Assembly: GCA_034231615.1 (NCBI GenBank)
Contig: CM067298.1
Location: 37,020,127-37,084,126 of the forward strand
DNA from: Meghimatium bilineatum
Lineage: Eukaryota > Mollusca > Gastropoda > Stylommatophora > Philomycidae
DNA: 64,000 nt
Direction of reading: 5' to 3'
Numbering within the stretch: the stretch's first letter is position 1; every line of letters begins with the position of its first letter. Made by a program: the position numbers and the translations under genes. The notes beneath the pieces are model-generated. The model did not search any database. It saw only the letters and a program-made list of their open reading frames with translations, and had not been told where the DNA came from. Shown here in pieces: positions 1 to 64,000 of the stretch.

Positions 1-246
1 TAAAGAATACTTTACTAATTGTAAACATTAAAGTGTATGAGTATATTCACTGAAATCTAAGTATTTTCTGTTCAAAATATGAACAAATCTGTAATAGTTG
101 ACAGGAACATCTGCACTAGCTGATTGGAAAATCTGTACTAGCTAACTGGGTCAGTATATTTGCAATAATAATTGTTCCCCTCTCTCCCTGTTATGATGCA
201 TTTAACATTGTAATAAAGAAACTGTTTTCAACTAATTACTTAATAG

Positions 247-440
247 AAGAGCTACCAGCATGGTTGCAGCAAAGAAAAATACTGTCAGACTGGCATCTAA
301 ACTTGAAAGTGTTCCAAGAACGCCATTTAAAAAGTTTCTACACAAGTGGACACGCTATGTGAACAATCGAAGGCGACAAATTTTCTGGGTGACGTTGTAT
401 ACTCTGGTGACCTTAGGGATCTTCGTAGAAAGAGCTTACT
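247..440 (+). CDS. DUOX: DUOX exon a: cytosolic linker and first FRD membrane helix
   Basis: The acceptor is probably the tag ending at 246, which keeps the frame open into the Met codon at 260; the exact 5' edge is uncertain. The exon encodes a basic juxtamembrane stretch and the helix ending VERAY. The donor is gtaagt at 441, leaving one base of a split Tyr codon. Confidence 0.85.
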
Positions 441-3400
441 GTAAGTCGATACTAATATTTGAAGTAAATATATTATTTTGTGTTTGCTTGTTTGTTTGTT
501 AAGTGGGGGTTAACGCCTCTAGCAGGGCATGACCCTAAGACCGGAATCTATGTCGATTTTTGAGTCTATCATTAACATCAGAAGCATCTATTTATGGTTG
601 AGTTGAACCAACTTTATAGCACTTATGCTGTCCCATATATAGGACTATCCAGTCTACTCAGTAATTAAAAAAGGGTATGTATTCTTATTGTTTCTATGAT
701 TCACTTCTTAAATACACTCATTAAACTCCACAGATTCCAGTCCAATGTGAGCAACAAATATTTTGATTTGAACATTCTTCTAACGCAGTATAAAGTTTCA
801 ACCTCAATTACTTTGAGGGTTTTTGAATTAGTTATCGGATTTAGTTTTTATTTCAAAAATTAAAATATGTAGAGCATCGTAATTTACAAGGTGTGTGTGC
901 TGCTCACACGTCAATATATGTACATAACTGGAAGTATGCAACTGTGCATGCTCTGTGTGGATTTCCATAAGTAAAGGTGACTTAATTTATCTCCTCATTT
1001 TAAAAATTGATGTTACATTAATTTTCGACAAAATGTGTGCATTAATTTGTTCATTTGGCTGGAAAAAACTGGTTCTGAAAATTTTGAAATGTTGCAATCA
1101 GCTTTCAGAGGAGTCCCATCAAAATATAACTACAACATGTTAGTGGTATTCCCATTTCAAAAGTAGATGCAGATCCTTTGATGAGGACATAATAGATATT
1201 CTATTGTCAAGACCATGTTGATTGCATCGTTTGATATTTGTTGTTTGATATTTTGATAAGCTGGTTCAAGATAAATACATCTTCAGAGTGTCAAACAAAG
1301 TTCTACATAACAGTCCTGCAACATATCTGTACAGACATTGTGTGGATATATATTGTCCTATGAAGTGGTGTACAATTGGATTGTCCATTAGGATAGTGTC
1401 TTTGCACACAGGTCTGTCACCACCGTGTTCACAAACGTGTAGACAAAATGCAGCATTCAGTTGTTCCCATAACCTCCATACTCATATGATCTTACTCAAT
1501 GAATTTTTTTCTTGCCGCAAATTAAGACAACAATGAAAGGGGGCCAATTGTATGACATAGAGGTGATTCAAGACAGTGCAGTGAGAAAAATTACGTAAGA
1601 GCTTTTCCTAAAACTGTATATCAGAAATTCTTCCTTCAGTGGCAGGAGAGCTGGAATAATCGTATACAATCACAAGAGGATTACTTGTTGAACATCCCTC
1701 AAACAACTCTCGTACATCCTCCTCTAACATATCTTTGATAATTAAATGCAGTATGTATCCATATCTATCTCAAGTGCCCAGACTAAATGTTTTTATGTAA
1801 GCATCAGACCATAAAAGAACATAAGGGTAATTTTTTTTTAAATATTAAACTAGTTTAATATGTTTTACAGAGAGCGTACAACAGAGGACAAGTAGGCGTT
1901 TCGAAACAAAAAGTCTCTATCACGAGAGAGACAAACAAATAAATAATAATGTGTGCTCTTTTCTTCTTGATTTGTTATTTTTGCTGTTCATGATATCTCA
2001 ATATTCCTCTGTATCACAGTTGACTAATAATCAATTTGTTACATGCATTTGTTTGTGTTTAAATCAATACATGCTTGAAAGACAGCTGTCGGTGAAGAGA
2101 ATACCCAATCATAGATCGCATTGCATGTGAGTGGCAATTTTGTTGCATACATGGATTTACAATCTTCTGATGACTAAAACAATTTCACAATAAGCTGCTT
2201 AAAATTTCCTTCATGAGATGTAAAACAAGGAGTTTTTGTAAAAAATAAATTTGTGAAAAAATACAAAAGAAGGCCTACTTGTAATTGAATAAAATACTGC
2301 TTAACAATAAAAAATATTTTTATTTTTATTTATTATCAAATGTTACTTCTATTTGACAATAGTATACATGCTTGTGCAGTTGTGTAAACATCACTATCAT
2401 GAACCTAGCTGGTGAAGAACGTAGGAACACTTTGTTGAAATTTCAATCTGTTTAGGGTCTTCTCATCCAATAGCAATGATAACATTGTGAACATTTCCTA
2501 TCTCCCTAAAAGTTTGGATCTATTCTTCCTTTCTTAAAAGAGTTATTTATGTTCATAAGAAATCCTTAAGATCCTTGTATGAATATAGCTGTTCTATCTT
2601 TGTGTTCTGATGATACTTCAATACTTGTAGGAGACGTTATTTGTTGTTGTAATGGTCATTGTCTCGATTAGTCCATTCTCGGTGACTTGAGTACATAGGT
2701 TGAATATCTTGATGAGATTACATCTTTTATTGGCATGTGGTTAGTCAAGTACGAAAAACATGTTTACTTGATCTCATTTTTCACTAAGCATGTGTTATAC
2801 TGAACCAGCTATTGATATATTTAGTATTAACATATAGTGAATTACTTTGATTTGCTTTAGATTGTCTGTGGCCTGTTTTGGGAAGAAAGGATTATGAGAA
2901 TATAAAACTGATAATGGAGAATTTATCCATTTTCACTATGGAAGTATATCTACTACTCTCCATGTGACATATTCTATCCAGAATGTAGTAGTCTTGTGCT
3001 CCTTATGGATGTCCGGTCAGAATGTTGTCTTCTGTATTAATGATCTCTACAATCCCTAATTCATTCTGAGCAAGTTATATGTTGCAGCTGATGATATTTT
3101 CAAACATCTATAATTTTTTTGTCCCTTGTTGTACTCGGTGGCCCTTTCCCCTGATAAAAGTAATCTGCCTTTCATTACTAGTTTTTCTACATCTACTACA
3201 GAAAAGTAAAATAACAATGTGCATTCCTTCATTTTGAACAAACTGCATTCAATCAACAGGGTGTATTTTCCTTTGTTAAAAATGTGTACTGGTCTAAACT
3301 ATTGATACAACAGAACAAACAAAATTGTTGCTGAAGGTGCAAGTTTTTCAATACTTCATTGTTTCCTCAACATGATATTTGTAAAATGGCACACCCTGTA

Positions 3401-6400
3401 ATGATAGTAAATGGCCTACCTGCCAAAATTGAATCCTGAAAGATCCGCTTTCATCTAGATATTATTCAAACAGTACCACAACAATCAGGACTTCTAACAA
3501 TTTCTAGACTCTGTATATCAATATATAAATAAATAAGATACATATCACGTCAGGGACACGGGAATATGACACTGGATACATCAGCATACAAACCTCTGCA
3601 AACATCTCTATCCTCAGCCATTCGGAGGAGTGTAGGAAAATCATGCCCAGAACTTTCATTGGTGTTATCAATCCAGTATTTTCTATGTCCTCCCCTTCTC
3701 CTTCCATCATCGACTATTCCTTAAAAAACATTTTTTTTTGAAAGTGTCCCACTACATGTCCAAACCAAACAAGCTGACGCCATTTCACTGCGTAACTATA
3801 TGTCAATATATGGTGGCATGTGAAACTGTTACGTTTAAATTTGTTAATATTTTAAAATTAGATTTGGAATCATTATCTGAGAAACTAAATAATCTAGCAA
3901 TAGGGATCTCATTTACTTTGTTTTCATAAAGCAGTGGGTTTTTAATTGAGCTGCGACATCAGGTTCACGTGCTTTTTTTTCCAAAGATCATCGTGGTTTG
4001 ATCCACATATTTGCCTGTTTTGAATGCTAATTTAAGTTGACAGCTGGTTGCTCCATCATCGGGGACAGAGAATTTTTGGAGACCAACTACTATGAAATTG
4101 ATCATATGTACCATTACATTACACACCAGTGCTCTGAAAATGACTGAGCATCTATAGGGACACCTAGATTGTAAATTTAGATCATAACTAGGAGGGAGAA
4201 GTTCCAGGCAAGAGAACAAGAGGCAGACCAAGACTACGTTGGAAACATAACATTGACGACCTTCTCAACATGACACTGGAAGAAGCTGGGCAGCTTGCAC
4301 AGAACTAAGAGGCTTACATAATGGCAGTGAGAACAACGTTCTGTATATGACACGTCACATAGAGAGAGAGAATTCGTTTTTAACAGTAAAAGACTGTATG
4401 GAATGGTTCTGTTTTTGTCTTTATATCTCCAAGCATGACCATAATTGATGACGATTTACATAAACAAGTATGAAACAAATGTATAACATTTAAGTTTCAA
4501 GAATGGAATAATAGAAACATTGATTATCCATTTTAATCTATAAGAGCATAATAATCATAAGAACTTTCATATTATGCATGAGGGATCCTTTGGAAATATT
4601 TTATTTTACACAGATTACTCATTTGAGCGTGAACATGCAGGGCTAAGACGAATGGCCGGCTATGGTGTGTCAGTCACTAGAGGAGCTGCAAGTGCCCAGA
4701 TGTTCACATATTCCAGTCTCTTGGTTACTATGAGTAGAAATACTCTTACTTTTTTCAGGTAGATATGTTAAGGAAATAGTACGCAGGATGTCAGCGTGTG
4801 TCAACAAGTAAAACCAGACATGTATTTGTCTTGAACATGAAGATGCAGTGAATGGTGTATAGTCTAAATAAAATGTACAGAAATGAATTAAACACAAAAT
4901 AGATATCTCTGACAAGAAACGGTTGAATTTTTTTATTTTTTTTTATGTCAGGAAACAAAGATCATAGATATTAATAAGTGTATATATCTCTTTTTGAACT
5001 ACAATAGTTAATTTAATAACTACAATAGTACAGTTAATAACTACAATAGTGCAGTTAATAACTACAATAGTGCAGTTAATAACTACAATAGTGCAGTTAA
5101 TAACTACAATAGTTAATTTAATAACTACAATAGTACAGTTAATAACTACAATAGTGCAGTTAATAACTACAATAGTGCAGTTAATAGTGCATTTTCTTCT
5201 CTTCCTAGCCTAGTGGTCATGGTTTACTTCCCAGTCAAGGTGGGAAATTGTTAGACCACCCATGTGTTGCCGGGGCCTTAAAAGGTGTGTTCCTCACCAT
5301 AAGAGACACATTTTTATTTTCACCTCACTTAATACTTAATATGTTTGTGATCAAATTAAATATAATTTATAGAAGAGAATATGCGTATGTGCATTATGGA
5401 TGTGCATCACCAGCTCTCGTGTCTTGGATAACTTTGAGAAATGGTCATTCTCATGTGTCTCCTTATTTTCAGAGAGACATTCTTACACCGCTTCATTCCA
5501 TTTGACAATGCTCATGATATGCACATCTACGTGGCAGCTATGGCAATGTTCTTCACAGGTAAGGAACATTGGGGTACAATACGGACAGCTGAGCCTACAT
5601 TATTTAGCGAAACGAAATAGGGGCAGATAAGCAGTGTCAGCATAAACATTACCTTTATTATTTCCCTTTGTAAGTTCGCAGTAGACATTTTATATGTGTG
5701 AGAGAGAGATGTATAGATTTTGGGAGGTGGGGAGTTAGGGTTAGGCCAATGCTAACCGTTAGCCGCTAACCCTAACCTATAATCATCCTTCTCCTCCCAA
5801 GCGACTTTATGGCAGATGTGACAAGTTCAGTAAACAGACATCTCCTGTTAAATTAGTCAGTTTGTTTTTGTGACAACACGGTTTGTTAGTGACGTGTTTC
5901 AGTGACGACACGAAAGATGCACGTAAAACAAAGATGTAATGAAGCTGTGCATAAAATTAAAAAGTTGGATGTAGACTCAGCTGCCTATATTGTACTGTAC
6001 TTTGTATTGATCTTTAATGAATAGTGATGGATATTTGTTGAAGATATAAAGAAAAGTAAGCACTGCTCACTTTAAAAAGTAATTATTTAAAAATAAGAGT
6101 AGCTGATATTGTAGTACTTAGAGAAACGCCCAAGTTTTGTCGTCCCGAAAGAGGATAAAAGAATAGCAGCGCTGTTGCCTTCCATGCATGTCATAAGGGG
6201 CAATAAATAGAGGTTATGTGGTGGAGTAGGTTTTCCCATCCCATATAAAGTCAAAGTGAATCGGAAGCCATGCTGGAGTCGGATGTTTCAGGCCGATATG
6301 TGCAGATATCATAACTAAGACGTAAACCATGACACAACGGTTTCCATTATGCGGATTACATCTAGACTAACTCATTCCTGTTCATATGTGAGTTTGGGAA

Positions 6401-9400
6401 CGAGTGAAGAAGGAAGAATATAAGGATGCAAGAAGATAAAATAAAGGGGCACAAAAGCATACAATAAAGGGGCGCATGAAGTTAAGGGAACAATAAGGGA
6501 GCGCAAGAACATAAATAAAAGACCGCAAGATCATAAAATAAAAGGTCAAGAACAATAAAGTAAAGGTACACAAGAACATAAAATAAAGGACGTAAATAAA
6601 ATACTAGAATGAAACCTCGTAAAATCTACTAATACAATATAGGCCTATGTTTCTCATACTGCGCTATAGATTATTTGTCCTGTTCTAAAACTTATGAGGT
6701 CATGGTGGCTGGATAACCAGAACCACTGCTTCCACTATTCTTTTTAAGGTTAAAGGTTCTAATATAACCAAATTGGACCAACTTCAACTGTTGAAATTAT
6801 TAAACTTTAGGTGTCTTTGTTTTTCTGTAATACCTTTTGGTTGTGCGTCCTGATATAGCCTACTTGGACGCTGTCCCCTGGTTTTATGAGACGTGCCTAT
6901 CTGAAAGAGAAGTAAACTCATCGCCTACCTACCAACACATTTATCCTTTTATGTATTTGAGTAGTCTGTAGTTTACATGTGAATACAGTCTTGTTGTTAT
7001 ATTTTGTTCATGAATCACAACCGAGAAGAAGAAGTGACATACCTCAGCTAAGTATGTCCATAGGTAAAATTTTGTGAAAGATAATATCCAACATGGAGGT
7101 CACATTGATGCTCATTTGTATACTGAGCAAGTAAGCAGGTACTAGATGGCAAATATTTCTTGTAGAACATGATGAGACGAGAAGCTGCTCTAGTGTACTC
7201 CATTTTCACACCATAGATGAATATAGTGGGAAGCCCACATTACTCTGTTCAAAATGCACAAATTGGAGATACATGGCCAGTATAGTGCTAATACATTTAC
7301 TTTCCCTAATTCCTTCTCCTATTCATTTCCTGAGACTGGGATGACCCAGAAGCCGTTTGGGTTGTTCCGGTGCTACCAGCAAAATACTCATATTTCCAAT
7401 AATAAACAATGTTTCCAATAATGAAGAGACGTAAATGAGAATGATTTTTTTTCTGATGAATCAGTTAAGGAAGGTGCAATCATTTGTTACAAACCAGCTA
7501 TACAGAAGGATATCTTTAAGAATCTACAAGCATCCTCCTTTTAGAGCAGGTGGTCAAGTCAATTTAGATGTCATTGTCAAAGGATAGTGACCATACTGAA
7601 AATCCAGTATACTCTAGAGCATCATTATTCGATACTCCAGAAGATCTCAAGTATGTGTTGAAGACAGAATAATTATCCTTTAAATTTCTGTTAAAAAATG
7701 TTTGAGCTAACAGTTCATAAATCAGTAACAAATCAACTGCTTAAAGATGTAAAGTCATGACAGACAATTTATACACAAAACAACCTGAATAAAATGAGTA
7801 ATGTTAACTATCTTATATCTATCTATACGCTGTATCCCTTGTTTGCCTTGCGGCGTCAGGGGTAGAAGAGTTCTCTGGAGATGGCTTTCAAGAACTCTTC
7901 ATAATTATTTCCTACGAGCGATATTACTTGTACTAGCTTCTACACTGTCGGTTCGCTAAGCCAGTCATAGTGTCCTTTCAGTGACCCCAAATGGTTAAGC
8001 CATGTTCTAATCTATCCCATTCAGAAAAGAAATCCCATAGGCCATCTAGAAAAGCACTGAAACACAGAAACTTTTATGTGCACACATAATCTTAACTGTG
8101 TGCACATAAAAGGGGATAAATCAGATCATGTGACTGATCTAACATCATTACCTTGCTCATATAAGCAGCAACCAGAAAAAGTGATGCCATGCCATTATAA
8201 ATTAGCTTAAACTTGGAGATAGTTGTAGAACTACTAGTATAAGTAAAGACCTAAACAAAGAAGGTGAAGACATGAAATTCATCACACAGTCTGTCTGTTC
8301 CTGGGAGCCGTGATGGTGTAATGTTAAGTCATTCACCCACTGACCAGCAGACCCAGGTTTCGAGTCCACTCATTATTCATGGTTTGAAATAAAATTTACT
8401 CCCATGGTGCACCGAACCACCAGGAAGTAAAATACAGGGTTTCATGCTCTGAGAAGGTCGAGGAATGGCACCATCGCTACTGAGATAGTGTGAAAGACAA
8501 CGCTAGTCAAGTAGTTTTTGGTTAAACACTTGGCTAAGCAGCAGAGCACTTGTGAAAAACCGTGTGTTATGACAGATTCATACCTCAGCTATCTTTACAT
8601 TTAACTTTGCAATGTGTCTGAGAATAGTATCACAAATATTATTTTTAACCTTTGTGTTCTTTCTCTCAAATTCTTTCAATTTACCAGGATCTAGTCAACA
8701 GAACAAAATGTAATGGATCCTGTTTTGTAGCTTATTTATGAAATATGCACCTTTAGGCCTAACACATCAAACGTCAGCAGCATTTTACCTATGGGATTGG
8801 TAGCCAACTTCGACGCACTCCTCCACCATTATAAACACCATTTATGACTTAGCCAACATAACAAGTCACAGTGTTGATAGTATTTGCTCCCCTTGTAAGC
8901 CCTGACAACACTAGGACGTGATCTCCTAATGTTAATTTATTTTCTCCTAGCCATACATAAAAAATTATAAATTGTTTATCTTCTAAATTTGTTTTCAGTC
9001 ATACACGTGGTTGGTCACTTAATCAACTTCTACCATATCAGCACACAATCATCCATAGATCTCAACTGCTATTTCCGAGAATTCTTTAGACCGTAGGTTG
9101 TTTTTCATTGTAACATTATAAAACTTAATAAATTGTATACTTGTGATTGATATTTTGTTGTGGTGGCTTAAGAGTTGTTGTTATATGAGTGTTGTCACAA
9201 GAATTATGATAGATTAGCTCTTACTTCCGATGTGCAGTGGAGTGATTTGCTTATGATAGTTGAGCTCTTACTTTCTAAGTGCAGTGGAGTGATTTGCTTA
9301 CGATAGTTTAGCTCTTACTTTCTAAGTGCAGTGGAGTGATTTGCTTATGATATATTAGCTCTTACTTCCTTTGTGCAGTGGGGTGATTTGCTTATGATAG

Positions 9401-12400
9401 ATTAGCTCTTACTTCCTATGTGCAGTGGAGTTATTTGATTACCGGGGTATTGCATACTCAAAAGGTTCTAACGCTCAGTAGTGTGCAATGCTTTGGGCGG
9501 TCTCTTACTCATTGGGGATAAATTCTAGGGGTGTGTATTTTTCTACCTATCTACAACATGCATAGTTGGAAGTCATAAGCTTCAGCTCCCCTGCCAAGTA
9601 TCCCTTGCTGTCAAAAGTATCCATTCAAAGGAACTCTCCAGCTATGGAGGACTAACATCTTTGCCTGATTTTGGGCTCTCCTAAGAAAGTGCCAGGTCTT
9701 ATACAGAGTTGCTTTTCACCAGACCACAGGTTCCACTTTTTCATAACCAGGGTGTTATATACATATTGGTAGTTAGGACCATGGTCAAGGCGTATCTAAT
9801 TTCCCCAGCGCAATGTGCAATGCTGGATTCTCTTAAAGTTGCACCACAATGGGAGATGTAATTATACATATGAAATGTTGTGATACTTCCACAAGAGGGA
9901 ACTTCACTATATTGGTTTGTCATCTACTGAGGGTCTACTGTAGCATATTGTTTAGTCTAATAGACCAATAGGGTCTTCAGACCTTCTGCATGCGGGAATG
10001 TAGGGGTAGTAGTAGTGAACATTATTATTGTCTATAGTTATGAAAAATATGTGTACTGTCCATGGAAAGGCAGAATTTGTATAAGTTTCTACTTTTTTTT
10101 CAATTCCTTATATCTTCCAGCTGCCTAGTCTGACATCTCCAATTCTCAAGTTCTGTGTCGCATTTGTTGTATATGTCTCTTTTCAGCTTATCCATATCCA
10201 AACACCATGAAGTCTTGTTATTTTTCTGATGAATCAGTGAAGGAAGGTGCAATCATTTGTGAGAAACCAGCTATACAGAAGGATATCTATAAGAATGTAA
10301 CAGCATCCTTCTGTTAGAACAGGTAGCAAGTCAATTTAGATGTCATTATCAAAGGAGAGTGGCCATACTGAATACTCTGTATACTCTAGAGTATTACTAT
10401 TCGTTACTCCAGAAGATCTCAAGTATGTGTTGAAAACAGAATAATAATCCTCCTTAAAATTTCTGCAAATAATTTTGTTTGAGCTAACACAAAAATACCC
10501 AACATGCTTAGAGTATTGACTTCGTTGTACTCAGGTTTCCCATAAGAATGCACTCTGTCCTTATGAATAGAGCAGCATGCTGTCTACAGAGAGTACAACT
10601 CAACACATGTAACTCTGCAGCTTAAAGCAATAGGTCCCCTAATCCCTAATTGGTAGACTTAAAAAATATAGACCCAAAGTGGTAAAGAAACCTCCATTTT
10701 AAAATGGAGAATACATGAGAACTAATTAGATGTTGAAAATATTTCAGGTATGGTGTAATAAAAAGCAAAGTTCGGTTAAGAATATGCTTCACTGTACTGA
10801 TGATTTGATGAACTGTCTAATTACACTTTATCATCTGCTGAAAAATACGGAGATCCTATGGATATGCCCTGAGTATACCACCATCGGTTTCAGATAATTG
10901 GCAATCACTGAGGATGATTTGTTGATTATGAGTATATTTTAATACTACTGATAATGATTAATGAATTATTGTGATATTTCTGAAGATATAATTGTAAAAT
11001 TTATGTAACTTACAGAACACATGTTTTGGCCAACTTTCACTACTGGACATACCAGACTATAACAGGTATGCAGATAACAATGTAAAGTATTATTAATATA
11101 TTCACACCTTTTGTTCATTCTTGATAAAGGAATAAACCAAATATGCATCATGTATGGAAAACACAATTGTATATCAAATGCTGCTATTTTGGTTCAGCAT
11201 ATAATCAATAGAAGTGGACATCTCTGAGCTCAATTGCTAAAGCTGGATACCAATAATGCCTCGTTGTAGTTGGTAGCATATCCTATCCTGGATGTATGAC
11301 TTACCCACCAAGCTCTGTCATAGTCTGGAATGGAAAAATGAAAACGTTGAACACCCAAGACAACACTTACGAAGAACAATCAGGAACGAGGCAATGATAA
11401 TTGGTATTGACACCACCTAAGAACTACAACAGCTTGCAGTGAACCGCAAGTCATGAAGACACATGACTTCTGTCAAATGTGCCCCCCCCCCTTGGCACCA
11501 AAGGAACTAACTAACTGTAAGCCATACTGCAGATGAATTGCACTTTTAGATTAACTGTAATGTAGATTTCATTCAACTAATGTAATAGGTTATACACTTA
11601 TAGTTATTTCTTAAAGTGTTTGGACCATTTACTTACTGTGGATATAGTATGTACCTCTTTGTTTTTTTATTGAATAATTATAATCAAACCAAGTATATGT
11701 TAATTAACATTTGGTAAACAAAATTTTAACTTTTTAAAAATTATCTGGTATTCCACAATTATTACAAGTTAAAAGTGAAATTATTGTGAAAAATTATTGA
11801 TTCTTGATTTGAAACTAGCATCACAGCACGTGGGATACTCCCATAAGTGCTTCGCTCTACGTTCTACAGCCATCCCAGTGTATGTAGACTGAGAGTCCCG
11901 ATCAGGTATTGATTGTGTGATCTTCTGGACTTTCAAAAAAAATACTTTTTTCTTCCTTCCCCTCTAGACACTCCCATTTCTGACATTTCTGTATGTGTAC
12001 GTCTCAGCCTCACTGACGTCATCTTTATCTTGAAATTAATTTATTACTGCTTTGATCTTTAATATAAAAGATAATCTGCTTTATCTTTTCTCGGCATCGT
12101 GCCATCTATCGCCGCATTTCCTGCCAATACGTTGGCTCTCTCGTTTCCTCTGACCCCATCATGAACAGGGCAGTATATCCATGTAATGCTCTGGACAATT
12201 GAGCTATTCAATAAATCAAAACATTCCTTTCTCATCATGTACTTTTCTATACTGCGCAACATGCTTTGAGAGTTTGTGGGTATTACAGAGTGTGTTGATG
12301 TATCAACTATCAAGCAATTAAGTTCTACTGCAACTCTCTCTATGCCCATCCTCATTATTGTGGAAAAGTAGCTTGTTTATTTCAATCCCTAAAGAATCCC

Positions 12401-15400
12401 TCAGGAATTACAACTGATTAACTAACTCTTACTTTCTATGTGCAACCGCATTTTTTTTCCATAGCTTTCTTTCATACCCAGAAGACTTCATTTCACAGTA
12501 GATTTCACATTAAGGAGAAACTTCCTATGTAGAGAGGGTAAAAGTAGTCTGTAAAAAATATGAGTATTAATATTCAGCACATAAATACGCCCATGTGTTG
12601 CCAGGGCCCGAAAGGGGAGCAAATAATAGCAACACTGTTTACCTTCCATGCATGTCATAAAAGGCGACTAAGGAGGTTATGGGATGGAGTTGGCTGTCCC
12701 ATCCCATATAGGATCAGTGACCCAAAGTCATGCTGAAGTCGGATGTGTCAGGTCGAAATGCGCAGATATCGCAGCACTGCTGTAAACCATGGCACAGCTC
12801 ATTCCGTTCTTCTGACTACATCCTGCTAATCTGCAGGAGCTTGAGAACGAACGCAGAATAAGAAAAACCACATAAATGACATTTCTGCTAATTCTCAATT
12901 CTAAGATTCAATTTCTCACATATTTTTGCTTTACAGTTCCGTGATATTTTTTATTACAGGCATTACAGGTGTCCTTCTGGTTTTGGTTTTAGTTGTCCTT
13001 TATGTTTTTGCTACACCATATGCCAGACAAAATGTTTTCAAGTATTTCAAAACCACGCACAGGTAATATATCATAGATATGTTGGTTTGTAATTGGGATA
13101 CTTTTATGTGACAATAGTTCAAAAGGCATTGAGGATTCACTTTTTGTACTTGGGTTTTCATGTATGTACCCATTAAACAAAACGGCCATAGTGATCACTT
13201 GGAAAGAACATGGGCGTCTTCAAGATCATAGCTCCAAACTCTTCCTCCTTCAACTTTTCTTCTATCTAGCTTTTACTAGTGGATCACAATTGGTGTCTGC
13301 ATGCAACAGCAACTATACCTCCGAAACTGCTTCAGCATTTAAAATCGGTGAAGGACTCACAAAGAGCAATGAGTATGTCTGCTCGGTCCATAAGATGACC
13401 GTCTGTTGTAGTGGTGAGGCTACCTAATTGGTCAGCCCGTTCGTTTCCCTCCGCACTCGCGTTTCCGGGGACAAAAATTAGCGCGAGTGTTCGTAGTGAT
13501 GCCCGCATTTTATCTATCTCTAATGACTCCGCCCATTCCCTAAGTACATCACCTGTTTTTACTTTCTGAATCATATTCAGTGAGTCACTTAGTATGCACG
13601 CATGGTAATAGGCTTGCGATTCCAGCCAGTAAAGTGGCTGCGTTACGGTGAATACTTCCATTGTTAGACTACTCGTTGTTGTGGTAAAGGCACCACTGGC
13701 TTCGTGTACTGTTCTTCCTTTTGATCTTCCTTTTAATCCTTGCAGATTAGTGCCTTGACCTCAGCATCCACTCTTACGGGGCTGTGTTTCCTGCACTATC
13801 AGTTGAGTGTAATGACGGTCTTGACAGCCTCTTAAAAGACTGTAGGAATAGGCATCCATTCCTCACCAGGAGTTATGTCTTCTGGGCATGGCCGGATTTA
13901 GACTTGATAGGGTAGGATATGGGGCCCTTTAACGATTAAGAATATACAGATAGTGAATTGAAAAAATTATGCATATTCAATGACAGGGAAGTCAATAGCC
14001 TCATTTAAGACTGCGAGCTATGGTTGGTTAGTGTCAGCCGCTGCCATCACAGAGCTGAAAGTCATTTTCAAGCCTTTGCGATAGCATGATCAACGTGTTC
14101 CCGGAAACTCAGACTACGATCAAATCACACGCCAAGGTATTGTAAGGATGAGGTCTTGATTACATCATACCCTATCATCTCTACCGTCGGTGTCGTAGAC
14201 TTTACAATGTGATTGTTAAAGAGAGCCATGTCACCGCATCCTTCTCTTGGTTGATCAGTGTCCCTGAATCATCACACCAATAGGCGATACGGTCTAGCTC
14301 ATTCTGCAGTGATCCGACAGTCTCTGTTATATACCTTCCCTGTCTGTATATCAGGATATCATCTGCAAAAAAGACAGCGTTCTACCTCTTCCGTCTAGCT
14401 GCTGCTGTGTGATTGCCAGGGTGTAGACATTGAATAATACGGGTGAGGGGGGAGATCCCTGTGGATGGCCTGGGCGTATTGTTATGGGTTTAGATGTCCA
14501 ACAACCACACCTGAGAGCCACCTTCCTCTCGAGCAACACTGCTGACATCCATCTAACGACGAAAATGTCAACTTTAAAGAGCAAGATCGTGTTGATGAGG
14601 TATTTGAACGCCACTCTATTATTTGCGTCCTCCAGTCAATCCCGACAGCACACGTTTCCAGACTTGCGTGGAAGCCCTCGAATAAGCCATAGGCCAAAAT
14701 AGCGGCAGTGCGCCATGTTTCTTTCTGACGTCTGTAGCCTCCGAGCGAACCCAGAAAAATGCGACTCTCTTCCAGGTCTCGAGCGAGGTGTTGTGTTATA
14801 ATCTTCTCAATACGTTTTCCTGTGGTGTTCTGCATCGTTATGATTCGGTTGCCGTTGATCTGGCCATGATTTTTATTATACATCATCCGTATACCAGACA
14901 AGCGCCTTCCAAAGAGATTATTCTATGGGGAGCTGTGCGATGGTAAACGTTCAAGCGGAGGGCAGAAAAAGCGCTTCAATGATCACCTCTCTCAAGCACT
15001 GCAGCATCGATCCTAGCTCCTGGGAGACTACAGCCCTTGATCGCTCAGCTTGGCACGCCCAGATCACTGCGGGCATCACTAAATTTGAAAAAGAAAGAAC
15101 ACTGCAGACAATTTACAAGCAACGGAAGCGGAAGGACAAATCCAAAAACTCTCCTACCACGAACCCTCTGCACTCCTGCATGCACTGCAATAGAACTTTC
15201 CTGGCACAAATCGGATTCATCCTGCATCTACAAACTCAAAAACCAAATTAGACAATCACAAATTGTTTTTCTTCTTGTTCATCACATTTATTGTTTTTCA
15301 TGCCATAGGCTATTCATCTTTGCTTGTGAAAGAAGAACACCATCATCACCCACCTCTCAATAAGATGGCGTGCCACCACACAAAAATATCACTCGAAACA

Positions 15401-18400
15401 CTTAACTCTGTATATTCACTGGTAATCCTCAGAGATCTCTAAAAAAAATTGTAAACAAGAGAATATGAATAGGATTTGAATCTGTGCTCTCTTGGTGTAA
15501 AAAGTATATAATTATAGTGTATATGTTTGTGAGTTTTGCTGATGCATAACTAGCTAATGTTGCATTAACACATGTGTAACATATTCGATATTTGTATAGT
15601 TCTCTCATACATATTTCATATTTTTTATTGATTACACAATTTATAGAATTTTGACTTTTTGGGAGTATTTTTTTTTAGATGATTGAAGAATTGAAAGAGA
15701 GATTGAGACAATAATTTTGAAAGTCAACTACGTAACAACTATCCCGATGAAAAACAAATGGTAAACCATAAATTCATTCTTCATACTAGCATTGTGTTAT
15801 CAATGTCAGATGTGGACACTAATCAAATAACAAGAAAGAGAGCTTACTACATGTGAAATGAGATGTCTAAGAAAAAGCAGCAAACAGAACAAGAAGAGAT
15901 CAGGTATAAGGAGATTACAAGAACTGTTGAACCACATCTGTGGTTAAATATATTAAGAAGCTGAGACTGGTTTTTTTATCACCAATTTAATGATAATGAA
16001 CTCATATTGGCCAGCAGCAAAAGCATACAAAATGAGAATGGAAACAACAAAAGGCAGAGGAAAGCCAAGAAAAAGGTAGATTGAAGAAATTACCAATATT
16101 CTGAGTCGTCACAATATTACTGCATATCAAGCTACCAAATGTGCCAAAGACCAATTATCATTCAATCCTGCAACGTAGAACAGCAAAAGTACAGAAAAGA
16201 AAATGGAGATAGAAAATGATCACTTATGCATTAATATTAGTGCCAAGGAATATAAAACATGTAAAAATGTGTTCTAAATTTTCTGTAGTTCCATTTTATT
16301 TTTATTAACCTTATTTCTAGTTTGCTTTCAATTTGCTACCTGTTTTTATGGGATAAATAAAAGTTCATGATTGGAGTAAATGAATGGAAATTTTTTCTAC
16401 AATATTTCACAGATTATACATTGTCATCTACCTTTTGATGTTTCTCCATGGTGGTGCACGGCTGGTTCAGCCACCATTGTGGAGCTACTTTTTCTTAGGC
16501 CCAATGGTGCTCTTTGTCTTGGACAAACTTGTGTCTGTCAGTAGAAACAAGGTGCTTCTTCCTGTACATAAAGCTACACTGCTGCCATCAGGTATGACTG
16601 TCATGAGAACTTGTCTAAGAGTATTTGTTAATTTGTTGTAAATTAATTCAAGTAAATTAGAGTTCAATTCCTGTTAGTCTCAAGAATTTTAAAATTAATT
16701 CACAATTTTCAAATTATATAATTATGAAGACTCTGTACTTTTAAGACATTAAGTACTGAATCAGTTTAGGGCCTATTGCAATAAACTCTAACATTACCAG
16801 TACACTGCATTATGTTTTTCTGAAAGTTGAAATAAAACAGTACCATTCAATTTGATAGTAGACCTATGCATTCTTTATGTTATTTTGTTTCTTTGCAAAA
16901 CAGGTGTGACAAATCTTGTGTTCAAGAGACCTTTAACCTTTAACTATCAATCTGGACAGTGGGTTCGAATTGCTTGTCCCAAACTTGGCAAGGGAGAGTA
17001 TCATCCTTTCACCTTAACATCTGCACCTCATGAAGAACATCTTAGTCTTCATATTAGGGCTGTTGGACCTTGGACTAGCAACTTGCGCAAATTGTTTGAT
17101 TATACTACTGGAAGAAGTGTACACCCAAAGGCAATACAAATATTTCATTTCTGCATCTTGCTTATTTTAAATCTAAATTGTTTGTGGATATTATATTGAT
17201 TCATATTAAAATAATTAGTACAGAGGAGGAACATGGTAGCCTAGTTGATAGTAAGCTTGCTTACTATCAACTGATTACTGCATACCAGGTTCTAAACCAT
17301 ATCCGCATACACACAAATCCGGGCCGTGATTTCTCACCTGACATGATCGTTCTTCCAATTGACAGCTGTAGATGGGTGCCTGATGCATGGGTTGGGAAAG
17401 GTAAACACATCAAGGAAGGGATTTGGCAACCCCATCTAACAGTTGCTGCAGCTTAGTACATGAAGAGTCATCTTCATTCCCGGTGGCAGGGGATCACTGC
17501 CATGGGACCTACCTTTACTTTTATGTTAGGATGTCCTAGCACTGTGACTGAGAGGTAGTGAACACATCTCTGTTCCAGCATAGTAAATTTTCATTTTCCA
17601 CACCTTTGAGGTATATAAGAACTGTTCCAACATACTCCAAAATCAGCTTCTAGCAGTTTGACAGCCATTCAAAAATCAATGGCAACTTACTAAATGTAAA
17701 TATTGTCTAGGAACAAAATCATAGTTTAAAAAATGCTTGCTTTCTTATCACATCATTGTTAATAGAATAGCCAGCAATAAACTTTTTTTGTAAATACCAG
17801 AAGGAAGTTTTAGTTAATTTGATATCTAAATCTTATTATCTAAGATACATTTGATATACCATATTAATAATATTTCTGCAATCATTAAGAATCTTTCTGC
17901 AATCAATAATCTTTCTGCAATCATCAAGAAGTTGCATAAATAAATATATCTACACCATTGAGTTGTACTTGTTAAATGTATGTAGGCACTACAATATTTA
18001 GGTATGAAGTTGATGATGCTGCATGTCAGTATGAATCTCATTCAGTTAAAGCAGTTATAAATTAGACCCCTGGGTTTGTTAGTCTCACAACTCAAGTCAG
18101 TCTAACTAGAATGTTGTTTGAAAGCTGCCTGTCCAGATTGTACTGGTGATGCAGTTGAATGTATTATTAGTGCCCAAAAATTCAACAATAGTTAAACAAC
18201 ATGTCTTATACAGAATATGCTTATATTATATCAATGTGCGCCTATTTTTTTTATAATTAGAAATTGAAAACAAATAATGATGTATCCTCCCCACTGATCA
18301 CCTTAGAGGATATACTTTGTTGTAGTCAAGTTTCCCATATGAATTAGAATGAATTATAATGAATTAGCCCATTCAAAAAACATCAAAAGGCCTTAGGCCC

Positions 18401-21400
18401 CTATAGTATCTTTAATCTTTACTTCTAGTCTAACTTTCAACAGTGGTTGTTGTTTTTTTATAATCTTTACTTCTAGTATAACTTTCAACAGTGGTTGTTT
18501 TTTTATAATCTTTACTTCTAGTATAACTTTCAACAGTGGTTGTTGTTTTTTATAATCTTTACTTCTAGTATAACTTTCAGCAGTGGTTGTTATTTTTTAT
18601 GTGTCCAAAATATATATATTTTTGGTTCATTACAGAATGACATGTCCATAAATTAAAACCTTTTAAATAGTATACTTGATGTCATACAGGTTCCGTGACA
18701 CAGAGATAAAAAACATGCAGCATCTACCGATCATTCAATCTGCGCGCATCGCACTGAGAGAGAGCCCTCCGGGTCTTGCAGGGAAGGGGTAAGAGGAGGC
18801 CTCTCAGTACATGTACACAGACAGATGAATGCTGCATTGTATGTGCCTTTAGTGAAAGTTGGTTTCATTAAATAATGTATGGTTTGTTTCATAAACAATG
18901 TGGATACATCATTCCGTAATGAACCATAGTTTTTTTCAACTCTATTTTTCTTGATTCATATATAATTCTCTTGATATAACAAAAACAAACATTATTCATT
19001 GAGAAAACATTAATACTTAATCATTGGTCAATAGATCAATAAGGCATAAGAAAGACTAGATAATACCAATTCAGTTGCATGCTCTAAACAGTATTTTTGG
19101 CCATTCTTATGGGTGTGAAGTATCCCTATGGAAAGTCTATAAGAACAATGAATTAGCCTATTCAAAAAAAAATATCAAAAGGCCTTATAGGATTGACTTA
19201 ATTATACTCTGCTGTCCTCTTATGTTCTAAGTACCTCTCAAAAAAAGCACATGCCACTTGTTGAGAGTACTACCCATAGAACATAACTCTATGCAATAAT
19301 CCCTAGGTATCTTTGTTAACCACAATATTACATACTGGATTCAAACTTACAACCTCTGCAACAGAAGGAGAACATCTTACCTACTATGCTATGAAGAATC
19401 CGATAATAATGTTTGATAGAAGATATCAATCTACTATTCCTTATAAGATGATACTCAACAATTTGATTTCTAAATGACTAGTAAGTGTATACTTAATAAT
19501 GTTTGGTGCATAGTGATAGAATGCAGTGGTCTAACATATTCTTATTTATTTTTATTCCAATTTAGATATACCTTGATGGTCCTTTTGGAGAAAGTCATCA
19601 GGACTGGTATCGTTATCCAGTGTCTGTGCTGGTTGGTGGAGGTATTGGTGTTACTCCGTTTGCATCTATTCTAAAAGATATTGCCAACAGAACTAATGAC
19701 ATTAGCAGACTACCATGTCAAAAGGTAAGAATTATTAAGACACTGGAGTTTATTCAATCATAATACATAAATGCTAGACATATTACTACTTTATAGTCTC
19801 TCTACTTCCACAATGAATTGTTAGAGTTTAGAAGACTGAGTCTCTATTGTTCTACTGTGAACTATGGTTTCTGGAAGAGAGTGAGTCCATCCCTCTACCA
19901 TGATGTAAGGTGATTTGGAAGATAGAGTGGGTTTCTATTCCTCTAATAGTAAATTCAAGCAGGAAGCATGAAAGCAAAATAAAAATAATTCCTTTTATCA
20001 GAACTGAACTGCCCCGGAACTCCAGCAAACAGGTATTCCGTACTTGACCAATCACATCTTCCAAAAAAAGATTATTATTATTTGTGTTTACAAGAGGACC
20101 TTTAAGTCCTTGTGATGCGAATGTGAATGTTCTGTATTTGTGTTCCTGGGGATACTTTTACAGGATGTTCATTGTTGTTGTAGTGGTCCTTGTCTCAATT
20201 GGTCTATTCTCTGTGACTTGAGTGCACAGGTTGAATGTCTTGACAAGATCACATCTTTTTTTTTGAGGCTGTGGTTGGTAAAGTATGGAAAACCTGTTTG
20301 CTGGAGTTGTGGGGCAGTTCGGTGTCACTGGGGCAGACCTGGTTCAGTTCCCATCAGCTGTAAGAATTATTCTTCTACTGTGAAATGTAGGGATTTAGAA
20401 AAGACAGTGAGAATATATCCTTCCACTTTGACGTGTAAGGATTTGGAAGAGAGAGCACTGAATCTTCCTATTAATTGATAATATGTACAAACTGCAGAAA
20501 ATCTGAAATCCAAAAGGCAAAACTTGAACAGTGTAATGAAGTTTTGCTAATCACTGGTACCACAAAAAACACACACATTGATGTTTTGAGAAAAAGGCCT
20601 TAAACCAAGAACACATTCACAACATAATAGACAAGTAAGAACGACACTATTGACGCTCACAGGGTTGAGCTAAATATAAATACAAGATATAAAATTTTAT
20701 TTCTTTTTCTTCAGCATTCATTCTGAAACTCCTGCTGGATTTCTCTTATAATAGAACCATAGTCCTACTAGATTTCATGCAGGATATAGTCCAGAGAATG
20801 GAAATGCATTGTGCTGCCATTTTATTTGCGCTAATGGCTTGACACATCCATTTTCGGTGGGAATTTTAAAAAAAAATATGTAATGCTAATTCATTGCTGA
20901 AAATTGTTCATTTGTCTTAATTGTATATGTGATAACATGTTATTAACTTATGGTCACTATTCTGTCAGGTTTACTTTGTCTGGGTAACTCGTACCCAACA
21001 GAGTTTTGAGTGGATGACAGACATTATACGACAGGTTGAAGTGGCAGACAGTGCTGACTATGTAGATGTTCAAATCTGTATCACACAAATGAAGGAACAG
21101 TTTGACCTCCGAACCACACTTCTGGTAAGACATTCATTGAAGTTATTCATTTCTGATGAACAAAGTTTTCACATTAATATTTTTGTAATTATATATAGTT
21201 TCACATTTATTCTCTTATAAGTTTACTGTGAAAAAATAATTTCCAAATGTGGCAAATAATTTTCTCATTTGCTAAAGGCCTTCAATAATAATTAAGATAT
21301 TATATAGGCCTATAACTACTATATATAGATAACCCTTTCATTAATTCATAAGAATATTTTGAATTGAGTTGTGAACTTTTCACATGTTGCTAGCCTAAAA

Positions 21401-24400
21401 TCAGTATCAATTATGGTATTTCAGTTATTAATTGTTCAAACACTAATAATGTCCATTTTGATTGATGACATTTGAGTAACTGTTTACACACTGACAATGT
21501 CAGTATAAATGATGACATGTCAACTATGTGTTCACACAGTAATAATATCGGTATCAATGTTGAAATTTCCATTAAAATTCATGAAAATAAAATTGCATAC
21601 ACAGACACACAAATGTTAATAGTTTTTCAAGGAATTAATCTCTGATCTAGATTTTTTTAAATGACATGATCTGAGTAACTTATTATTACTGTGATACTTT
21701 AGACGAAGATAATATTTTGAGGTTTATGCTCCATCCTTCTGAACAAGATATTCTCTTCTCAAATTATTGTAAAGTCCTGCTAAGCAGTCCACTGGACAAC
21801 TATTTGCAATCAATGTCACTGCCTTCAAGAAGCCTCACATGCACTACATTTAATTCAGTTTATTTCTCAGTTTATTGAAAATATTACTACCAGCATCAAG
21901 CCCGTAAATGGGGGAGGGGGGAGAGTGTGTTCAAAGGTCCCCTGCCCCAGGAAATAATAACATGACTTTTAGTACTAGGAATTCAAGCCAAGAGGTGGGT
22001 AAACATGGATCCTCGAATTCAGTGAACTCATTTGAATTATTGTATACCTAATAGATGAAATTGAAAATATGGTAATTAGGTTTTAATACTAACTGGAAAT
22101 ACAAAAATATTATATTTAACCCTTTAGCTGCTATATTGTTCTCCGTAACTGAAAACTGCTAAAAGATTTTTCCAAAATTACTTTCCCCCTTCATTGAATC
22201 CTCTTTTTCTACAAAAATGAGAAAGCTTTCATGGTACTGGTTTTTTATTGACAGTATAAAATATATACCACATGAATGGGATGGCTGATGGGGAACTGGC
22301 GCTTCATTATTTCAGAGTGAAATCATTTGTAGCAATGAGGGATAGATTTTAAAATAGCTTAACTCATTAATAGTGGAATACCTCTATAGTGCAATCTTTT
22401 TTAACAAATATCCCTATATAACAACATTTTTCAAAATCTCCAAATATATTTATTTTATTTTTCTTGTACTATATATAGTGAATTTCTATTATTGCATACA
22501 TATTTTGTCAGCCCAGGCCAAGTTGTTGTAACAGGATTCTATTGTAGCAGTAAGATTGTGGAATGAGTAAACTCATTCATGGCAGCTAAAGGGATAATCA
22601 TCATTATCTAATATTTATTTTTATATGATGTACTGGTACTTTATTATATATTTGTTTAATTGTCTAATTTTTTTTTTACAAACCATTGAGTGATCTGGAA
22701 GTTACTATTATATAGATATATATGTATATAAACATTGTGATTACTGAAACTTCAAATGGATTAGCAAATATTTGTCTATACCTACCATTTTTCTTAATAA
22801 ATATATTTTAGCAAATTATATAATTCACATAATTTCTGTGACTATTTCAGTACATTTGTGAGCGCCACTTTCAAAAAATTGCTGGAGTAAGTATGTTCAC
22901 TGGACTTAGGGCAAAGACTCATTTTGGACGTCCTAAATTTCAAGGATTTTTCAGCTCATTGAAAGCAGTCCATCATGATGTAAGAAATAGCTTGTTTCTA
23001 TTTAGATAATATAAATATATAACAATAAATATAAATTATCATTAGCTACTTAGTGTCTGGAGATCATACATGTTAGACTCTTGAAGTAACTCTCCAAAGT
23101 GTAAGCCTGGGCATGAAGTATGAAAACCATGAGTTGTCCAGATGGCATGATCCCTCACTCTTCCTTGCTGGTATGACATTTGGTACCAGTATAGTTACAG
23201 AAGTTACCAAAAGGAAAGTCACATTGTCATTCAGCTGCATTAGGGGGGCTACACTCCAAAATTGTTGTGTGGGTTTACTCTCCAAGACTTTTATTCTCCT
23301 GGAGATATTCACAATGCAAGGGAGTATGTTTCCTAGGCAGAAATGTGACCAATAGAGGCTTGAATAGGTTGTGAGGTCATCACAATTCAAGATTTCTGCT
23401 TGTTCACCCCAGCATTAGAGTGCGACATCAGGTAGCACAAGTTAAGTTGTACCTTAAAGTGACAGAATACAACCACTACCCATTACACCATCGTCTAGAT
23501 GAGTCAAAGGGAAAACAAATCAAGTGTGGCAGATGCTGAAGACACACTACATAGAGTATGTGAATTGGAAGAAATAGGAAAGGGCAGTGAATGGGTGGAG
23601 GTAGACACTGCGAAGAAATCACTGACTAATGTAATAATACAACTAGATAAAGCGTGTCAAAAATGGACGGCAGTCAGGGCTCAGGATACAGTGCACGAAC
23701 TTGCCCAAATACACTCGAAACTACAAGACATAATTATATACACAGATGGCTCCGTTAGCAGAAACACAAATAAAAGCAGTTGGGGTTTTGTTGAATACAG
23801 AAACGGCGTGAAAATCTTCAGTTGGTTGAGAAATCTTCAGCATATTCTACTGTCACATCGAGCATGAGAATGGAGATAGAGGGAGTTACAGCAGCTCTTA
23901 ATTGGTTGATAACTGATACATCAACACACTTGGTAATACTCACAGACTCTCAAAGCATGTTGCGCAAGATATAAAAGTTCATTCTAAGAAAAGAATGGTG
24001 GGACTTATTGAACAACTCAGTTGTCCAGAGCATTACATGGATATGCTGCCCTGGTCATGCTGGGGTCAGAGGAAACGAGAGAGCCGACTTATTGGCAGGC
24101 AATGCAGCGATAGACGGCACATTGCTGAGAAGAGATAAAGCAGATTTAATAAAGGCAGTAATAAATTCATTTCAAGATGCAGATGATGTCAATGAGGTTG
24201 AGAACATACACATACAGAGAATGTTAGAAATGGGAGTATTCAGAGATGAGGGAAGGAAAAGTAAATTTTTCTGAAAGTCCCGAAGATCACACAATCAACA
24301 CCTGACCGGAACTATGAGTCTACATACATTGGGATGGCAGCTGGAGCAGAGGGCGGAGCACTTATGGGAATGTCCCGTGTGTTGTGAAGCCAGTTTCTAA

Positions 24401-25645
24401 TCAAGAATCACAATTCAAGACTATCAAGCACATCTTAAATGAGTTATAAGAAAATATTATCCTCACAGAACTCTAGAAAGATCTATAAGATGCCTTAGTT
24501 TCAATAAATCCACCAGCATATAGTGGCTCATTATTCCTGTTTAGAGTTGATAAATCATCAGACTTTTGTTGTTAAAAACTCTCTTTCCAGGTTGTGCCAT
24601 TCTTAATGCTGATATTTTTTCACTTTGTATATGGTAGTGTTCATATCTCACATTCCATAAAAAACAGAGGCTGAAAATTGCAGAAAAATTGTTATGAGTT
24701 GAACAGTCCAATCAGTTCCATTTCTGTCATTCTTTGTATGTATATGTTTTCAGTCTTTATATGAGTCTGGATATCACCTTGGTTACTCATCTAAGGAGAA
24801 CCTGTACATTTGTCAGAAAAGCTATGGGCTGTCAAGTGCAACCTGCTCACAGCTAAAGGGATAATTTCATCATCACCATCATATATTGAATATATCGAGT
24901 GATAGTAAATACAATGGACATCTTATGAGAATGTAATACACCCAACTCACTACAACCAGGACTACTGAAACACAATTAGGTTATAGAGATTGAGGAAAAT
25001 CTAGATGAAAATGAACAGATATCATATAAGTGACGGATAGATAAGATCACAGACATTTTGAACAAACACTGACATAGTACATTCAAAGCATCACATCTGG
25101 CATTGGAATAAAAACTAAAGCTCCAATGCCTATATTTAACAGTAAGTGTGAAGTGTGGAACAGTAGTGTCACTATCCACCTGGGGCAAGTCAATAGACAA
25201 TAAATACATACATACATATATAAACTTAAATAATTAAACATTTTTTGTCATTAAGATGTGATTCATTGAAATTATTTGCTATATGTAATTATTTAAGTTG
25301 TCACGCTCGCACACAGACACACACATTATATATATGCATGATAACCAATGCCGCACCTCATGGACCATAAGAAGAAGAGGCCTACTTAAATAATTATAAA
25401 TGGCAAACAATTTCAATGAATGCCAAGTTAATGACAAAGTGAATATATCATTGTTCTTCCATTCTCATGAATCAAGTCAGAATTTATTAATTTATTTCTA
25501 AATTATTTATCTTCACATTTAGGTTGGTCAGATTGGTGTTTTTAGCTGTGGACCTCCAGCAATGACCAGCAATGTTCAACAAGCCTGCACTGAACAAAAT
25601 GCTTTCACTGGTCCTTCGTTGATCCATCATTTTGAAAACTTTTAG
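247..25645 (+). CDS. DUOX: Dual oxidase, C-terminal NADPH-oxidase half (12 exons, 5' partial)
   Basis: DUOX is a membrane flavocytochrome that moves electrons from cytosolic NADPH through FAD and two hemes to extracellular oxygen, making H2O2 for defence and matrix cross-linking. I joined exons 247-440, 4614-4758, 5473-5558, 8999-9092, 11016-11065, 12960-13062, 16413-16591, 16904-17130, 19566-19724, 20969-21124, 22851-22979 and 25523-25645; from the Met codon at 260 this gives one 543-residue frame. Seen in it: a first membrane helix (about residues 41-56), heme histidine pair H126/H140 (13 residues between), second pair H219/H232 (12 between), FAD motif HPFT (313-316), YLDGPFGE (357-364) and GGGIGVTP (379-386) for NADPH, SCGPP (511-515), and C-terminus HHFENF. 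Family knowledge: full DUOX also has a peroxidase-like domain and EF hands, which must lie upstream, so 260 is not the true start. NOX5 is less likely because the whole stretch aligns to DUOX from memory. All key residues are intact. Confidence 0.95.
441..2549 (+). other. DUOX intron, no recognised element
   Basis: This AT-rich intronic sequence has only short open frames. I see no splice-flanked coding segment or clear repeat. Confidence 0.5.
2560..2790 (+). repeat. SINE3 copy 1
   Basis: It shares the ordered blocks ttgttgttgtaatggtc, tctcgattagtccattctc, a gtgacttgagt block, and tggttagtcaagtac with copies near 20.1-20.4 kb and 29.3-29.8 kb. It lies in the first DUOX intron of the window. 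Confidence 0.6.
4190..4385 (+). mobile_element. RTE-like LINE 3' fragment
   Basis: Translation gives [20 protein letters not shown] and then [10 protein letters not shown], the conserved RG(R)P..RW C-terminal tail of RTE/BovB-like reverse transcriptase proteins. It is a short 5'-truncated remnant in a DUOX intron. Confidence 0.6.
4614..4758 (+). CDS. DUOX: DUOX exon b
   Basis: The acceptor acacag precedes 4614 and the donor gtagat follows 4758. The exon encodes [12 protein letters not shown], then [18 protein letters not shown], a strongly conserved DUOX stretch with the second membrane helix. It joins the previous exon in phase to give AYYYSF, the expected DUOX sequence. Confidence 0.95.
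4998..5190. repeat. Minisatellite with higher-order pattern
   Basis: Eight to nine units of about 20-25 bp share the core taataactacaatagt. Unit ends vary in a set order (ttaattt, then tacag, then tgcag two or three times) and the whole set repeats once. Confidence 0.85.
5205..5300 (+). repeat. SINE1 head fragment, tRNA-like
   Basis: The segment has TAGCCTAGTGG, a perfect pol III box A, followed by cccatgtgttgccggggcc, which also begins the SINE1 copy at 12.6 kb. It looks like the tRNA-derived head of the SINE1 family cut off after the first body block. Confidence 0.5.
5473..5558 (+). CDS. DUOX: DUOX exon c: first heme histidine
   Basis: The acceptor ttttcag ends at 5472 and the donor gtaagg starts at 5559. 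The spliced frame reads [20 protein letters not shown] and carries H126, the first histidine of the helix-3 heme pair. The open frame that starts in the preceding intron is a different phase and is not the protein. Confidence 0.93.
5733..5776. repeat. Hairpin with telomere-like arms
   Basis: gttagggttag at 5733-5743 is exactly the reverse complement of 5766-5776. An inner gctaac/gttagc stem sits in the loop. The location is within the DUOX intron following exon c. Confidence 0.6.
6130..6420 (+). repeat. SINE1 copy
   Basis: It carries the ordered blocks ccttccatgcatgtcataa, gaggttatg, cccatcccatata, gctggagtcggatgt and aaaccatgacacaacgg, ending gagtttgggaacgagtgaag. The same blocks in the same order occur at 12.6 kb and, reversed, at 32.1 kb. 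Confidence 0.75.
6424..6600. repeat. Degenerate A-rich tandem repeat
   Basis: About six units of roughly 30 bp have the consensus aagaacataaaataaagg. They directly follow the SINE1 tail and may have grown from its A-rich end. Confidence 0.65.
7446..7705 (+). repeat. Long direct repeat, copy 1
   Basis: About 260 bp starting ctgatgaatcag is repeated with small changes at 10218-10487, 2.8 kb away. Shared internal blocks include ggaaggtgcaatcatttgt, ccagctatacagaaggat and ctccagaagatctcaagtat. No known family was recognised. Confidence 0.8.
8297..8580 (+). repeat. tRNA-derived SINE
   Basis: A tRNA-like head (ggagccgtgatggtgtaatg, then acccaggtttcgagtcc resembling box B) is followed by an unrelated body with caccgaaccaccaggaag. 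The architecture is that of a pol III SINE. No other copy was found in the window. Confidence 0.5.
8999..9092 (+). CDS. DUOX: DUOX exon d: second heme histidine and extracellular loop
   Basis: The acceptor gttttcag ends at 8998 and the donor gtaggt starts at 9093. The exon encodes [18 protein letters not shown] and on to CYFREFFR. H140 completes the helix-3 pair. The open frame here is short and was found by its match to the DUOX family. Confidence 0.93.
9208..9442. repeat. 47-bp minisatellite, five copies
   Basis: Units begin with gata at 9208, 9255, 9302, 9349 and 9396, an exact 47-bp period. Each contains agctcttactt and gtgcagtggagtgatttg with few changes. It sits about 115 bp downstream of DUOX exon d. 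Confidence 0.92.
10218..10487 (+). repeat. Long direct repeat, copy 2
   Basis: This is the partner of 7446-7705. Here one frame stays open for [20 protein letters not shown] before stop codons, and a cttttcag acceptor-like site lies about 30 bases upstream, so the unit may be derived from an exon of an unknown gene. Confidence 0.75.
10500..10650. repeat. SINE body fragment
   Basis: The blocks gagagtac, caactc and gcaataggtcccctaatcc parallel those at 19245-19310. Only a body part is visible and the tRNA-like head is absent. Confidence 0.4.
11016..11065 (+). CDS. DUOX: DUOX exon e: 50-bp microexon
   Basis: This short exon was located by phase and motif. The acceptor aacttacag ends at 11015 and the donor gtatgc starts at 11066. 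It encodes [16 protein letters not shown], matching the DUOX loop with an aromatic FHYW core. It takes the 2-base phase left by the previous exon and leaves one G for the Gly that starts the next exon. Confidence 0.9.
11320..11510 (+). mobile_element. LINE 3' fragment
   Basis: A broken frame reads QLAVNRKS then [11 protein letters not shown], like the RTE-type C-terminus (LA.DR..WR). It contains a poly-C run, is very short, and is inactive. Confidence 0.45.
11806..12355 (-). mobile_element. LINE family A copy 1, RNase H and 3' end
   Basis: On the minus strand the frame from 12355 encodes [19 protein letters not shown], then [20 protein letters not shown], the C-terminal part of a retrotransposon RNase H domain. 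The His in the normal CPGHAG motif is kept but Gly became Val. The following 3' region matches the copies at 24.3 and 56.8 kb, ending atcaagaatcaa. It is 5' truncated and inactive, inside a DUOX intron. Confidence 0.85.
12585..12870 (+). repeat. SINE1 copy, near full body
   Basis: It begins cccatgtgttgccagggcc and runs through ccttccatgcatgtcataa, ggcgactaaggaggttatg, cccatcccatatagg, catgctgaagtcggatgtg and ctacatcctgct to ttgagaacgaacgcagaa. The tail resembles those of SINE2 and LINE E. It ends about 90 bp before DUOX exon f. Confidence 0.8.
12960..13062 (+). CDS. DUOX: DUOX exon f: membrane helix and third heme histidine
   Basis: The acceptor ttattacag ends at 12959 and the donor gtaata starts at 13063. 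It encodes [20 protein letters not shown] and then FKTTH, ending with H219, the first histidine of the helix-5 heme pair. Confidence 0.93.
13330..14905 (-). mobile_element. LINE family B, reverse transcriptase plus RNase H, degraded
   Basis: Read on the minus strand, the RT comes first: [17 protein letters not shown], then [19 protein letters not shown] and [18 protein letters not shown]. The RNase H part ([35 protein letters not shown]) follows to 13330. Several frameshifts and stops break it. The FNVYT form of the RT motif is shared with family A, so the two are related members of the RNase H-bearing I/Jockey group. Confidence 0.85.
14925..15251 (+). mobile_element. LINE C-terminal tail with C2H2 zinc finger
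   Basis: The 108-residue frame contains [20 protein letters not shown] and [20 protein letters not shown], ending in a CMHCNRTF...HLQTQ finger. This is the usual C-terminal tail after the RT of some animal LINEs. No RT is attached, so it is a 3' fragment, lying next to LINE B in opposite orientation. Confidence 0.7.
15690..16200 (+). mobile_element. RTE-like LINE family D fragment
   Basis: Broken frames match the copies at 27.5-28.2 kb and 35.5-36.3 kb: a tgtgaaatgagatgtctaag block, an aactcatattggccagcag block, then KGRGKPRKR and [19 protein letters not shown]. This is the post-RT part of the element. It lies about 200 bp before DUOX exon g. Confidence 0.7.
16413..16591 (+). CDS. DUOX: DUOX exon g: fourth heme histidine, last membrane helix
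   Basis: The acceptor atttcacag ends at 16412 and the donor gtatga starts at 16592. The frame [15 protein letters not shown] contains H232. It continues through [18 protein letters not shown] to the start of the cytosolic FAD domain (ATLLPSG). Confidence 0.95.
16655..16690 (+). repeat. SINE3 3' end
   Basis: gttcaattcctgttagtctc and aagaattt repeat the end of the SINE3 copy near 29.8 kb, including the box B-like GTTCAATTCC. Confidence 0.4.
16904..17130 (+). CDS. DUOX: DUOX exon h: FAD-binding domain, GC donor
   Basis: The acceptor aaaacag ends at 16903. It encodes [30 protein letters not shown] and HIRAVGPW, the FAD-binding barrel. The only end that joins in frame to YLDGPFGE of the next exon is after CCAAAG at 17130, and the intron there begins gcaata instead of gt. 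Confidence 0.92.
17215..17600 (+). repeat. tRNA-derived SINE, copy 1
   Basis: TAGCCTAGTTG is a perfect box A and GGTTCTAAACC a near box B, 60 bases apart. The body (ccccatctaacagttgctg, tcttcattcccggtggcag, actgccatgggacc) recurs inverted at 44.5-44.8 kb. It lies just inside the GC-donor intron of DUOX. Confidence 0.8.
17858..17932. repeat. Short tandem repeat
   Basis: Three units of aatctttctgcaatcat, about 22-27 bp apart, sit in the intron between DUOX exons h and i. Confidence 0.7.
18413..18600. repeat. 45-48-bp minisatellite, four copies
   Basis: Units start with taatcttta at 18413, 18461, 18506 and 18553. Each has cttctag, then taactttcaacagtggttg, then a T-run whose length accounts for the changing period. 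Confidence 0.9.
18623..18926. mobile_element. MITE with 26-bp terminal inverted repeats, copy 1
   Basis: The left end tggttcattacagaatga and the right end read in reverse, tggttcattacggaatga, match over 26 bp with about four differences. The interior has a fold-back core around 18745-18810 (cactgag ... ctcagta). There is no coding capacity. The body recurs at 59.27-59.57 kb. The transposase superfamily is not clear. Confidence 0.8.
18990..19405 (-). repeat. tRNA-derived SINE
   Basis: On the minus strand the head reads TAGCATAGTAG (box A) and then AGTTTGAATCC (box B-like). The body (aatgaattagcctattc, atcaaaaggcctta) recurs in part at 18345-18400. It is intronic in DUOX. Confidence 0.6.
19566..19724 (+). 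CDS. DUOX: DUOX exon i: NADPH-binding glycine motif
   Basis: The acceptor aatttag ends at 19565 and the donor gtaaga starts at 19725. It encodes [15 protein letters not shown], then [21 protein letters not shown] longer open frame over the same bases (19474-19674) is another phase and is not coding. Confidence 0.95.
20110..20375 (+). repeat. SINE3 copy 2
   Basis: It has gttgttgtagtggtccttg, attggtctattctctgtg, ttgaatgtcttgacaagatc, then GGTTCAGTTCC and a ctgtaagaatt end. The GGTTC block resembles pol III box B. Confidence 0.65.
20714..20872 (-). repeat. SINE2 copy 1
   Basis: Read on the minus strand: ccgaaaatggatgtgtcaag, gcgcaaataaaatgg, ccattctctggac, ctagtaggact, caggagtttcagaatgaatg, then a gaagaaaaagaaa tail. 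It lies 97 bp before DUOX exon j. Confidence 0.8.
20969..21124 (+). CDS. DUOX: DUOX exon j
   Basis: The acceptor tctgtcag ends at 20968 and the donor gtaaga starts at 21125. It encodes [20 protein letters not shown] and, after a variable stretch, QFDLRTTLL, both conserved in the NADPH-binding domain. Confidence 0.95.
21130..22840 (+). other. DUOX intron, no recognised element
   Basis: This is AT-rich sequence with scattered stops in all frames and a purine run near 21910. I saw no coding segment or repeated block. Confidence 0.4.
22851..22979 (+). CDS. DUOX: DUOX exon k
   Basis: The acceptor ctatttcag ends at 22850 and the donor gtaaga starts at 22980. It encodes [12 protein letters not shown], then [13 protein letters not shown], typical of the DUOX NADPH domain. 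Confidence 0.95.
23393..24406 (+). mobile_element. LINE family A copy 2 with 14-bp TSD
   Basis: The 1,014-bp 5'-truncated insertion is flanked by atcacaattcaaga at 23379-23392 and 24407-24420. It encodes the end of the RT linker ([20 protein letters not shown]-like; first residue Glu-Asp variable) and an RNase H domain with [24 protein letters not shown] and [21 protein letters not shown] frameshift near 23865 breaks the RNase H. It is intronic in DUOX. Confidence 0.93.
24950..25215 (+). mobile_element. LINE family D 3' end
   Basis: The blocks gacatttt..aacaaacactga, gcatcacatctggc, ggaataaaaact..aagctcc and cacctggggcaagtcaatagacaataaa match the last 200 bp of the copy ending at 36297. The coding frame is destroyed. 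Confidence 0.65.
25523..25645 (+). CDS. DUOX: DUOX terminal coding exon
   Basis: The acceptor cacatttag ends at 25522. It encodes [18 protein letters not shown] and ends HHFENF followed by TAG at 25643-25645. The Phe-terminated tail is the family's usual end. Confidence 0.96.
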   Translation, partial: VGQIGVFSCGPPAMTSNVQQACTEQNAFTGPSLIHHFENF

Positions 25646-25817
25646 ATTTGACACATTTTTCATTCTTATAGTATATATTATTCTCACACTGTTCAGAGTT
25701 ACATAAACTCTAACAATACGTTCTGCACTATATATGCACATATACATTTGTGTTCGCAATAATGTTTCATATTTGATTTTTTCATATTTTACCTATAATT
25801 TCACTATTCATTTCCAA

Positions 25818-25823
25818 AATAAA
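25818..25823 (+). promoter_or_regulatory. Probable DUOX polyadenylation signal
   Basis: A canonical AATAAA lies 173 bases after the DUOX stop codon in otherwise non-coding AT-rich sequence. It is the first such hexamer downstream, so it is a reasonable 3' UTR end. Confidence 0.55.
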
Positions 25824-25849
25824 AGTGTAACTGTACATCACATTTGACA

Positions 25850-27500
25850 GTCATCTTCTTATGCTCAACTCATAAAATAGTGGTTGTTATTCCAGTCATC
25901 TGACCTCCTCCTTTTTCATAATGCAAATTTTGGCATATTATTTTTTGACAGGATACTCAATCTCAATTATTCAAATTTTTCTTTGGATTTAAAATCATTT
26001 AAAAGATAAGTATGAAGACCTGCAGCTTACATGAAAGATACCTACATCCTTAAACACTTACTTGTTGTGTATATTCTGTTCCTGCTGTTGTGGATTAACA
26101 ATAAATTAAATCAGCCACAAGAGAAACTACAGCTTAAAGGATTTAATTTAATTGTCCATATATAACTTTACACTAACCTGCTTTCTGATAGTCTGTAAAG
26201 ACACAAGAGGCCATCATACATCATAGTCAATCTTCAGTGCTTATTTTCATTATCAGTCATTATCATGTTCTACTCTACACAATTTATTGTTCTGCTCAAT
26301 TCATATAACATCCCAACCTCTTCTAAAAATAGGGCCCTACAATATCCAGTAGCAATTTGATGCTGCAACTGTGAGATGTTTTTGTTAACTTTAGTTTATC
26401 TGCCTTTGTTTTTGTTTAATTTTTCAACAAGGGTATAGTTGTCGAATCACCTGATCTGATTTTTTAATCTATTTTTCTTACATTAGGTTTAGCTACACAT
26501 TAATTAGCTGTTATCCCTCACATTTTTGTCATTAGTAATACTCAAACATAAAGCATAGGCCTATAATAATCTTGATTTCGTGCTTGTAATAAAAACTTTG
26601 ATTATTTTTGTGTTTGATTTGTAAAACTGAATGTTGACAGTTTTTGTTTTTATTTTTTTCATTTACCACATGGTAGACAGTATTACTGAAGTCTTCCTAT
26701 TATTTTTCTTAGTAATAGGTCTACTGTATAGGCCCTATTATCTATTCTTGTTCACATTGCTTAATTTAACTGTATTACTGCAGCTCCCATCTTGTGACAT
26801 TCTGGTGATTTAATAATATTTGTGATGAACATATTTATTGGTAGAGTTCTACTTTCTGTCTCCCTTGTTTAGTAGTATATATTTTAGTGACAGAGAAAGA
26901 CATGTTTCTAAGTATGTGGAGATGTTAAATATTATTCTCCTAGAAGAAGGCAGCAGGATTTAAAAAGAGTAATTTTACTATCTGTGTTTTGTTTTGCTGG
27001 TGAATTTTGTGTTTAAACTCAAGGATTCCTTTGAATTTTCCAACTGTAATCCAGTATGTTAGACTCTCTCTCTCTCTCTCTTTATTATTGACAGCATTTC
27101 CTGCCATCTTTATGTGTTATGTTGTAGCATTGCTATTTATTTCTTGATCATACATTTATATACTCTAGACATAGAAATATCATAGTATTATTAACATGGG
27201 AAATTTGTGACCTCTTGGGCACAAGGCAACCTGCTTAACCATTACACCTGGGAGATCTCTGTGAAAGAAAGCCTCAGTATTTAGTCATATCATCTATTAG
27301 TATCCTTGAAAAATATGGAATGAAAGGGCCATTTCTTATCTGTGTAAGAGCAATATACAAAGATACTGAAAGTTCAGCTAGAATAAGTGCAGTTATTACA
27401 AAGTGGTTTTCAGTAACTACAGGAGTTAGGTAGGATTGTGTCGTACCACCATTATTGTTCATTATTCACATACATAATATTTCCAAAACAGTCATAACAT
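25850..27500. other. Intergenic, nothing coding seen
   Basis: AT-rich sequence follows the DUOX 3' end. A (CT)n run of 18 bases lies at 27066-27083. No gene or recognised element was found. Confidence 0.45.
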
Positions 27501-27529
27501 CACCAGAAGCTGACAAGCCAAATGACTAA

Positions 27530-28235
27530 ATAAAACTACTATTTGCTATTGACTGGTGCCTACTCCACACTCCAAGTGAGGAGCTGCAAGATCACATAAA
27601 CCTACTCAATAAAATCTGCCTCAATCACAACATGATGAGCAATATAGAAGTAATGTGTATAAGCAAAAAACCCAATACAATCAACATAGAGATAAATGAT
27701 AAACTACTGAAACATGCATGAATTTAATATCCTGAGAACATTTTTTACAAGACAGAAGAATGGACAGAGAGATCAAGACAAGAATTTAAAAAGCAGAATA
27801 CATAAATTTTGTACTTACACCAATCTTGACACACATGTCTATCCCAACATAAACAAAAAGGCAAATAATAAATTCAATCTTCATATCAACATTGTGTTAT
27901 CAATCTCAGATATGAATATTAACTAAAGAACAAGAGAGAATGCTTATTTGTTGTGAAATGAGATGTCTAAGAAAAGCAGCAAACAGAATAAGAATATGTC
28001 ATGTGAGGAATGAAGAGATTACAAAAACTGTTTGAAGAACTTCTTTGGTCAAATATATTGAAAAACAGAGACTGAAATGGTTCAGCCACTTAATGAGGAT
28101 GAACTCATATTTACCAGCAATAATAGCTAACAACATTAGAATAGAAACACCACGAAGCAAAAAATCTGATCACCACTCAATACTGCAACACCTAATAGCA
28201 AAAGCAGAGAACAGACAATAGCTAGATGGATCTAC
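27530..28235 (+). mobile_element. LINE family D fragment
   Basis: Broken frames give LLFAIDWCLLHTPSEELQDH, INLLNKICLNHNM and INIEINDKLLKHA, parallel to the intact-looking LLFADDQ/INIQKTE stretch at 35.5 kb and 50.7 kb. The YADD-type catalytic Asp pair is degraded to AID. Inactive. Confidence 0.75.
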
Positions 28236-28299
28236 TAGAAGTATACTGTTACATAGTGGTTAGTCTGGTAAACCAGTGGTAGTTCCAACATATCATTCT

Positions 28300-29290
28300 T
28301 TTAATTTTATTGAGTTTGAAGGTGACAATTCATGCATTGAAATTACATAGAAACACTTTGATGTAAGCATAGTTTTAAATGAAATATAAATATGTAGGTC
28401 TATAGGTTATCTTAATTATCATGAAATAACAAGAATACCAAAGAGATCTGACACAGGGATGGGAAAGAGAGGAAGCTTTAAGGCTGTAATAGCACAAATC
28501 AAATAGGTAATATAAACAAAGATATGTCAATTAAACTGTTACTACTAAAAAATAAATGTCATCACAATTAATATGTAAACTTTTGTCTGTGTTTTTTTCA
28601 ATTTGTTTATCTGTGTGCTTTATTTTCATGAGTTTTGTAAGTGATAATTTTAAGCAATCATTAAAAATCAAACTATAAAGTTAAGAATTCAAATTCTGAG
28701 TCTGTTTTCTTGCTCTTGCCTGTTAAAAATGTCATAATCAGCCAATTTTTACATGGGCATGATCAGCTATAGGCCTATTACCCATTTTGAAGTGTTAATT
28801 TTTTTTAAACACATTAAATTTGTAAATCTCTTATTATCTGCGCTAAATCAATCCAATCACAAAAACCACCATGTTGAAATTACATTTCTAATAGATGAGA
28901 AGTACCAAACTGAATAATACCAGTGCCAGTTTAGGACAATTGCTCGCTGAAAAAAAGTCATATTCACAGACAAGTCATCCATGGCAGTGAAAGAGACTTT
29001 ATGTTTCAATGAATTTTGCTGTTTCCTGCAGTGAAGGTGATAATGTTGGATCTAAAACCAGGATAAATCCTGAAGATCACATTAGTCACATGGTACTTAT
29101 GTGTAAACTTTTCTCGCCTATCTCCAACTTGTCCCTAATGGTTTTCCATTAGAGGACTGCCAATATGCTTGATGTTGATTTTCAAACATTTCTTTCTTCA
29201 GCCTGGTTTACCTAGTTATTAGGGTCAATATCTAAGTCTTTAATTGATGACTTGTGACATCTTTATATTTTTATTTCACAGATAGTCTAC
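28300..29290. other. Intergenic, nothing recognised
   Basis: AT-rich, no long frame, no repeated block seen against the rest of the window. Confidence 0.4.
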
Positions 29291-29300
29291 CTCAAATATA

Positions 29301-29716
29301 GATTTCATCAAGCCTTTAAAACCATGTACACAAAGTCACCAGAACGGACCGATCGAGACAAGGACTATTACAACAACAATAAACATCCCGTACAGGTATT
29401 GAAATATCCTCAGTAACAACAAACATATAACATAATATCAGTATTAGTTATACAAGGGCCAATAGGTCTTCTTGTAAACATTGATAACATATATAGACAA
29501 TTGAAATATCCTAAGTAACAACAAACATATAACATAATATCCATATTAGTTACATCGGCGCTTGTATAACTAATACGGATATTATGTTATATGTTTGTTG
29601 TTACTGAGGATATTTCAATACCTGTACGGGATGTTTGTTGTTGTTGTAATAGTCCTTGTGTCGATCAGTCCGTTCTGGTGACTTTGTGTGCACGGTTTGA
29701 AAGGCATGATGAAATC
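29301..29716. repeat. 156-bp inverted repeat made of SINE3 sequence
   Basis: The left arm 29301-29456 is the near-perfect reverse complement of 29561-29716. The 104-bp spacer holds a third, direct partial copy (ttgaaatatcctaagtaac onward, 29500-29554). The outer arms contain the SINE3 blocks. Confidence 0.9.
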
Positions 29717-29840
29717 GCATCTTTTTTGGAGATGCGGTTAGTCAAGTACGGAAGAATGCATGTTCAATAGTTGCTAGGCGATTTGGTGCCGTTGAACGGA
29801 CTGGTTCAATTCCCGTTAGTCTCAAGAATTCTTTCAAACA
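29561..29840 (+). repeat. SINE3 copy 3, plus-strand member
   Basis: It runs from gatatttcaatacctgtacg through tgttgttgttgtaatagtcc and gcggttagtcaagtac to GGTTCAATTCCCGTTAGTCT. The box B-like block suggests a tRNA-related end. Its first 156 bp form the right arm of the inverted repeat. Confidence 0.7.
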
Positions 29841-29934
29841 GATAGCCTACTTCTAGCAATATGGTTACAAACATCATTCCACTATTCTGTGGAAGGGGTA
29901 GTTATATATTTGGTATTTAAATGTATTAGTTACC

Positions 29935-30090
29935 AATACTGAAGTCCGGGTGTGTTTGGCAATTGGTGCAAATAAAACAACAGCACAACACATTACCACT
30001 CTATTTACTACACACTGCTCGAAATCTAGTAGGAACATCCTGCTAGAAGAGAGATCCAATGGGAGTTTAAGAATGAATACACACAAAAAA
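29935..30090 (+). repeat. SINE2 copy 2
   Basis: The blocks gggtgtgtttggcaattggt, gcaaataaaacaaca, gcacaacacattaccactct, gaaatctagtagga and agagatccaatgggagttta match the other SINE2 copies. The tail is A-rich. Confidence 0.75.
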
Positions 30091-30649
30091 AGAAAAATCT
30101 GACTAGAATGTGTCCTGTAGTAAATAATTAATTTTTTTAAAAGAGAGATATTACGAGTAAAGAAGATGAATCTTCATTTATACTTGAATGCCCTTTTAAT
30201 GTGTCAATAAATTTGTATAAAAATGAGGTACTAAATAATTGTTATTCAATCTATAATGAAAAATAACCAAACAACAAAATTATTCATATACATTTTAACA
30301 AGCACAACTACAAACTAATCAAAATCACTAGTGTAGACCATGATAAGTATAAGAACAATATAGATCAGTGTCTCAGATGTTGTATTATTTTTGTGAAAAA
30401 AAATTATTAAAACTTTCCATAGGCCTATTTCTCTATTGGATTTATTGCTATATATATATATTTACAAATTGAATAGTGATTGACGTTTTCCATTGCAAGC
30501 TCTTTATGCCTGTAAATGAGTTAAACCTGTCATTTGGAAATGTGCATTTCTCTGAAGCTCAAGTTATTAAGAAATATATCTGTGATGTGATACATCACCA
30601 ACAAAAACAAACATAAATGTATGCTCAGATTTCTATGTCTTTATTCCCA

Positions 30650-31110
30650 AGATGCCTACAAGGCTATTATAAAATGCAATCATTCCATCCCACTGTGAGG
30701 TAACAGGAAATCAGAATGCTGATCAACAAGCCAAGAAAGTTCATAAATGCAACTGCCTGATACAACAATTTTTTAAAGGCCATGATAATGTCACAGAGAA
30801 TACATAATTGGATGACTACCACATGCTAACAGAGAAGAATAGTTATCATATTTTAACTCAGAACTGGACATATTAGATTAAGCATTAGATCAAAATTTGT
30901 TAACTCAGCACAGTGCACAAGTGGAAACAAACTGCAGTAAATGTCCTTCAAGAATGTGCAAAACTATGACACATTATGGTGCATATACTGGTGATCTAAT
31001 ACATTAATGAATGTTAATCTCTGGTACAGTAAAAGAAATGGAAAGAACTGTCCAGTTTATACAAAAGGCAACACCGCAGATATACCGTAGACATTCCTAG
31101 TAAATTAAAG
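30650..31110 (+). mobile_element. LINE family E 3' fragment
   Basis: IIPSHCEVTGNQNADQQAKK is the end of an RNase H domain (normal form PSHCGVAGNE.AD), followed after stops by KICQLSTVHKWKQT and VLQECAK. It is a heavily mutated 5'-truncated copy. Confidence 0.65.
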
Positions 31111-31159
31111 AATAAGAAAATACATTTGTAAAATAAAATAACCCCCCCCCCCCCCATAA

Positions 31160-32100
31160 ATATATTTATGCTTTATATCTTTCTTTTATCTGATTATTAT
31201 TTCTTCACATTTATTGTAGTTTTCATATAGAATGAGAAATTGTCTTATGAGACAACAGACAATGAGAAATTAAGAACTGCATATGATGATATTTGCACTT
31301 TTAAAAATATATTTTATATCCAGAATAAAATTGCTTTTTTATGGATTTAGTTGTATTTCAAAAGATATTAACTATTTTAAATACATAAATTTTTTTTGAC
31401 CAATATGTATCTGGTAAGGCCAGCTCTTTTTTTTGACAATAAAAATATAACAGTAAGGACATATGAAGAGTGTTGACAAATTTATTTATCTTTGACCATG
31501 TTCTTCTGCATTTGTTCCAAGACTCCTACTGGTTAGTATGATGTAGAGAGAACAGAATAAGTTGTGTCATGACTAACATCTTAGCTGCGATATCTAGATG
31601 TTTCAGTCTGACCCATCTGTCATCAGCAGTGCTTTTATATCATTTTGACATATGATGGATCAACAAATTCTACCCCTTAAACCTCCTTATTTGCCTTTTA
31701 TGACACTTCAAAGCGTTGTTATTCTTTTTTTGTGTGTCCTTGTATCACTCAGGCAGTTTGATATGGAAATTAGATTCTTCCATGAAACAACAGGCAAGAC
31801 TTTTCTAACATATTTTCATCACTCGCATGTTATGTGCTTTTAAAGTACTGTTTTAATCTCAGATGTGTGTTCTGAATTACTGGGAACTGAAATATTATTT
31901 TCAGGGCTCTTGTAAGATTTTAATATCTCTTGGTAAAATATTTTGCTCATTGTTGTACTTCTCTTCCATGCACACACATATAAGTAAACTAGCCCCTTTT
32001 CACACCACTGAGGTATATAGGTGAATATGTTAGGCCCATATCTTTTGTTGGCCAAATGTTTACTTAGGGATAATATGGTCAACATCATGATTTCAACTAC
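31160..32100. other. Intergenic, nothing coding seen
   Basis: A poly-C tract ends near 31155. The rest is AT-rich with short frames only. Confidence 0.4.
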
Positions 32101-32104
32101 CACT

Positions 32105-32285
32105 CTCCCAGAAGTTCTGGCATGGGTCTTCAGCAGACTTCATAACAGCTGAAATCATGGAGGTGGAGCAGTTTACCTCACTCCTAACTTCCTTAGTCAC
32201 CTCCTATGACATGCTTAACAGGTGGCAGTGTTATTATTCGTTGTTCTTCTTTAGGGACCAGCAACACACTGGTAACCACTTAGGA
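32105..32285 (-). repeat. SINE1 copy, reversed
   Basis: On the minus strand: ggtccctaaagaagaac, aataataacactgcc, catgtcataggaggtgac, taaggaagttaggagtgagg. The order is that of SINE1. It stops before the shared tail. A (GA)n run borders it at 32287-32304. Confidence 0.65.
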
Positions 32286-32889
32286 AGAGAGAGAGAGAGA
32301 GAGCTACTAATGAAGCATTAGGGAGTTTCATCCATGTTTGCAAACATAATAAAGGAAACATATGAATAAATGAAATGTAGAGTTCTCCATGAAGGTCTTA
32401 TGACAGACCATTTTGAGATAAAAACAAGATAGGACATGGATGTTTCATCATCATTGATCTTTTCACTGGCTATAAATTGAATTATGAAATTAACAATAGT
32501 GGTTATCAGATTTGGAATCCAATGGACCCTGATGAAACGACTAGCAACTAGAGTACCTTGATTTTCCAGAAGACAGACCTTCATGCCTATCAATTTTCAG
32601 AAGATTCATTCTGTTTCATACCAAAATAATCTCTATATTCTGCCTTTGATCCAAATTCTGTACAAAAAGTATTTTGCTAAAGGTTGTTACTAAAGGTCAA
32701 TATGGATGTATGCAAAGAAACCTGGATATATTCTGTATATATTACAGAAAATATGTGCCGGGGACATGCTGACAGGTATGGACCTTGCATTATTGCCTCA
32801 CATTTACACTCAAATGACAAAAAACAAACATTCTAAATGACAAGTCACTGTAAATAGGCTTAAATTTTCATAGAGAAAATACAAAACTG

Positions 32890-33130
32890 ATGATAATATT
32901 TTTTAGAACAGCTAATGGAAACCACGCTCAGACATCAACAGAATACACCACCAATCTCTTGAATGGATACTTACCGGCAAAAGAGCCAGGTGTAGACAAG
33001 AAGAAACACTCAGAAGAACAATACTTAGAGAAAGTAAAACAAACAATATTCATTCTATTCAAGAACTGCACTGAATAGCTTTGAACAGACAGAATTGGAG
33101 AAATCTGACCTTTGCCCTATGCGCTAACTT
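32890..33130 (+). mobile_element. LINE 3' fragment
   Basis: The frame GNHAQTSTEYTTNLLNGYLP, then EEQYLEKVKQ and, after stops, FALCANFSAKG resembles the C-terminus of an RTE-like ORF. Short and broken. Confidence 0.4.
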
Positions 33131-33159
33131 CAGCGCCAAAGGAAAATGAATGAATGAAA

Positions 33160-33745
33160 ACCAGATTACGTAGATGAAACAGCCCTGCAGAAGATAGAAT
33201 CATGCACATGACTTAGCAGAAGACAAAGAGGAGGGAAATATACAGATGTCAAGATAAGAATACAAAAAGCAAGCAGAAATTGTATTACATTAGGAAATTT
33301 ATGTAAATTAAATCAAATATAAAACTTAGAACATTTAACTAAAATGTGAGATCAATAGTGTTGTATGGCTCAAAACATGGACAATAAGAAAAGGGACACA
33401 GAGAAAACTTTCAATAGTGGATGTATGCATAGAATGAAAGATTTTAAATGATATGATGCACCAATGAGGAAATCGTAAAAATAATTAAACAAACATCAGT
33501 GGCTATAGAACAGAAATAGCAGCACTGGAGATGGATAAGACCAATGAAAAATGTTGTAAAACAGAAATTGTTGAGGAAACTCAGGGAAAGAGGAAGGCCA
33601 AAAAATTCTTGGAGAAAAGAATTATATATGGATACACACATGGTTGGTAAGACATGGAAAGAATTAGAAGCAATAACTAAAGACAGGGCAAGATGGAATA
33701 GGTTTGTTCAGGATCTCTGTTCCACAGTGAGTGAAAGATGAATTT
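33160..33745 (+). mobile_element. RTE-like LINE 3' fragment
   Basis: Broken frames include LGNLCKLNQI, a degraded VLYGSETW block (VVWLKTW), then KLRERGRPKNSWRKELY and TWKELEAITKDRARWNRFVQ, the typical RTE tail. It stops at 33741. It lies 260 bp from the 3' end of the minus-strand gene. Confidence 0.75.
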
Positions 33746-34007
33746 AAAAAAAACAACTTTTTGTCACATAGTGCAATTATATGTTTGCTTTAAAAACACA
33801 AAAGCTTTTGAGATTTTAACATGTTGACATTTAGTGACATAAAATTAGAAACGAGATAATTCTGTTCAAACAAGGAGAATAACACTGGAGTGAGAGACTT
33901 CATAGACCAACCTTTTCATCACAACTCTATCTCTTCAGCCAAAATACACAGAAAACAAGCAGAAATATTTTAAATTGCATTTGTATGCACTTTATCCTAC
34001 TGGAATA

Positions 34008-35288
34008 CTACATAAATTGTTTAACCATGTCTAAAGGAAATAGCTTGCTTTGTTTATCCACTGAAGATGATTCCTCAATTTCTGCACTTCCCATGCCTTT
34101 TCCATGTGACATTTTATTTGTGATAATTTTTGATTTATTTATTTTTGCAGATCTGTCTAGGCACGACTTTAATGAATCTGTTTCTAAACTACTTACACTT
34201 CCAAGAGAATCACTTTTTGATGCTTCAGTTTCATCGCTTCCTTTCAATTTATCTACATTCAAACCAAGAGAAACAACACATGTATTGTTTGATTTATCAT
34301 GTCCATTTGTGGAACTGGAATACGATAAAGCACCAATGATAGAGCTCAGGAGAGTTGAAATATGAGATGTATTTGAAGCACTGTCTTCATAGTTTTGACT
34401 TGACAATTGCATATTCTGTGTTCTATTATTATTTTTACTGGCTGCCTGATGCTTGTATTTGCTGCTAAGATTTGGACATGGCAAAAGAAGTTCATTGTTG
34501 TGCTGAACTAGGTATCTTGGACGTATTGAAGCAATGCTAACATCAGAGTCACCACAGCTAGATGAATTGCTAAGTTTAACAACCTGTTTCACATTAATTT
34601 TTGGACTCTCTACTCTTTTTTGGTCTTTAGAAACAGGCTTTTCTGTTTTGGAAGTTTTCTTAAAAGTGTTATTGCCTTTGCTGCAAAGATTTGCTTTTTG
34701 GTTTATTTTCTTAACTTCAGCAACATTACTGTTAATTTTCACCTGTGATAATGTGCTTTCCCTGCTTAACTGATCTGATAAATTATTATTCAGACATGAG
34801 ACATCAGGACTGGCATTCACAATTATTTTACTCTTATATCCTTCACATAATGATCTGATGGATGGACTTGCAGTACCTGGAATATTGTATGAACTATTAA
34901 GCTTTGAATGACTTTCTATTGCAACTTGTTGAACTGGTAACCTTTTTTGACTTGCTATACTAATTGTAGCAGTAGAAAAGTTACGTGTTAGAGCAAAATC
35001 AGGCGTCATTGTGCACGAATGTAACTGATAATCTTCTAGAGTAAAGGTCTGATTACTTCTCTTGTTACGATTTCCTGTAAAGTGACAATGACTTACAGGA
35101 CCACTGAGACATTTATGTATAGTTTCTTGTCTCATTTTGGTTGCTGATCTTCCACATCGAATCTTAGTCTGACCGCCTCGAACATTTTTTCCTTGATTGT
35201 TATGTATCACTGGTGAATTATTTATATTGTTCCGTTTATAACTTCTCTCATTTGTTTGTGAACTTATCCGCTTGTTCCAGTCAAAGTC
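34008..35288 (-). CDS. Unknown-function gene, exon 2 (terminal)
   Basis: The frame opens at DFDWNKRISS after the acceptor and runs 426 codons to TAA at 34008. The stretches KTSKTEKPVSKDQKR and SSIIGALSYSSSTNG typify the biased composition. A GTG at 35210 lies inside the exon and is not a start. Confidence 0.82.
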   Translation of the reverse strand, partial: DFDWNKRISSQTNERSYKRNNINNSPVIHNNQGKNVRGGQTKIRCGRSATKMRQETIHKCLSGPVSHCHFTGNRNKRSNQTFTLEDYQLHSCTMTPDFALTRNFSTATISIASQKRLPVQQVAIESHSKLNSSYNIPGTASPSIRSLCEGYKSKIIVNASPDVSCLNNNLSDQLSRESTLSQVKINSNVAEVKKINQKANLCSKGNNTFKKTSKTEKPVSKDQKRVESPKINVKQVVKLSNSSSCGDSDVSIASIRPRYLVQHNNELLLPCPNLSSKYKHQAASKNNNRTQNMQLSSQNYEDSASNTSHISTLLSSIIGALSYSSSTNGHDKSNNTCVVSLGLNVDKLKGSDETEASKSDSLGSVSSLETDSLKSCLDRSAKINKSKIITNKMSHGKGMGSAEIEESSSVDKQSKLFPLDMVKQFM

Positions 35289-37648
35289 CTGAAAATAAAT
35301 TAATAATGCCTGTGTTGATCAAGTTAGTATTCTATAGCATTTAAATGGTATTATCTGAATCTAAGTAAAAAATGTAGTGATCAGGAGACCGCACATAGCT
35401 TTAGAAAATAACAAATAGAGATGAAGAGAGGCAGAAATATGTAAATGTGACTATATAATGAAAATAATAATAAATGAAATCAATGAACTATTATTTGCCG
35501 ATGATCAAAGTTTAATATACAAAGGTGAGGAAACTTTGCAAAAGCACATCAATGCATTGCTGTTAGCATGTCAGAAGTACAACATGAAAATTAATATACA
35601 AAAAACAGAAGTTATGAAAATTAGCAAGTCTTCAATACCAATGAATATAACAATAGATAACACCAAAGTGAAACAAGCCAAAAAATTTAAATATCTAGGC
35701 AGCATTTTTTTCTGAAGATGGAAGACTAGACAGAGAAATAGAAACAAGGTGCCAGAAAGCAAACAGTGACGTACCAACTTTCACCATTATTTCTTCATCA
35801 AAAGATCAAGATGGAAATTAAAAAACAAATAATATCTACAATTTTTATACCAACACTGTGCTGCCAATGTTAAACATGGTCTTTAACAGCTTTGCAACAA
35901 AGAAAAATCGTCACATGTGAAATGAAGTGTCTGAGAAAAGCTGCAATGGTTACCAAACTATATAAAATAAGAAATTAGAATAAGAGTTGGTATAATATCA
36001 TGTATCAAACATATTGAGAGACAGCAAGTAAAATGGTTCGGTCACCATATGAGAATGAAGCCAAACCAAATACCAATAAGAGCATATAATACAAGAATAT
36101 CTGGGCGTAAGGCCAAAGGTAGACCAAGAAAATGGTGGATAGAAAACATCAAGATAGTCTTAAACAAACATGGACTAAATACAACCACTGTGACACATCT
36201 GGCCTTGGAACGACAGCTTAAGCTCCCACCCCTACGCTTAACGGCAAGTGTGAATGTGATCAAAATCATTCACCTGGGGATAGACAATAGACAATAAATT
36301 GTGCAATTCTATGTGTGCTGTACTGAACTTTCTGGTAATGTAATCACATTTCTTTGGTTCTCCCTCTCTTCATCTCTATTTGTTGTTTTCTATACCTTTT
36401 TACTTTATACTATAACAGTGCCTCACATATTTTTTAAAACAAACATTTAAACATAGATGCTAAAGTTGCATTATACAAGACTATTATTATCCCATCACAT
36501 TGCTTTACTGTTGCATGTAGTCTGTTTGATTTTGTGGTTCCTTTCTGTATTTGTTCATCTCTTTCTTGATAAAGACTTTTTGGTCAAAATTTCGATCCTA
36601 TGTATTGTTTAAAGTAACACTGCTATTCAACCCTTTTTATATTTTTTCAATATTTACTTATCTGAATCTAACTACTAGTCTGATAAAAATACATTCATGT
36701 AACTGGTGATAATTACAGTGATGCATTGAAAAGCAAACCTCGAAATCCTTCAAATGATTGCTGATCACTCTGCAGATGATGATGATGCCATTGTGTTCAC
36801 TGATGTGTCAGGGCGAGTAGTCTGGCTGGGGTTGTGCTACTAGTGTGAGAGGGAGAGTCATTACTGAACACAGTGGAACATACAGGACAACCACATCAAG
36901 TATGCAAATGGAAGGGGAAACAGTTATCTCCACTGTCAAATAGCTCTCTGGAATTTTATTTACTGAGGCAGTTATTGTGTTAGATTCGCAGTCCATGCTT
37001 CAAAAGATACAATATGGATGATGTTTATATGAGTGGATGGCATCTATAGCTACTTCCAATGTCAATGACATCACATGGATTTACTGAACAGGACATTCAA
37101 GCATTCATGGTAATGAGAGAGCAGACAGACTTGCATCAATAGATGGGGAGTTGATAATGGACAAGGGGGATGTAATGACACTGCTTCATGAGCGAATGGA
37201 TGTAGACACAAGGATTGACACGACATCAAGGTTGTGATTCTGAGAATTTGATATTAAACTTGAAAATAGTACAGCTGACCTCTACAGGGTAGAAAGAGGA
37301 GTAAGCCACAGCAACAATTAAATGCATTCCTTTCAACATTTGCTAGGAGAGACTGATCACATATGTATCTGTTTAGAGTGCAATGATGCCCATAATAATT
37401 TTTATATAAGTTTAAGAACTTTAAGATAACTTTTAGACACTTACCTTAAGACAAGAGCTGTGTCCTTCATAATTTTCTCTGCTAATAAACTCATTGATCA
37501 CAAATTGATGTTGAGCTTTACCATCTATATTGCAGTACAGAAAACCAGTTACAGCAGTGCATTTTTCAGTTTGTATTGTTCTCCTACATGCATTACGTAA
37601 GCCATGAACAATGGCCAGCAAGAGGTTTTGTGAAACTGGATCATTCAT
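34008..37648 (-). CDS. Two-exon gene for a Ser/Asn/Lys-rich protein of unknown function
   Basis: I join exon 37445-37648 to exon 34008-35288 on the minus strand, 495 codons with stop excluded by one. The start ATG at 37648 is the first after an in-frame TAA seven codons upstream. The donor is a perfect AAG|GTAAGT and the acceptor ttattttcag, both phase 0. The first exon has a compact, possibly folded N-terminus (NLLLAIVHGLRNACRRTI, then TGFLYCNIDGKAQHQFVINE). The second is low in hydrophobics and rich in Ser, Asn and Lys, so probably disordered; no enzyme motif, signal peptide or membrane helix is seen. The 2.2-kb intron holds LINE fragments on the opposite strand. I do not recognise the family. 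Open length and clean splice sites argue for a real gene. Confidence 0.8.
35458..36297 (+). mobile_element. LINE family D fragment, RT end to 3' terminus
   Basis: It begins NELLFADDQSLIYKGEE, with the catalytic ADD motif, then MKINIQKTEVMKISKSS and KQAKKFKYLGSIF. After frameshifts, KCLRKAAMVTKL and RQQVKWFGHHMRMKPNQIPI lead to GRKAKGRPRKWWIENIKIVL. The 3' end is caatagacaataaa. It is the best 3' half of family D here, placed in the intron of the minus-strand gene. Confidence 0.88.
36780..37400 (+). mobile_element. RNase H LINE fragment (family B-like)
   Basis: Broken frames give IVFTDVSGR, a GCATSVRGRVITEHSGTYRT stretch, VLDSQSMLQKIQYG, and GHSSIHGNERADRLASIDGE. The TDGS Asp is retained but Gly is changed. 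It lies in the intron of the minus-strand gene, about 50 bp from exon 1 at its end. Confidence 0.75.
37445..37648 (-). CDS. Unknown-function gene, exon 1
   Basis: It encodes 68 residues from MNDPVSQNLL to EGHSSCLK. Four Cys and the FLYC/QFVINE stretches give it a more ordered look than exon 2. The donor consensus is complete. Confidence 0.8.
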
Positions 37649-37659
37649 TTTATTTGGAC

Positions 37660-38625
37660 AGTAAACTTAGTTTTTGCTTTTCTGTACACCGTACCAATGC
37701 TATTTATTGGTTACTTCACTAACACAAAGATGACATTTTCATGAAAGGTCCAGTAGTTTCCTTCATTAATTTATGGTAGGCTAAAACTCTTTAAACTCTG
37801 CAATGAAAATAATAATAATAATGTTCTGTTTCAATATTTATTTAACAATATATTTGCTGCAGTTGCTGTGAAATGGCCCAGAATGCATTTGCTATATTTT
37901 TTGTTAAATATGAAGTATATTTTTAGCAAGAAAAAGGAACAATTATTTTGATATTTTTTAAAAAAGTGCTTAAGATGTGAAGAGAACTGATTTTATTGTA
38001 CTTGAGTTTCTCCCACATGTATTTTATTCATATGAACAGAGCAATAAGTTGTCTTTCGAGATTAATGCTCAGAATTTTAAAATAATTAACATGACAGAAG
38101 TGAGATAATCTGGAAAAGGAAACTGGAGACAGAAAATAATAAAGTGAGATATGGAGACAAGATCTATCATGTCTGTCAATCTGATATGATCAAAATCTTT
38201 ATACAAAGCTCTTAAACAATTAATATTTTATTGAATATGATTGTGTGTTAGTGATCTAAAACAGATGTGACTTGTATCCTTTTATTGAATCAATTACCAA
38301 GCAAAATAGCAGAAATGATAATATAGACTATTTTTAATATGGAAATACAATGTAAAAGTCAATAGAAACATGCTAAACACCAATAAAAATCCAATAATCC
38401 CCTCATTAGATCATTTACACATGTTTGATCTGAGGTTAGAGGTGAAAGGTTAACAAACTATATCAATGGTTACCTTTTGCTGGACAACTGAACATTAATT
38501 TGATTTTCAGCAAGCACCCGAATTCAATTAAGCCAAGCTATAATGGAGCCAATTTTCATCTGTCTACATACTAAATTTGAGAAACCTATGGGTTACAGGA
38601 AAACATAGAGTTACGGAGTTGTCCT
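37660..38625. other. Upstream of the minus-strand gene, nothing recognised
   Basis: This is the likely 5' flank of the unknown gene; no TATA-like or CpG-rich signal stands out. A short SINE-like block (gtacttgagtttctcccaca) lies at 38000-38050. An (AT)n run lies at 38629-38649. Confidence 0.4.
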
Positions 38626-38679
38626 TTTATATATATATATATATATATTGGATTAAACCTTAGGACTATGTAAAAAAGA

Positions 38680-38870
38680 ATTGGTAGCATATCCTATTCA
38701 GGATGTAGCCATCAACCCCTCATTTTTATTCTGTAATGATTTTCTAGGCAATATAAATTCCAAGAGTACATGCACAATTGCCTGTGGAGGTATCCGAACT
38801 CGGTACCTTGGCCATAACAGACGTGCACTGTACCAAGCTGTCACAGAGCCAGACTAAACCTATGTAGAAT
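38680..38870 (-). repeat. tRNA-derived SINE
   Basis: On the minus strand: ctctgtgacagcttggtac, then ccgagttcggatacc (box B-like), and a tail ggatatgctacc that recurs at 11267-11300. Head and tail organisation is that of a SINE. Confidence 0.6.
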
Positions 38871-39233
38871 CTAGATAATACAATTCAAAACTTTAAGTCC
38901 AACCAGATGAGTAAGGGAAAAAACTATACTTTCTAACCAAATATTGGACTTTCTAAAGGTACTTTTCATATCTCAACATTTTTAATACATTTTTTTGAAG
39001 TAATGAATTGTGTTTGTGTATGTTATTTCAGGGGAAAGGGTGTTCTATCACTAAAATATAGGAAATTATTTGCAAACTAAGCATATACTCACCTTTTTTT
39101 CTAGAAAAGAAAGCACTGAAGTGGAGTAAGGAAAGACCAAATGAGAAAATGCTTAGCATTGTGGAACATGGGCATTAATTAATGAATAACAGTACACCAG
39201 ACATAAGGCTATGAACAAAATTGATCTTTCACG

Positions 39234-39395
39234 TTCATTCTCAAACTTCTGATGGTTCTCTCTTTTAGCAGGATCATTGTCCTACTAGATTTCCAGCAGG
39301 ATGTAGTTCATAGAATGGAAATGCGTTGTGTCAACATTTTATTTGCGACAACGGCCCAACACATTTGTCTTCGGTGGAAGGGAATGATCTAAGAA
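39234..39395 (-). repeat. SINE2 copy 3
   Basis: On the minus strand: ccgaagacaaatgtgttggg, gcaaataaaatgttg, catttccattctatgaac, ggaaatctagtaggac and gtttgagaatgaacg. It directly precedes LINE A copy 3. Confidence 0.8.
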
Positions 39396-39412
39396 CTCAT
39401 ACTTAAAAGCAC

Positions 39413-40075
39413 TTGAAGCCACACGATACAATAATTTACACAGACAGCTCACTAACACAAGAAACAAACAGGTGTGGTTGGGGTTTCATGGCCTACCAAA
39501 ATGGCAAGAAATTAGCTGAGAAGTCAACTGCATATCCCACTACAACATTGAGTATGAGAATGGAAATAGAAGCGGTGATAGCAGCTCTCACTTTGCTAGC
39601 AATGCAACCACCAACAGACTCAGTGATTCTATCACACTCTCAAAGTATGTTGCACAAGATAGAAAAGTGTATGTTCAGAACTGAATGGGTCACTCTTCTC
39701 AACAATGCGCAGATCATTACATGGATTTACTGCCCAGGTCATGTTGGGATCAGGAGAAACGAAAGAGCCGATGTGTTGACTGGGAAAGCCTTGGTGAACA
39801 GTATCGAGATAAGAATAGACAGGATTGAATTGATTAGAGCAATCATGGATACCCTACGAGAAGATGAGGAGGAGGGTGAACAAGACAATGTGCATATTCA
39901 AAGAATGGTAGAAATGGGAGGGACTAGTTGTCATTGGAGAAAGTGCTCCCTCACCGGAAAGTACAAAAGAACGCATAATCAGCAACTGACTGGGACACTG
40001 AGCTTATACACGTTTAGATGGTTGATGCAATGCCAAGCAGAGCATATATCAAAAATCAAGATAAGGGATTGGTTT
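39413..40075 (+). mobile_element. LINE family A copy 3, intact RNase H frame
   Basis: An uninterrupted frame encodes TIIYTDSSLTQETNRCGWGF, MRMEIEAVIAAL, SQSMLHKIEKCM and ITWIYCPGHVGIRRNERADV, a nearly whole RNase H with Asp, Glu, Asp(Ser-changed) and Asp positions visible; the third Asp of the usual TDSQS is replaced (SHSQS). The C-terminal tail runs to about 40070, after which the sequence is antisense to LINE F. Confidence 0.85.
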
Positions 40076-43000
40076 CTTCTGCAGAGTTTGTTTATGTTGT
40101 CATTGTCCTTTGGCTGTGTCATTTCACTAAATACATTTCGATCAGTCAGCCCAATTTGCCCATCTGTTCAACCAGATTTCCCTGGTGTTGTTTCTGAGAA
40201 TCTGTATGACTGTTCCCATACTACAAGGTCTTTGCTTTTGTTGTTTTGAGGCACCTCTTTTTTGCAAGTCTGTCCACTAATTCGTTTCCTTCTATATCAT
40301 TATGTCCAGGGATTCATTGCATGGTTACACTGATTGGATATGCAGAGATAAGACTGTGCTGATAAGGCTTTTGCTATGTGGAGAATATCTTGATTTTCAT
40401 ATGGGGCATGTTTAAGAGCTTCCAAAACTGACATAGAGTCTGTAAAAATGACTATGTCTGATGGTTTCTGTTCCATGAGATCAAACTATTGGTGTATTAA
40501 CTCAATGGCTCTCTTGATGGCTTCAGCCTCTGCTTCATAATTTGAGAAATTTTAACCTCAGATCACAGAACTTGTAGGCAGATCCATCAGGTATTGCATA
40601 TGGATGCCATATACTGTAAAACAGGTGGCCTTGAAAGCAGATCCATCAGTGTAGGCCTTGATTGCTATGATGGGTAGCTGTTTATAGTTTCTAGGGCACA
40701 TGTTCTCAGGATGGTTGGTAGTGTTCCCTTATTTGCTGTTTCATCTAAAAATTTTGTTTGGATTGTTGGTTGGTGCAAGTTCTCCCAAGGGGGTGGTCCG
40801 AGGTATTTTTTTTCTAGTTCCATCTCTTGCAGTAACTGGTGTTTATAATCTTCCTCTCCAGATATATCAAGTAGAAACAGTTGATTTTGTCTTTTTGTTT
40901 GTTCCCAAGTGTCAATGAGTATTTTATTTTGATGGTCATTCTTTTGTCTCTTGTAGCTTTCTACCGCTTCCGTCAGTGCTCTTTTCCGTCTGATATCCAG
41001 GGGCTCTACATTTGCATTAATACTGCTGTGGGTGTTGATTGCATCTCTCCACAGATTAGTCTCAGAGCTTGGTTCTGCACCCTATTCAGGGATGAGATAG
41101 TTGTATTGCTCACAATGGTCTGGAGAGAAAGGCTGTAATCCATTACTGATCTCACATAGCAAAGATACAGTTGGCAGAGAGTCTGGTTGTCTGCCCCCCC
41201 CCCCAGTTTGTACTATCTAGTCTCTTAATGAGGTTTAGGCATTAACTTGTTTTTCCTCTGAGATTTTCTATGTGGTTGTATTGTGTTAGTTGTCTGTCTA
41301 GTTTTACTCTAAGGTATACAGGGGTTTCTTCCTTTGTTAATATTCCCCCACTCATTTTGATGTTGACATATTTTTTGCTGCTTTGTGACCATGAGAGAAT
41401 AGAGTAAGCAGTTTTCCGTGTAGTGATTTTTAGTTTCCACAATTCACAATATACTGAGATTGTGAGGAGCTCTGTTGATCTTTGCTTTTGCCAGGATATG
41501 ATATTTATTAGTGGCCCAGATGGCAAGGTTAACAGCAAACAATGCTTTGACACATTGAAATGATTCACTAGATCATCAATTAAAATAAGGAAGAGTGTGC
41601 ATTTTAGAGTGGAGACTTTCCGCCGAAGAAGGATGTGTCGGGCCATTGGCGCAAATAAAACGGTGACACAACGTATTTCCATTCTTTGGACTGCATCCTG
41701 CTGGAAATCTAGTAGTACTGCTTCAGAAGAGATCCAGCAGGAGTTTGAGAATGAACGCTGAAGAAGAAGAAGAGTGGAGCCTTGAGGCAGTCCCTCCTCC
41801 ATTGTTCTTTTTCGGGATAGTGTACCAGCTGTGATGATGTTCCTCCTTCTCAAGCGAAGATGAGCATGGCATGAAAAAACATTAGATGCAATAGAAAAAA
41901 AAAAAAATTATAATAATTAAAATTGGTAATTAATTAATTAATTATCAGCTGTACCAGCATAGCTGGTGACTATGGTTCTGTTTGTCAGGAAGGCCTGCAT
42001 CCATTTAAACATCTTTCCACTTATTCCCATTCTGTTCATCTTCAGCAAAAGTCTTCACCAGACTTTGTCATATGCTTGCTCAAGATCAATGAACACTACT
42101 TTTTCCGTCTTGGAAACTATCCATCACATTTTATGTGAATCTGAAAAGAGGGTCATCTGTATGACATTTGTGCTTGAAGCCTGCCTGGTTATTATCTATA
42201 CAGTCATGGTCTTCTAGCCACCAGTATAGTCTGTTCTTAACCATTCTCTCAACCAGCTTGCCTATGCATGAGGTGAGGGATATGGGCCTATAACTTCTTG
42301 ATGTTCCTGCCAGTTTTCTTTTCTTAAGAATGAGGTTGATGGTTGCTCTGAGACATGGCAATTGTTCTTCCTTGCATGTTCTATTAATAAATTATAGGAG
42401 TATTACTTTTGCATTAGGTCCCAGCTGAGATATCATTTCATTTTTAATTTTATCTGGTCCTGGAGATATGTTTCTAGCAAGTTTCCATATTGCCATAATC
42501 AGTTCTTGTATGCTGAATAGGCCATTGAATGCAGCAATATTGTTCTGATCTTTGTTAGGCATTATACTATGTAAGTATTTTGTCTAATTTATTCCTTTGC
42601 TGTGACTTGTTAACATTTGCATGAAAATTGTTGAATGTATCTGCTTTCTTCATGGGTATTGTTATTTCATTGCCACAATCATCTACTATGGGTGTTGGAT
42701 TGTTCTTTCTGTATTTTCCCTCAATATTATGCACGCTTCATTTCCTACTCTTTTTAGATTTAGTTTGCTACATTTTTCTATCTAGGTCTTTCATTTGTTT
42801 TCTTTTGTGATTTATCTTACTTTTGCTGTCCATCTGTTGTATTCTGTGTTGTTTAAGGTGGTAGAGTGTTTCTTAGCTTTCTTCCAGGCCTTTCTCCTCT
42901 CTTTGACTGCTTCAGCCAGTTCAGGTGTCCAATAGTGTTTGTATTTCTTGACCTTACCCCTTGGCATACATTTTTAGCAGGTGCTAAAATTATGGTGCAG

Positions 43001-44390
43001 ATTTTAGTTTATGGTGTATGTTATGTTTATGTTAGCTTTTTTGCTGAGCTCACTGAACCCAGATTTAGATACTTGGCTGTATCAGGCCTAGTTGGCTTTC
43101 TTAAAGTTCCAAGAAGGCTTTACCTTGATCTGTATCATCTATGGTGTGGAGATAGTTGTTAGGATTGGTCAGTGATCACTGCCAACATCTTCTAAGTATT
43201 TGATGGTCTGTTGTCTGCTATGTCAGATCTGGTTGACTGGTCAAATTGTGTGCCTTGTGTAAGAATATTGGTAGAGTCTCCAAGGTCTGTAATAGGACTA
43301 GATTGGAACTGCTGTACATGTCTTCAATGGCTAGTCCTCTGTTGTTATAACGCATATTACCAAGCCCTTAGAATATGTGCATTAAAGTTGCCAGATATGA
43401 TGGTTCTCTTTAATGTGGACTCAAATTCTGGCAGACTTTTGGATGATGTTGGGGGACAGTAAATATTGTGCAGTGTATACCAGTTTTTATCCCACACTTT
43501 TATTCTCTGGTGGTCTAAGTCTCCTTCAGGACTGTTGGTTACAGTGGCCTGGACATCATTTCTAATTAGTGTCATAATGCTCTGACACATCAGACATTTA
43601 CGCTGTGTGTAGCCCATGATGTTGATTTCTTTCCATAGTGGTATTGTTTCCTGACAGAGGGCTACAGGTACGTTGTATTCCTGTAATGTTTTTATTACTT
43701 CTGAGATCTTGTTTTGTATACCTGATATGTTTAGTTGTAAAATGTTTAAGTTCCCCCTCACTGACTTTTCGCAAGGAGCAGGGGAGTGATCTCTCTTGTG
43801 TGGTTCTTGGTAACCGAGGTGACGTCCGAGTTCATATTGTAGATTTTGTTTGACTGGCAATGTGGATTTGGTTTTTTGCAGCAGACATCTCCATTCCAAA
43901 GAATGACAAGCAAATGTCTTCTTCTATCTGAAACTGGTAGTGTGGTCAATTGCATCATCAAGTCTCCATGAAAAATCTTTGCTTTTAGGGATTCAATTGG
44001 GGTTCTAGAGATGCATTCCCCGCTGGTCAGAAGCACTCAAGACAAGTGTGAGTATGTGCTGTAACAGTGTCACATCCAGCATCCCATGCCTTCATGCTTC
44101 TTCCCATTCTTGAGTTTCCAGATTACCCATGAGTTTTCTTGACTCTGCTTCCAATATCTCAAGATTAGGACATTTTGTGACAGTGGGTGCAGTGTCAGTT
44201 TGCAAGACACTCTCACTGCAGCTGGAACATTAGGCAAAACCCGGATCCACTCAAGGTAGAGATGTTCCTCCTCACCATGCAGGATCCTTGGTGAGGGCGT
44301 CAAGATTAGACAAGAAAGTGTGGTAGACAAGTAAGGACAAAGGAGAGACCTGGGTAGTAAGCCAAGCACTCAGTCGCTCTCATAGTAACC
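40075..44390 (-). mobile_element. LINE family F, near full length, Jockey-like
   Basis: Read on the minus strand from 44390: an ORF1 end with a CPNLEILEAESRKLMGN stretch; an endonuclease from about 43900 (NILQLNISGIQNKISEVIKT, VALCQETI, then SGNFNAH); RT from about 42360 (SYRPISLTSCIGKLVERMVK, NQAGF, then GLPQGSTL...LILIDDL); and RNase H near 40440 (IVIFTDSMSVLEALK). Stops and frameshifts are scattered, so it is dead. A SINE2 sits inside the RT at 41615-41770. The 3' end abuts LINE A copy 3 tail to tail. Confidence 0.9.
41615..41770 (+). mobile_element. SINE2 nested in LINE F, with TSD
   Basis: The 156-bp copy is flanked by agagtggag at 41606-41614 and 41771-41779. It has ggatgtgtcgggccattggc, gcaaataaaacggtgac, ggaaatctagtagtac, gagtttgagaatgaacgctg and a (gaa)n tail. 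The LINE reading frame is continuous across the empty site. Confidence 0.95.
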
Positions 44391-44489
44391 TCTTTTTTTT
44401 AAAACAGGGGTAGTGCTTACCTCATGAAGGTGTTCTACAGACATGTTTACGTATGATGCAAGAAGTTAAGTATAAGCCGGACAGTAGCT

Positions 44490-44820
44490 TCCGCAGGAAT
44501 GAAGAAAATTCTACACATGAAACTTACACTACACTACATTAACTGTATGTCCCATGGCAGCAACCTGCCGTGGGGAATGAAGATAACGCTTTATGTATTA
44601 AGCCACAGCAACTATTAGGTGGGGTGGCCAGTTCCTTTCATTGCTGCCTTTAAAGAGGTCAGGTACAACTATTTTATAGCTGAGTCGACTGAAGGAGTGG
44701 TTGTGTCAAGCGAGAAATCACCAGGATTTCTGTTTTCTTTTTTCTGTTTTCAGGATTGTGATTTCGAACCTGACAAGTAAGCTCTCTATCCACTAACCTA
44801 CCATGCTCCTTGGTAACTAG
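44490..44820 (-). repeat. tRNA-derived SINE, copy 2
   Basis: On the minus strand: gtaggttagtggatag (box A-like), GGTTCGAAATC (box B), ccccacctaatagttgctg, tcttcattccccacggcag and tgccatgggac. The body matches the copy at 17.2-17.6 kb. Confidence 0.8.
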
Positions 44821-44906
44821 TAAACTAAATACCTATATGGGACCTATTGTATGAAATGTATGCTAATATTTCAATTGTAAATAGCAGAAATAACATACTT
44901 CGGTAA

Positions 44907-45137
44907 AAATTTGATTGCGTCCACCGTTGTGCTATAAAATCATATCGAGTCATGCCTTTTTAAATTCACAATTTTTTAAAATCTAAACACTGATTCTAAC
45001 CCTTCTCCCTCCTAAAAAAAAACTATAAACTAGTATAAACTAATTCTAATCCTTTTAACCCCCATTTACAAAAATCTATAATTTTATGCATCTTATCTAA
45101 CACTGCAAATGTCACGACGGTGGACGAAATCAAATTT
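44907..45137. repeat. Inverted-repeat unit, possible MITE
   Basis: aaatttgattgcgtccacc at 44907-44925 and onward to 44931 pairs with 45113-45137 over 25 bp with two mismatches. The 181-bp interior is C/T- and A-rich without a frame. Confidence 0.65.
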
Positions 45138-45139
45138 GC

Positions 45140-46550
45140 GCCCATACTTCCTGTTGTTGTTCCTTTCAACTAAACCGTAGTATATTATTTGGTTACAATT
45201 TATTGTCTATTATATAATATAATTCTATCCATTTGCCCCCTGGAAACGAAAACGTGGAAAACGATCTTGTTTTCCCTCACAACGGAAGTTTGCATTTTAG
45301 TACCTAACTGTTTTATTGATTATTATGTACTACTTGTGTCCAATAATATTTTGTTTTATTTCATTGTAATTTAATTAATAAATTGTTTGTAACTGTTAAT
45401 TTATTAAAATATAAAACATAATTTTATTTATCTCATTCAATGACAATGTATGTCAAGGTAGTGAAAGCATTAGCGAGGTTCCACTTTCAGAAATACTGAA
45501 AACGAAAGTGTTGTTTATGATGATGTGATCGGGAAAGTACGTTCAATTTCTTGGAACTAACATTTTTCTCATTGTTATCGTTGCCACAGCTCAGGTTTTT
45601 TCAGTCGATAATACGTGAAACTTCTGTATTTTTTTTCCCTCGTTATATCTGGGGTTTTAGTCCATTGTCTGGGGTGATGGAATTATTTTGTTCGGAACAT
45701 AACTTTCAGTACTAGGAATTTCGCAATAATCCAGTAACCCCCTCCCCCCACTTACAGATTTTCGAGGGGTACAAAGATTTTCATATTGTTCGTGTGTGCA
45801 AATTCCCAGAGTTAGCAAGTACAGTACGCCTATTGGTTAGGACCGACATCATTGCACTCCGTTCAGACCAATTGGTATCCCCACACTTAACGATTTTTGT
45901 TGGGGGGGGGGGATGCATACGGTTTCACATTGTTCTTGATTGATTCCTAGAGTGAACAATTAATACTATAATAATAATAATAATAAAACCCGTGAGGGTC
46001 GTAGGGGGGTCACGTTGAGACAATTGCAGGTCCAAATCCCAGACACCTGGGATTTACGATACGAAGACGTAACAACCCTAATTCGACTGTTGCCCTTACC
46101 CAAAACAACACCTACCAAAAAAAATTAGGTCTGATACCTAGGGATACAGTGAGCAATCTTTTGAAAAGAGGAATAGTTCACCGGCCTCGTCGTCGGAAGA
46201 TACACAATGCATGACCCAGGTAAAATACCAATTCGACTTGTATCATTACGAATATAGACCCCATTCAAATAGAAGGCGTTATAAATAGGCATTAGCCTAC
46301 ATTAAACCGAAAGCTGAAATATTCTATATATTAAAGAAAACTCTGACAAACTACTCAATTGCACAGGAAGTAAGAGCTAACAAATTGTAATTCATTGGGA
46401 TTATAACAAATAAAAGACTCTTGGAAACTATGTAATTGCACAATGAAATGAGCGAATGAACTATTATATGAAAATGAAATCAAGCAAACCCGCTTCATCC
46501 TTGCTGAAGAAATTTCTCAGTCCCTGGCCTTATTTATGTGCATTAGGCCT
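45140..46550. other. Intergenic, nothing coding seen
   Basis: AT-rich, with poly-G near 45902-45911 and (taa)n at about 45967-45988. The stretch 46000-46250 is less AT-rich but has no supported frame. Confidence 0.4.
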
Positions 46551-46559
46551 ATATAGTCT

Positions 46560-48785
46560 GGGGACAAGATAGAAAGATGCTGCGTACACAAGAAAAGAAA
46601 ATTTTAGTTTTATACATTCAGGAGGAGTAGTGGCGTAACGTGGATCAATGGCGCCCGGGGCGGAATCATAATTTTCCGTCCTTGTCACATTAAAAAAATA
46701 TGTCAGTGATTATGAAAGACTGGACGAAAATAAATTTGCCGCCCTCCCGATGATGCCGCCCGGGGCGGTCCGCACCTCTGCCACCCCCTTGCAACGCCAC
46801 TGAGGAGGAGATTACCATAACGAGGGATAGAAATACTGATCAGGAAAGAAATAGAAAAATATATTAGCGGGTACTGGACACATAATGACAGAATGATGAT
46901 GCTAAAGATCAAAGCAAAACCGTTTGATCTAGCCATTATACAAACATATGCTCCAACTACAGATTACACTGAAGAGGAAATAGAACAGTACTACGGATAC
47001 CTACAACAGCTACTCAAATCAGTAAAATCAACAGACATTTTAATAGTCATGGGAGACATAAATGCAAAAAATAGGGAAAGGAAGACATAAGAACATTGTA
47101 GGACAATTCGGACTAGGGACAAGAAATGACAGAGGAGAACGACTTATACAGTTATATGAAGAAAACAACATGATCATATGTAATACATTCTTTGAATATG
47201 AAAATAGAAGATTATATGCATGGAAAAGTCCTGGAGACAGAAAGAGGAACCAAATAGATTACATTATGATCAACAATAGATTTAGAAATAGTGTCAAAAA
47301 CACTAAAACATACCCAGGTGCAGATATCAACTCTGACCATAATCCAGTGCTGTGCAAAATAAATGTCAAACTTAAAAAGATAGTACATAGAAGAGTTCAA
47401 GAACCACAGATATACGCATATCTCTATATTAATACGAATATCTAAATATTCATACCACTACCTAAGAAGCCCAGGGCTGTGGACTGTACAGAATATAGAA
47501 CAATAAGTCTAATGAGCCATCTAACTAAAATACTCCTCAAGATATTAAATAAAAGAATTAAGAACAAGATAGACACGGAGGTCGGTTAAAAACAATTCGG
47601 TTTTAGGAAAACCAAAGGAACCAGTGAAGCTATGCTGAGTATCCTATCCGGCTAGTGATATATAACTATATAGCAGTCCAAAAAAGTATCTATATTTGCT
47701 TCATAGACTACAGCAAGGCCTTTGACATAGTCCAACATGCAAAATTAATCAAATGTTTTCATGAAATAGGTATAGATGGAAAAGACATCAGACTGATTAT
47801 AAATATATATTGGGAACGCATAAATAAGATATGAAAACAGCTACTACCCATACGTAGAAATAAGAAGAGGGGTAAAGACAAGAATGCATTTTATCACCAA
47901 GCCTATTTAATATCTGCACAGAGAATATATTTTAAAATATATAAGAAATGTCAGGACTCAAGATCAATGGGAAAATAATAAACAACCTTAGATATGCAGC
48001 TGACACTGTTATTTTGGCGGAAAGTGAACATGAACTACAAAGACTAATAAATCAAGTCAATAAATCAAGTAATGAATATGGACGATATAAATATTCAAAA
48101 AACAAAAACCATGATAATCAACAAAGACACAGAAGAACAGGAGGTAGACGTAAACATAGGCCCTACATGGAGAGAAACTACAACAAGTAAAACATTATCA
48201 ATATCTTGGACGCATAGTCACAAATGATGGCAGATGTGAAACAGAAGTTAAAAGGATGATAGGAATGGCAAAAAGTACTTTCAATGACATGAGGAAAATA
48301 TTAACATCTAATCAAATTACAAACAAATTAAAAATGAGAATTATAAAATGCTACATCTATTCTATATTAGTGTATGGCTCAGAAACATGGACACTAAATA
48401 AACAATTAGAAGACAAAGTTGATGTCTTGAGATGTGGGTATATAGAAGAATAGGGAGAACATTATGGAAAGAGAAGAAAACAAATAAAGAGATACTAAAA
48501 ACACTTAATATGAAGAAAGAACTATTAAGAGAAATAAAGATCAGGCAAATAAAATACTTTGGACACATTAGAAGACATGACACCTTATGGAAGACCTTAC
48601 TTGAAGGTAAAGTCAGAGGGAAGCGAGCAAGAGGTAGGCAGAGATACAAGTGGGAGAGTAACATCACACGATGGACAGGTTATAGTATAGCAGAGTGCAC
48701 CACCAAGACAAGAGACAGGAGATGTTGGAGATACGTTGCAGCCAACCTTCGTTGCGGAGACGGCACTTAATGATGAATGATGATG
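46560..48785 (+). mobile_element. LINE family C, RTE-like, internally deleted
   Basis: Endonuclease: FDLAIIQTYAPTTDYTEEEI, LIVMGDINAKN, NDRGERLIQLYEENNMII, RNQIDYIMINNR and INSDHNPVLC (catalytic Asp and His seen). The RT starts again only at YRTISLMSHLTKILLKILN, then FIDYSKAFDIVQHAK, so several hundred bp between them are missing. The thumb region gives YLGRIVTNDGRCETEVKRMI and the tail RARGRQRYKWESNITRW. The RT box is AADTVIL, with one Asp lost from ADD. The 3' end has atgatgaatgatgatg, as in RTE elements. Confidence 0.9.
46628..46802. mobile_element. hAT-like MITE nested in LINE C, 8-bp TSD
   Basis: The 175-bp element is flanked by aggaggag at 46620-46627 and 46803-46810. Its ends tagtggcgtaac and, reversed, cagtggcgttgc form the inverted repeats; inner gcccggggcgg blocks face each other. 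An 8-bp TSD fits the hAT superfamily. Confidence 0.9.
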
Positions 48786-48789
48786 AGTC

Positions 48790-49940
48790 TGGGGATCAAT
48801 GGGAGAAGAGACAGAGAAAGATAACAAGAGAAATTTCTGGATTTTGAAGTCACTGTGGCGCACAAAAAAAGTCACCAGCTGAGTTTATTAACAATATATG
48901 AAACAGAGTTCTGAGAAGAACATGATCGCATACGGAATGGCACTTGAATGGCTGATATAGTCAGGGGTTATCTGGGATTTTGGGATTTATCCAGAGCCAC
49001 TAGGTTCTAAAATAGCAGTGGTAACAGTGCTCGTAACCACTTGGCTTATGAGGAGATGTAACATATGACCCTATGCAGTTTTACAAGTTTATAATAATGG
49101 TAGGTATCTGCATATTTAACACAATCAAAATAATGACATTAATTTTACTGATTGACGTTTTGAACGTGGTATAAATAAGTTACTAAAAGATTGACTTCGG
49201 CTTGTGTAGCTGCAGGATTTGAATAGATAGGTAAGCCTAAGCATACTATACTATAGTATTATATACTATAGTATTACTATACAGTAGTATACATTTTTCA
49301 AACATTAACCTTTAGCAAGCCAGATTAAAAAATACAGAACGTCTCCCTGCCACCGGATTCTTTTTTGAAAATTTGCGTTATTGATGGTGACTGTTTTGTA
49401 AATGTGATAATTTTTTGGTTGTTAGAGATATTTAAATAATATTTGCACATATAAATAAAGAATTGAATTGTGCATATATTGGTGTAATTTATGTACGTGT
49501 GTGTGTGATACCAGACGTATGAGAAAGTGGTAAAGACGTTTTTCACAAAAAACATATATTTTATAACAAATAAAGAGGGAAAAAATAAGAAAAAAAAATA
49601 ACTTACCTTACATATCGAATTCCTTGGCAACACTGTCAACTAAATCACGCAAATCTGTTGTATTTATGTTCTTTCACTGCGAAATTATCAAAATATAGCA
49701 GATTTGCAGTAAAATCGTTCTTTGAGCTTAGGCCTAGAGTTATTTTTTCTGCCACTTCAAAATATTCGATATCAAACGTACAAGTCCCCAAACCAGCACG
49801 GCATTCTGTATATTCACTGCTGTGAAACTAAATAACCTAATAATCCATGATTCAAGCCACGATTCAATGTTATTTTATTCGAAATACGATGAAATAAAGG
49901 TCTGTAAAACCGATCCATCATCATGGCATCGTACCGGTGT
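48790..49940. other. Intergenic, nothing coding seen
   Basis: It contains an AT-rich palindromic run (actatagtat types) at 49243-49295. No gene or repeated block was recognised. Confidence 0.4.
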
Positions 49941-49949
49941 ACAGATGTG

Positions 49950-50180
49950 GTCAGATTAATTGCTCTTAAACTTTTACGAATGGCTAGCCATTCTTAAAAA
50001 CGATCATGTCGGAAGTGGTGGATGTACCGGCTTCGATTGCGCATGTCCCCAGCTATGTGCACGGACTGTGGTACGTGTAAATCTCACGATATTATCGTTG
50101 GGAGGGCCGGACCGCCATCAGCGCGCGCAGCCATTTTGTTTTTCGGCGGCTGGATATGATATCGGCTCGGTGAAGGTTAA
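49950..50180. promoter_or_regulatory. CpG-rich patch, possible promoter
   Basis: CG dinucleotides cluster here (cgcgcgcagcc, ttcggcggctgg) while the surroundings are CG-poor. A CAAAATGGCTGC block on the minus strand (50124-50140 region) resembles a YY1 site. On the plus strand, ATG at 50006 opens MSEVVDVPASIAHVPSYVHG followed by LW and a gtacgtgt donor-like site. Which strand is transcribed, if any, is unknown. Confidence 0.4.
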
Positions 50181-50525
50181 GACATAGGTTACATCAAGTA
50201 TGCTTACTTCGACAAGATTTTCAAAATAGTGCTACATCATTAAAATTGCTGTAGCTAGATAGCCCCTGAAAATTGCAATTCGATGATACCTCTACCTCTA
50301 TCAATGTACGGGTAGTCAAACTTGAAAAGAGTTGGACATTTTTTTTCTAATTAATTTAACATCAAAATAATTTACATGAGGAAAATATAAATTAAGGTAA
50401 AATATCCGTTTAAGTCATCACTTTGCTATAAATAGCACAGGCACACTGTTTACATTTTTAACTAGCTGACAACACGGATTACTATGTAACACCAATAAAA
50501 TCTTTTTGTTCTTGTTCTTTTTGTT

Positions 50526-50595
50526 TTTGTTCTTACTGCACATTGGCTATATGCAAGGGCATTTATGTTAATAGCCAATGTGCAGTAAGAACAAA
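50526..50595. repeat. Perfect 25-bp hairpin
   Basis: 50526-50550 is the exact reverse complement of 50571-50595, with a 20-base loop. It sits right at the 5' edge of LINE family D. A T-rich run precedes the left arm. Confidence 0.95.
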
Positions 50596-51111
50596 TGCAG
50601 GTGTGTCCAATAAGTTCCAAATTCAATCAGGAGTTTGCCGGGATGTGTCCTATCCCCTCTACTTTTTATAACATATATCGACCACATCTGTAAACTAACA
50701 AGTACCAACGAAGAAGATAACATAAAAGACAAATTGAATGAACTACTCTTTGCAGACGACCAAGTACTAATAGCGACATCAGAAGAACAATTGCAAGACC
50801 ATATTAACAAACCCCACACAACATGTCAAAAATTCAACATGAAGATCAATATTGAAAAGACCAAAATAATGGCAATAGCAAAAAAAGAAAGAAATATCAC
50901 TATCTCCATCGATGATAAACACATTAAACAGGTTAATGAGTTCACTTACTTCGGAAGCATTATATCGAGAAAAGGAAAAACCAGTAATGAGATACAAAAT
51001 AGATGCAACAAAACATACCAGATCCTAGGACAGATTACACGTATTATCAAGAACAAAATGTAAACATAAACACTTAAGTTGCATTATACAAAACTATTAT
51101 TATTCCATCAC
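50580..51111 (+). mobile_element. LINE family D, 5' part of the split copy (RT core)
   Basis: It encodes GCVLSPLLFITYIDHICKL, then NELLFADDQVLIATSEEQLQ with the catalytic ADD, MKINIEKTKIMAI and KQVNEFTYFGSIISRKGK. It continues to the site where LINE E is inserted and resumes at 53753. Confidence 0.9.
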
Positions 51112-53752
51112 AAATTTACCAAGGACAGCAGCACGCTCACTATAAAAAGGCAGACTGGAAAATGCACCAGCATTTAATCAGTGTTCTAGCTAAGGACATG
51201 AACTTGGACAAAGACATCAATAGAGCAGTGAGTGAATTTAATAGATGTATACTACATGCTGATAGTAAAACCATACCCGGGGGGCACGCAAAAACTACAA
51301 ACCGTGCTGGAATGATGAACTGGAAAAGCTGCAAAATGAGATGGAAACATCTAGACAGTAGGCTGAGAACAGACCTAGACAGGAACATCACAACAAATAT
51401 TAGCAAACAAAGGCTAAATTTCAAAGAGCCAAGTTACAAGCCAGACGGAGCAGCTGGAAAGAAAAAACAGAGTCGCTGAACCTAGAAAGAGATACTAGGA
51501 AATTATGGAAACTTGTAAAACAACTAAATGATGAAGGTACAGGGAGAAATACCAGGATCACACTTTATAAAGATAGAAACATTTTAACAGGTAAACATGC
51601 AGCTGATTACTTTGCAGAGGACAATAACGTCAAAGTCAGCCGAGACAAACAACAGGATCACGAGAGAAACTTACCTTGAAAGTGAAAACCTTCTGGTATC
51701 ACAGCAAGCAGGTTTCAGACAGTGCTACTCTACTGAAGATCAGGCAACCTACCTCTCCCAAGAGATTGAGGATGCCTTCCAAGATAAGAAACTGGTACTA
51801 GCAGCATGGATAGACCTCAGGAAAGCATTTGATAAGGTCTGGAAAGAAGGGCTCCTAAAGAAATTGCGAAATTGCATGGTTAGCTCAAGAATGTACAAAT
51901 GGGTAAAAGCATACCTGCATAATAGAAGAGCCAGGGTACAATTAGATGGTCGCAAGAGCAAGAAAGTTCTACTGCATCATGAAGTCCCCCAGGGAGGAGT
52001 CCTGTCACCCACACTTTTCTTGGTTTACATCAATGACCTAGTTGCTGAACTACCACACAGGATCAAAGTGGCAATGTATGCTGACGACCTGGTGATCTGG
52101 TACACGGATGAACATGCAAAAGTGGCCACTAAACAAATACAAAGAGCTATTGATGCCCTAACCTTATGGGCAAATAGATGGTGCGTCAGCATTAACACAG
52201 ATAAGTGCAGCACTACACTCTTTACCCTCTCACCAAAACAAAAATCTGGTCATATCAAGATAGATGGAGAGCTCTTGAAAGAAGACAAACAACCCACATA
52301 CCTCGGAGTTACTTTTGATGATAAGCTGACATGGAAGCAGCACATAAACAAAGCAACAACAAAAGCCAAGAGGAAGTTAGCTATCCTGAGAATACTAAGT
52401 GGAACCACATGGGGAGCCAGTGGAAATATACTCAGTAAAGTTTACCAGTAAGGCATAAGACCACACCTGGAATATGGTTCAGCTGTGTGGTGTCCTGCAT
52501 CAAACACCACATTACAAGATCTAGATAAAGTGCAAAACCAGGCACTTAGAATAATGTTGGGAGCAATGAAATCAACACCCATAGCAGAGATGCAGAAAAT
52601 GGGAAGAATGCAAATACTTGGCAAACGCAAAGACACAAAAGTACTAATTCAAGCAGAAAAGTTTCAGTGTATGTCAAGTCATCCAATGAAGGAAAGATTC
52701 CAAAATCTAGCAATGGGGCGACTGAAAAGAAGCAGCTTTATCCATCAAGCTAAACGACTCCGTAGATAACTTACAGACCTACCTGAAGTTGACAGCCCCT
52801 TAAGGTCTGTACCAGAACAAACCACGTGGAGTGAAAGGCATGGAATGTCAATATATATTCAGACCCATGTGAAAGGAATACTAAGCGAGGACGAACAAAA
52901 CAGTGTGCAACGAAGGACAGTCACCCTCAGTTTCCTGGATGAGGAATATCCACAAGATATATGGGTCAGAGTATACACAGATGGGTCAGCACAGAATGCT
53001 GTGAGGAATGGAGGTGCAGGTGTATATATAGATTATCCACACAAGCCTAGAGATACAATCAGAACACAGACAGGAAAATTCTGCAATAATTATGATGCAG
53101 AAATCCAGGCAATTCGTGTGGCAGCTAAAAAAAACTGCTGAACTCTAACTCTGGCCTACAGCCTGTGGTATTCCTGACAGATGCAAGGTCAGTGCTTCAA
53201 GCTCTCCAGTCTGGAAAACTAACAGACTTGAAAAAACTACTTAGCGAATTGTCGTACCAGTATAGGGTAACCATGCATGGATACCCTCTCACTGTGGAAT
53301 ACCAGGAAATGAAAAAGCAGACCAAATGGCTAAGGAAGGTGATGCCGAAGACCAACCAGATATACCAATCACCTACCATCAGAGAAAAACAGATGATCAA
53401 GTCAAAAAGAAAGCCACAAACACCAACACAAGATGACTATCACATTATGAACAGATCAGAACAAGTTATAATTCTTCATCTCAGAACAGAACACAACTGA
53501 CTCCGCAGTCACATGTATACAAAGTTCAAGATTGGCAACACGGCCATGTGTACAGGCAGCACAGAGTGCCAAACATATACTTCAAGAGTTTCTGAGCATG
53601 AGATGCTGAGGCAGATATATTGGCCAGAGAAAACAACACTGGAATTAAAGCTCTATGGGACACTGTATGAACTACAAAAGACAGTGAGTTTTATTAAGGA
53701 GACAGAATTACAGATATAGACATGTTTCAAGTGAACGAAAGAAGAAGAAGAA
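51112..53752 (+). mobile_element. LINE family E, Jockey-like, nested in LINE D with 10-bp TSD
   Basis: The 2.64-kb insertion is flanked by attccatcac at 51102-51111 and 53753-53762. The RT frame at 51597-52451 is long: WIDLRKAFDKVWKEGLL, HEVPQGGVLSPTLFLVYIND, MYADDLVIW and TYLGVTFDDKLTWKQHI. A single stop separates it from a second frame with LEYGSAVW and QNQALRIMLGAM. RNase H follows (VRVYTDGSAQNAVRNGGAGV, DAEIQAIRVAAKK, VFLTDARSVLQAL) and breaks up. It has a (gaa)n 3' tail and is 5' truncated, with no endonuclease. Few stops in the RT suggest recent arrival. Confidence 0.95.
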
Positions 53753-53870
53753 ATTCCATCACTATGCTACCAGTGCCAAACCTGGACAATGACAGCACAA
53801 GACAAAAGAAAAATAGTAACAACAGAAATGACATGTCTACAAAGAATACTGAGAGTGTCATTAAGTAAAG
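53753..53870 (+). mobile_element. LINE family D, continuation after LINE E
   Basis: SLCYQCQTWTMTAQDKRKIV and TTEMTCLQRILR continue the reading interrupted at 51111 and parallel the copy near 35.9 kb. Confidence 0.88.
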
Positions 53871-53879
53871 GCCAGAGTT

Positions 53880-54050
53880 GTGCCCTGATGTTGACGTCTG
53901 TTTCGGCAGCATTAGACTCGGAACACCATCAAATCAGAAAACGCTGTAATTGCAATGTGAACTACAGAGGGAGGAGAAGGAAGAAATTCATAAGGAAAAC
54001 CAATAGAATTCGAAAAAAATAACATTAACATTGGATACTGAAACTGCAAT
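53880..54050 (+). other. Unassigned stretch between LINE D and LINE A
   Basis: A frame reads NCNVNYRGRRRKKFIRKTNR; it is basic and without a recognised motif. It may be linker of LINE A. Confidence 0.3.
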
Positions 54051-56975
54051 AGCACTGTTCCATGACAGATTCTAAGATATGGACATCTGAGATCAATACA
54101 ATAGCTCGTGAACTGCCACAAGGATCTCCCCTGTCCCCAGTGATGTTTAATGTGTATACGTTGAGAATTTCTCAATTGCAAACCTCAAGCAATTGTAGAG
54201 TTCTAACCTACACTGATTATATCCTATTTTACAATATGTGCTGGAGCAGAACAGATAATTCTGATAGTATACAGAGTGAACTAATTCAGTTGTCGATATG
54301 GTGCAGAACATACAACTATGTGATAAATGCCTCAAAAGCAAAGGTCATCTGGTACTCCTTAAATAATAATCTGGTCAGTGACACACTGCCAGCTGTTAGT
54401 TGCATGGGCTCATTCAATGAAAGAGAACAGGACCTTAAATATCTTGGGATAACCTTTGATAGAAGTCTCTCATTCAACAAACACATCACAAATATGATTC
54501 AGAAGGCTAAAAGAGGGATTAGTGCTATCAAGGTTATGGCAACATTCGACATGCAGCAATTGGTACTGTTTCTATTTCTACAAGTGATGGTGCTATCTGT
54601 CATAGATTATGGCCTCGGCCTACTAACACTGTCATAGACACAAGTCAATAGATTGGAGAAAGTCCAAATTGAGGCAAAGAGAGCGATACTGGGTTGCACT
54701 AGGGATACACCCATCTCTGCTATGAGATTTCTGTTTGATCTCCCCAGCATTAGAGTGTGACATCAGGTAGCACAAGTTAGGTCATATCATAAAGTGACAG
54801 AATACAACCGCCGCCGATTACACCAAAATCTAGATGAGTCAAAGGGAAAACACATCATGGATGGCAGAGGCTGAAGACACGCTGCGAAGAGTATGTGAAT
54901 TTGAAGAAATTGGAAAGGGCAGTGAATGGATGGAAGTAAACACTGAGAAGAAATTACTGACTAAAGTAATAATACAATTAGTTAAAGTGTGTTGAAAATG
55001 AACGGGTGTAAGGGCCCAGGTTACAGCGCATAAACTCGCCCAGATACACTCGAAACAAAAGACATAATTATATACACAGATGACCCCGTTAACAGAAACA
55101 CAAATAAAAGTGGTTGGGGTTTTGTTGCCTACAGAACAGAATTTTTTTTTATTTTTATTTTTCGTTCGCTCCATTGTAACCATCACGGATATCCGTGCGA
55201 TTTCCGCCGGGAGCGTGATTACGTTGTGCCACCGTTATGCGCCTTGTAGGCCTAGCACATCCGATTTCGGCATGCCTTGACAATTCGGGTGGGCTACCCT
55301 TAGCCTGTGACAGCCTCTATATCTGTCTCCAGGCACGCGTAGTGGAGACTCTTCACCCAGAGGATTTTCTTGCTCTTAGTCTGACTCAAACGAGGTGTTC
55401 CACTGTCTATGAACTTGCCTCGTGTAATTGGACGTGCTGTGCCTGTGCCCATTGAGTACTGAACCGTTTCTCATCCGTGAGCCTGGTTCCTTAAGGGGAA
55501 GAACTCAACAGAGGAGTTGGACCCTGGCTCTTTCGCCCTCTTAGCCGAGGTGTCATTCACCGACATCGTGTACCCCTTGTCCAAGTTCGAGTCTCACACC
55601 ACGCGTTTGAGAGCAAGGCGTTCTCGAGCTGAGCGTCCTTGTCCCAATAGCGCCTGAGCCCATCAGGTACTGAACCCTTTCTCTCTTCAAGTGTATTTCC
55701 GGTGTAGGAAAACTTGACAGTAGAGTTGGGCCAGGGCTAAATCGTTGTCCCTTTCTTGCCTAAGCCCATTGGGTACAGAACCCTTTCTCTTCGCGAGCAT
55801 ATTTCCGGTTTAGGAAGGCTCGACCTTAGAGTTGGGTTAGGTCTTCTTGCTTTACCAAACACCAGTGGATGGGTCTGGGTCTCTGCCTGTAAGGAACTCA
55901 GGTAACTAGAAGCCCGTCTCGAGCTGACGGAGCTTGTAGCTCCCCCTTTCCTAGGGACTTTTCACTTTCTATTTGCAGTTCGCGCTGCCCTCTAGCGCTG
56001 TTCTGCCCTTTCATTGTTTCATTGTACTCGGTATGAAATCTATGTCTCTCGCCATGTATCTACCTTTACGTGCATTTTACATTGGCCGCCCCTCCAATGT
56101 TCGGACTGGACTGACTAGCTTCACTGTATGTCGACAGTGTCGCTATATGTGGTGATGCTGGTGGTGTCGGAGATATGTCTGTCCGTGTGCAGGCAAATCT
56201 CTTTCCATCTGCTACCTCCACATTTTCGGACACGATCCCCAAATGATTTGGCCAGAATCAGCTCGAGCTGCTGTATTTCTGTTTCCAGGGTGCACCGCAT
56301 TGAGGTACATTTGGGATCTTGGTTATCTGCTAACCCTGGGTCCGCCTAGAGCAATGCGTTCCCTTTGCACCCCACAGAACAGAATGAAGTTGGTTGAGAA
56401 ATCTTCAGCATATTCCACTGTCACATCGAGCATGAGGATGGAGATAGAGGGAGTTACAGTAGCACTTAATTGGTTGATAACTGATACATTAACACACCCA
56501 GTAATACTCACAGACTCTCAAAGCATGCTGCTTAAGATAGAAAAGTACATGCTGAGAAAAGAATGGTGGGACTTATTTAATAACTCATTTGTTCTGAGCA
56601 TTACTTGGATATACTGCCCTGGTCATGCTGGGGTCAGTGGAAACAAATGAGCTGACTTATTGGCAGGAAATGCGGCAATAGAGAAGAGATATGCTGAGAA
56701 GAGATAAAGCAGACTTTATCAAGGCAGTTATAAATTCATTTCAAGATGAAGATGATGTCAAAGAGGCTGAGAACTACACATACAAAGAATATTAGAAATG
56801 AGTCTCTAGAGGGAATGGAAGGAAAAGTAACTTTTTTGAAAATCATGCAATCAACACCTGACCGGCACTCAGAGTCCACATAAACGTGGATGGTTGCTGG
56901 AACAGAGAGCAGATCACTTATGGGAATGTCCCACATTCTGTGAAGCCAGTTTCTAATCAAGAATCAAGATTTTAT
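54050..56975 (+). mobile_element. LINE family A copy 4, RT and RNase H, split by an insertion
   Basis: The RT frame (54062-54637) has ELPQGSPLSPVMFNVYTLRI, YLGITFDRSLSFNKHITNMI and AKRGISAIKVMATF; the catalytic YADD is changed to YTDY. The linker (LESVQIEAKRAILGC-like) leads to the same DEDTL/GKGSEW region as copy 2. RNase H is cut at 55142 and resumes at 56386 ([38 protein letters not shown]). It ends atcaagaatcaag. Inactive. Confidence 0.92.
55143..56373 (-). mobile_element. Unknown 1.23-kb retro-inserted sequence with 12-bp TSD
   Basis: It is flanked by acagaacagaat at 55131-55142 and 56374-56385. It starts with a T-rich run (A-tail on the minus strand), so it was copied from a minus-strand transcript. 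It is GC-richer than its surroundings. It contains three imperfect repeats starting gcccattgagtactgaacc (55447), gcccatcaggtactgaacc (55661) and gcccattgggtacagaacc (55762). On the minus strand a frame near 56300-56130 reads LETEIQQLELILAKSFGDRV and on to TVDIQ. No family recognised. Confidence 0.8.
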
Positions 56976-57221
56976 TCTGAGAACTTGCATCCATGTTATT
57001 TTTAAATATCTATAAAATAATAGTCTATTTCTGTCATGGAATTACGTGCGGCATCCAATAAAAATAATTGGTGTCATAACGTTATTCAAAGCAGACAACA
57101 TTTTTGTATACATATGTTATTGATGCTCTAACAGGTAAACTTCAGTATCGACTTGTGGCTAAAGTTATCTAAAATACCGGTACATTATATTTAAAATATA
57201 CATATAATTTGCTTTAAAGGA

Positions 57222-58830
57222 TGGATAAAGATGATCCAGTTGCAAGAAAATGTCAAAACACATAAGAGGGAAAAGCTAGATGGGCGAGTCATCAAAGTCA
57301 AGAGTCACTTGCTCGGATTCATGCAGCAAATTCTACACAGAGCATAGACATAGAAGTGAAAGAGATAGGCAAAGAGAGTTCTGCAGTGCTATATAACCCC
57401 TATACTAACATATGGGTGAGAGTCTTGGACAATAAACAAACTGGATAGTGGGAGATTGGAGGCAACAGAGATGTGGTTCTACAGAAGAATGCTGAGAATA
57501 CCATGGACTGCCAGAAAAACTAATGTAGAGGTGTTGAAAGAGTCAAATGCGAAACGGACCTTAATCAACAATATAAGAAAAAGGCAATATTCTTTTTTTG
57601 CCACTTCATGAGACAGGCAGGTTTAAAGAACATAATCACAACAGGCAAGATTGAAGGCACCAAAGACACAGGGCGACAACGTGAGAAAATATTAGACAGT
57701 TTGATAACCTGGCACGGCAAGGAAACAACAACGACTTTGATACATAATATTGTGGATAGAGAGCTGTGGAGAGCCATGACCGCCTACACCACCCGGCATG
57801 GCACCTGATGATGATGAGGCAAAGAATTGATCAAGAAACCCTTCAACAAAGACAAAAAGGACTTGCTAAGTATGCTGATTTGCATCGGCGTTGAGCTAAG
57901 CAAGAAACACCAGTGCAAAGAGAAAATCAACAAGCTAGGAAAAGAGAATACCAACATTGTCACAGACAGCATGAAACTGTAGAGTAAACGCAGAGATGTC
58001 GAGCTGCAGATGCTGAGGCTCACTCATTGTCACAAATGCATCGAAGTCAAGAAATTTCAAACACAGCATCAAATTTTGCTGAGAATAATGTTGCTGCACA
58101 TAGCTGTTGAATTTTCGATATTATATATCAATTTTGTGGTGCTAAACATTTTTGGATGAACTATGGCAAGTTTACAAGTTGTTGCAGAAAGGGAAAGATC
58201 ATGCTCCTATGGCCACAAGACATTCATGGTAATAAGCTGGAGTATCCAGAGTTCCTGCGCTTGATGCTCTCTGGTAATACACACATTTTCACAAGAATAT
58301 TTGCTCTTATAATAGCACTCTTTTTTTGTGCATCAATGGGAGCAAAAATTACAAATTGTCACAGTTTAGATCCATATGTTTTAAGAGTTCATGGACAAAC
58401 TTATCATTTAACTTCTCAATATACAACCACCATACAACAAAGTTCCACAGTTCATTCAGTAGTGTATGTTTTGGACAGTACTCAAGCAATAGACGTTCAA
58501 CAAGCACATGCAGCAAATGCTACATGCGGATGAGAAATTCTTGATAAAATCAATCTATTTTTTACCAACACAGACTAGCATGGTCATATCAGTTAATGTG
58601 TGATATTAGAACAAGAGAGATTCAGAATGCTGCTCAAACTGGAAGAGAAATCTCAATAGTAAACTTGGTCTTCAATCTGATCAACGTTACTATCATGAAC
58701 CAACATCTAAGGAGGTTGCAATGGTTTCCGTCAACGAAGATGGAGAACCACATTTTAACAGCAACATTCACATTTTGACCCAGAGAATCCAACAAAGCAG
58801 TTATTTTTTGTCTTATTTGTAGCAATGAAG
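57222..58830 (+). mobile_element. Helitron Rep/helicase N-terminal remnant
   Basis: Broken frames resemble Helitron-encoded proteins: a basic head (HQSQESLARIHAAN, RQRIDQETLQQRQKGLAKYA), then CGAKHFW, FTSCCRKGKI, EYPEFLRLMLSGN, FASMGAK-like ASMGAKI, LRVHGQTYHLTSQ, VYVLDSTQAIDVQQAHAANA, and IRTREIQNAAQTGREISIVN. Neither the HUH nickase nor the helicase motors are visible. An RTE fragment interrupts it at 57376-57816. Confidence 0.7.
57376..57816 (+). mobile_element. RTE-like LINE 3' fragment nested in Helitron, 9-bp TSD
   Basis: It is flanked by aggcaaaga at 57367-57375 and 57817-57825. It encodes ESWTINKLDSGRLEATEMWF, RRMLRIPWTARKTNVEVL, then GTKDTGRQREKILDSLITWH and a (gat)n 3' end, the tail of an RTE protein. 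Confidence 0.9.
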
Positions 58831-58987
58831 ATGAGCAGTAGCAAAAATGTGTATAATACATGTGTTTCAAACAGAATCTGTTAATGAAAGTTTGCAATGT
58901 TCAAATGTTTTAATTTCAGATAGTGATGTGAAAAAATATCAAGGCATTCTTTCAGTGCTTATTTTGCTGTGTTATAAAGTTTTGAGA

Positions 58988-59141
58988 ATGCCACACACAA
59001 TACTTATTGCTAGCTTTAAAGATGGAATTGAGACTAATGAACTCAAAGATTACATCAAGACAACTCTCCCAAATCATAACAATGTCTGGATGGACCCATA
59101 CAGAAAACCCAGAGCTGTGGTATTATTTGACAAAGATATTG
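58988..59141 (+). CDS. PARP14-like exon 1 of those seen
   Basis: It ends at gtaagt (59142), one base into a codon. The frame is open 5' to 58847, so an upstream exon or 5' UTR is possible. It starts about 160 bp after the Helitron remnant. Confidence 0.55.
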
Positions 59142-62100
59142 GTAAGTGGATTTAATGTATTTATTATCTTTATTGCCATAAATCCAAACTTTAAAATGTA
59201 AAAAAGGCAAGGTGCATGTATTTCGCCATCAAAATTTAGTAATTAACAATTAAAACTAAACTAAAACATTGTTAGGTTCCTTTGCAGGATAATGTGTCCA
59301 CACACATTCCAACTTTTTAATATTAGGCTTGATTTCATACAGCTTCCGTGACATTAAGATAAGAAACATGTAGCATCTGCTACCGATCATTCGATCAATG
59401 CACTGAGCCCCTCCCCCATAGGTCTTCCAGGGGAGGGGGAAAGGGGGCTCAGTACTTTGTGCGCAGATCAATGGATACTGCGTTGCATGTGCATTTAGCA
59501 AAAGTTCATTTTGTTAAATAATATATAGTTTGTTTCATTAGAAGCATGGACCCTATTCTAAAGCTAAGCAGGTCACAACAAACCACAATCTTTAGACTTT
59601 GCACAGGACACTGCAGACTACAAGCACATCTCCACAAAATTAAGGCTGTCCAAACTGACTAATGCCCATGTCAAAAGGGTCCCAAGACTCCAGAAAACAT
59701 TCTGCAGACATGCTTTGATGACGTGAGAACTAAAATATGGCCCCAAGAGACAGATCTGAAGGTAAAGCTGTGGGCAACTGTGAGGACCTCCTGCTGACGA
59801 CTGAATTTGTGGAGGCGGCCCACCTTCCTCTATAGATTTATGAACATAAGTAACTGATCACAGAAGAAGAAGAAGAAAACTCCAGTGCATGTCTGGTTAT
59901 ATTTTCTGGAGTCTTTCTTAAAGTGTGTCCTATCTCAATTTTATGCATATCTTTACCTCCACCTGACACTAGTGTGTTCTCTTCCACAACTCATTTGATA
60001 TAATCTCTGAACATTTAAAATCACCCAATCTTCACGTATTGAATTATAGAGATATGTTTTGCTTTTAGCAAATTTATATAAAATTATACGGTAAGTAAAG
60101 TTTAAATCATTACTTGTAGTACATTCTGAGTTAATTATTTTTCTGCAGAACTGAAAAATATTCAGCAACAAGTCAACAGTGCTGACACATATGTTGATGT
60201 AACCAAGCCTACACAAAGCATACTTGTGAAAACATATAAGTCTGTGACCTTTGGTGTAGAGGATAAATTAAAGTACCTTTTCACATCCCGTCGACATGGT
60301 GGAAGTAGAGTGTCAAAGGTTGAACAAAGAAATTCAAAGGAAGATGACTGCTATGAAATTTGTTTTCTTGATTGGGGTTTGTGAATTTTGAATATGTTGC
60401 CAACATTAATTTTATTTCTCATTTGCATTTAACATTAAAGAGTAATCATTCTTTAAAACATAATAATAAACATATTATCATTTTTAAAAAATACTATATA
60501 TATCTATTTATATTTTAACCTTTTATATTATTTTTTTTAAAGTTTATATTTGAAAATATTATTTAACAATTTGTTTAATCTATGTCAATAACTCCTCAGA
60601 TTCTGTAATGAAGGCTTGCAAACAAACATGGAAAGTAGAAGAACAGATACTGACTGTAACTCCTTATTTTGAATGCTTTAAAGAACCTATGAAGAAACAA
60701 ATGCAACGATTAATAAACAATCCAGCTGCACAAGCTGAAGTGGTGAACAAGAGTGTTGAAAAACATGTTAGTGCTCCACCAGCTATATTGAAACTGAAGG
60801 ATTCTACTTTAAAATCATTGCCACCACTGCCTTTATATGCTGAAGCTGCAAAGACAAATACCGAAGATCACCATTCTGTGGAACGGCCTATACTAATTCA
60901 ACCAGAAATGCAAGAAACTGTGTGTTCATTTAACCAGTTATCAGATTTGGCTTCAGCTCCAGCAGTTCATATTTTAAATGCTGACAAGAATAAAGAAGAA
61001 TATAATTCATCAGTTAAAAAACACAGTATTAAACATCAGGAAAGTACAGCTGACTTCAAAGTTTCAAAACCAGTTATAGAACATCATTATATTCTAATGC
61101 TTCTTCATCTACTCCGTTTTGAAAGAGCCGTGCAAACTCTGTATAGCAGGATGACAGTGGTAATTGATGAAACTACATGGGACATTGAAATGACAGGTTC
61201 CATTTCATCCTTGAAGAAAATTCAGAAACTGTTAGCTGATGTAGATGAGGTAATTTGTGTTTATAGCTTGGTTTACAGTAACTAGAATAAGTAAAGTTCC
61301 CTCTTCTAAACCGTTGAGGTGTATTGGGAATATGGTGTTAACCTATATTATCCATTGGTCAATATATACCTAGGAATGATGTGATTAGCACCACTCTGCC
61401 ACCTTTACTTTATCAGTTGCAAATAATCAGTTCAATAACTTTTAGCATGCTGTCATCGACTACATTCACCAGACTCAGTGTATTTTGAGCTGCTGTCATA
61501 TCGAGTCTCCCATTGCTATACATATCTTTCAACAAGGAAATCATGATTGTAAATTAATGCCATTTATCAGGGTAATTCAGGAATTGGAAATAGTCATAAT
61601 TTAACTACCATTTTCATTGGTTTTCTAAGCATGAGGTCTAGATGTTTAGTACCACAGAAGATGGATGTGTCAGGGCATTGGTGCAAATAAAATGGTGACA
61701 CAATGTATTTCCATTCTCTGGATTAAATCCTGCTGGAAATGTAGTAGGACAAGTCTAGCTAAAAGAGAGATCCAGCGGGAGTTTGAAAATAAACCTGAAG
61801 ATGTTTTGTAAATATTTTTCTCTGTAATTTGTAAAAATTGTTCAAAATGGCTTATATTTTTAGGAAACATTTTTCTCATTTTGATCGCAAAGTATTTCTT
61901 AGTTTTATGGATGCAAAAAATATTTTCTCAACTCCAGATAGCTGAGAATTGGGACAGCAGTTCTTTGTCTAGTGTGTCTGATGATGAAATGTATCGTGGA
62001 TATTGTTCTTCTTCTGCGTTCAGCATCTGTGGTCATACTATATTGTCAGGCCTGTCGTCAAGACGAAGTCCACTGTCTTCTCCAGGTCAGAGCGGCTGCC

Positions 62101-63779
62101 CCATAGCTTTTGCCTCAAGTCTGTATCCTCTGGCCAGGTCTGCTGTCTCAGCTCTTTGTATGTTGGGCAGTCCTGAAGTATGTGTTCCAGGGTCTGAGTT
62201 CCTGATCCACATGGACTGTGGATATTGTTGATATAAGAACCTTTCAGGTTACAATAATCTTTATCTTCGCAACTTTTCTGAAGGTGTAGGACCACTAGAC
62301 CAAACATAACGTGTTCTGTTTGTTTTCACAAACAGTAATATAAACACATTAGTTTGGTTATGAAATGATATAAGAAATAGAATAGGCATTTAGCTGCATT
62401 ATATCCTGCATTGAATAGATCGAATTTGTAGGACCATTAGGCCTAGCTGATAACATTAGTGACATGTTTCATTTTATTTCACAGATGATATAATGAACAT
62501 GTTAGTTTGGTTATGAAATGACACTAGAAATATAATAGGTCTAGGCATTATATCCCGTATTCAATATATTGAACAAGAATAGGTGTCACTTATTATATGT
62601 TTGTGGTTTGTTTGCATTTTTCATCTTCACCATTTTCTCACATATCACACATAGAGCAACAAAACTTACATCATTACATTCAGTAACCGTTCCTTTATTT
62701 CCATTTGAAAAATTATACAAAAAGCTAATGCATTTTCCAAATACCTTCCATAAATAACGTATAAAGTCAACAACTAATGCAGTTTCATGGAAAATAATAT
62801 AATTTTAATGCAGTGTGCAAAAATTTAATGTAAATAACCAAAATATCAGAGGACTGGGCAATGTTTTTGGTGAGAAGACAGTATCCCAGTCATCTTGGTT
62901 ATCAAGTTTTTTATGGTTGTGTTTTCTTAACAGTTATTTATTTCTTGAAAAGGGCTCCGATTGGACCGATACATTGATAATTGTCCTTGTTCTATGTTTT
63001 AGTGTTATTTATTATTGTTTTATATCGATAGTTAGGTATTCACAGTAACCTGTTTACTTTATTTAGGATTTACCTAATGTTTAATGTCAATTCCAACCAA
63101 TTTAGTTGTTTATATGTAGTGTGCACCACAATAATAAGTAGAATTTGAAATTGACTCCACCATGTTAGAATTGAAATAATTCACTTTATCACAAGGCTTG
63201 ATTATGTTTCTTATTCACAAACTAGCAAAACTACTCTAGAAAAGATATGAAAAAATACTCTCATAAATTTCCAGCGCTGATCTGTAACTCACAAAATGTA
63301 CAATGGATATAGAAAGCCCACATGCTAAATTTATGTTAACCCATTTTGCTGTTGCTGCTGTACAAAGATGTTACCTAACTTCATAGTCACTTATTTAATG
63401 TGGATTTCTCTGATAAGAGACAAAAATGAGAGTTTTCATGTATTATATGTTTCCATTTGTGATTTTAATAAATAAAATATACTTCAAATGACATTTGTAA
63501 TAGTATTGACATTCACATACACTTACTGTGGAATACAGCTTTTTATGCAGGTCTACTAATTTAATTTTGTTTTAAATAAAACTCAATAAAAGATTTAAAT
63601 GTTCAGTGTATTTATTATAACTTCAGACAAATCAACCAGAAGTTGTTGAAAGACTTTTGGCAAATGATGCAGTCCAACAAGATTTAAAGGCATTCATTAA
63701 CTCTGAAGGATATTATGTAGACATGATTGACATGCATGGTAAACTACAACTGCAAGTGAAAAATGGAAATGAAATGAAG
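58988..63779 (+). CDS. PARP14/PARP10-like protein, N-terminal RRM region (3' partial)
   Basis: Exons 58988-59141, 60149-60376, 60600-61249 and 63627-63779 join in one frame, 395 codons with no stop, continuing beyond the window. The first exon begins MPHTILIASFKDGIETNELK, an RRM-like strand and helix. The second has SILVKTYKSVTFGVEDKLKY followed by FTSRRHGGSRVSKVE and CYEICFLDW, which matches the RRM of PARP10/14 with its RRSGGG-like turn; the third starts DSVMKACKQTWKVEEQILTV then TPYFECF, the usual end of that repeat. A linker and a YILMLLHLLRFE/LYSRMTVVID repeat-like unit follow, continued in exon 4 (VVERLLANDAVQQDLKAF). Family members are mono-ADP-ribosyltransferases with macrodomains; those and the catalytic domain would lie downstream and are not seen. 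The start Met is a guess; the frame is open further 5'. Confidence 0.6.
59272..59568. mobile_element. MITE copy 2 of the 18.6-kb type
   Basis: Shared blocks: ttccgtgaca, gcatctgctaccgatcatt, a fold-back core (actgagcccctcccc ... ggggctcag-like), gcatgtgcatttagcaaaag and tatatagtttgtttcatt. Its ends are more diverged than those of the first copy. It sits in the first PARP-like intron. Confidence 0.75.
59575..59882 (+). mobile_element. LINE family E 3' fragment
   Basis: TTIFRLCTGHCRLQAHLHKI, then TPENILQTC and IWPQETDLKVKLW match the end of the family E protein (EHILQDCP, WPE.T.L..KLW). It ends in (gaa)n. Intronic in the PARP-like gene. Confidence 0.75.
60149..60376 (+). CDS. PARP14-like exon 2: RRM core
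   Basis: The acceptor ttctgcag ends at 60148. The donor is gtttgt at 60377, chosen because it makes LDW|D with the next exon. It encodes IQQQVNSADTYVDVTKPTQS and the RRM strand ILVKTYKSV. Confidence 0.75.
60600..61249 (+). CDS. PARP14-like exon 3
   Basis: The acceptor aactcctcag ends at 60599 and the donor gtaatt starts at 61250. It is a 216-codon open stretch with the RRM end, a Pro/Ser-rich linker and a segment HHYILMLLHLLRFE that may begin another KH/RRM-like unit. Confidence 0.8.
61655..61805 (+). repeat. SINE2 copy 5
   Basis: gatggatgtgtcagggcatt, gcaaataaaatggtgacac, ccattctctggat, ctgctggaaatgtagtagga and gagatccagcgggagtttg match SINE2. It lies in a PARP-like intron. Confidence 0.8.
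62005..62310 (-). mobile_element. LINE family E 3' end, reversed
   Basis: On the minus strand: SPCGSGTQTLEHILQDCPTY, ELRQQTWPEDTDLRQKLWGS and LEKTVDFVLTTGLTI, then a 3' terminus tgctgaacgcagaagaagaa. The Cys-rich tail is typical of Jockey-like elements with RNase H. Confidence 0.85.
62320..63620 (+). other. PARP-like intron, nothing further recognised
   Basis: AT-rich sequence. A short open frame at 62815-63048 is hydrophobic but has no splice or homology support. Confidence 0.4.
63627..63779 (+). CDS. PARP14-like exon 4
   Basis: The acceptor ataacttcag ends at 63626 and the donor gtttgt starts at 63780. It is phase 0 at both ends, 51 codons: TNQPEVVERLLANDAV, then SEGYYVDMIDMHGKLQL. Confidence 0.75.
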
Positions 63780-64000
63780 GTTTGTATAATAAGTATTAGG
63801 CCTACTTTAGTGGGTTTTTTTTCAAATAACTGCTTTTATTTTATATTAAATCAAGCCATTCTAAACCATGAAGCCAAAGGTATTGTAGTGTATAGGGTAG
63901 CCGGAGACAATGATGCTCATTTTTCACTTTTTTGCGTATTCTGACAAATAGATTTAACTATGAGAGACCAAACTAGTAGCAGTGTGTAGCTTATCCATCA

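What the first reader, a model, noticed from the sequence alone, without database searches (positions are those of the whole stretch)
55131..56385. Unknown 1.23-kb retro-inserted sequence in a dead LINE
A 12-bp TSD, an A-rich tail on the minus strand and a GC-richer interior show a reverse-transcribed insertion that matches no family seen here. It has three imperfect internal repeats of roughly 100-200 bp spacing starting gcccat(t/c).gGtac.gaacc. It could be a long non-autonomous retroposon, a retro-copied noncoding RNA, or a processed pseudogene.
Basis: partly seen in the sequence, partly recalled or inferred. Interest (0 to 1): 0.7.

Follow-up and report, generated by a model that had tools for sequence, protein, structure and literature searches.

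The report
Slug retroposon with self-cutting RNA end
The odd insert is one copy of a land slug's young, abundant jumping sequence that codes for no known protein; its front end looks like a self-cutting RNA and its back end is also found alone as a small jumping element, which may explain why almost all sampled copies keep their full front end.

Summary
In detail: a 1,231-bp insert (55143-56373, minus strand) flanked by ACAGAACAGAAT lies in a decayed LINE. It is not a lone pseudogene. The host genome matches the land slug Meghimatium bilineatum. Terminal 32-mers (<=3 mismatches) occur 12,752 (5') and 13,252 (3') times. Of 82 non-redundant long copies, 77 have TSDs >=9 bp (68 of them 11-13). 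In a 3'-anchored sample, 25 of 28 unique copies reach the full 5' end; 3 are only the last ~112 bp, with own TSDs.

Anatomy (sense): ~140-nt HDV-like ribozyme motif from nt 1; unique region; ~106-bp tandem units of variable number; SINE-like 3' module; (AAAC)n tail. The ribozyme rests on core order, a strict motif scan (0 control hits in 359 kb) and helix-preserving changes in diverged relatives (P2 p=0.009, P4 p=0.017). Rfam and nested folding do not recognise it; P1 does not covary; cleavage is untested.

Best reading: a LINE-mobilised, non-autonomous composite retroposon with a ribozyme-defined 5' end. It works like R2 SIDEs or trypanosomatid NARTc/SIDER and is built like SVA. No partner LINE was found.

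The parts
55143..56373 (-). complete composite retroposon, 1,231 bp; sense 5' end at 56373, tail at 55143
55131..55142 (.). target-site duplication, copy 1 (ACAGAACAGAAT)
56374..56385 (.). target-site duplication, copy 2 (ACAGAACAGAAT)
56234..56373 (-). HDV-like self-cleaving ribozyme motif, element nt 1-140; predicted cleavage just before 56373
   Evidence: predicted, not assayed
56367..56373 (-). P1 5' strand GGGGUGC (nt 1-7)
   Evidence: exact in 78 of 82 heads
56319..56366 (-). long J1/2 (nt 8-55) with two predicted hairpins
56308..56318 (-). P2 5' strand (nt 56-66)
56304..56306 (-). P3 5' strand (nt 68-70)
56297..56303 (-). L3 loop (nt 71-77): UCAAUGC here, UCCACGC in 50 of 82 heads
56294..56296 (-). 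P3 3' strand (nt 78-80)
56287..56293 (-). P1 3' strand GCACCCU (nt 81-87), giving a G.U pair at nt 1; followed by GG (56285-56286) for P1.1
56252..56284 (-). P4 hairpin region
56246..56251 (-). J4/2, C-C-A-A-A-U (C-N-A-A type); predicted catalytic C at 56251
56234..56245 (-). P2 3' strand (nt 129-140)
55742..55844 (-). internal ~106-bp tandem unit
55636..55738 (-). internal ~106-bp tandem unit, 76% identical to its neighbour; unit number varies between copies
55441..55472 (-). third, diverged copy of the unit's conserved 32-nt motif
55163..55274 (-). SINE-like 3' module, found alone with its own TSDs at L061, L076 and L083 (L085 is a near-copy of the L083 locus)
55143..55162 (-). A-rich 3' tail; (AAAC)n in 77 of 82 copies
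54053..54637 (+). reverse transcriptase remnant of the host LINE
56393..56647 (+). RNase H piece of the host LINE, downstream of the insert

Best explanation
It is a young, highly repeated, non-autonomous retroposon without recognisable coding capacity in a land slug (genome matching Meghimatium bilineatum), moved in trans by a LINE. Proposed steps: (1) the element is transcribed, from an internal promoter or by read-through (inferred); (2) the first ~140 nt fold into an HDV-like ribozyme that cuts just before GGGGUGC, so every template RNA starts at the same base and keeps a stable pseudoknotted 5' end (structure supported, cleavage inferred); (3) a partner LINE protein recognises the 3' SINE-like module and/or (AAAC)n tail, which primes on the nicked target (inferred from TSD and tail); (4) reverse transcription to the cleaved 5' end gives insertions with a complete 5' end and 11-13-bp TSDs (ends and TSDs shown). 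The middle carries tandem ~106-bp units of variable number, so the whole is an SVA-like composite: ribozyme head, unique region, tandem units, SINE-like module, tail.
For: Whole-genome counts, <=3 mismatches: 5' 32-mer 12,752, 3' 32-mer 13,252, start of 3' module (33-mer) 13,860, reversed-pattern controls 0. TSD >=9 bp in 77 of 82 composite loci vs 18 of 315 displaced tests; (CAAA)n tail in 77 of 82. Of 30 loci cut around an exact 3' match, 26 start at element nt 1-2 and 4 hold the 3' module only (25 and 3 after dropping L084 and L085, near-copies of L082 and L083); no other 5' truncation among them. Ribozyme: every core element is in order from nt 1. A strict motif scan gave 68 hits in 358,679 bases, all in this family (window, L001 and L041 are one copy), with 0 in reversed and 0 in block-shuffled controls; 11 hits in 10 Mb of order-1 random sequence, one strand; 16 of 25 3'-anchored heads pass starting exactly at nt 1. 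Own P2 strands pair better than swapped strands across 15 sequences (p=0.009), P4 halves likewise (p=0.017). Compensatory changes: CCCAAATG/CATTTGGG vs CCCAAAAG/CTTTTGGG (L103) and ACTAAAAG/CTTTTAGT (old copy in L031); P4 CAGAA/TTCTG vs CAGACTGC/GCAGTCTG (L104). C-N-A-A in J4/2 holds in 81 of 82 heads. Divergence in 25 copies is lower in nt 1-140 (1.5%) than in the body outside tandem units (2.3%); the 3' module is lower still (1.0%), but the sample was chosen by an exact match there.
Against: No cleavage was assayed. No Rfam family at E<=5 in the window region, nor any HDV-type family at E<=10 in 14 relatives. Nested folding of the 5' end is no better than shuffles (z -0.44 and -0.34), though it cannot model pseudoknots. 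P1 shows no covariation; only 5 of 14 fetched relatives keep GGGGTGC in place (L094 has it displaced). Six of those 14, and the old L031 copy, have an L3 three bases shorter than the HDV type (the search pattern had no gap, so it favoured that form; L105 is in fact a family copy with such a loss). Two of 15 sequences have U for the J4/2 cytosine (L096, L098). 9 of 25 3'-anchored heads fail the strict scan at nt 1. The permuted sequences are related, so p is optimistic; a first automatic segmentation with wrong boundaries gave P2 p=0.014, P4 p=0.085. No partner LINE or promoter was found. All sampled loci were drawn by exact or near-exact matches and so favour young copies.
Confidence: 0.8

Rival explanations
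1. Same retroposon, but the 5' fold is not a working ribozyme: the conserved head is an internal promoter or protein-binding structure, and the uniform 5' end is simply the transcription start.
For: No Rfam hit; P1 does not covary; the nested fold is unremarkable; several diverged heads have a short L3.
Against: The full HDV-like topology starts exactly at the element's first base, against about 1 chance match per Mb per strand; P2 and P4 keep pairing through sequence change; J4/2 C-N-A-A in 81 of 82 heads.
Confidence: 0.17
2. It is the untranslated remnant (5' UTR joined to 3' UTR) of an autonomous LINE carrying the same ribozyme, i.e. a deletion derivative like R2 SIDEs or NARTc, rather than a head joined to an unrelated SINE.
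For: R2 SIDEs and NARTc are truncated versions of LINEs (PMC3414825 abstract; PMC4035085 passages). The 11-13-bp TSDs fit a LINE endonuclease.
Against: 20 of 20 loci cut around the 5' end (the window copy among them) continue into this body, not into other sequence at the head; one old relative (L100+L106) shows no reverse transcriptase in about 1 kb, judged by eye on six-frame translations without a Pfam run; the 3' module exists alone. A rare autonomous master is not excluded.
Confidence: 0.3
3. Processed pseudogene or retrocopy of one host transcript.
For: TSD and A-rich tail.
Against: Both ends occur about 13,000 times; 0 of 9 tested element ORFs reaches a Pfam cut-off; internal unit number varies.
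Confidence: 0.01
4. The short stand-alone copies are internally initiated products of the long element, not an independent SINE that was captured.
For: Only 3 independent short copies were seen; their sequence is that of the long element's 3' end.
Against: All 3 start within a few bases of the same site with their own 10-12-bp TSDs, while no other truncation point was seen in 28 unique loci.
Confidence: 0.35

Closest known systems
R2 SIDEs and R2/R1 hybrid SIDEs (Drosophila; PMC3414825, abstract read; PMC3774820, passages read)
   Same: [quoted passage not shown] hybrid SIDEs likewise join a ribozyme to another element's 3' end.
   Different: Those insert in rRNA genes and are called rare; this one is spread over many chromosomes, with ends counted about 13,000 times, a long body with variable tandem units, and no demonstrated LINE parent.
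NARTc / RIME / SIDER of trypanosomatids (PMC4035085, passages read)
   Same: Non-autonomous retroposons whose 5' ~77 nt serve as promoter and HDV-like ribozyme.
   Different: Here J1/2 is 48 nt, the element is 1.2-1.3 kb with tandem units and a separable 3' module; the host is an animal; no autonomous partner found.
SVA / LAVA composite retrotransposons of apes (PMC4432496 and PMC7353768, search-listing abstracts only)
   Same: Composite with variable tandem repeats and SINE-derived parts, mobilised in trans by a LINE.
   Different: No sequence relation is claimed; the 5' domain here is a ribozyme motif and the tail is (AAAC)n.
SINEs (general knowledge)
   Same: 3' module of ~112 bp plus (AAAC)n tail with 10-12-bp TSDs.
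   Different: No Rfam or ARAGORN match; the composite is about ten times longer than its 3' module.

Membership tests
non-LTR (LINE-mobilised) non-autonomous retroposon | many copies with variable target-site duplications | tested here: met
   77 of 82 loci; counts
non-LTR (LINE-mobilised) non-autonomous retroposon | A-rich or simple-repeat 3' tail | tested here: met
   (CAAA)n in 77 of 82
non-LTR (LINE-mobilised) non-autonomous retroposon | no recognisable coding capacity of its own | tested here: met
   longest of 13 internal ORFs 78 aa; 9 of the 13 scanned, none over a Pfam cut-off
non-LTR (LINE-mobilised) non-autonomous retroposon | identified partner LINE | tested here: inconclusive
   no shared tail found in window or flanks; tail count
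HDV-like self-cleaving ribozyme | nested double pseudoknot P1/P1.1/P2/P3/P4 starting at the cleavage site | tested here: met
   at the level of sequence and pairing; P2 and P4 covariation; P1 and P1.1 untested by covariation; the window copy itself has a weakened P1.1
HDV-like self-cleaving ribozyme | catalytic cytosine in J4/2 | tested here: met
   C-N-A-A in 81 of 82 heads; assigned by position only; U in 2 of 15 diverged sequences
HDV-like self-cleaving ribozyme | match to a curated Rfam model | tested here: not met
   the long J1/2 may defeat the models
HDV-like self-cleaving ribozyme | self-cleavage | not testable with these tools
   needs an in vitro assay
SVA-type composite | variable number of tandem units between a 5' domain and a SINE-like 3' domain | tested here: met
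   units relative to the window copy -3, -2, 0, +1, +2: 1, 1, 60, 19, 1 of 82
SVA-type composite | descent from the ape SVA/LAVA family | not tested
   no relation is claimed; analogy of build only
R2 SIDE / NARTc | 5' and 3' ends derived from one autonomous LINE | tested here: inconclusive
   no such LINE among 20 loci cut at the 5' end; whole genome not examined for it
SINE (3' module) | stand-alone copies with own TSDs | tested here: met
   L061, L076, L083, (3 independent)
SINE (3' module) | RNA polymerase III promoter of tRNA, 5S or 7SL origin | tested here: not met
   no Rfam or tRNA match; an unusual promoter is not excluded
processed pseudogene | single spliced parent gene, few copies | tested here: not met

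The most novel reading that the evidence does not exclude
A new kind of animal composite retroposon, ribozyme head plus variable tandem units plus captured SINE, in which the pseudoknotted ribozyme both defines and protects the RNA 5' end, so that almost every one of ~13,000 insertions of 1.2-1.3 kb keeps its full 5' end. The genome thereby becomes seeded with thousands of self-cleaving RNAs that can cut any host transcript they land in the sense orientation.
Probability: 0.4. Interest if true: 0.78.

Novelty: new variant of a known kind. Interest (0 to 1): 0.62.

Why it matters
LINE copies are usually 5'-truncated (general knowledge). A 1.2-kb element whose sampled copies nearly all keep the full 5' end, and whose 5' end is a predicted ribozyme, offers a natural large-scale test of what an HDV-like 5' fold does for insertion; in an engineered R2 system such a 5' module improved insertion efficiency, ascribed to RNA stability (PMC11331408, passages read), and whether it also favours completeness could be asked here. 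It would extend ribozyme-headed non-autonomous retroposons to an abundant mollusc family, and supply thousands of natural ribozyme variants whose effect on host transcripts can be measured. By my estimate the family is about 1% of this genome (13,000 x ~1.25 kb), more than the 0.60% that the genome paper assigns to all SINEs.

Tried and rejected
Processed pseudogene (rejected: copy number, no coding match). Known structured RNA by Rfam (no match; three chance-like matches in relatives, none of HDV type). tRNA genes in the window (none). A nested 5' fold as evidence (z near 0; not used). The search with the 3' 171 bp returned nothing, probably because very common words are skipped, so counts were made by pattern instead. 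Arthropod test by Hemocyanin_M was silent, its controls too, so uninformative. Partner LINE by shared tail: one stray (CAAA)3 in locus flanks, nothing convincing in the window; the tail 24-mer at <=1 mismatch counts 10,870, below the 3' 32-mer at <=3 mismatches, so it gives no sign of a larger tail-sharing family, but the two thresholds differ. The pattern was badly chosen: the family itself lies within its 2 mismatches, so its total of 14,675 cannot be read as older relatives; only its exact matches count. First automatic segmentation of P2/P4 (17 sequences) cut wrong boundaries (P2 p=0.014, P4 p=0.085) and was redone by hand (15 sequences; L105 and the window copy were left out there because the family is represented by L002).

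Full report
Observation. The insert, its 12-bp duplication, its minus-strand A-rich tail and its internal repeats are all present at the stated coordinates. It lies in a decayed LINE between its RT remnant (RVT_1) and an RNase H piece. Joining the flanks brings what by eye is the start of the RNase H domain next to that piece, with a frame change (only the right-hand piece was tested with Pfam).

Host. The genome has 32 contigs and 1.612 Gb. Contig lengths agree with the published chromosomes of the land slug Meghimatium bilineatum: C1 135.71, C3 65.87, C14 68.08, C24 78.64, C25 105.18 Mb, with differences of at most about 0.03 Mb in others seen; 25 pseudo-chromosomes plus 7 unanchored scaffolds make 32 (PMC10770140, abstract and passages read). 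A nuclear copy of mitochondrial ND2-COX1 (L091) fits a pulmonate gastropod by recall.

Family. Apart from the window copy, 39 of 39 scored hits are 96-98% identical and nearly full length (the best 40 of 4,905 candidates). Pattern counts with up to 3 mismatches: 5' end 12,752, 3' end 13,252, start of the 3' module 13,860; reversed controls 0. That both ends belong to about 13,000 long copies is an inference from these counts and the samples below. Of the 30 loci cut around exact 3' matches, 26 begin at nt 1-2 and 4 hold only the last ~112 bp. L084 and L085 look like near-copies of L082 and L083 (same TSD; L083 and L085 99% identical over 3 kb), so 25 and 3 are unique; no other 5' truncation was seen, and one (L063) has an internal deletion. 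Of the 20 loci cut around the 5' end (the window copy, L041, among them), all enter this body and 18 reach the 3' module; L045 and L060 are broken, L047 has an internal deletion. Both samples favour young copies. Mean divergence from the majority is 2.0% per copy (25 copies); the window copy differs at 20 of 1,207 positions.

Insertion signature. TSDs of at least 9 bp occur in 77 of 82 non-redundant composite loci, chiefly 11, 12 and 13 bp (18, 33 and 17 loci), against 18 of 315 tests at displaced positions; dropped before the count were L041 (the window copy again), L084, L085 and a second partial match in L035. L004, L009, L048, L073 and L086 gave none. Tails are (AAAC)n in 77 of 82; the window copy's own tail is A-rich with T. 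62 of the 77 duplications begin with A, which fits target-primed reverse transcription on that tail (inference).

Tandem units. The body comes in steps of ~106 bp: relative to the window copy, 60 of 82 have the same number, 19 one more, 1 two more, 1 two fewer and 1 three fewer. In the 3'-anchored sample the longer form is commoner (15 of 25).

3' module. L061, L076 and L083 carry only the last ~112 bp plus tail, begin within a few bases of the same point, and have their own TSDs. I read this as a SINE forming the 3' end of the long element. Rfam and ARAGORN give no small-RNA relation.

Ribozyme head. Read from the first base: GGGGUGC (P1), a 48-nt J1/2 with two predicted hairpins, GAUCCCAAAUG (P2), ACC (P3), a 7-nt L3, GGU (P3), GCACCCU (P1, with G.U at nt 1), GG (P1.1), a P4 hairpin, C-C-A-A-A-U (J4/2), CAUUUGGGGAUC (P2). 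This is the order of an HDV-like ribozyme, whose cleavage site is the first nucleotide of P1 and whose core is L3 and J4/2 (PMC4908430, passages); long structured J1/2 regions are known in R2 ribozymes, and a J4/2 cytosine is catalytic (PMC11331408, passages). The detailed loop consensus used in the scan is recalled. The strict scan found 68 hits, all in this family, in 358,679 bases, and none in two controls; random sequence gives 11 per 10 Mb on one strand; 16 of 25 3'-anchored heads pass starting at nt 1 and 9 do not. Among 82 heads, 78 begin GGGGTGC, 50 have L3 TCCACGC, and 81 keep C-N-A-A in J4/2. The window copy has L3 TCAATGC and so a weakened P1.1.

Covariation. A diverged head in L031 led to 82 places, of which I picked 14 for variety; at least one of them, L105, is a copy of this family with a shortened loop. 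Own P2 strands pair better than swapped ones (mean -6.94 against -5.68 kcal/mol, p=0.009), as do P4 halves (-7.07 against -5.83, p=0.017), across 15 sequences. Clean cases: CCCAAAAG/CTTTTGGG in L103 against CCCAAATG/CATTTGGG here; ACTAAAAG/CTTTTAGT in the old L031 copy; CAGACTGC/GCAGTCTG in L104. In at least 4 of 25 young heads (L063, L070, L073, L090) the P2 3' strand reads CTTTTGGGG against CCCAAATG, which looks like an intermediate. Against: P1 is invariant or decayed (GGGGTGC in place in 5 of 14), six of the 14 and the old L031 copy have a short L3, two of 15 sequences have U for the J4/2 cytosine, nested folding is unremarkable and Rfam is silent.

The older relative L100+L106 shares the head (75% over nt 1-211) and, by eye on six-frame translations, shows no reverse transcriptase in about 1 kb, so long non-coding elements of this kind may be older than the young burst; the sample is one.

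How it works. Transcription, self-cleavage before GGGG, recognition of the SINE-like end or (AAAC)n tail by a LINE protein, target-primed reverse transcription to the clean 5' end. Shown: ends, TSDs, tails, copy counts, absence of partial 5' truncation in the sample, motif and P2/P4 support. Inferred: transcription, cleavage, LINE identity, and the causal link between the ribozyme and complete insertion.

Known relatives in kind. R2 SIDEs and R2/R1 hybrids (PMC3414825, abstract; PMC3774820, passages) and trypanosomatid NARTc/SIDER (PMC4035085, passages) are ribozyme-headed non-autonomous retroposons; SVA (PMC4432496, PMC7353768, listings) is the build analogue. My paper searches (capped listings of titles and abstract starts) showed no such element in molluscs; Repbase and Dfam were not available, so prior description is not excluded.

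Noticed in passing
L091 531-2148 (G000:C2:121988305-121991928): Nuclear copy of mitochondrial ND2 followed by the 5' part of COX1, open under the invertebrate mitochondrial code; what follows reads, by eye, as a tandem repeat.
   Followed up: partly
window 39407-40246 (+): ORF of 280 aa with a LINE-type RNase H domain (E 2e-14).
   Followed up: no
L060 1850-3144: A broken copy of the element (only nt 1-404), with a tandem array further downstream (unit about 43 bp, TTTCTAGCTGGGTTACCCAATAATCAATTTCCAGTTCTACTTG).
   Followed up: no
L083 and L085; L082 and L084 (G000:C1:5.5-6.1 Mb): Two locus pairs about 0.45 Mb apart; L083 and L085 are 99% identical over 3 kb and L082 and L084 share the same insertion and TSD, suggesting a recent segmental duplication or unpurged haplotype in the assembly.
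   Followed up: no
L035 2559-2890: Older (84%) 3' part of the same element lying just beside a young copy.
   Followed up: no
genome-wide; C1 listed: 71 exact matches on C1 (69 with letters shown) of a head with the older L3 form TCCTCRT suggest an older layer of the same ribozyme superfamily, several hundred copies if other contigs are alike.
   Followed up: partly
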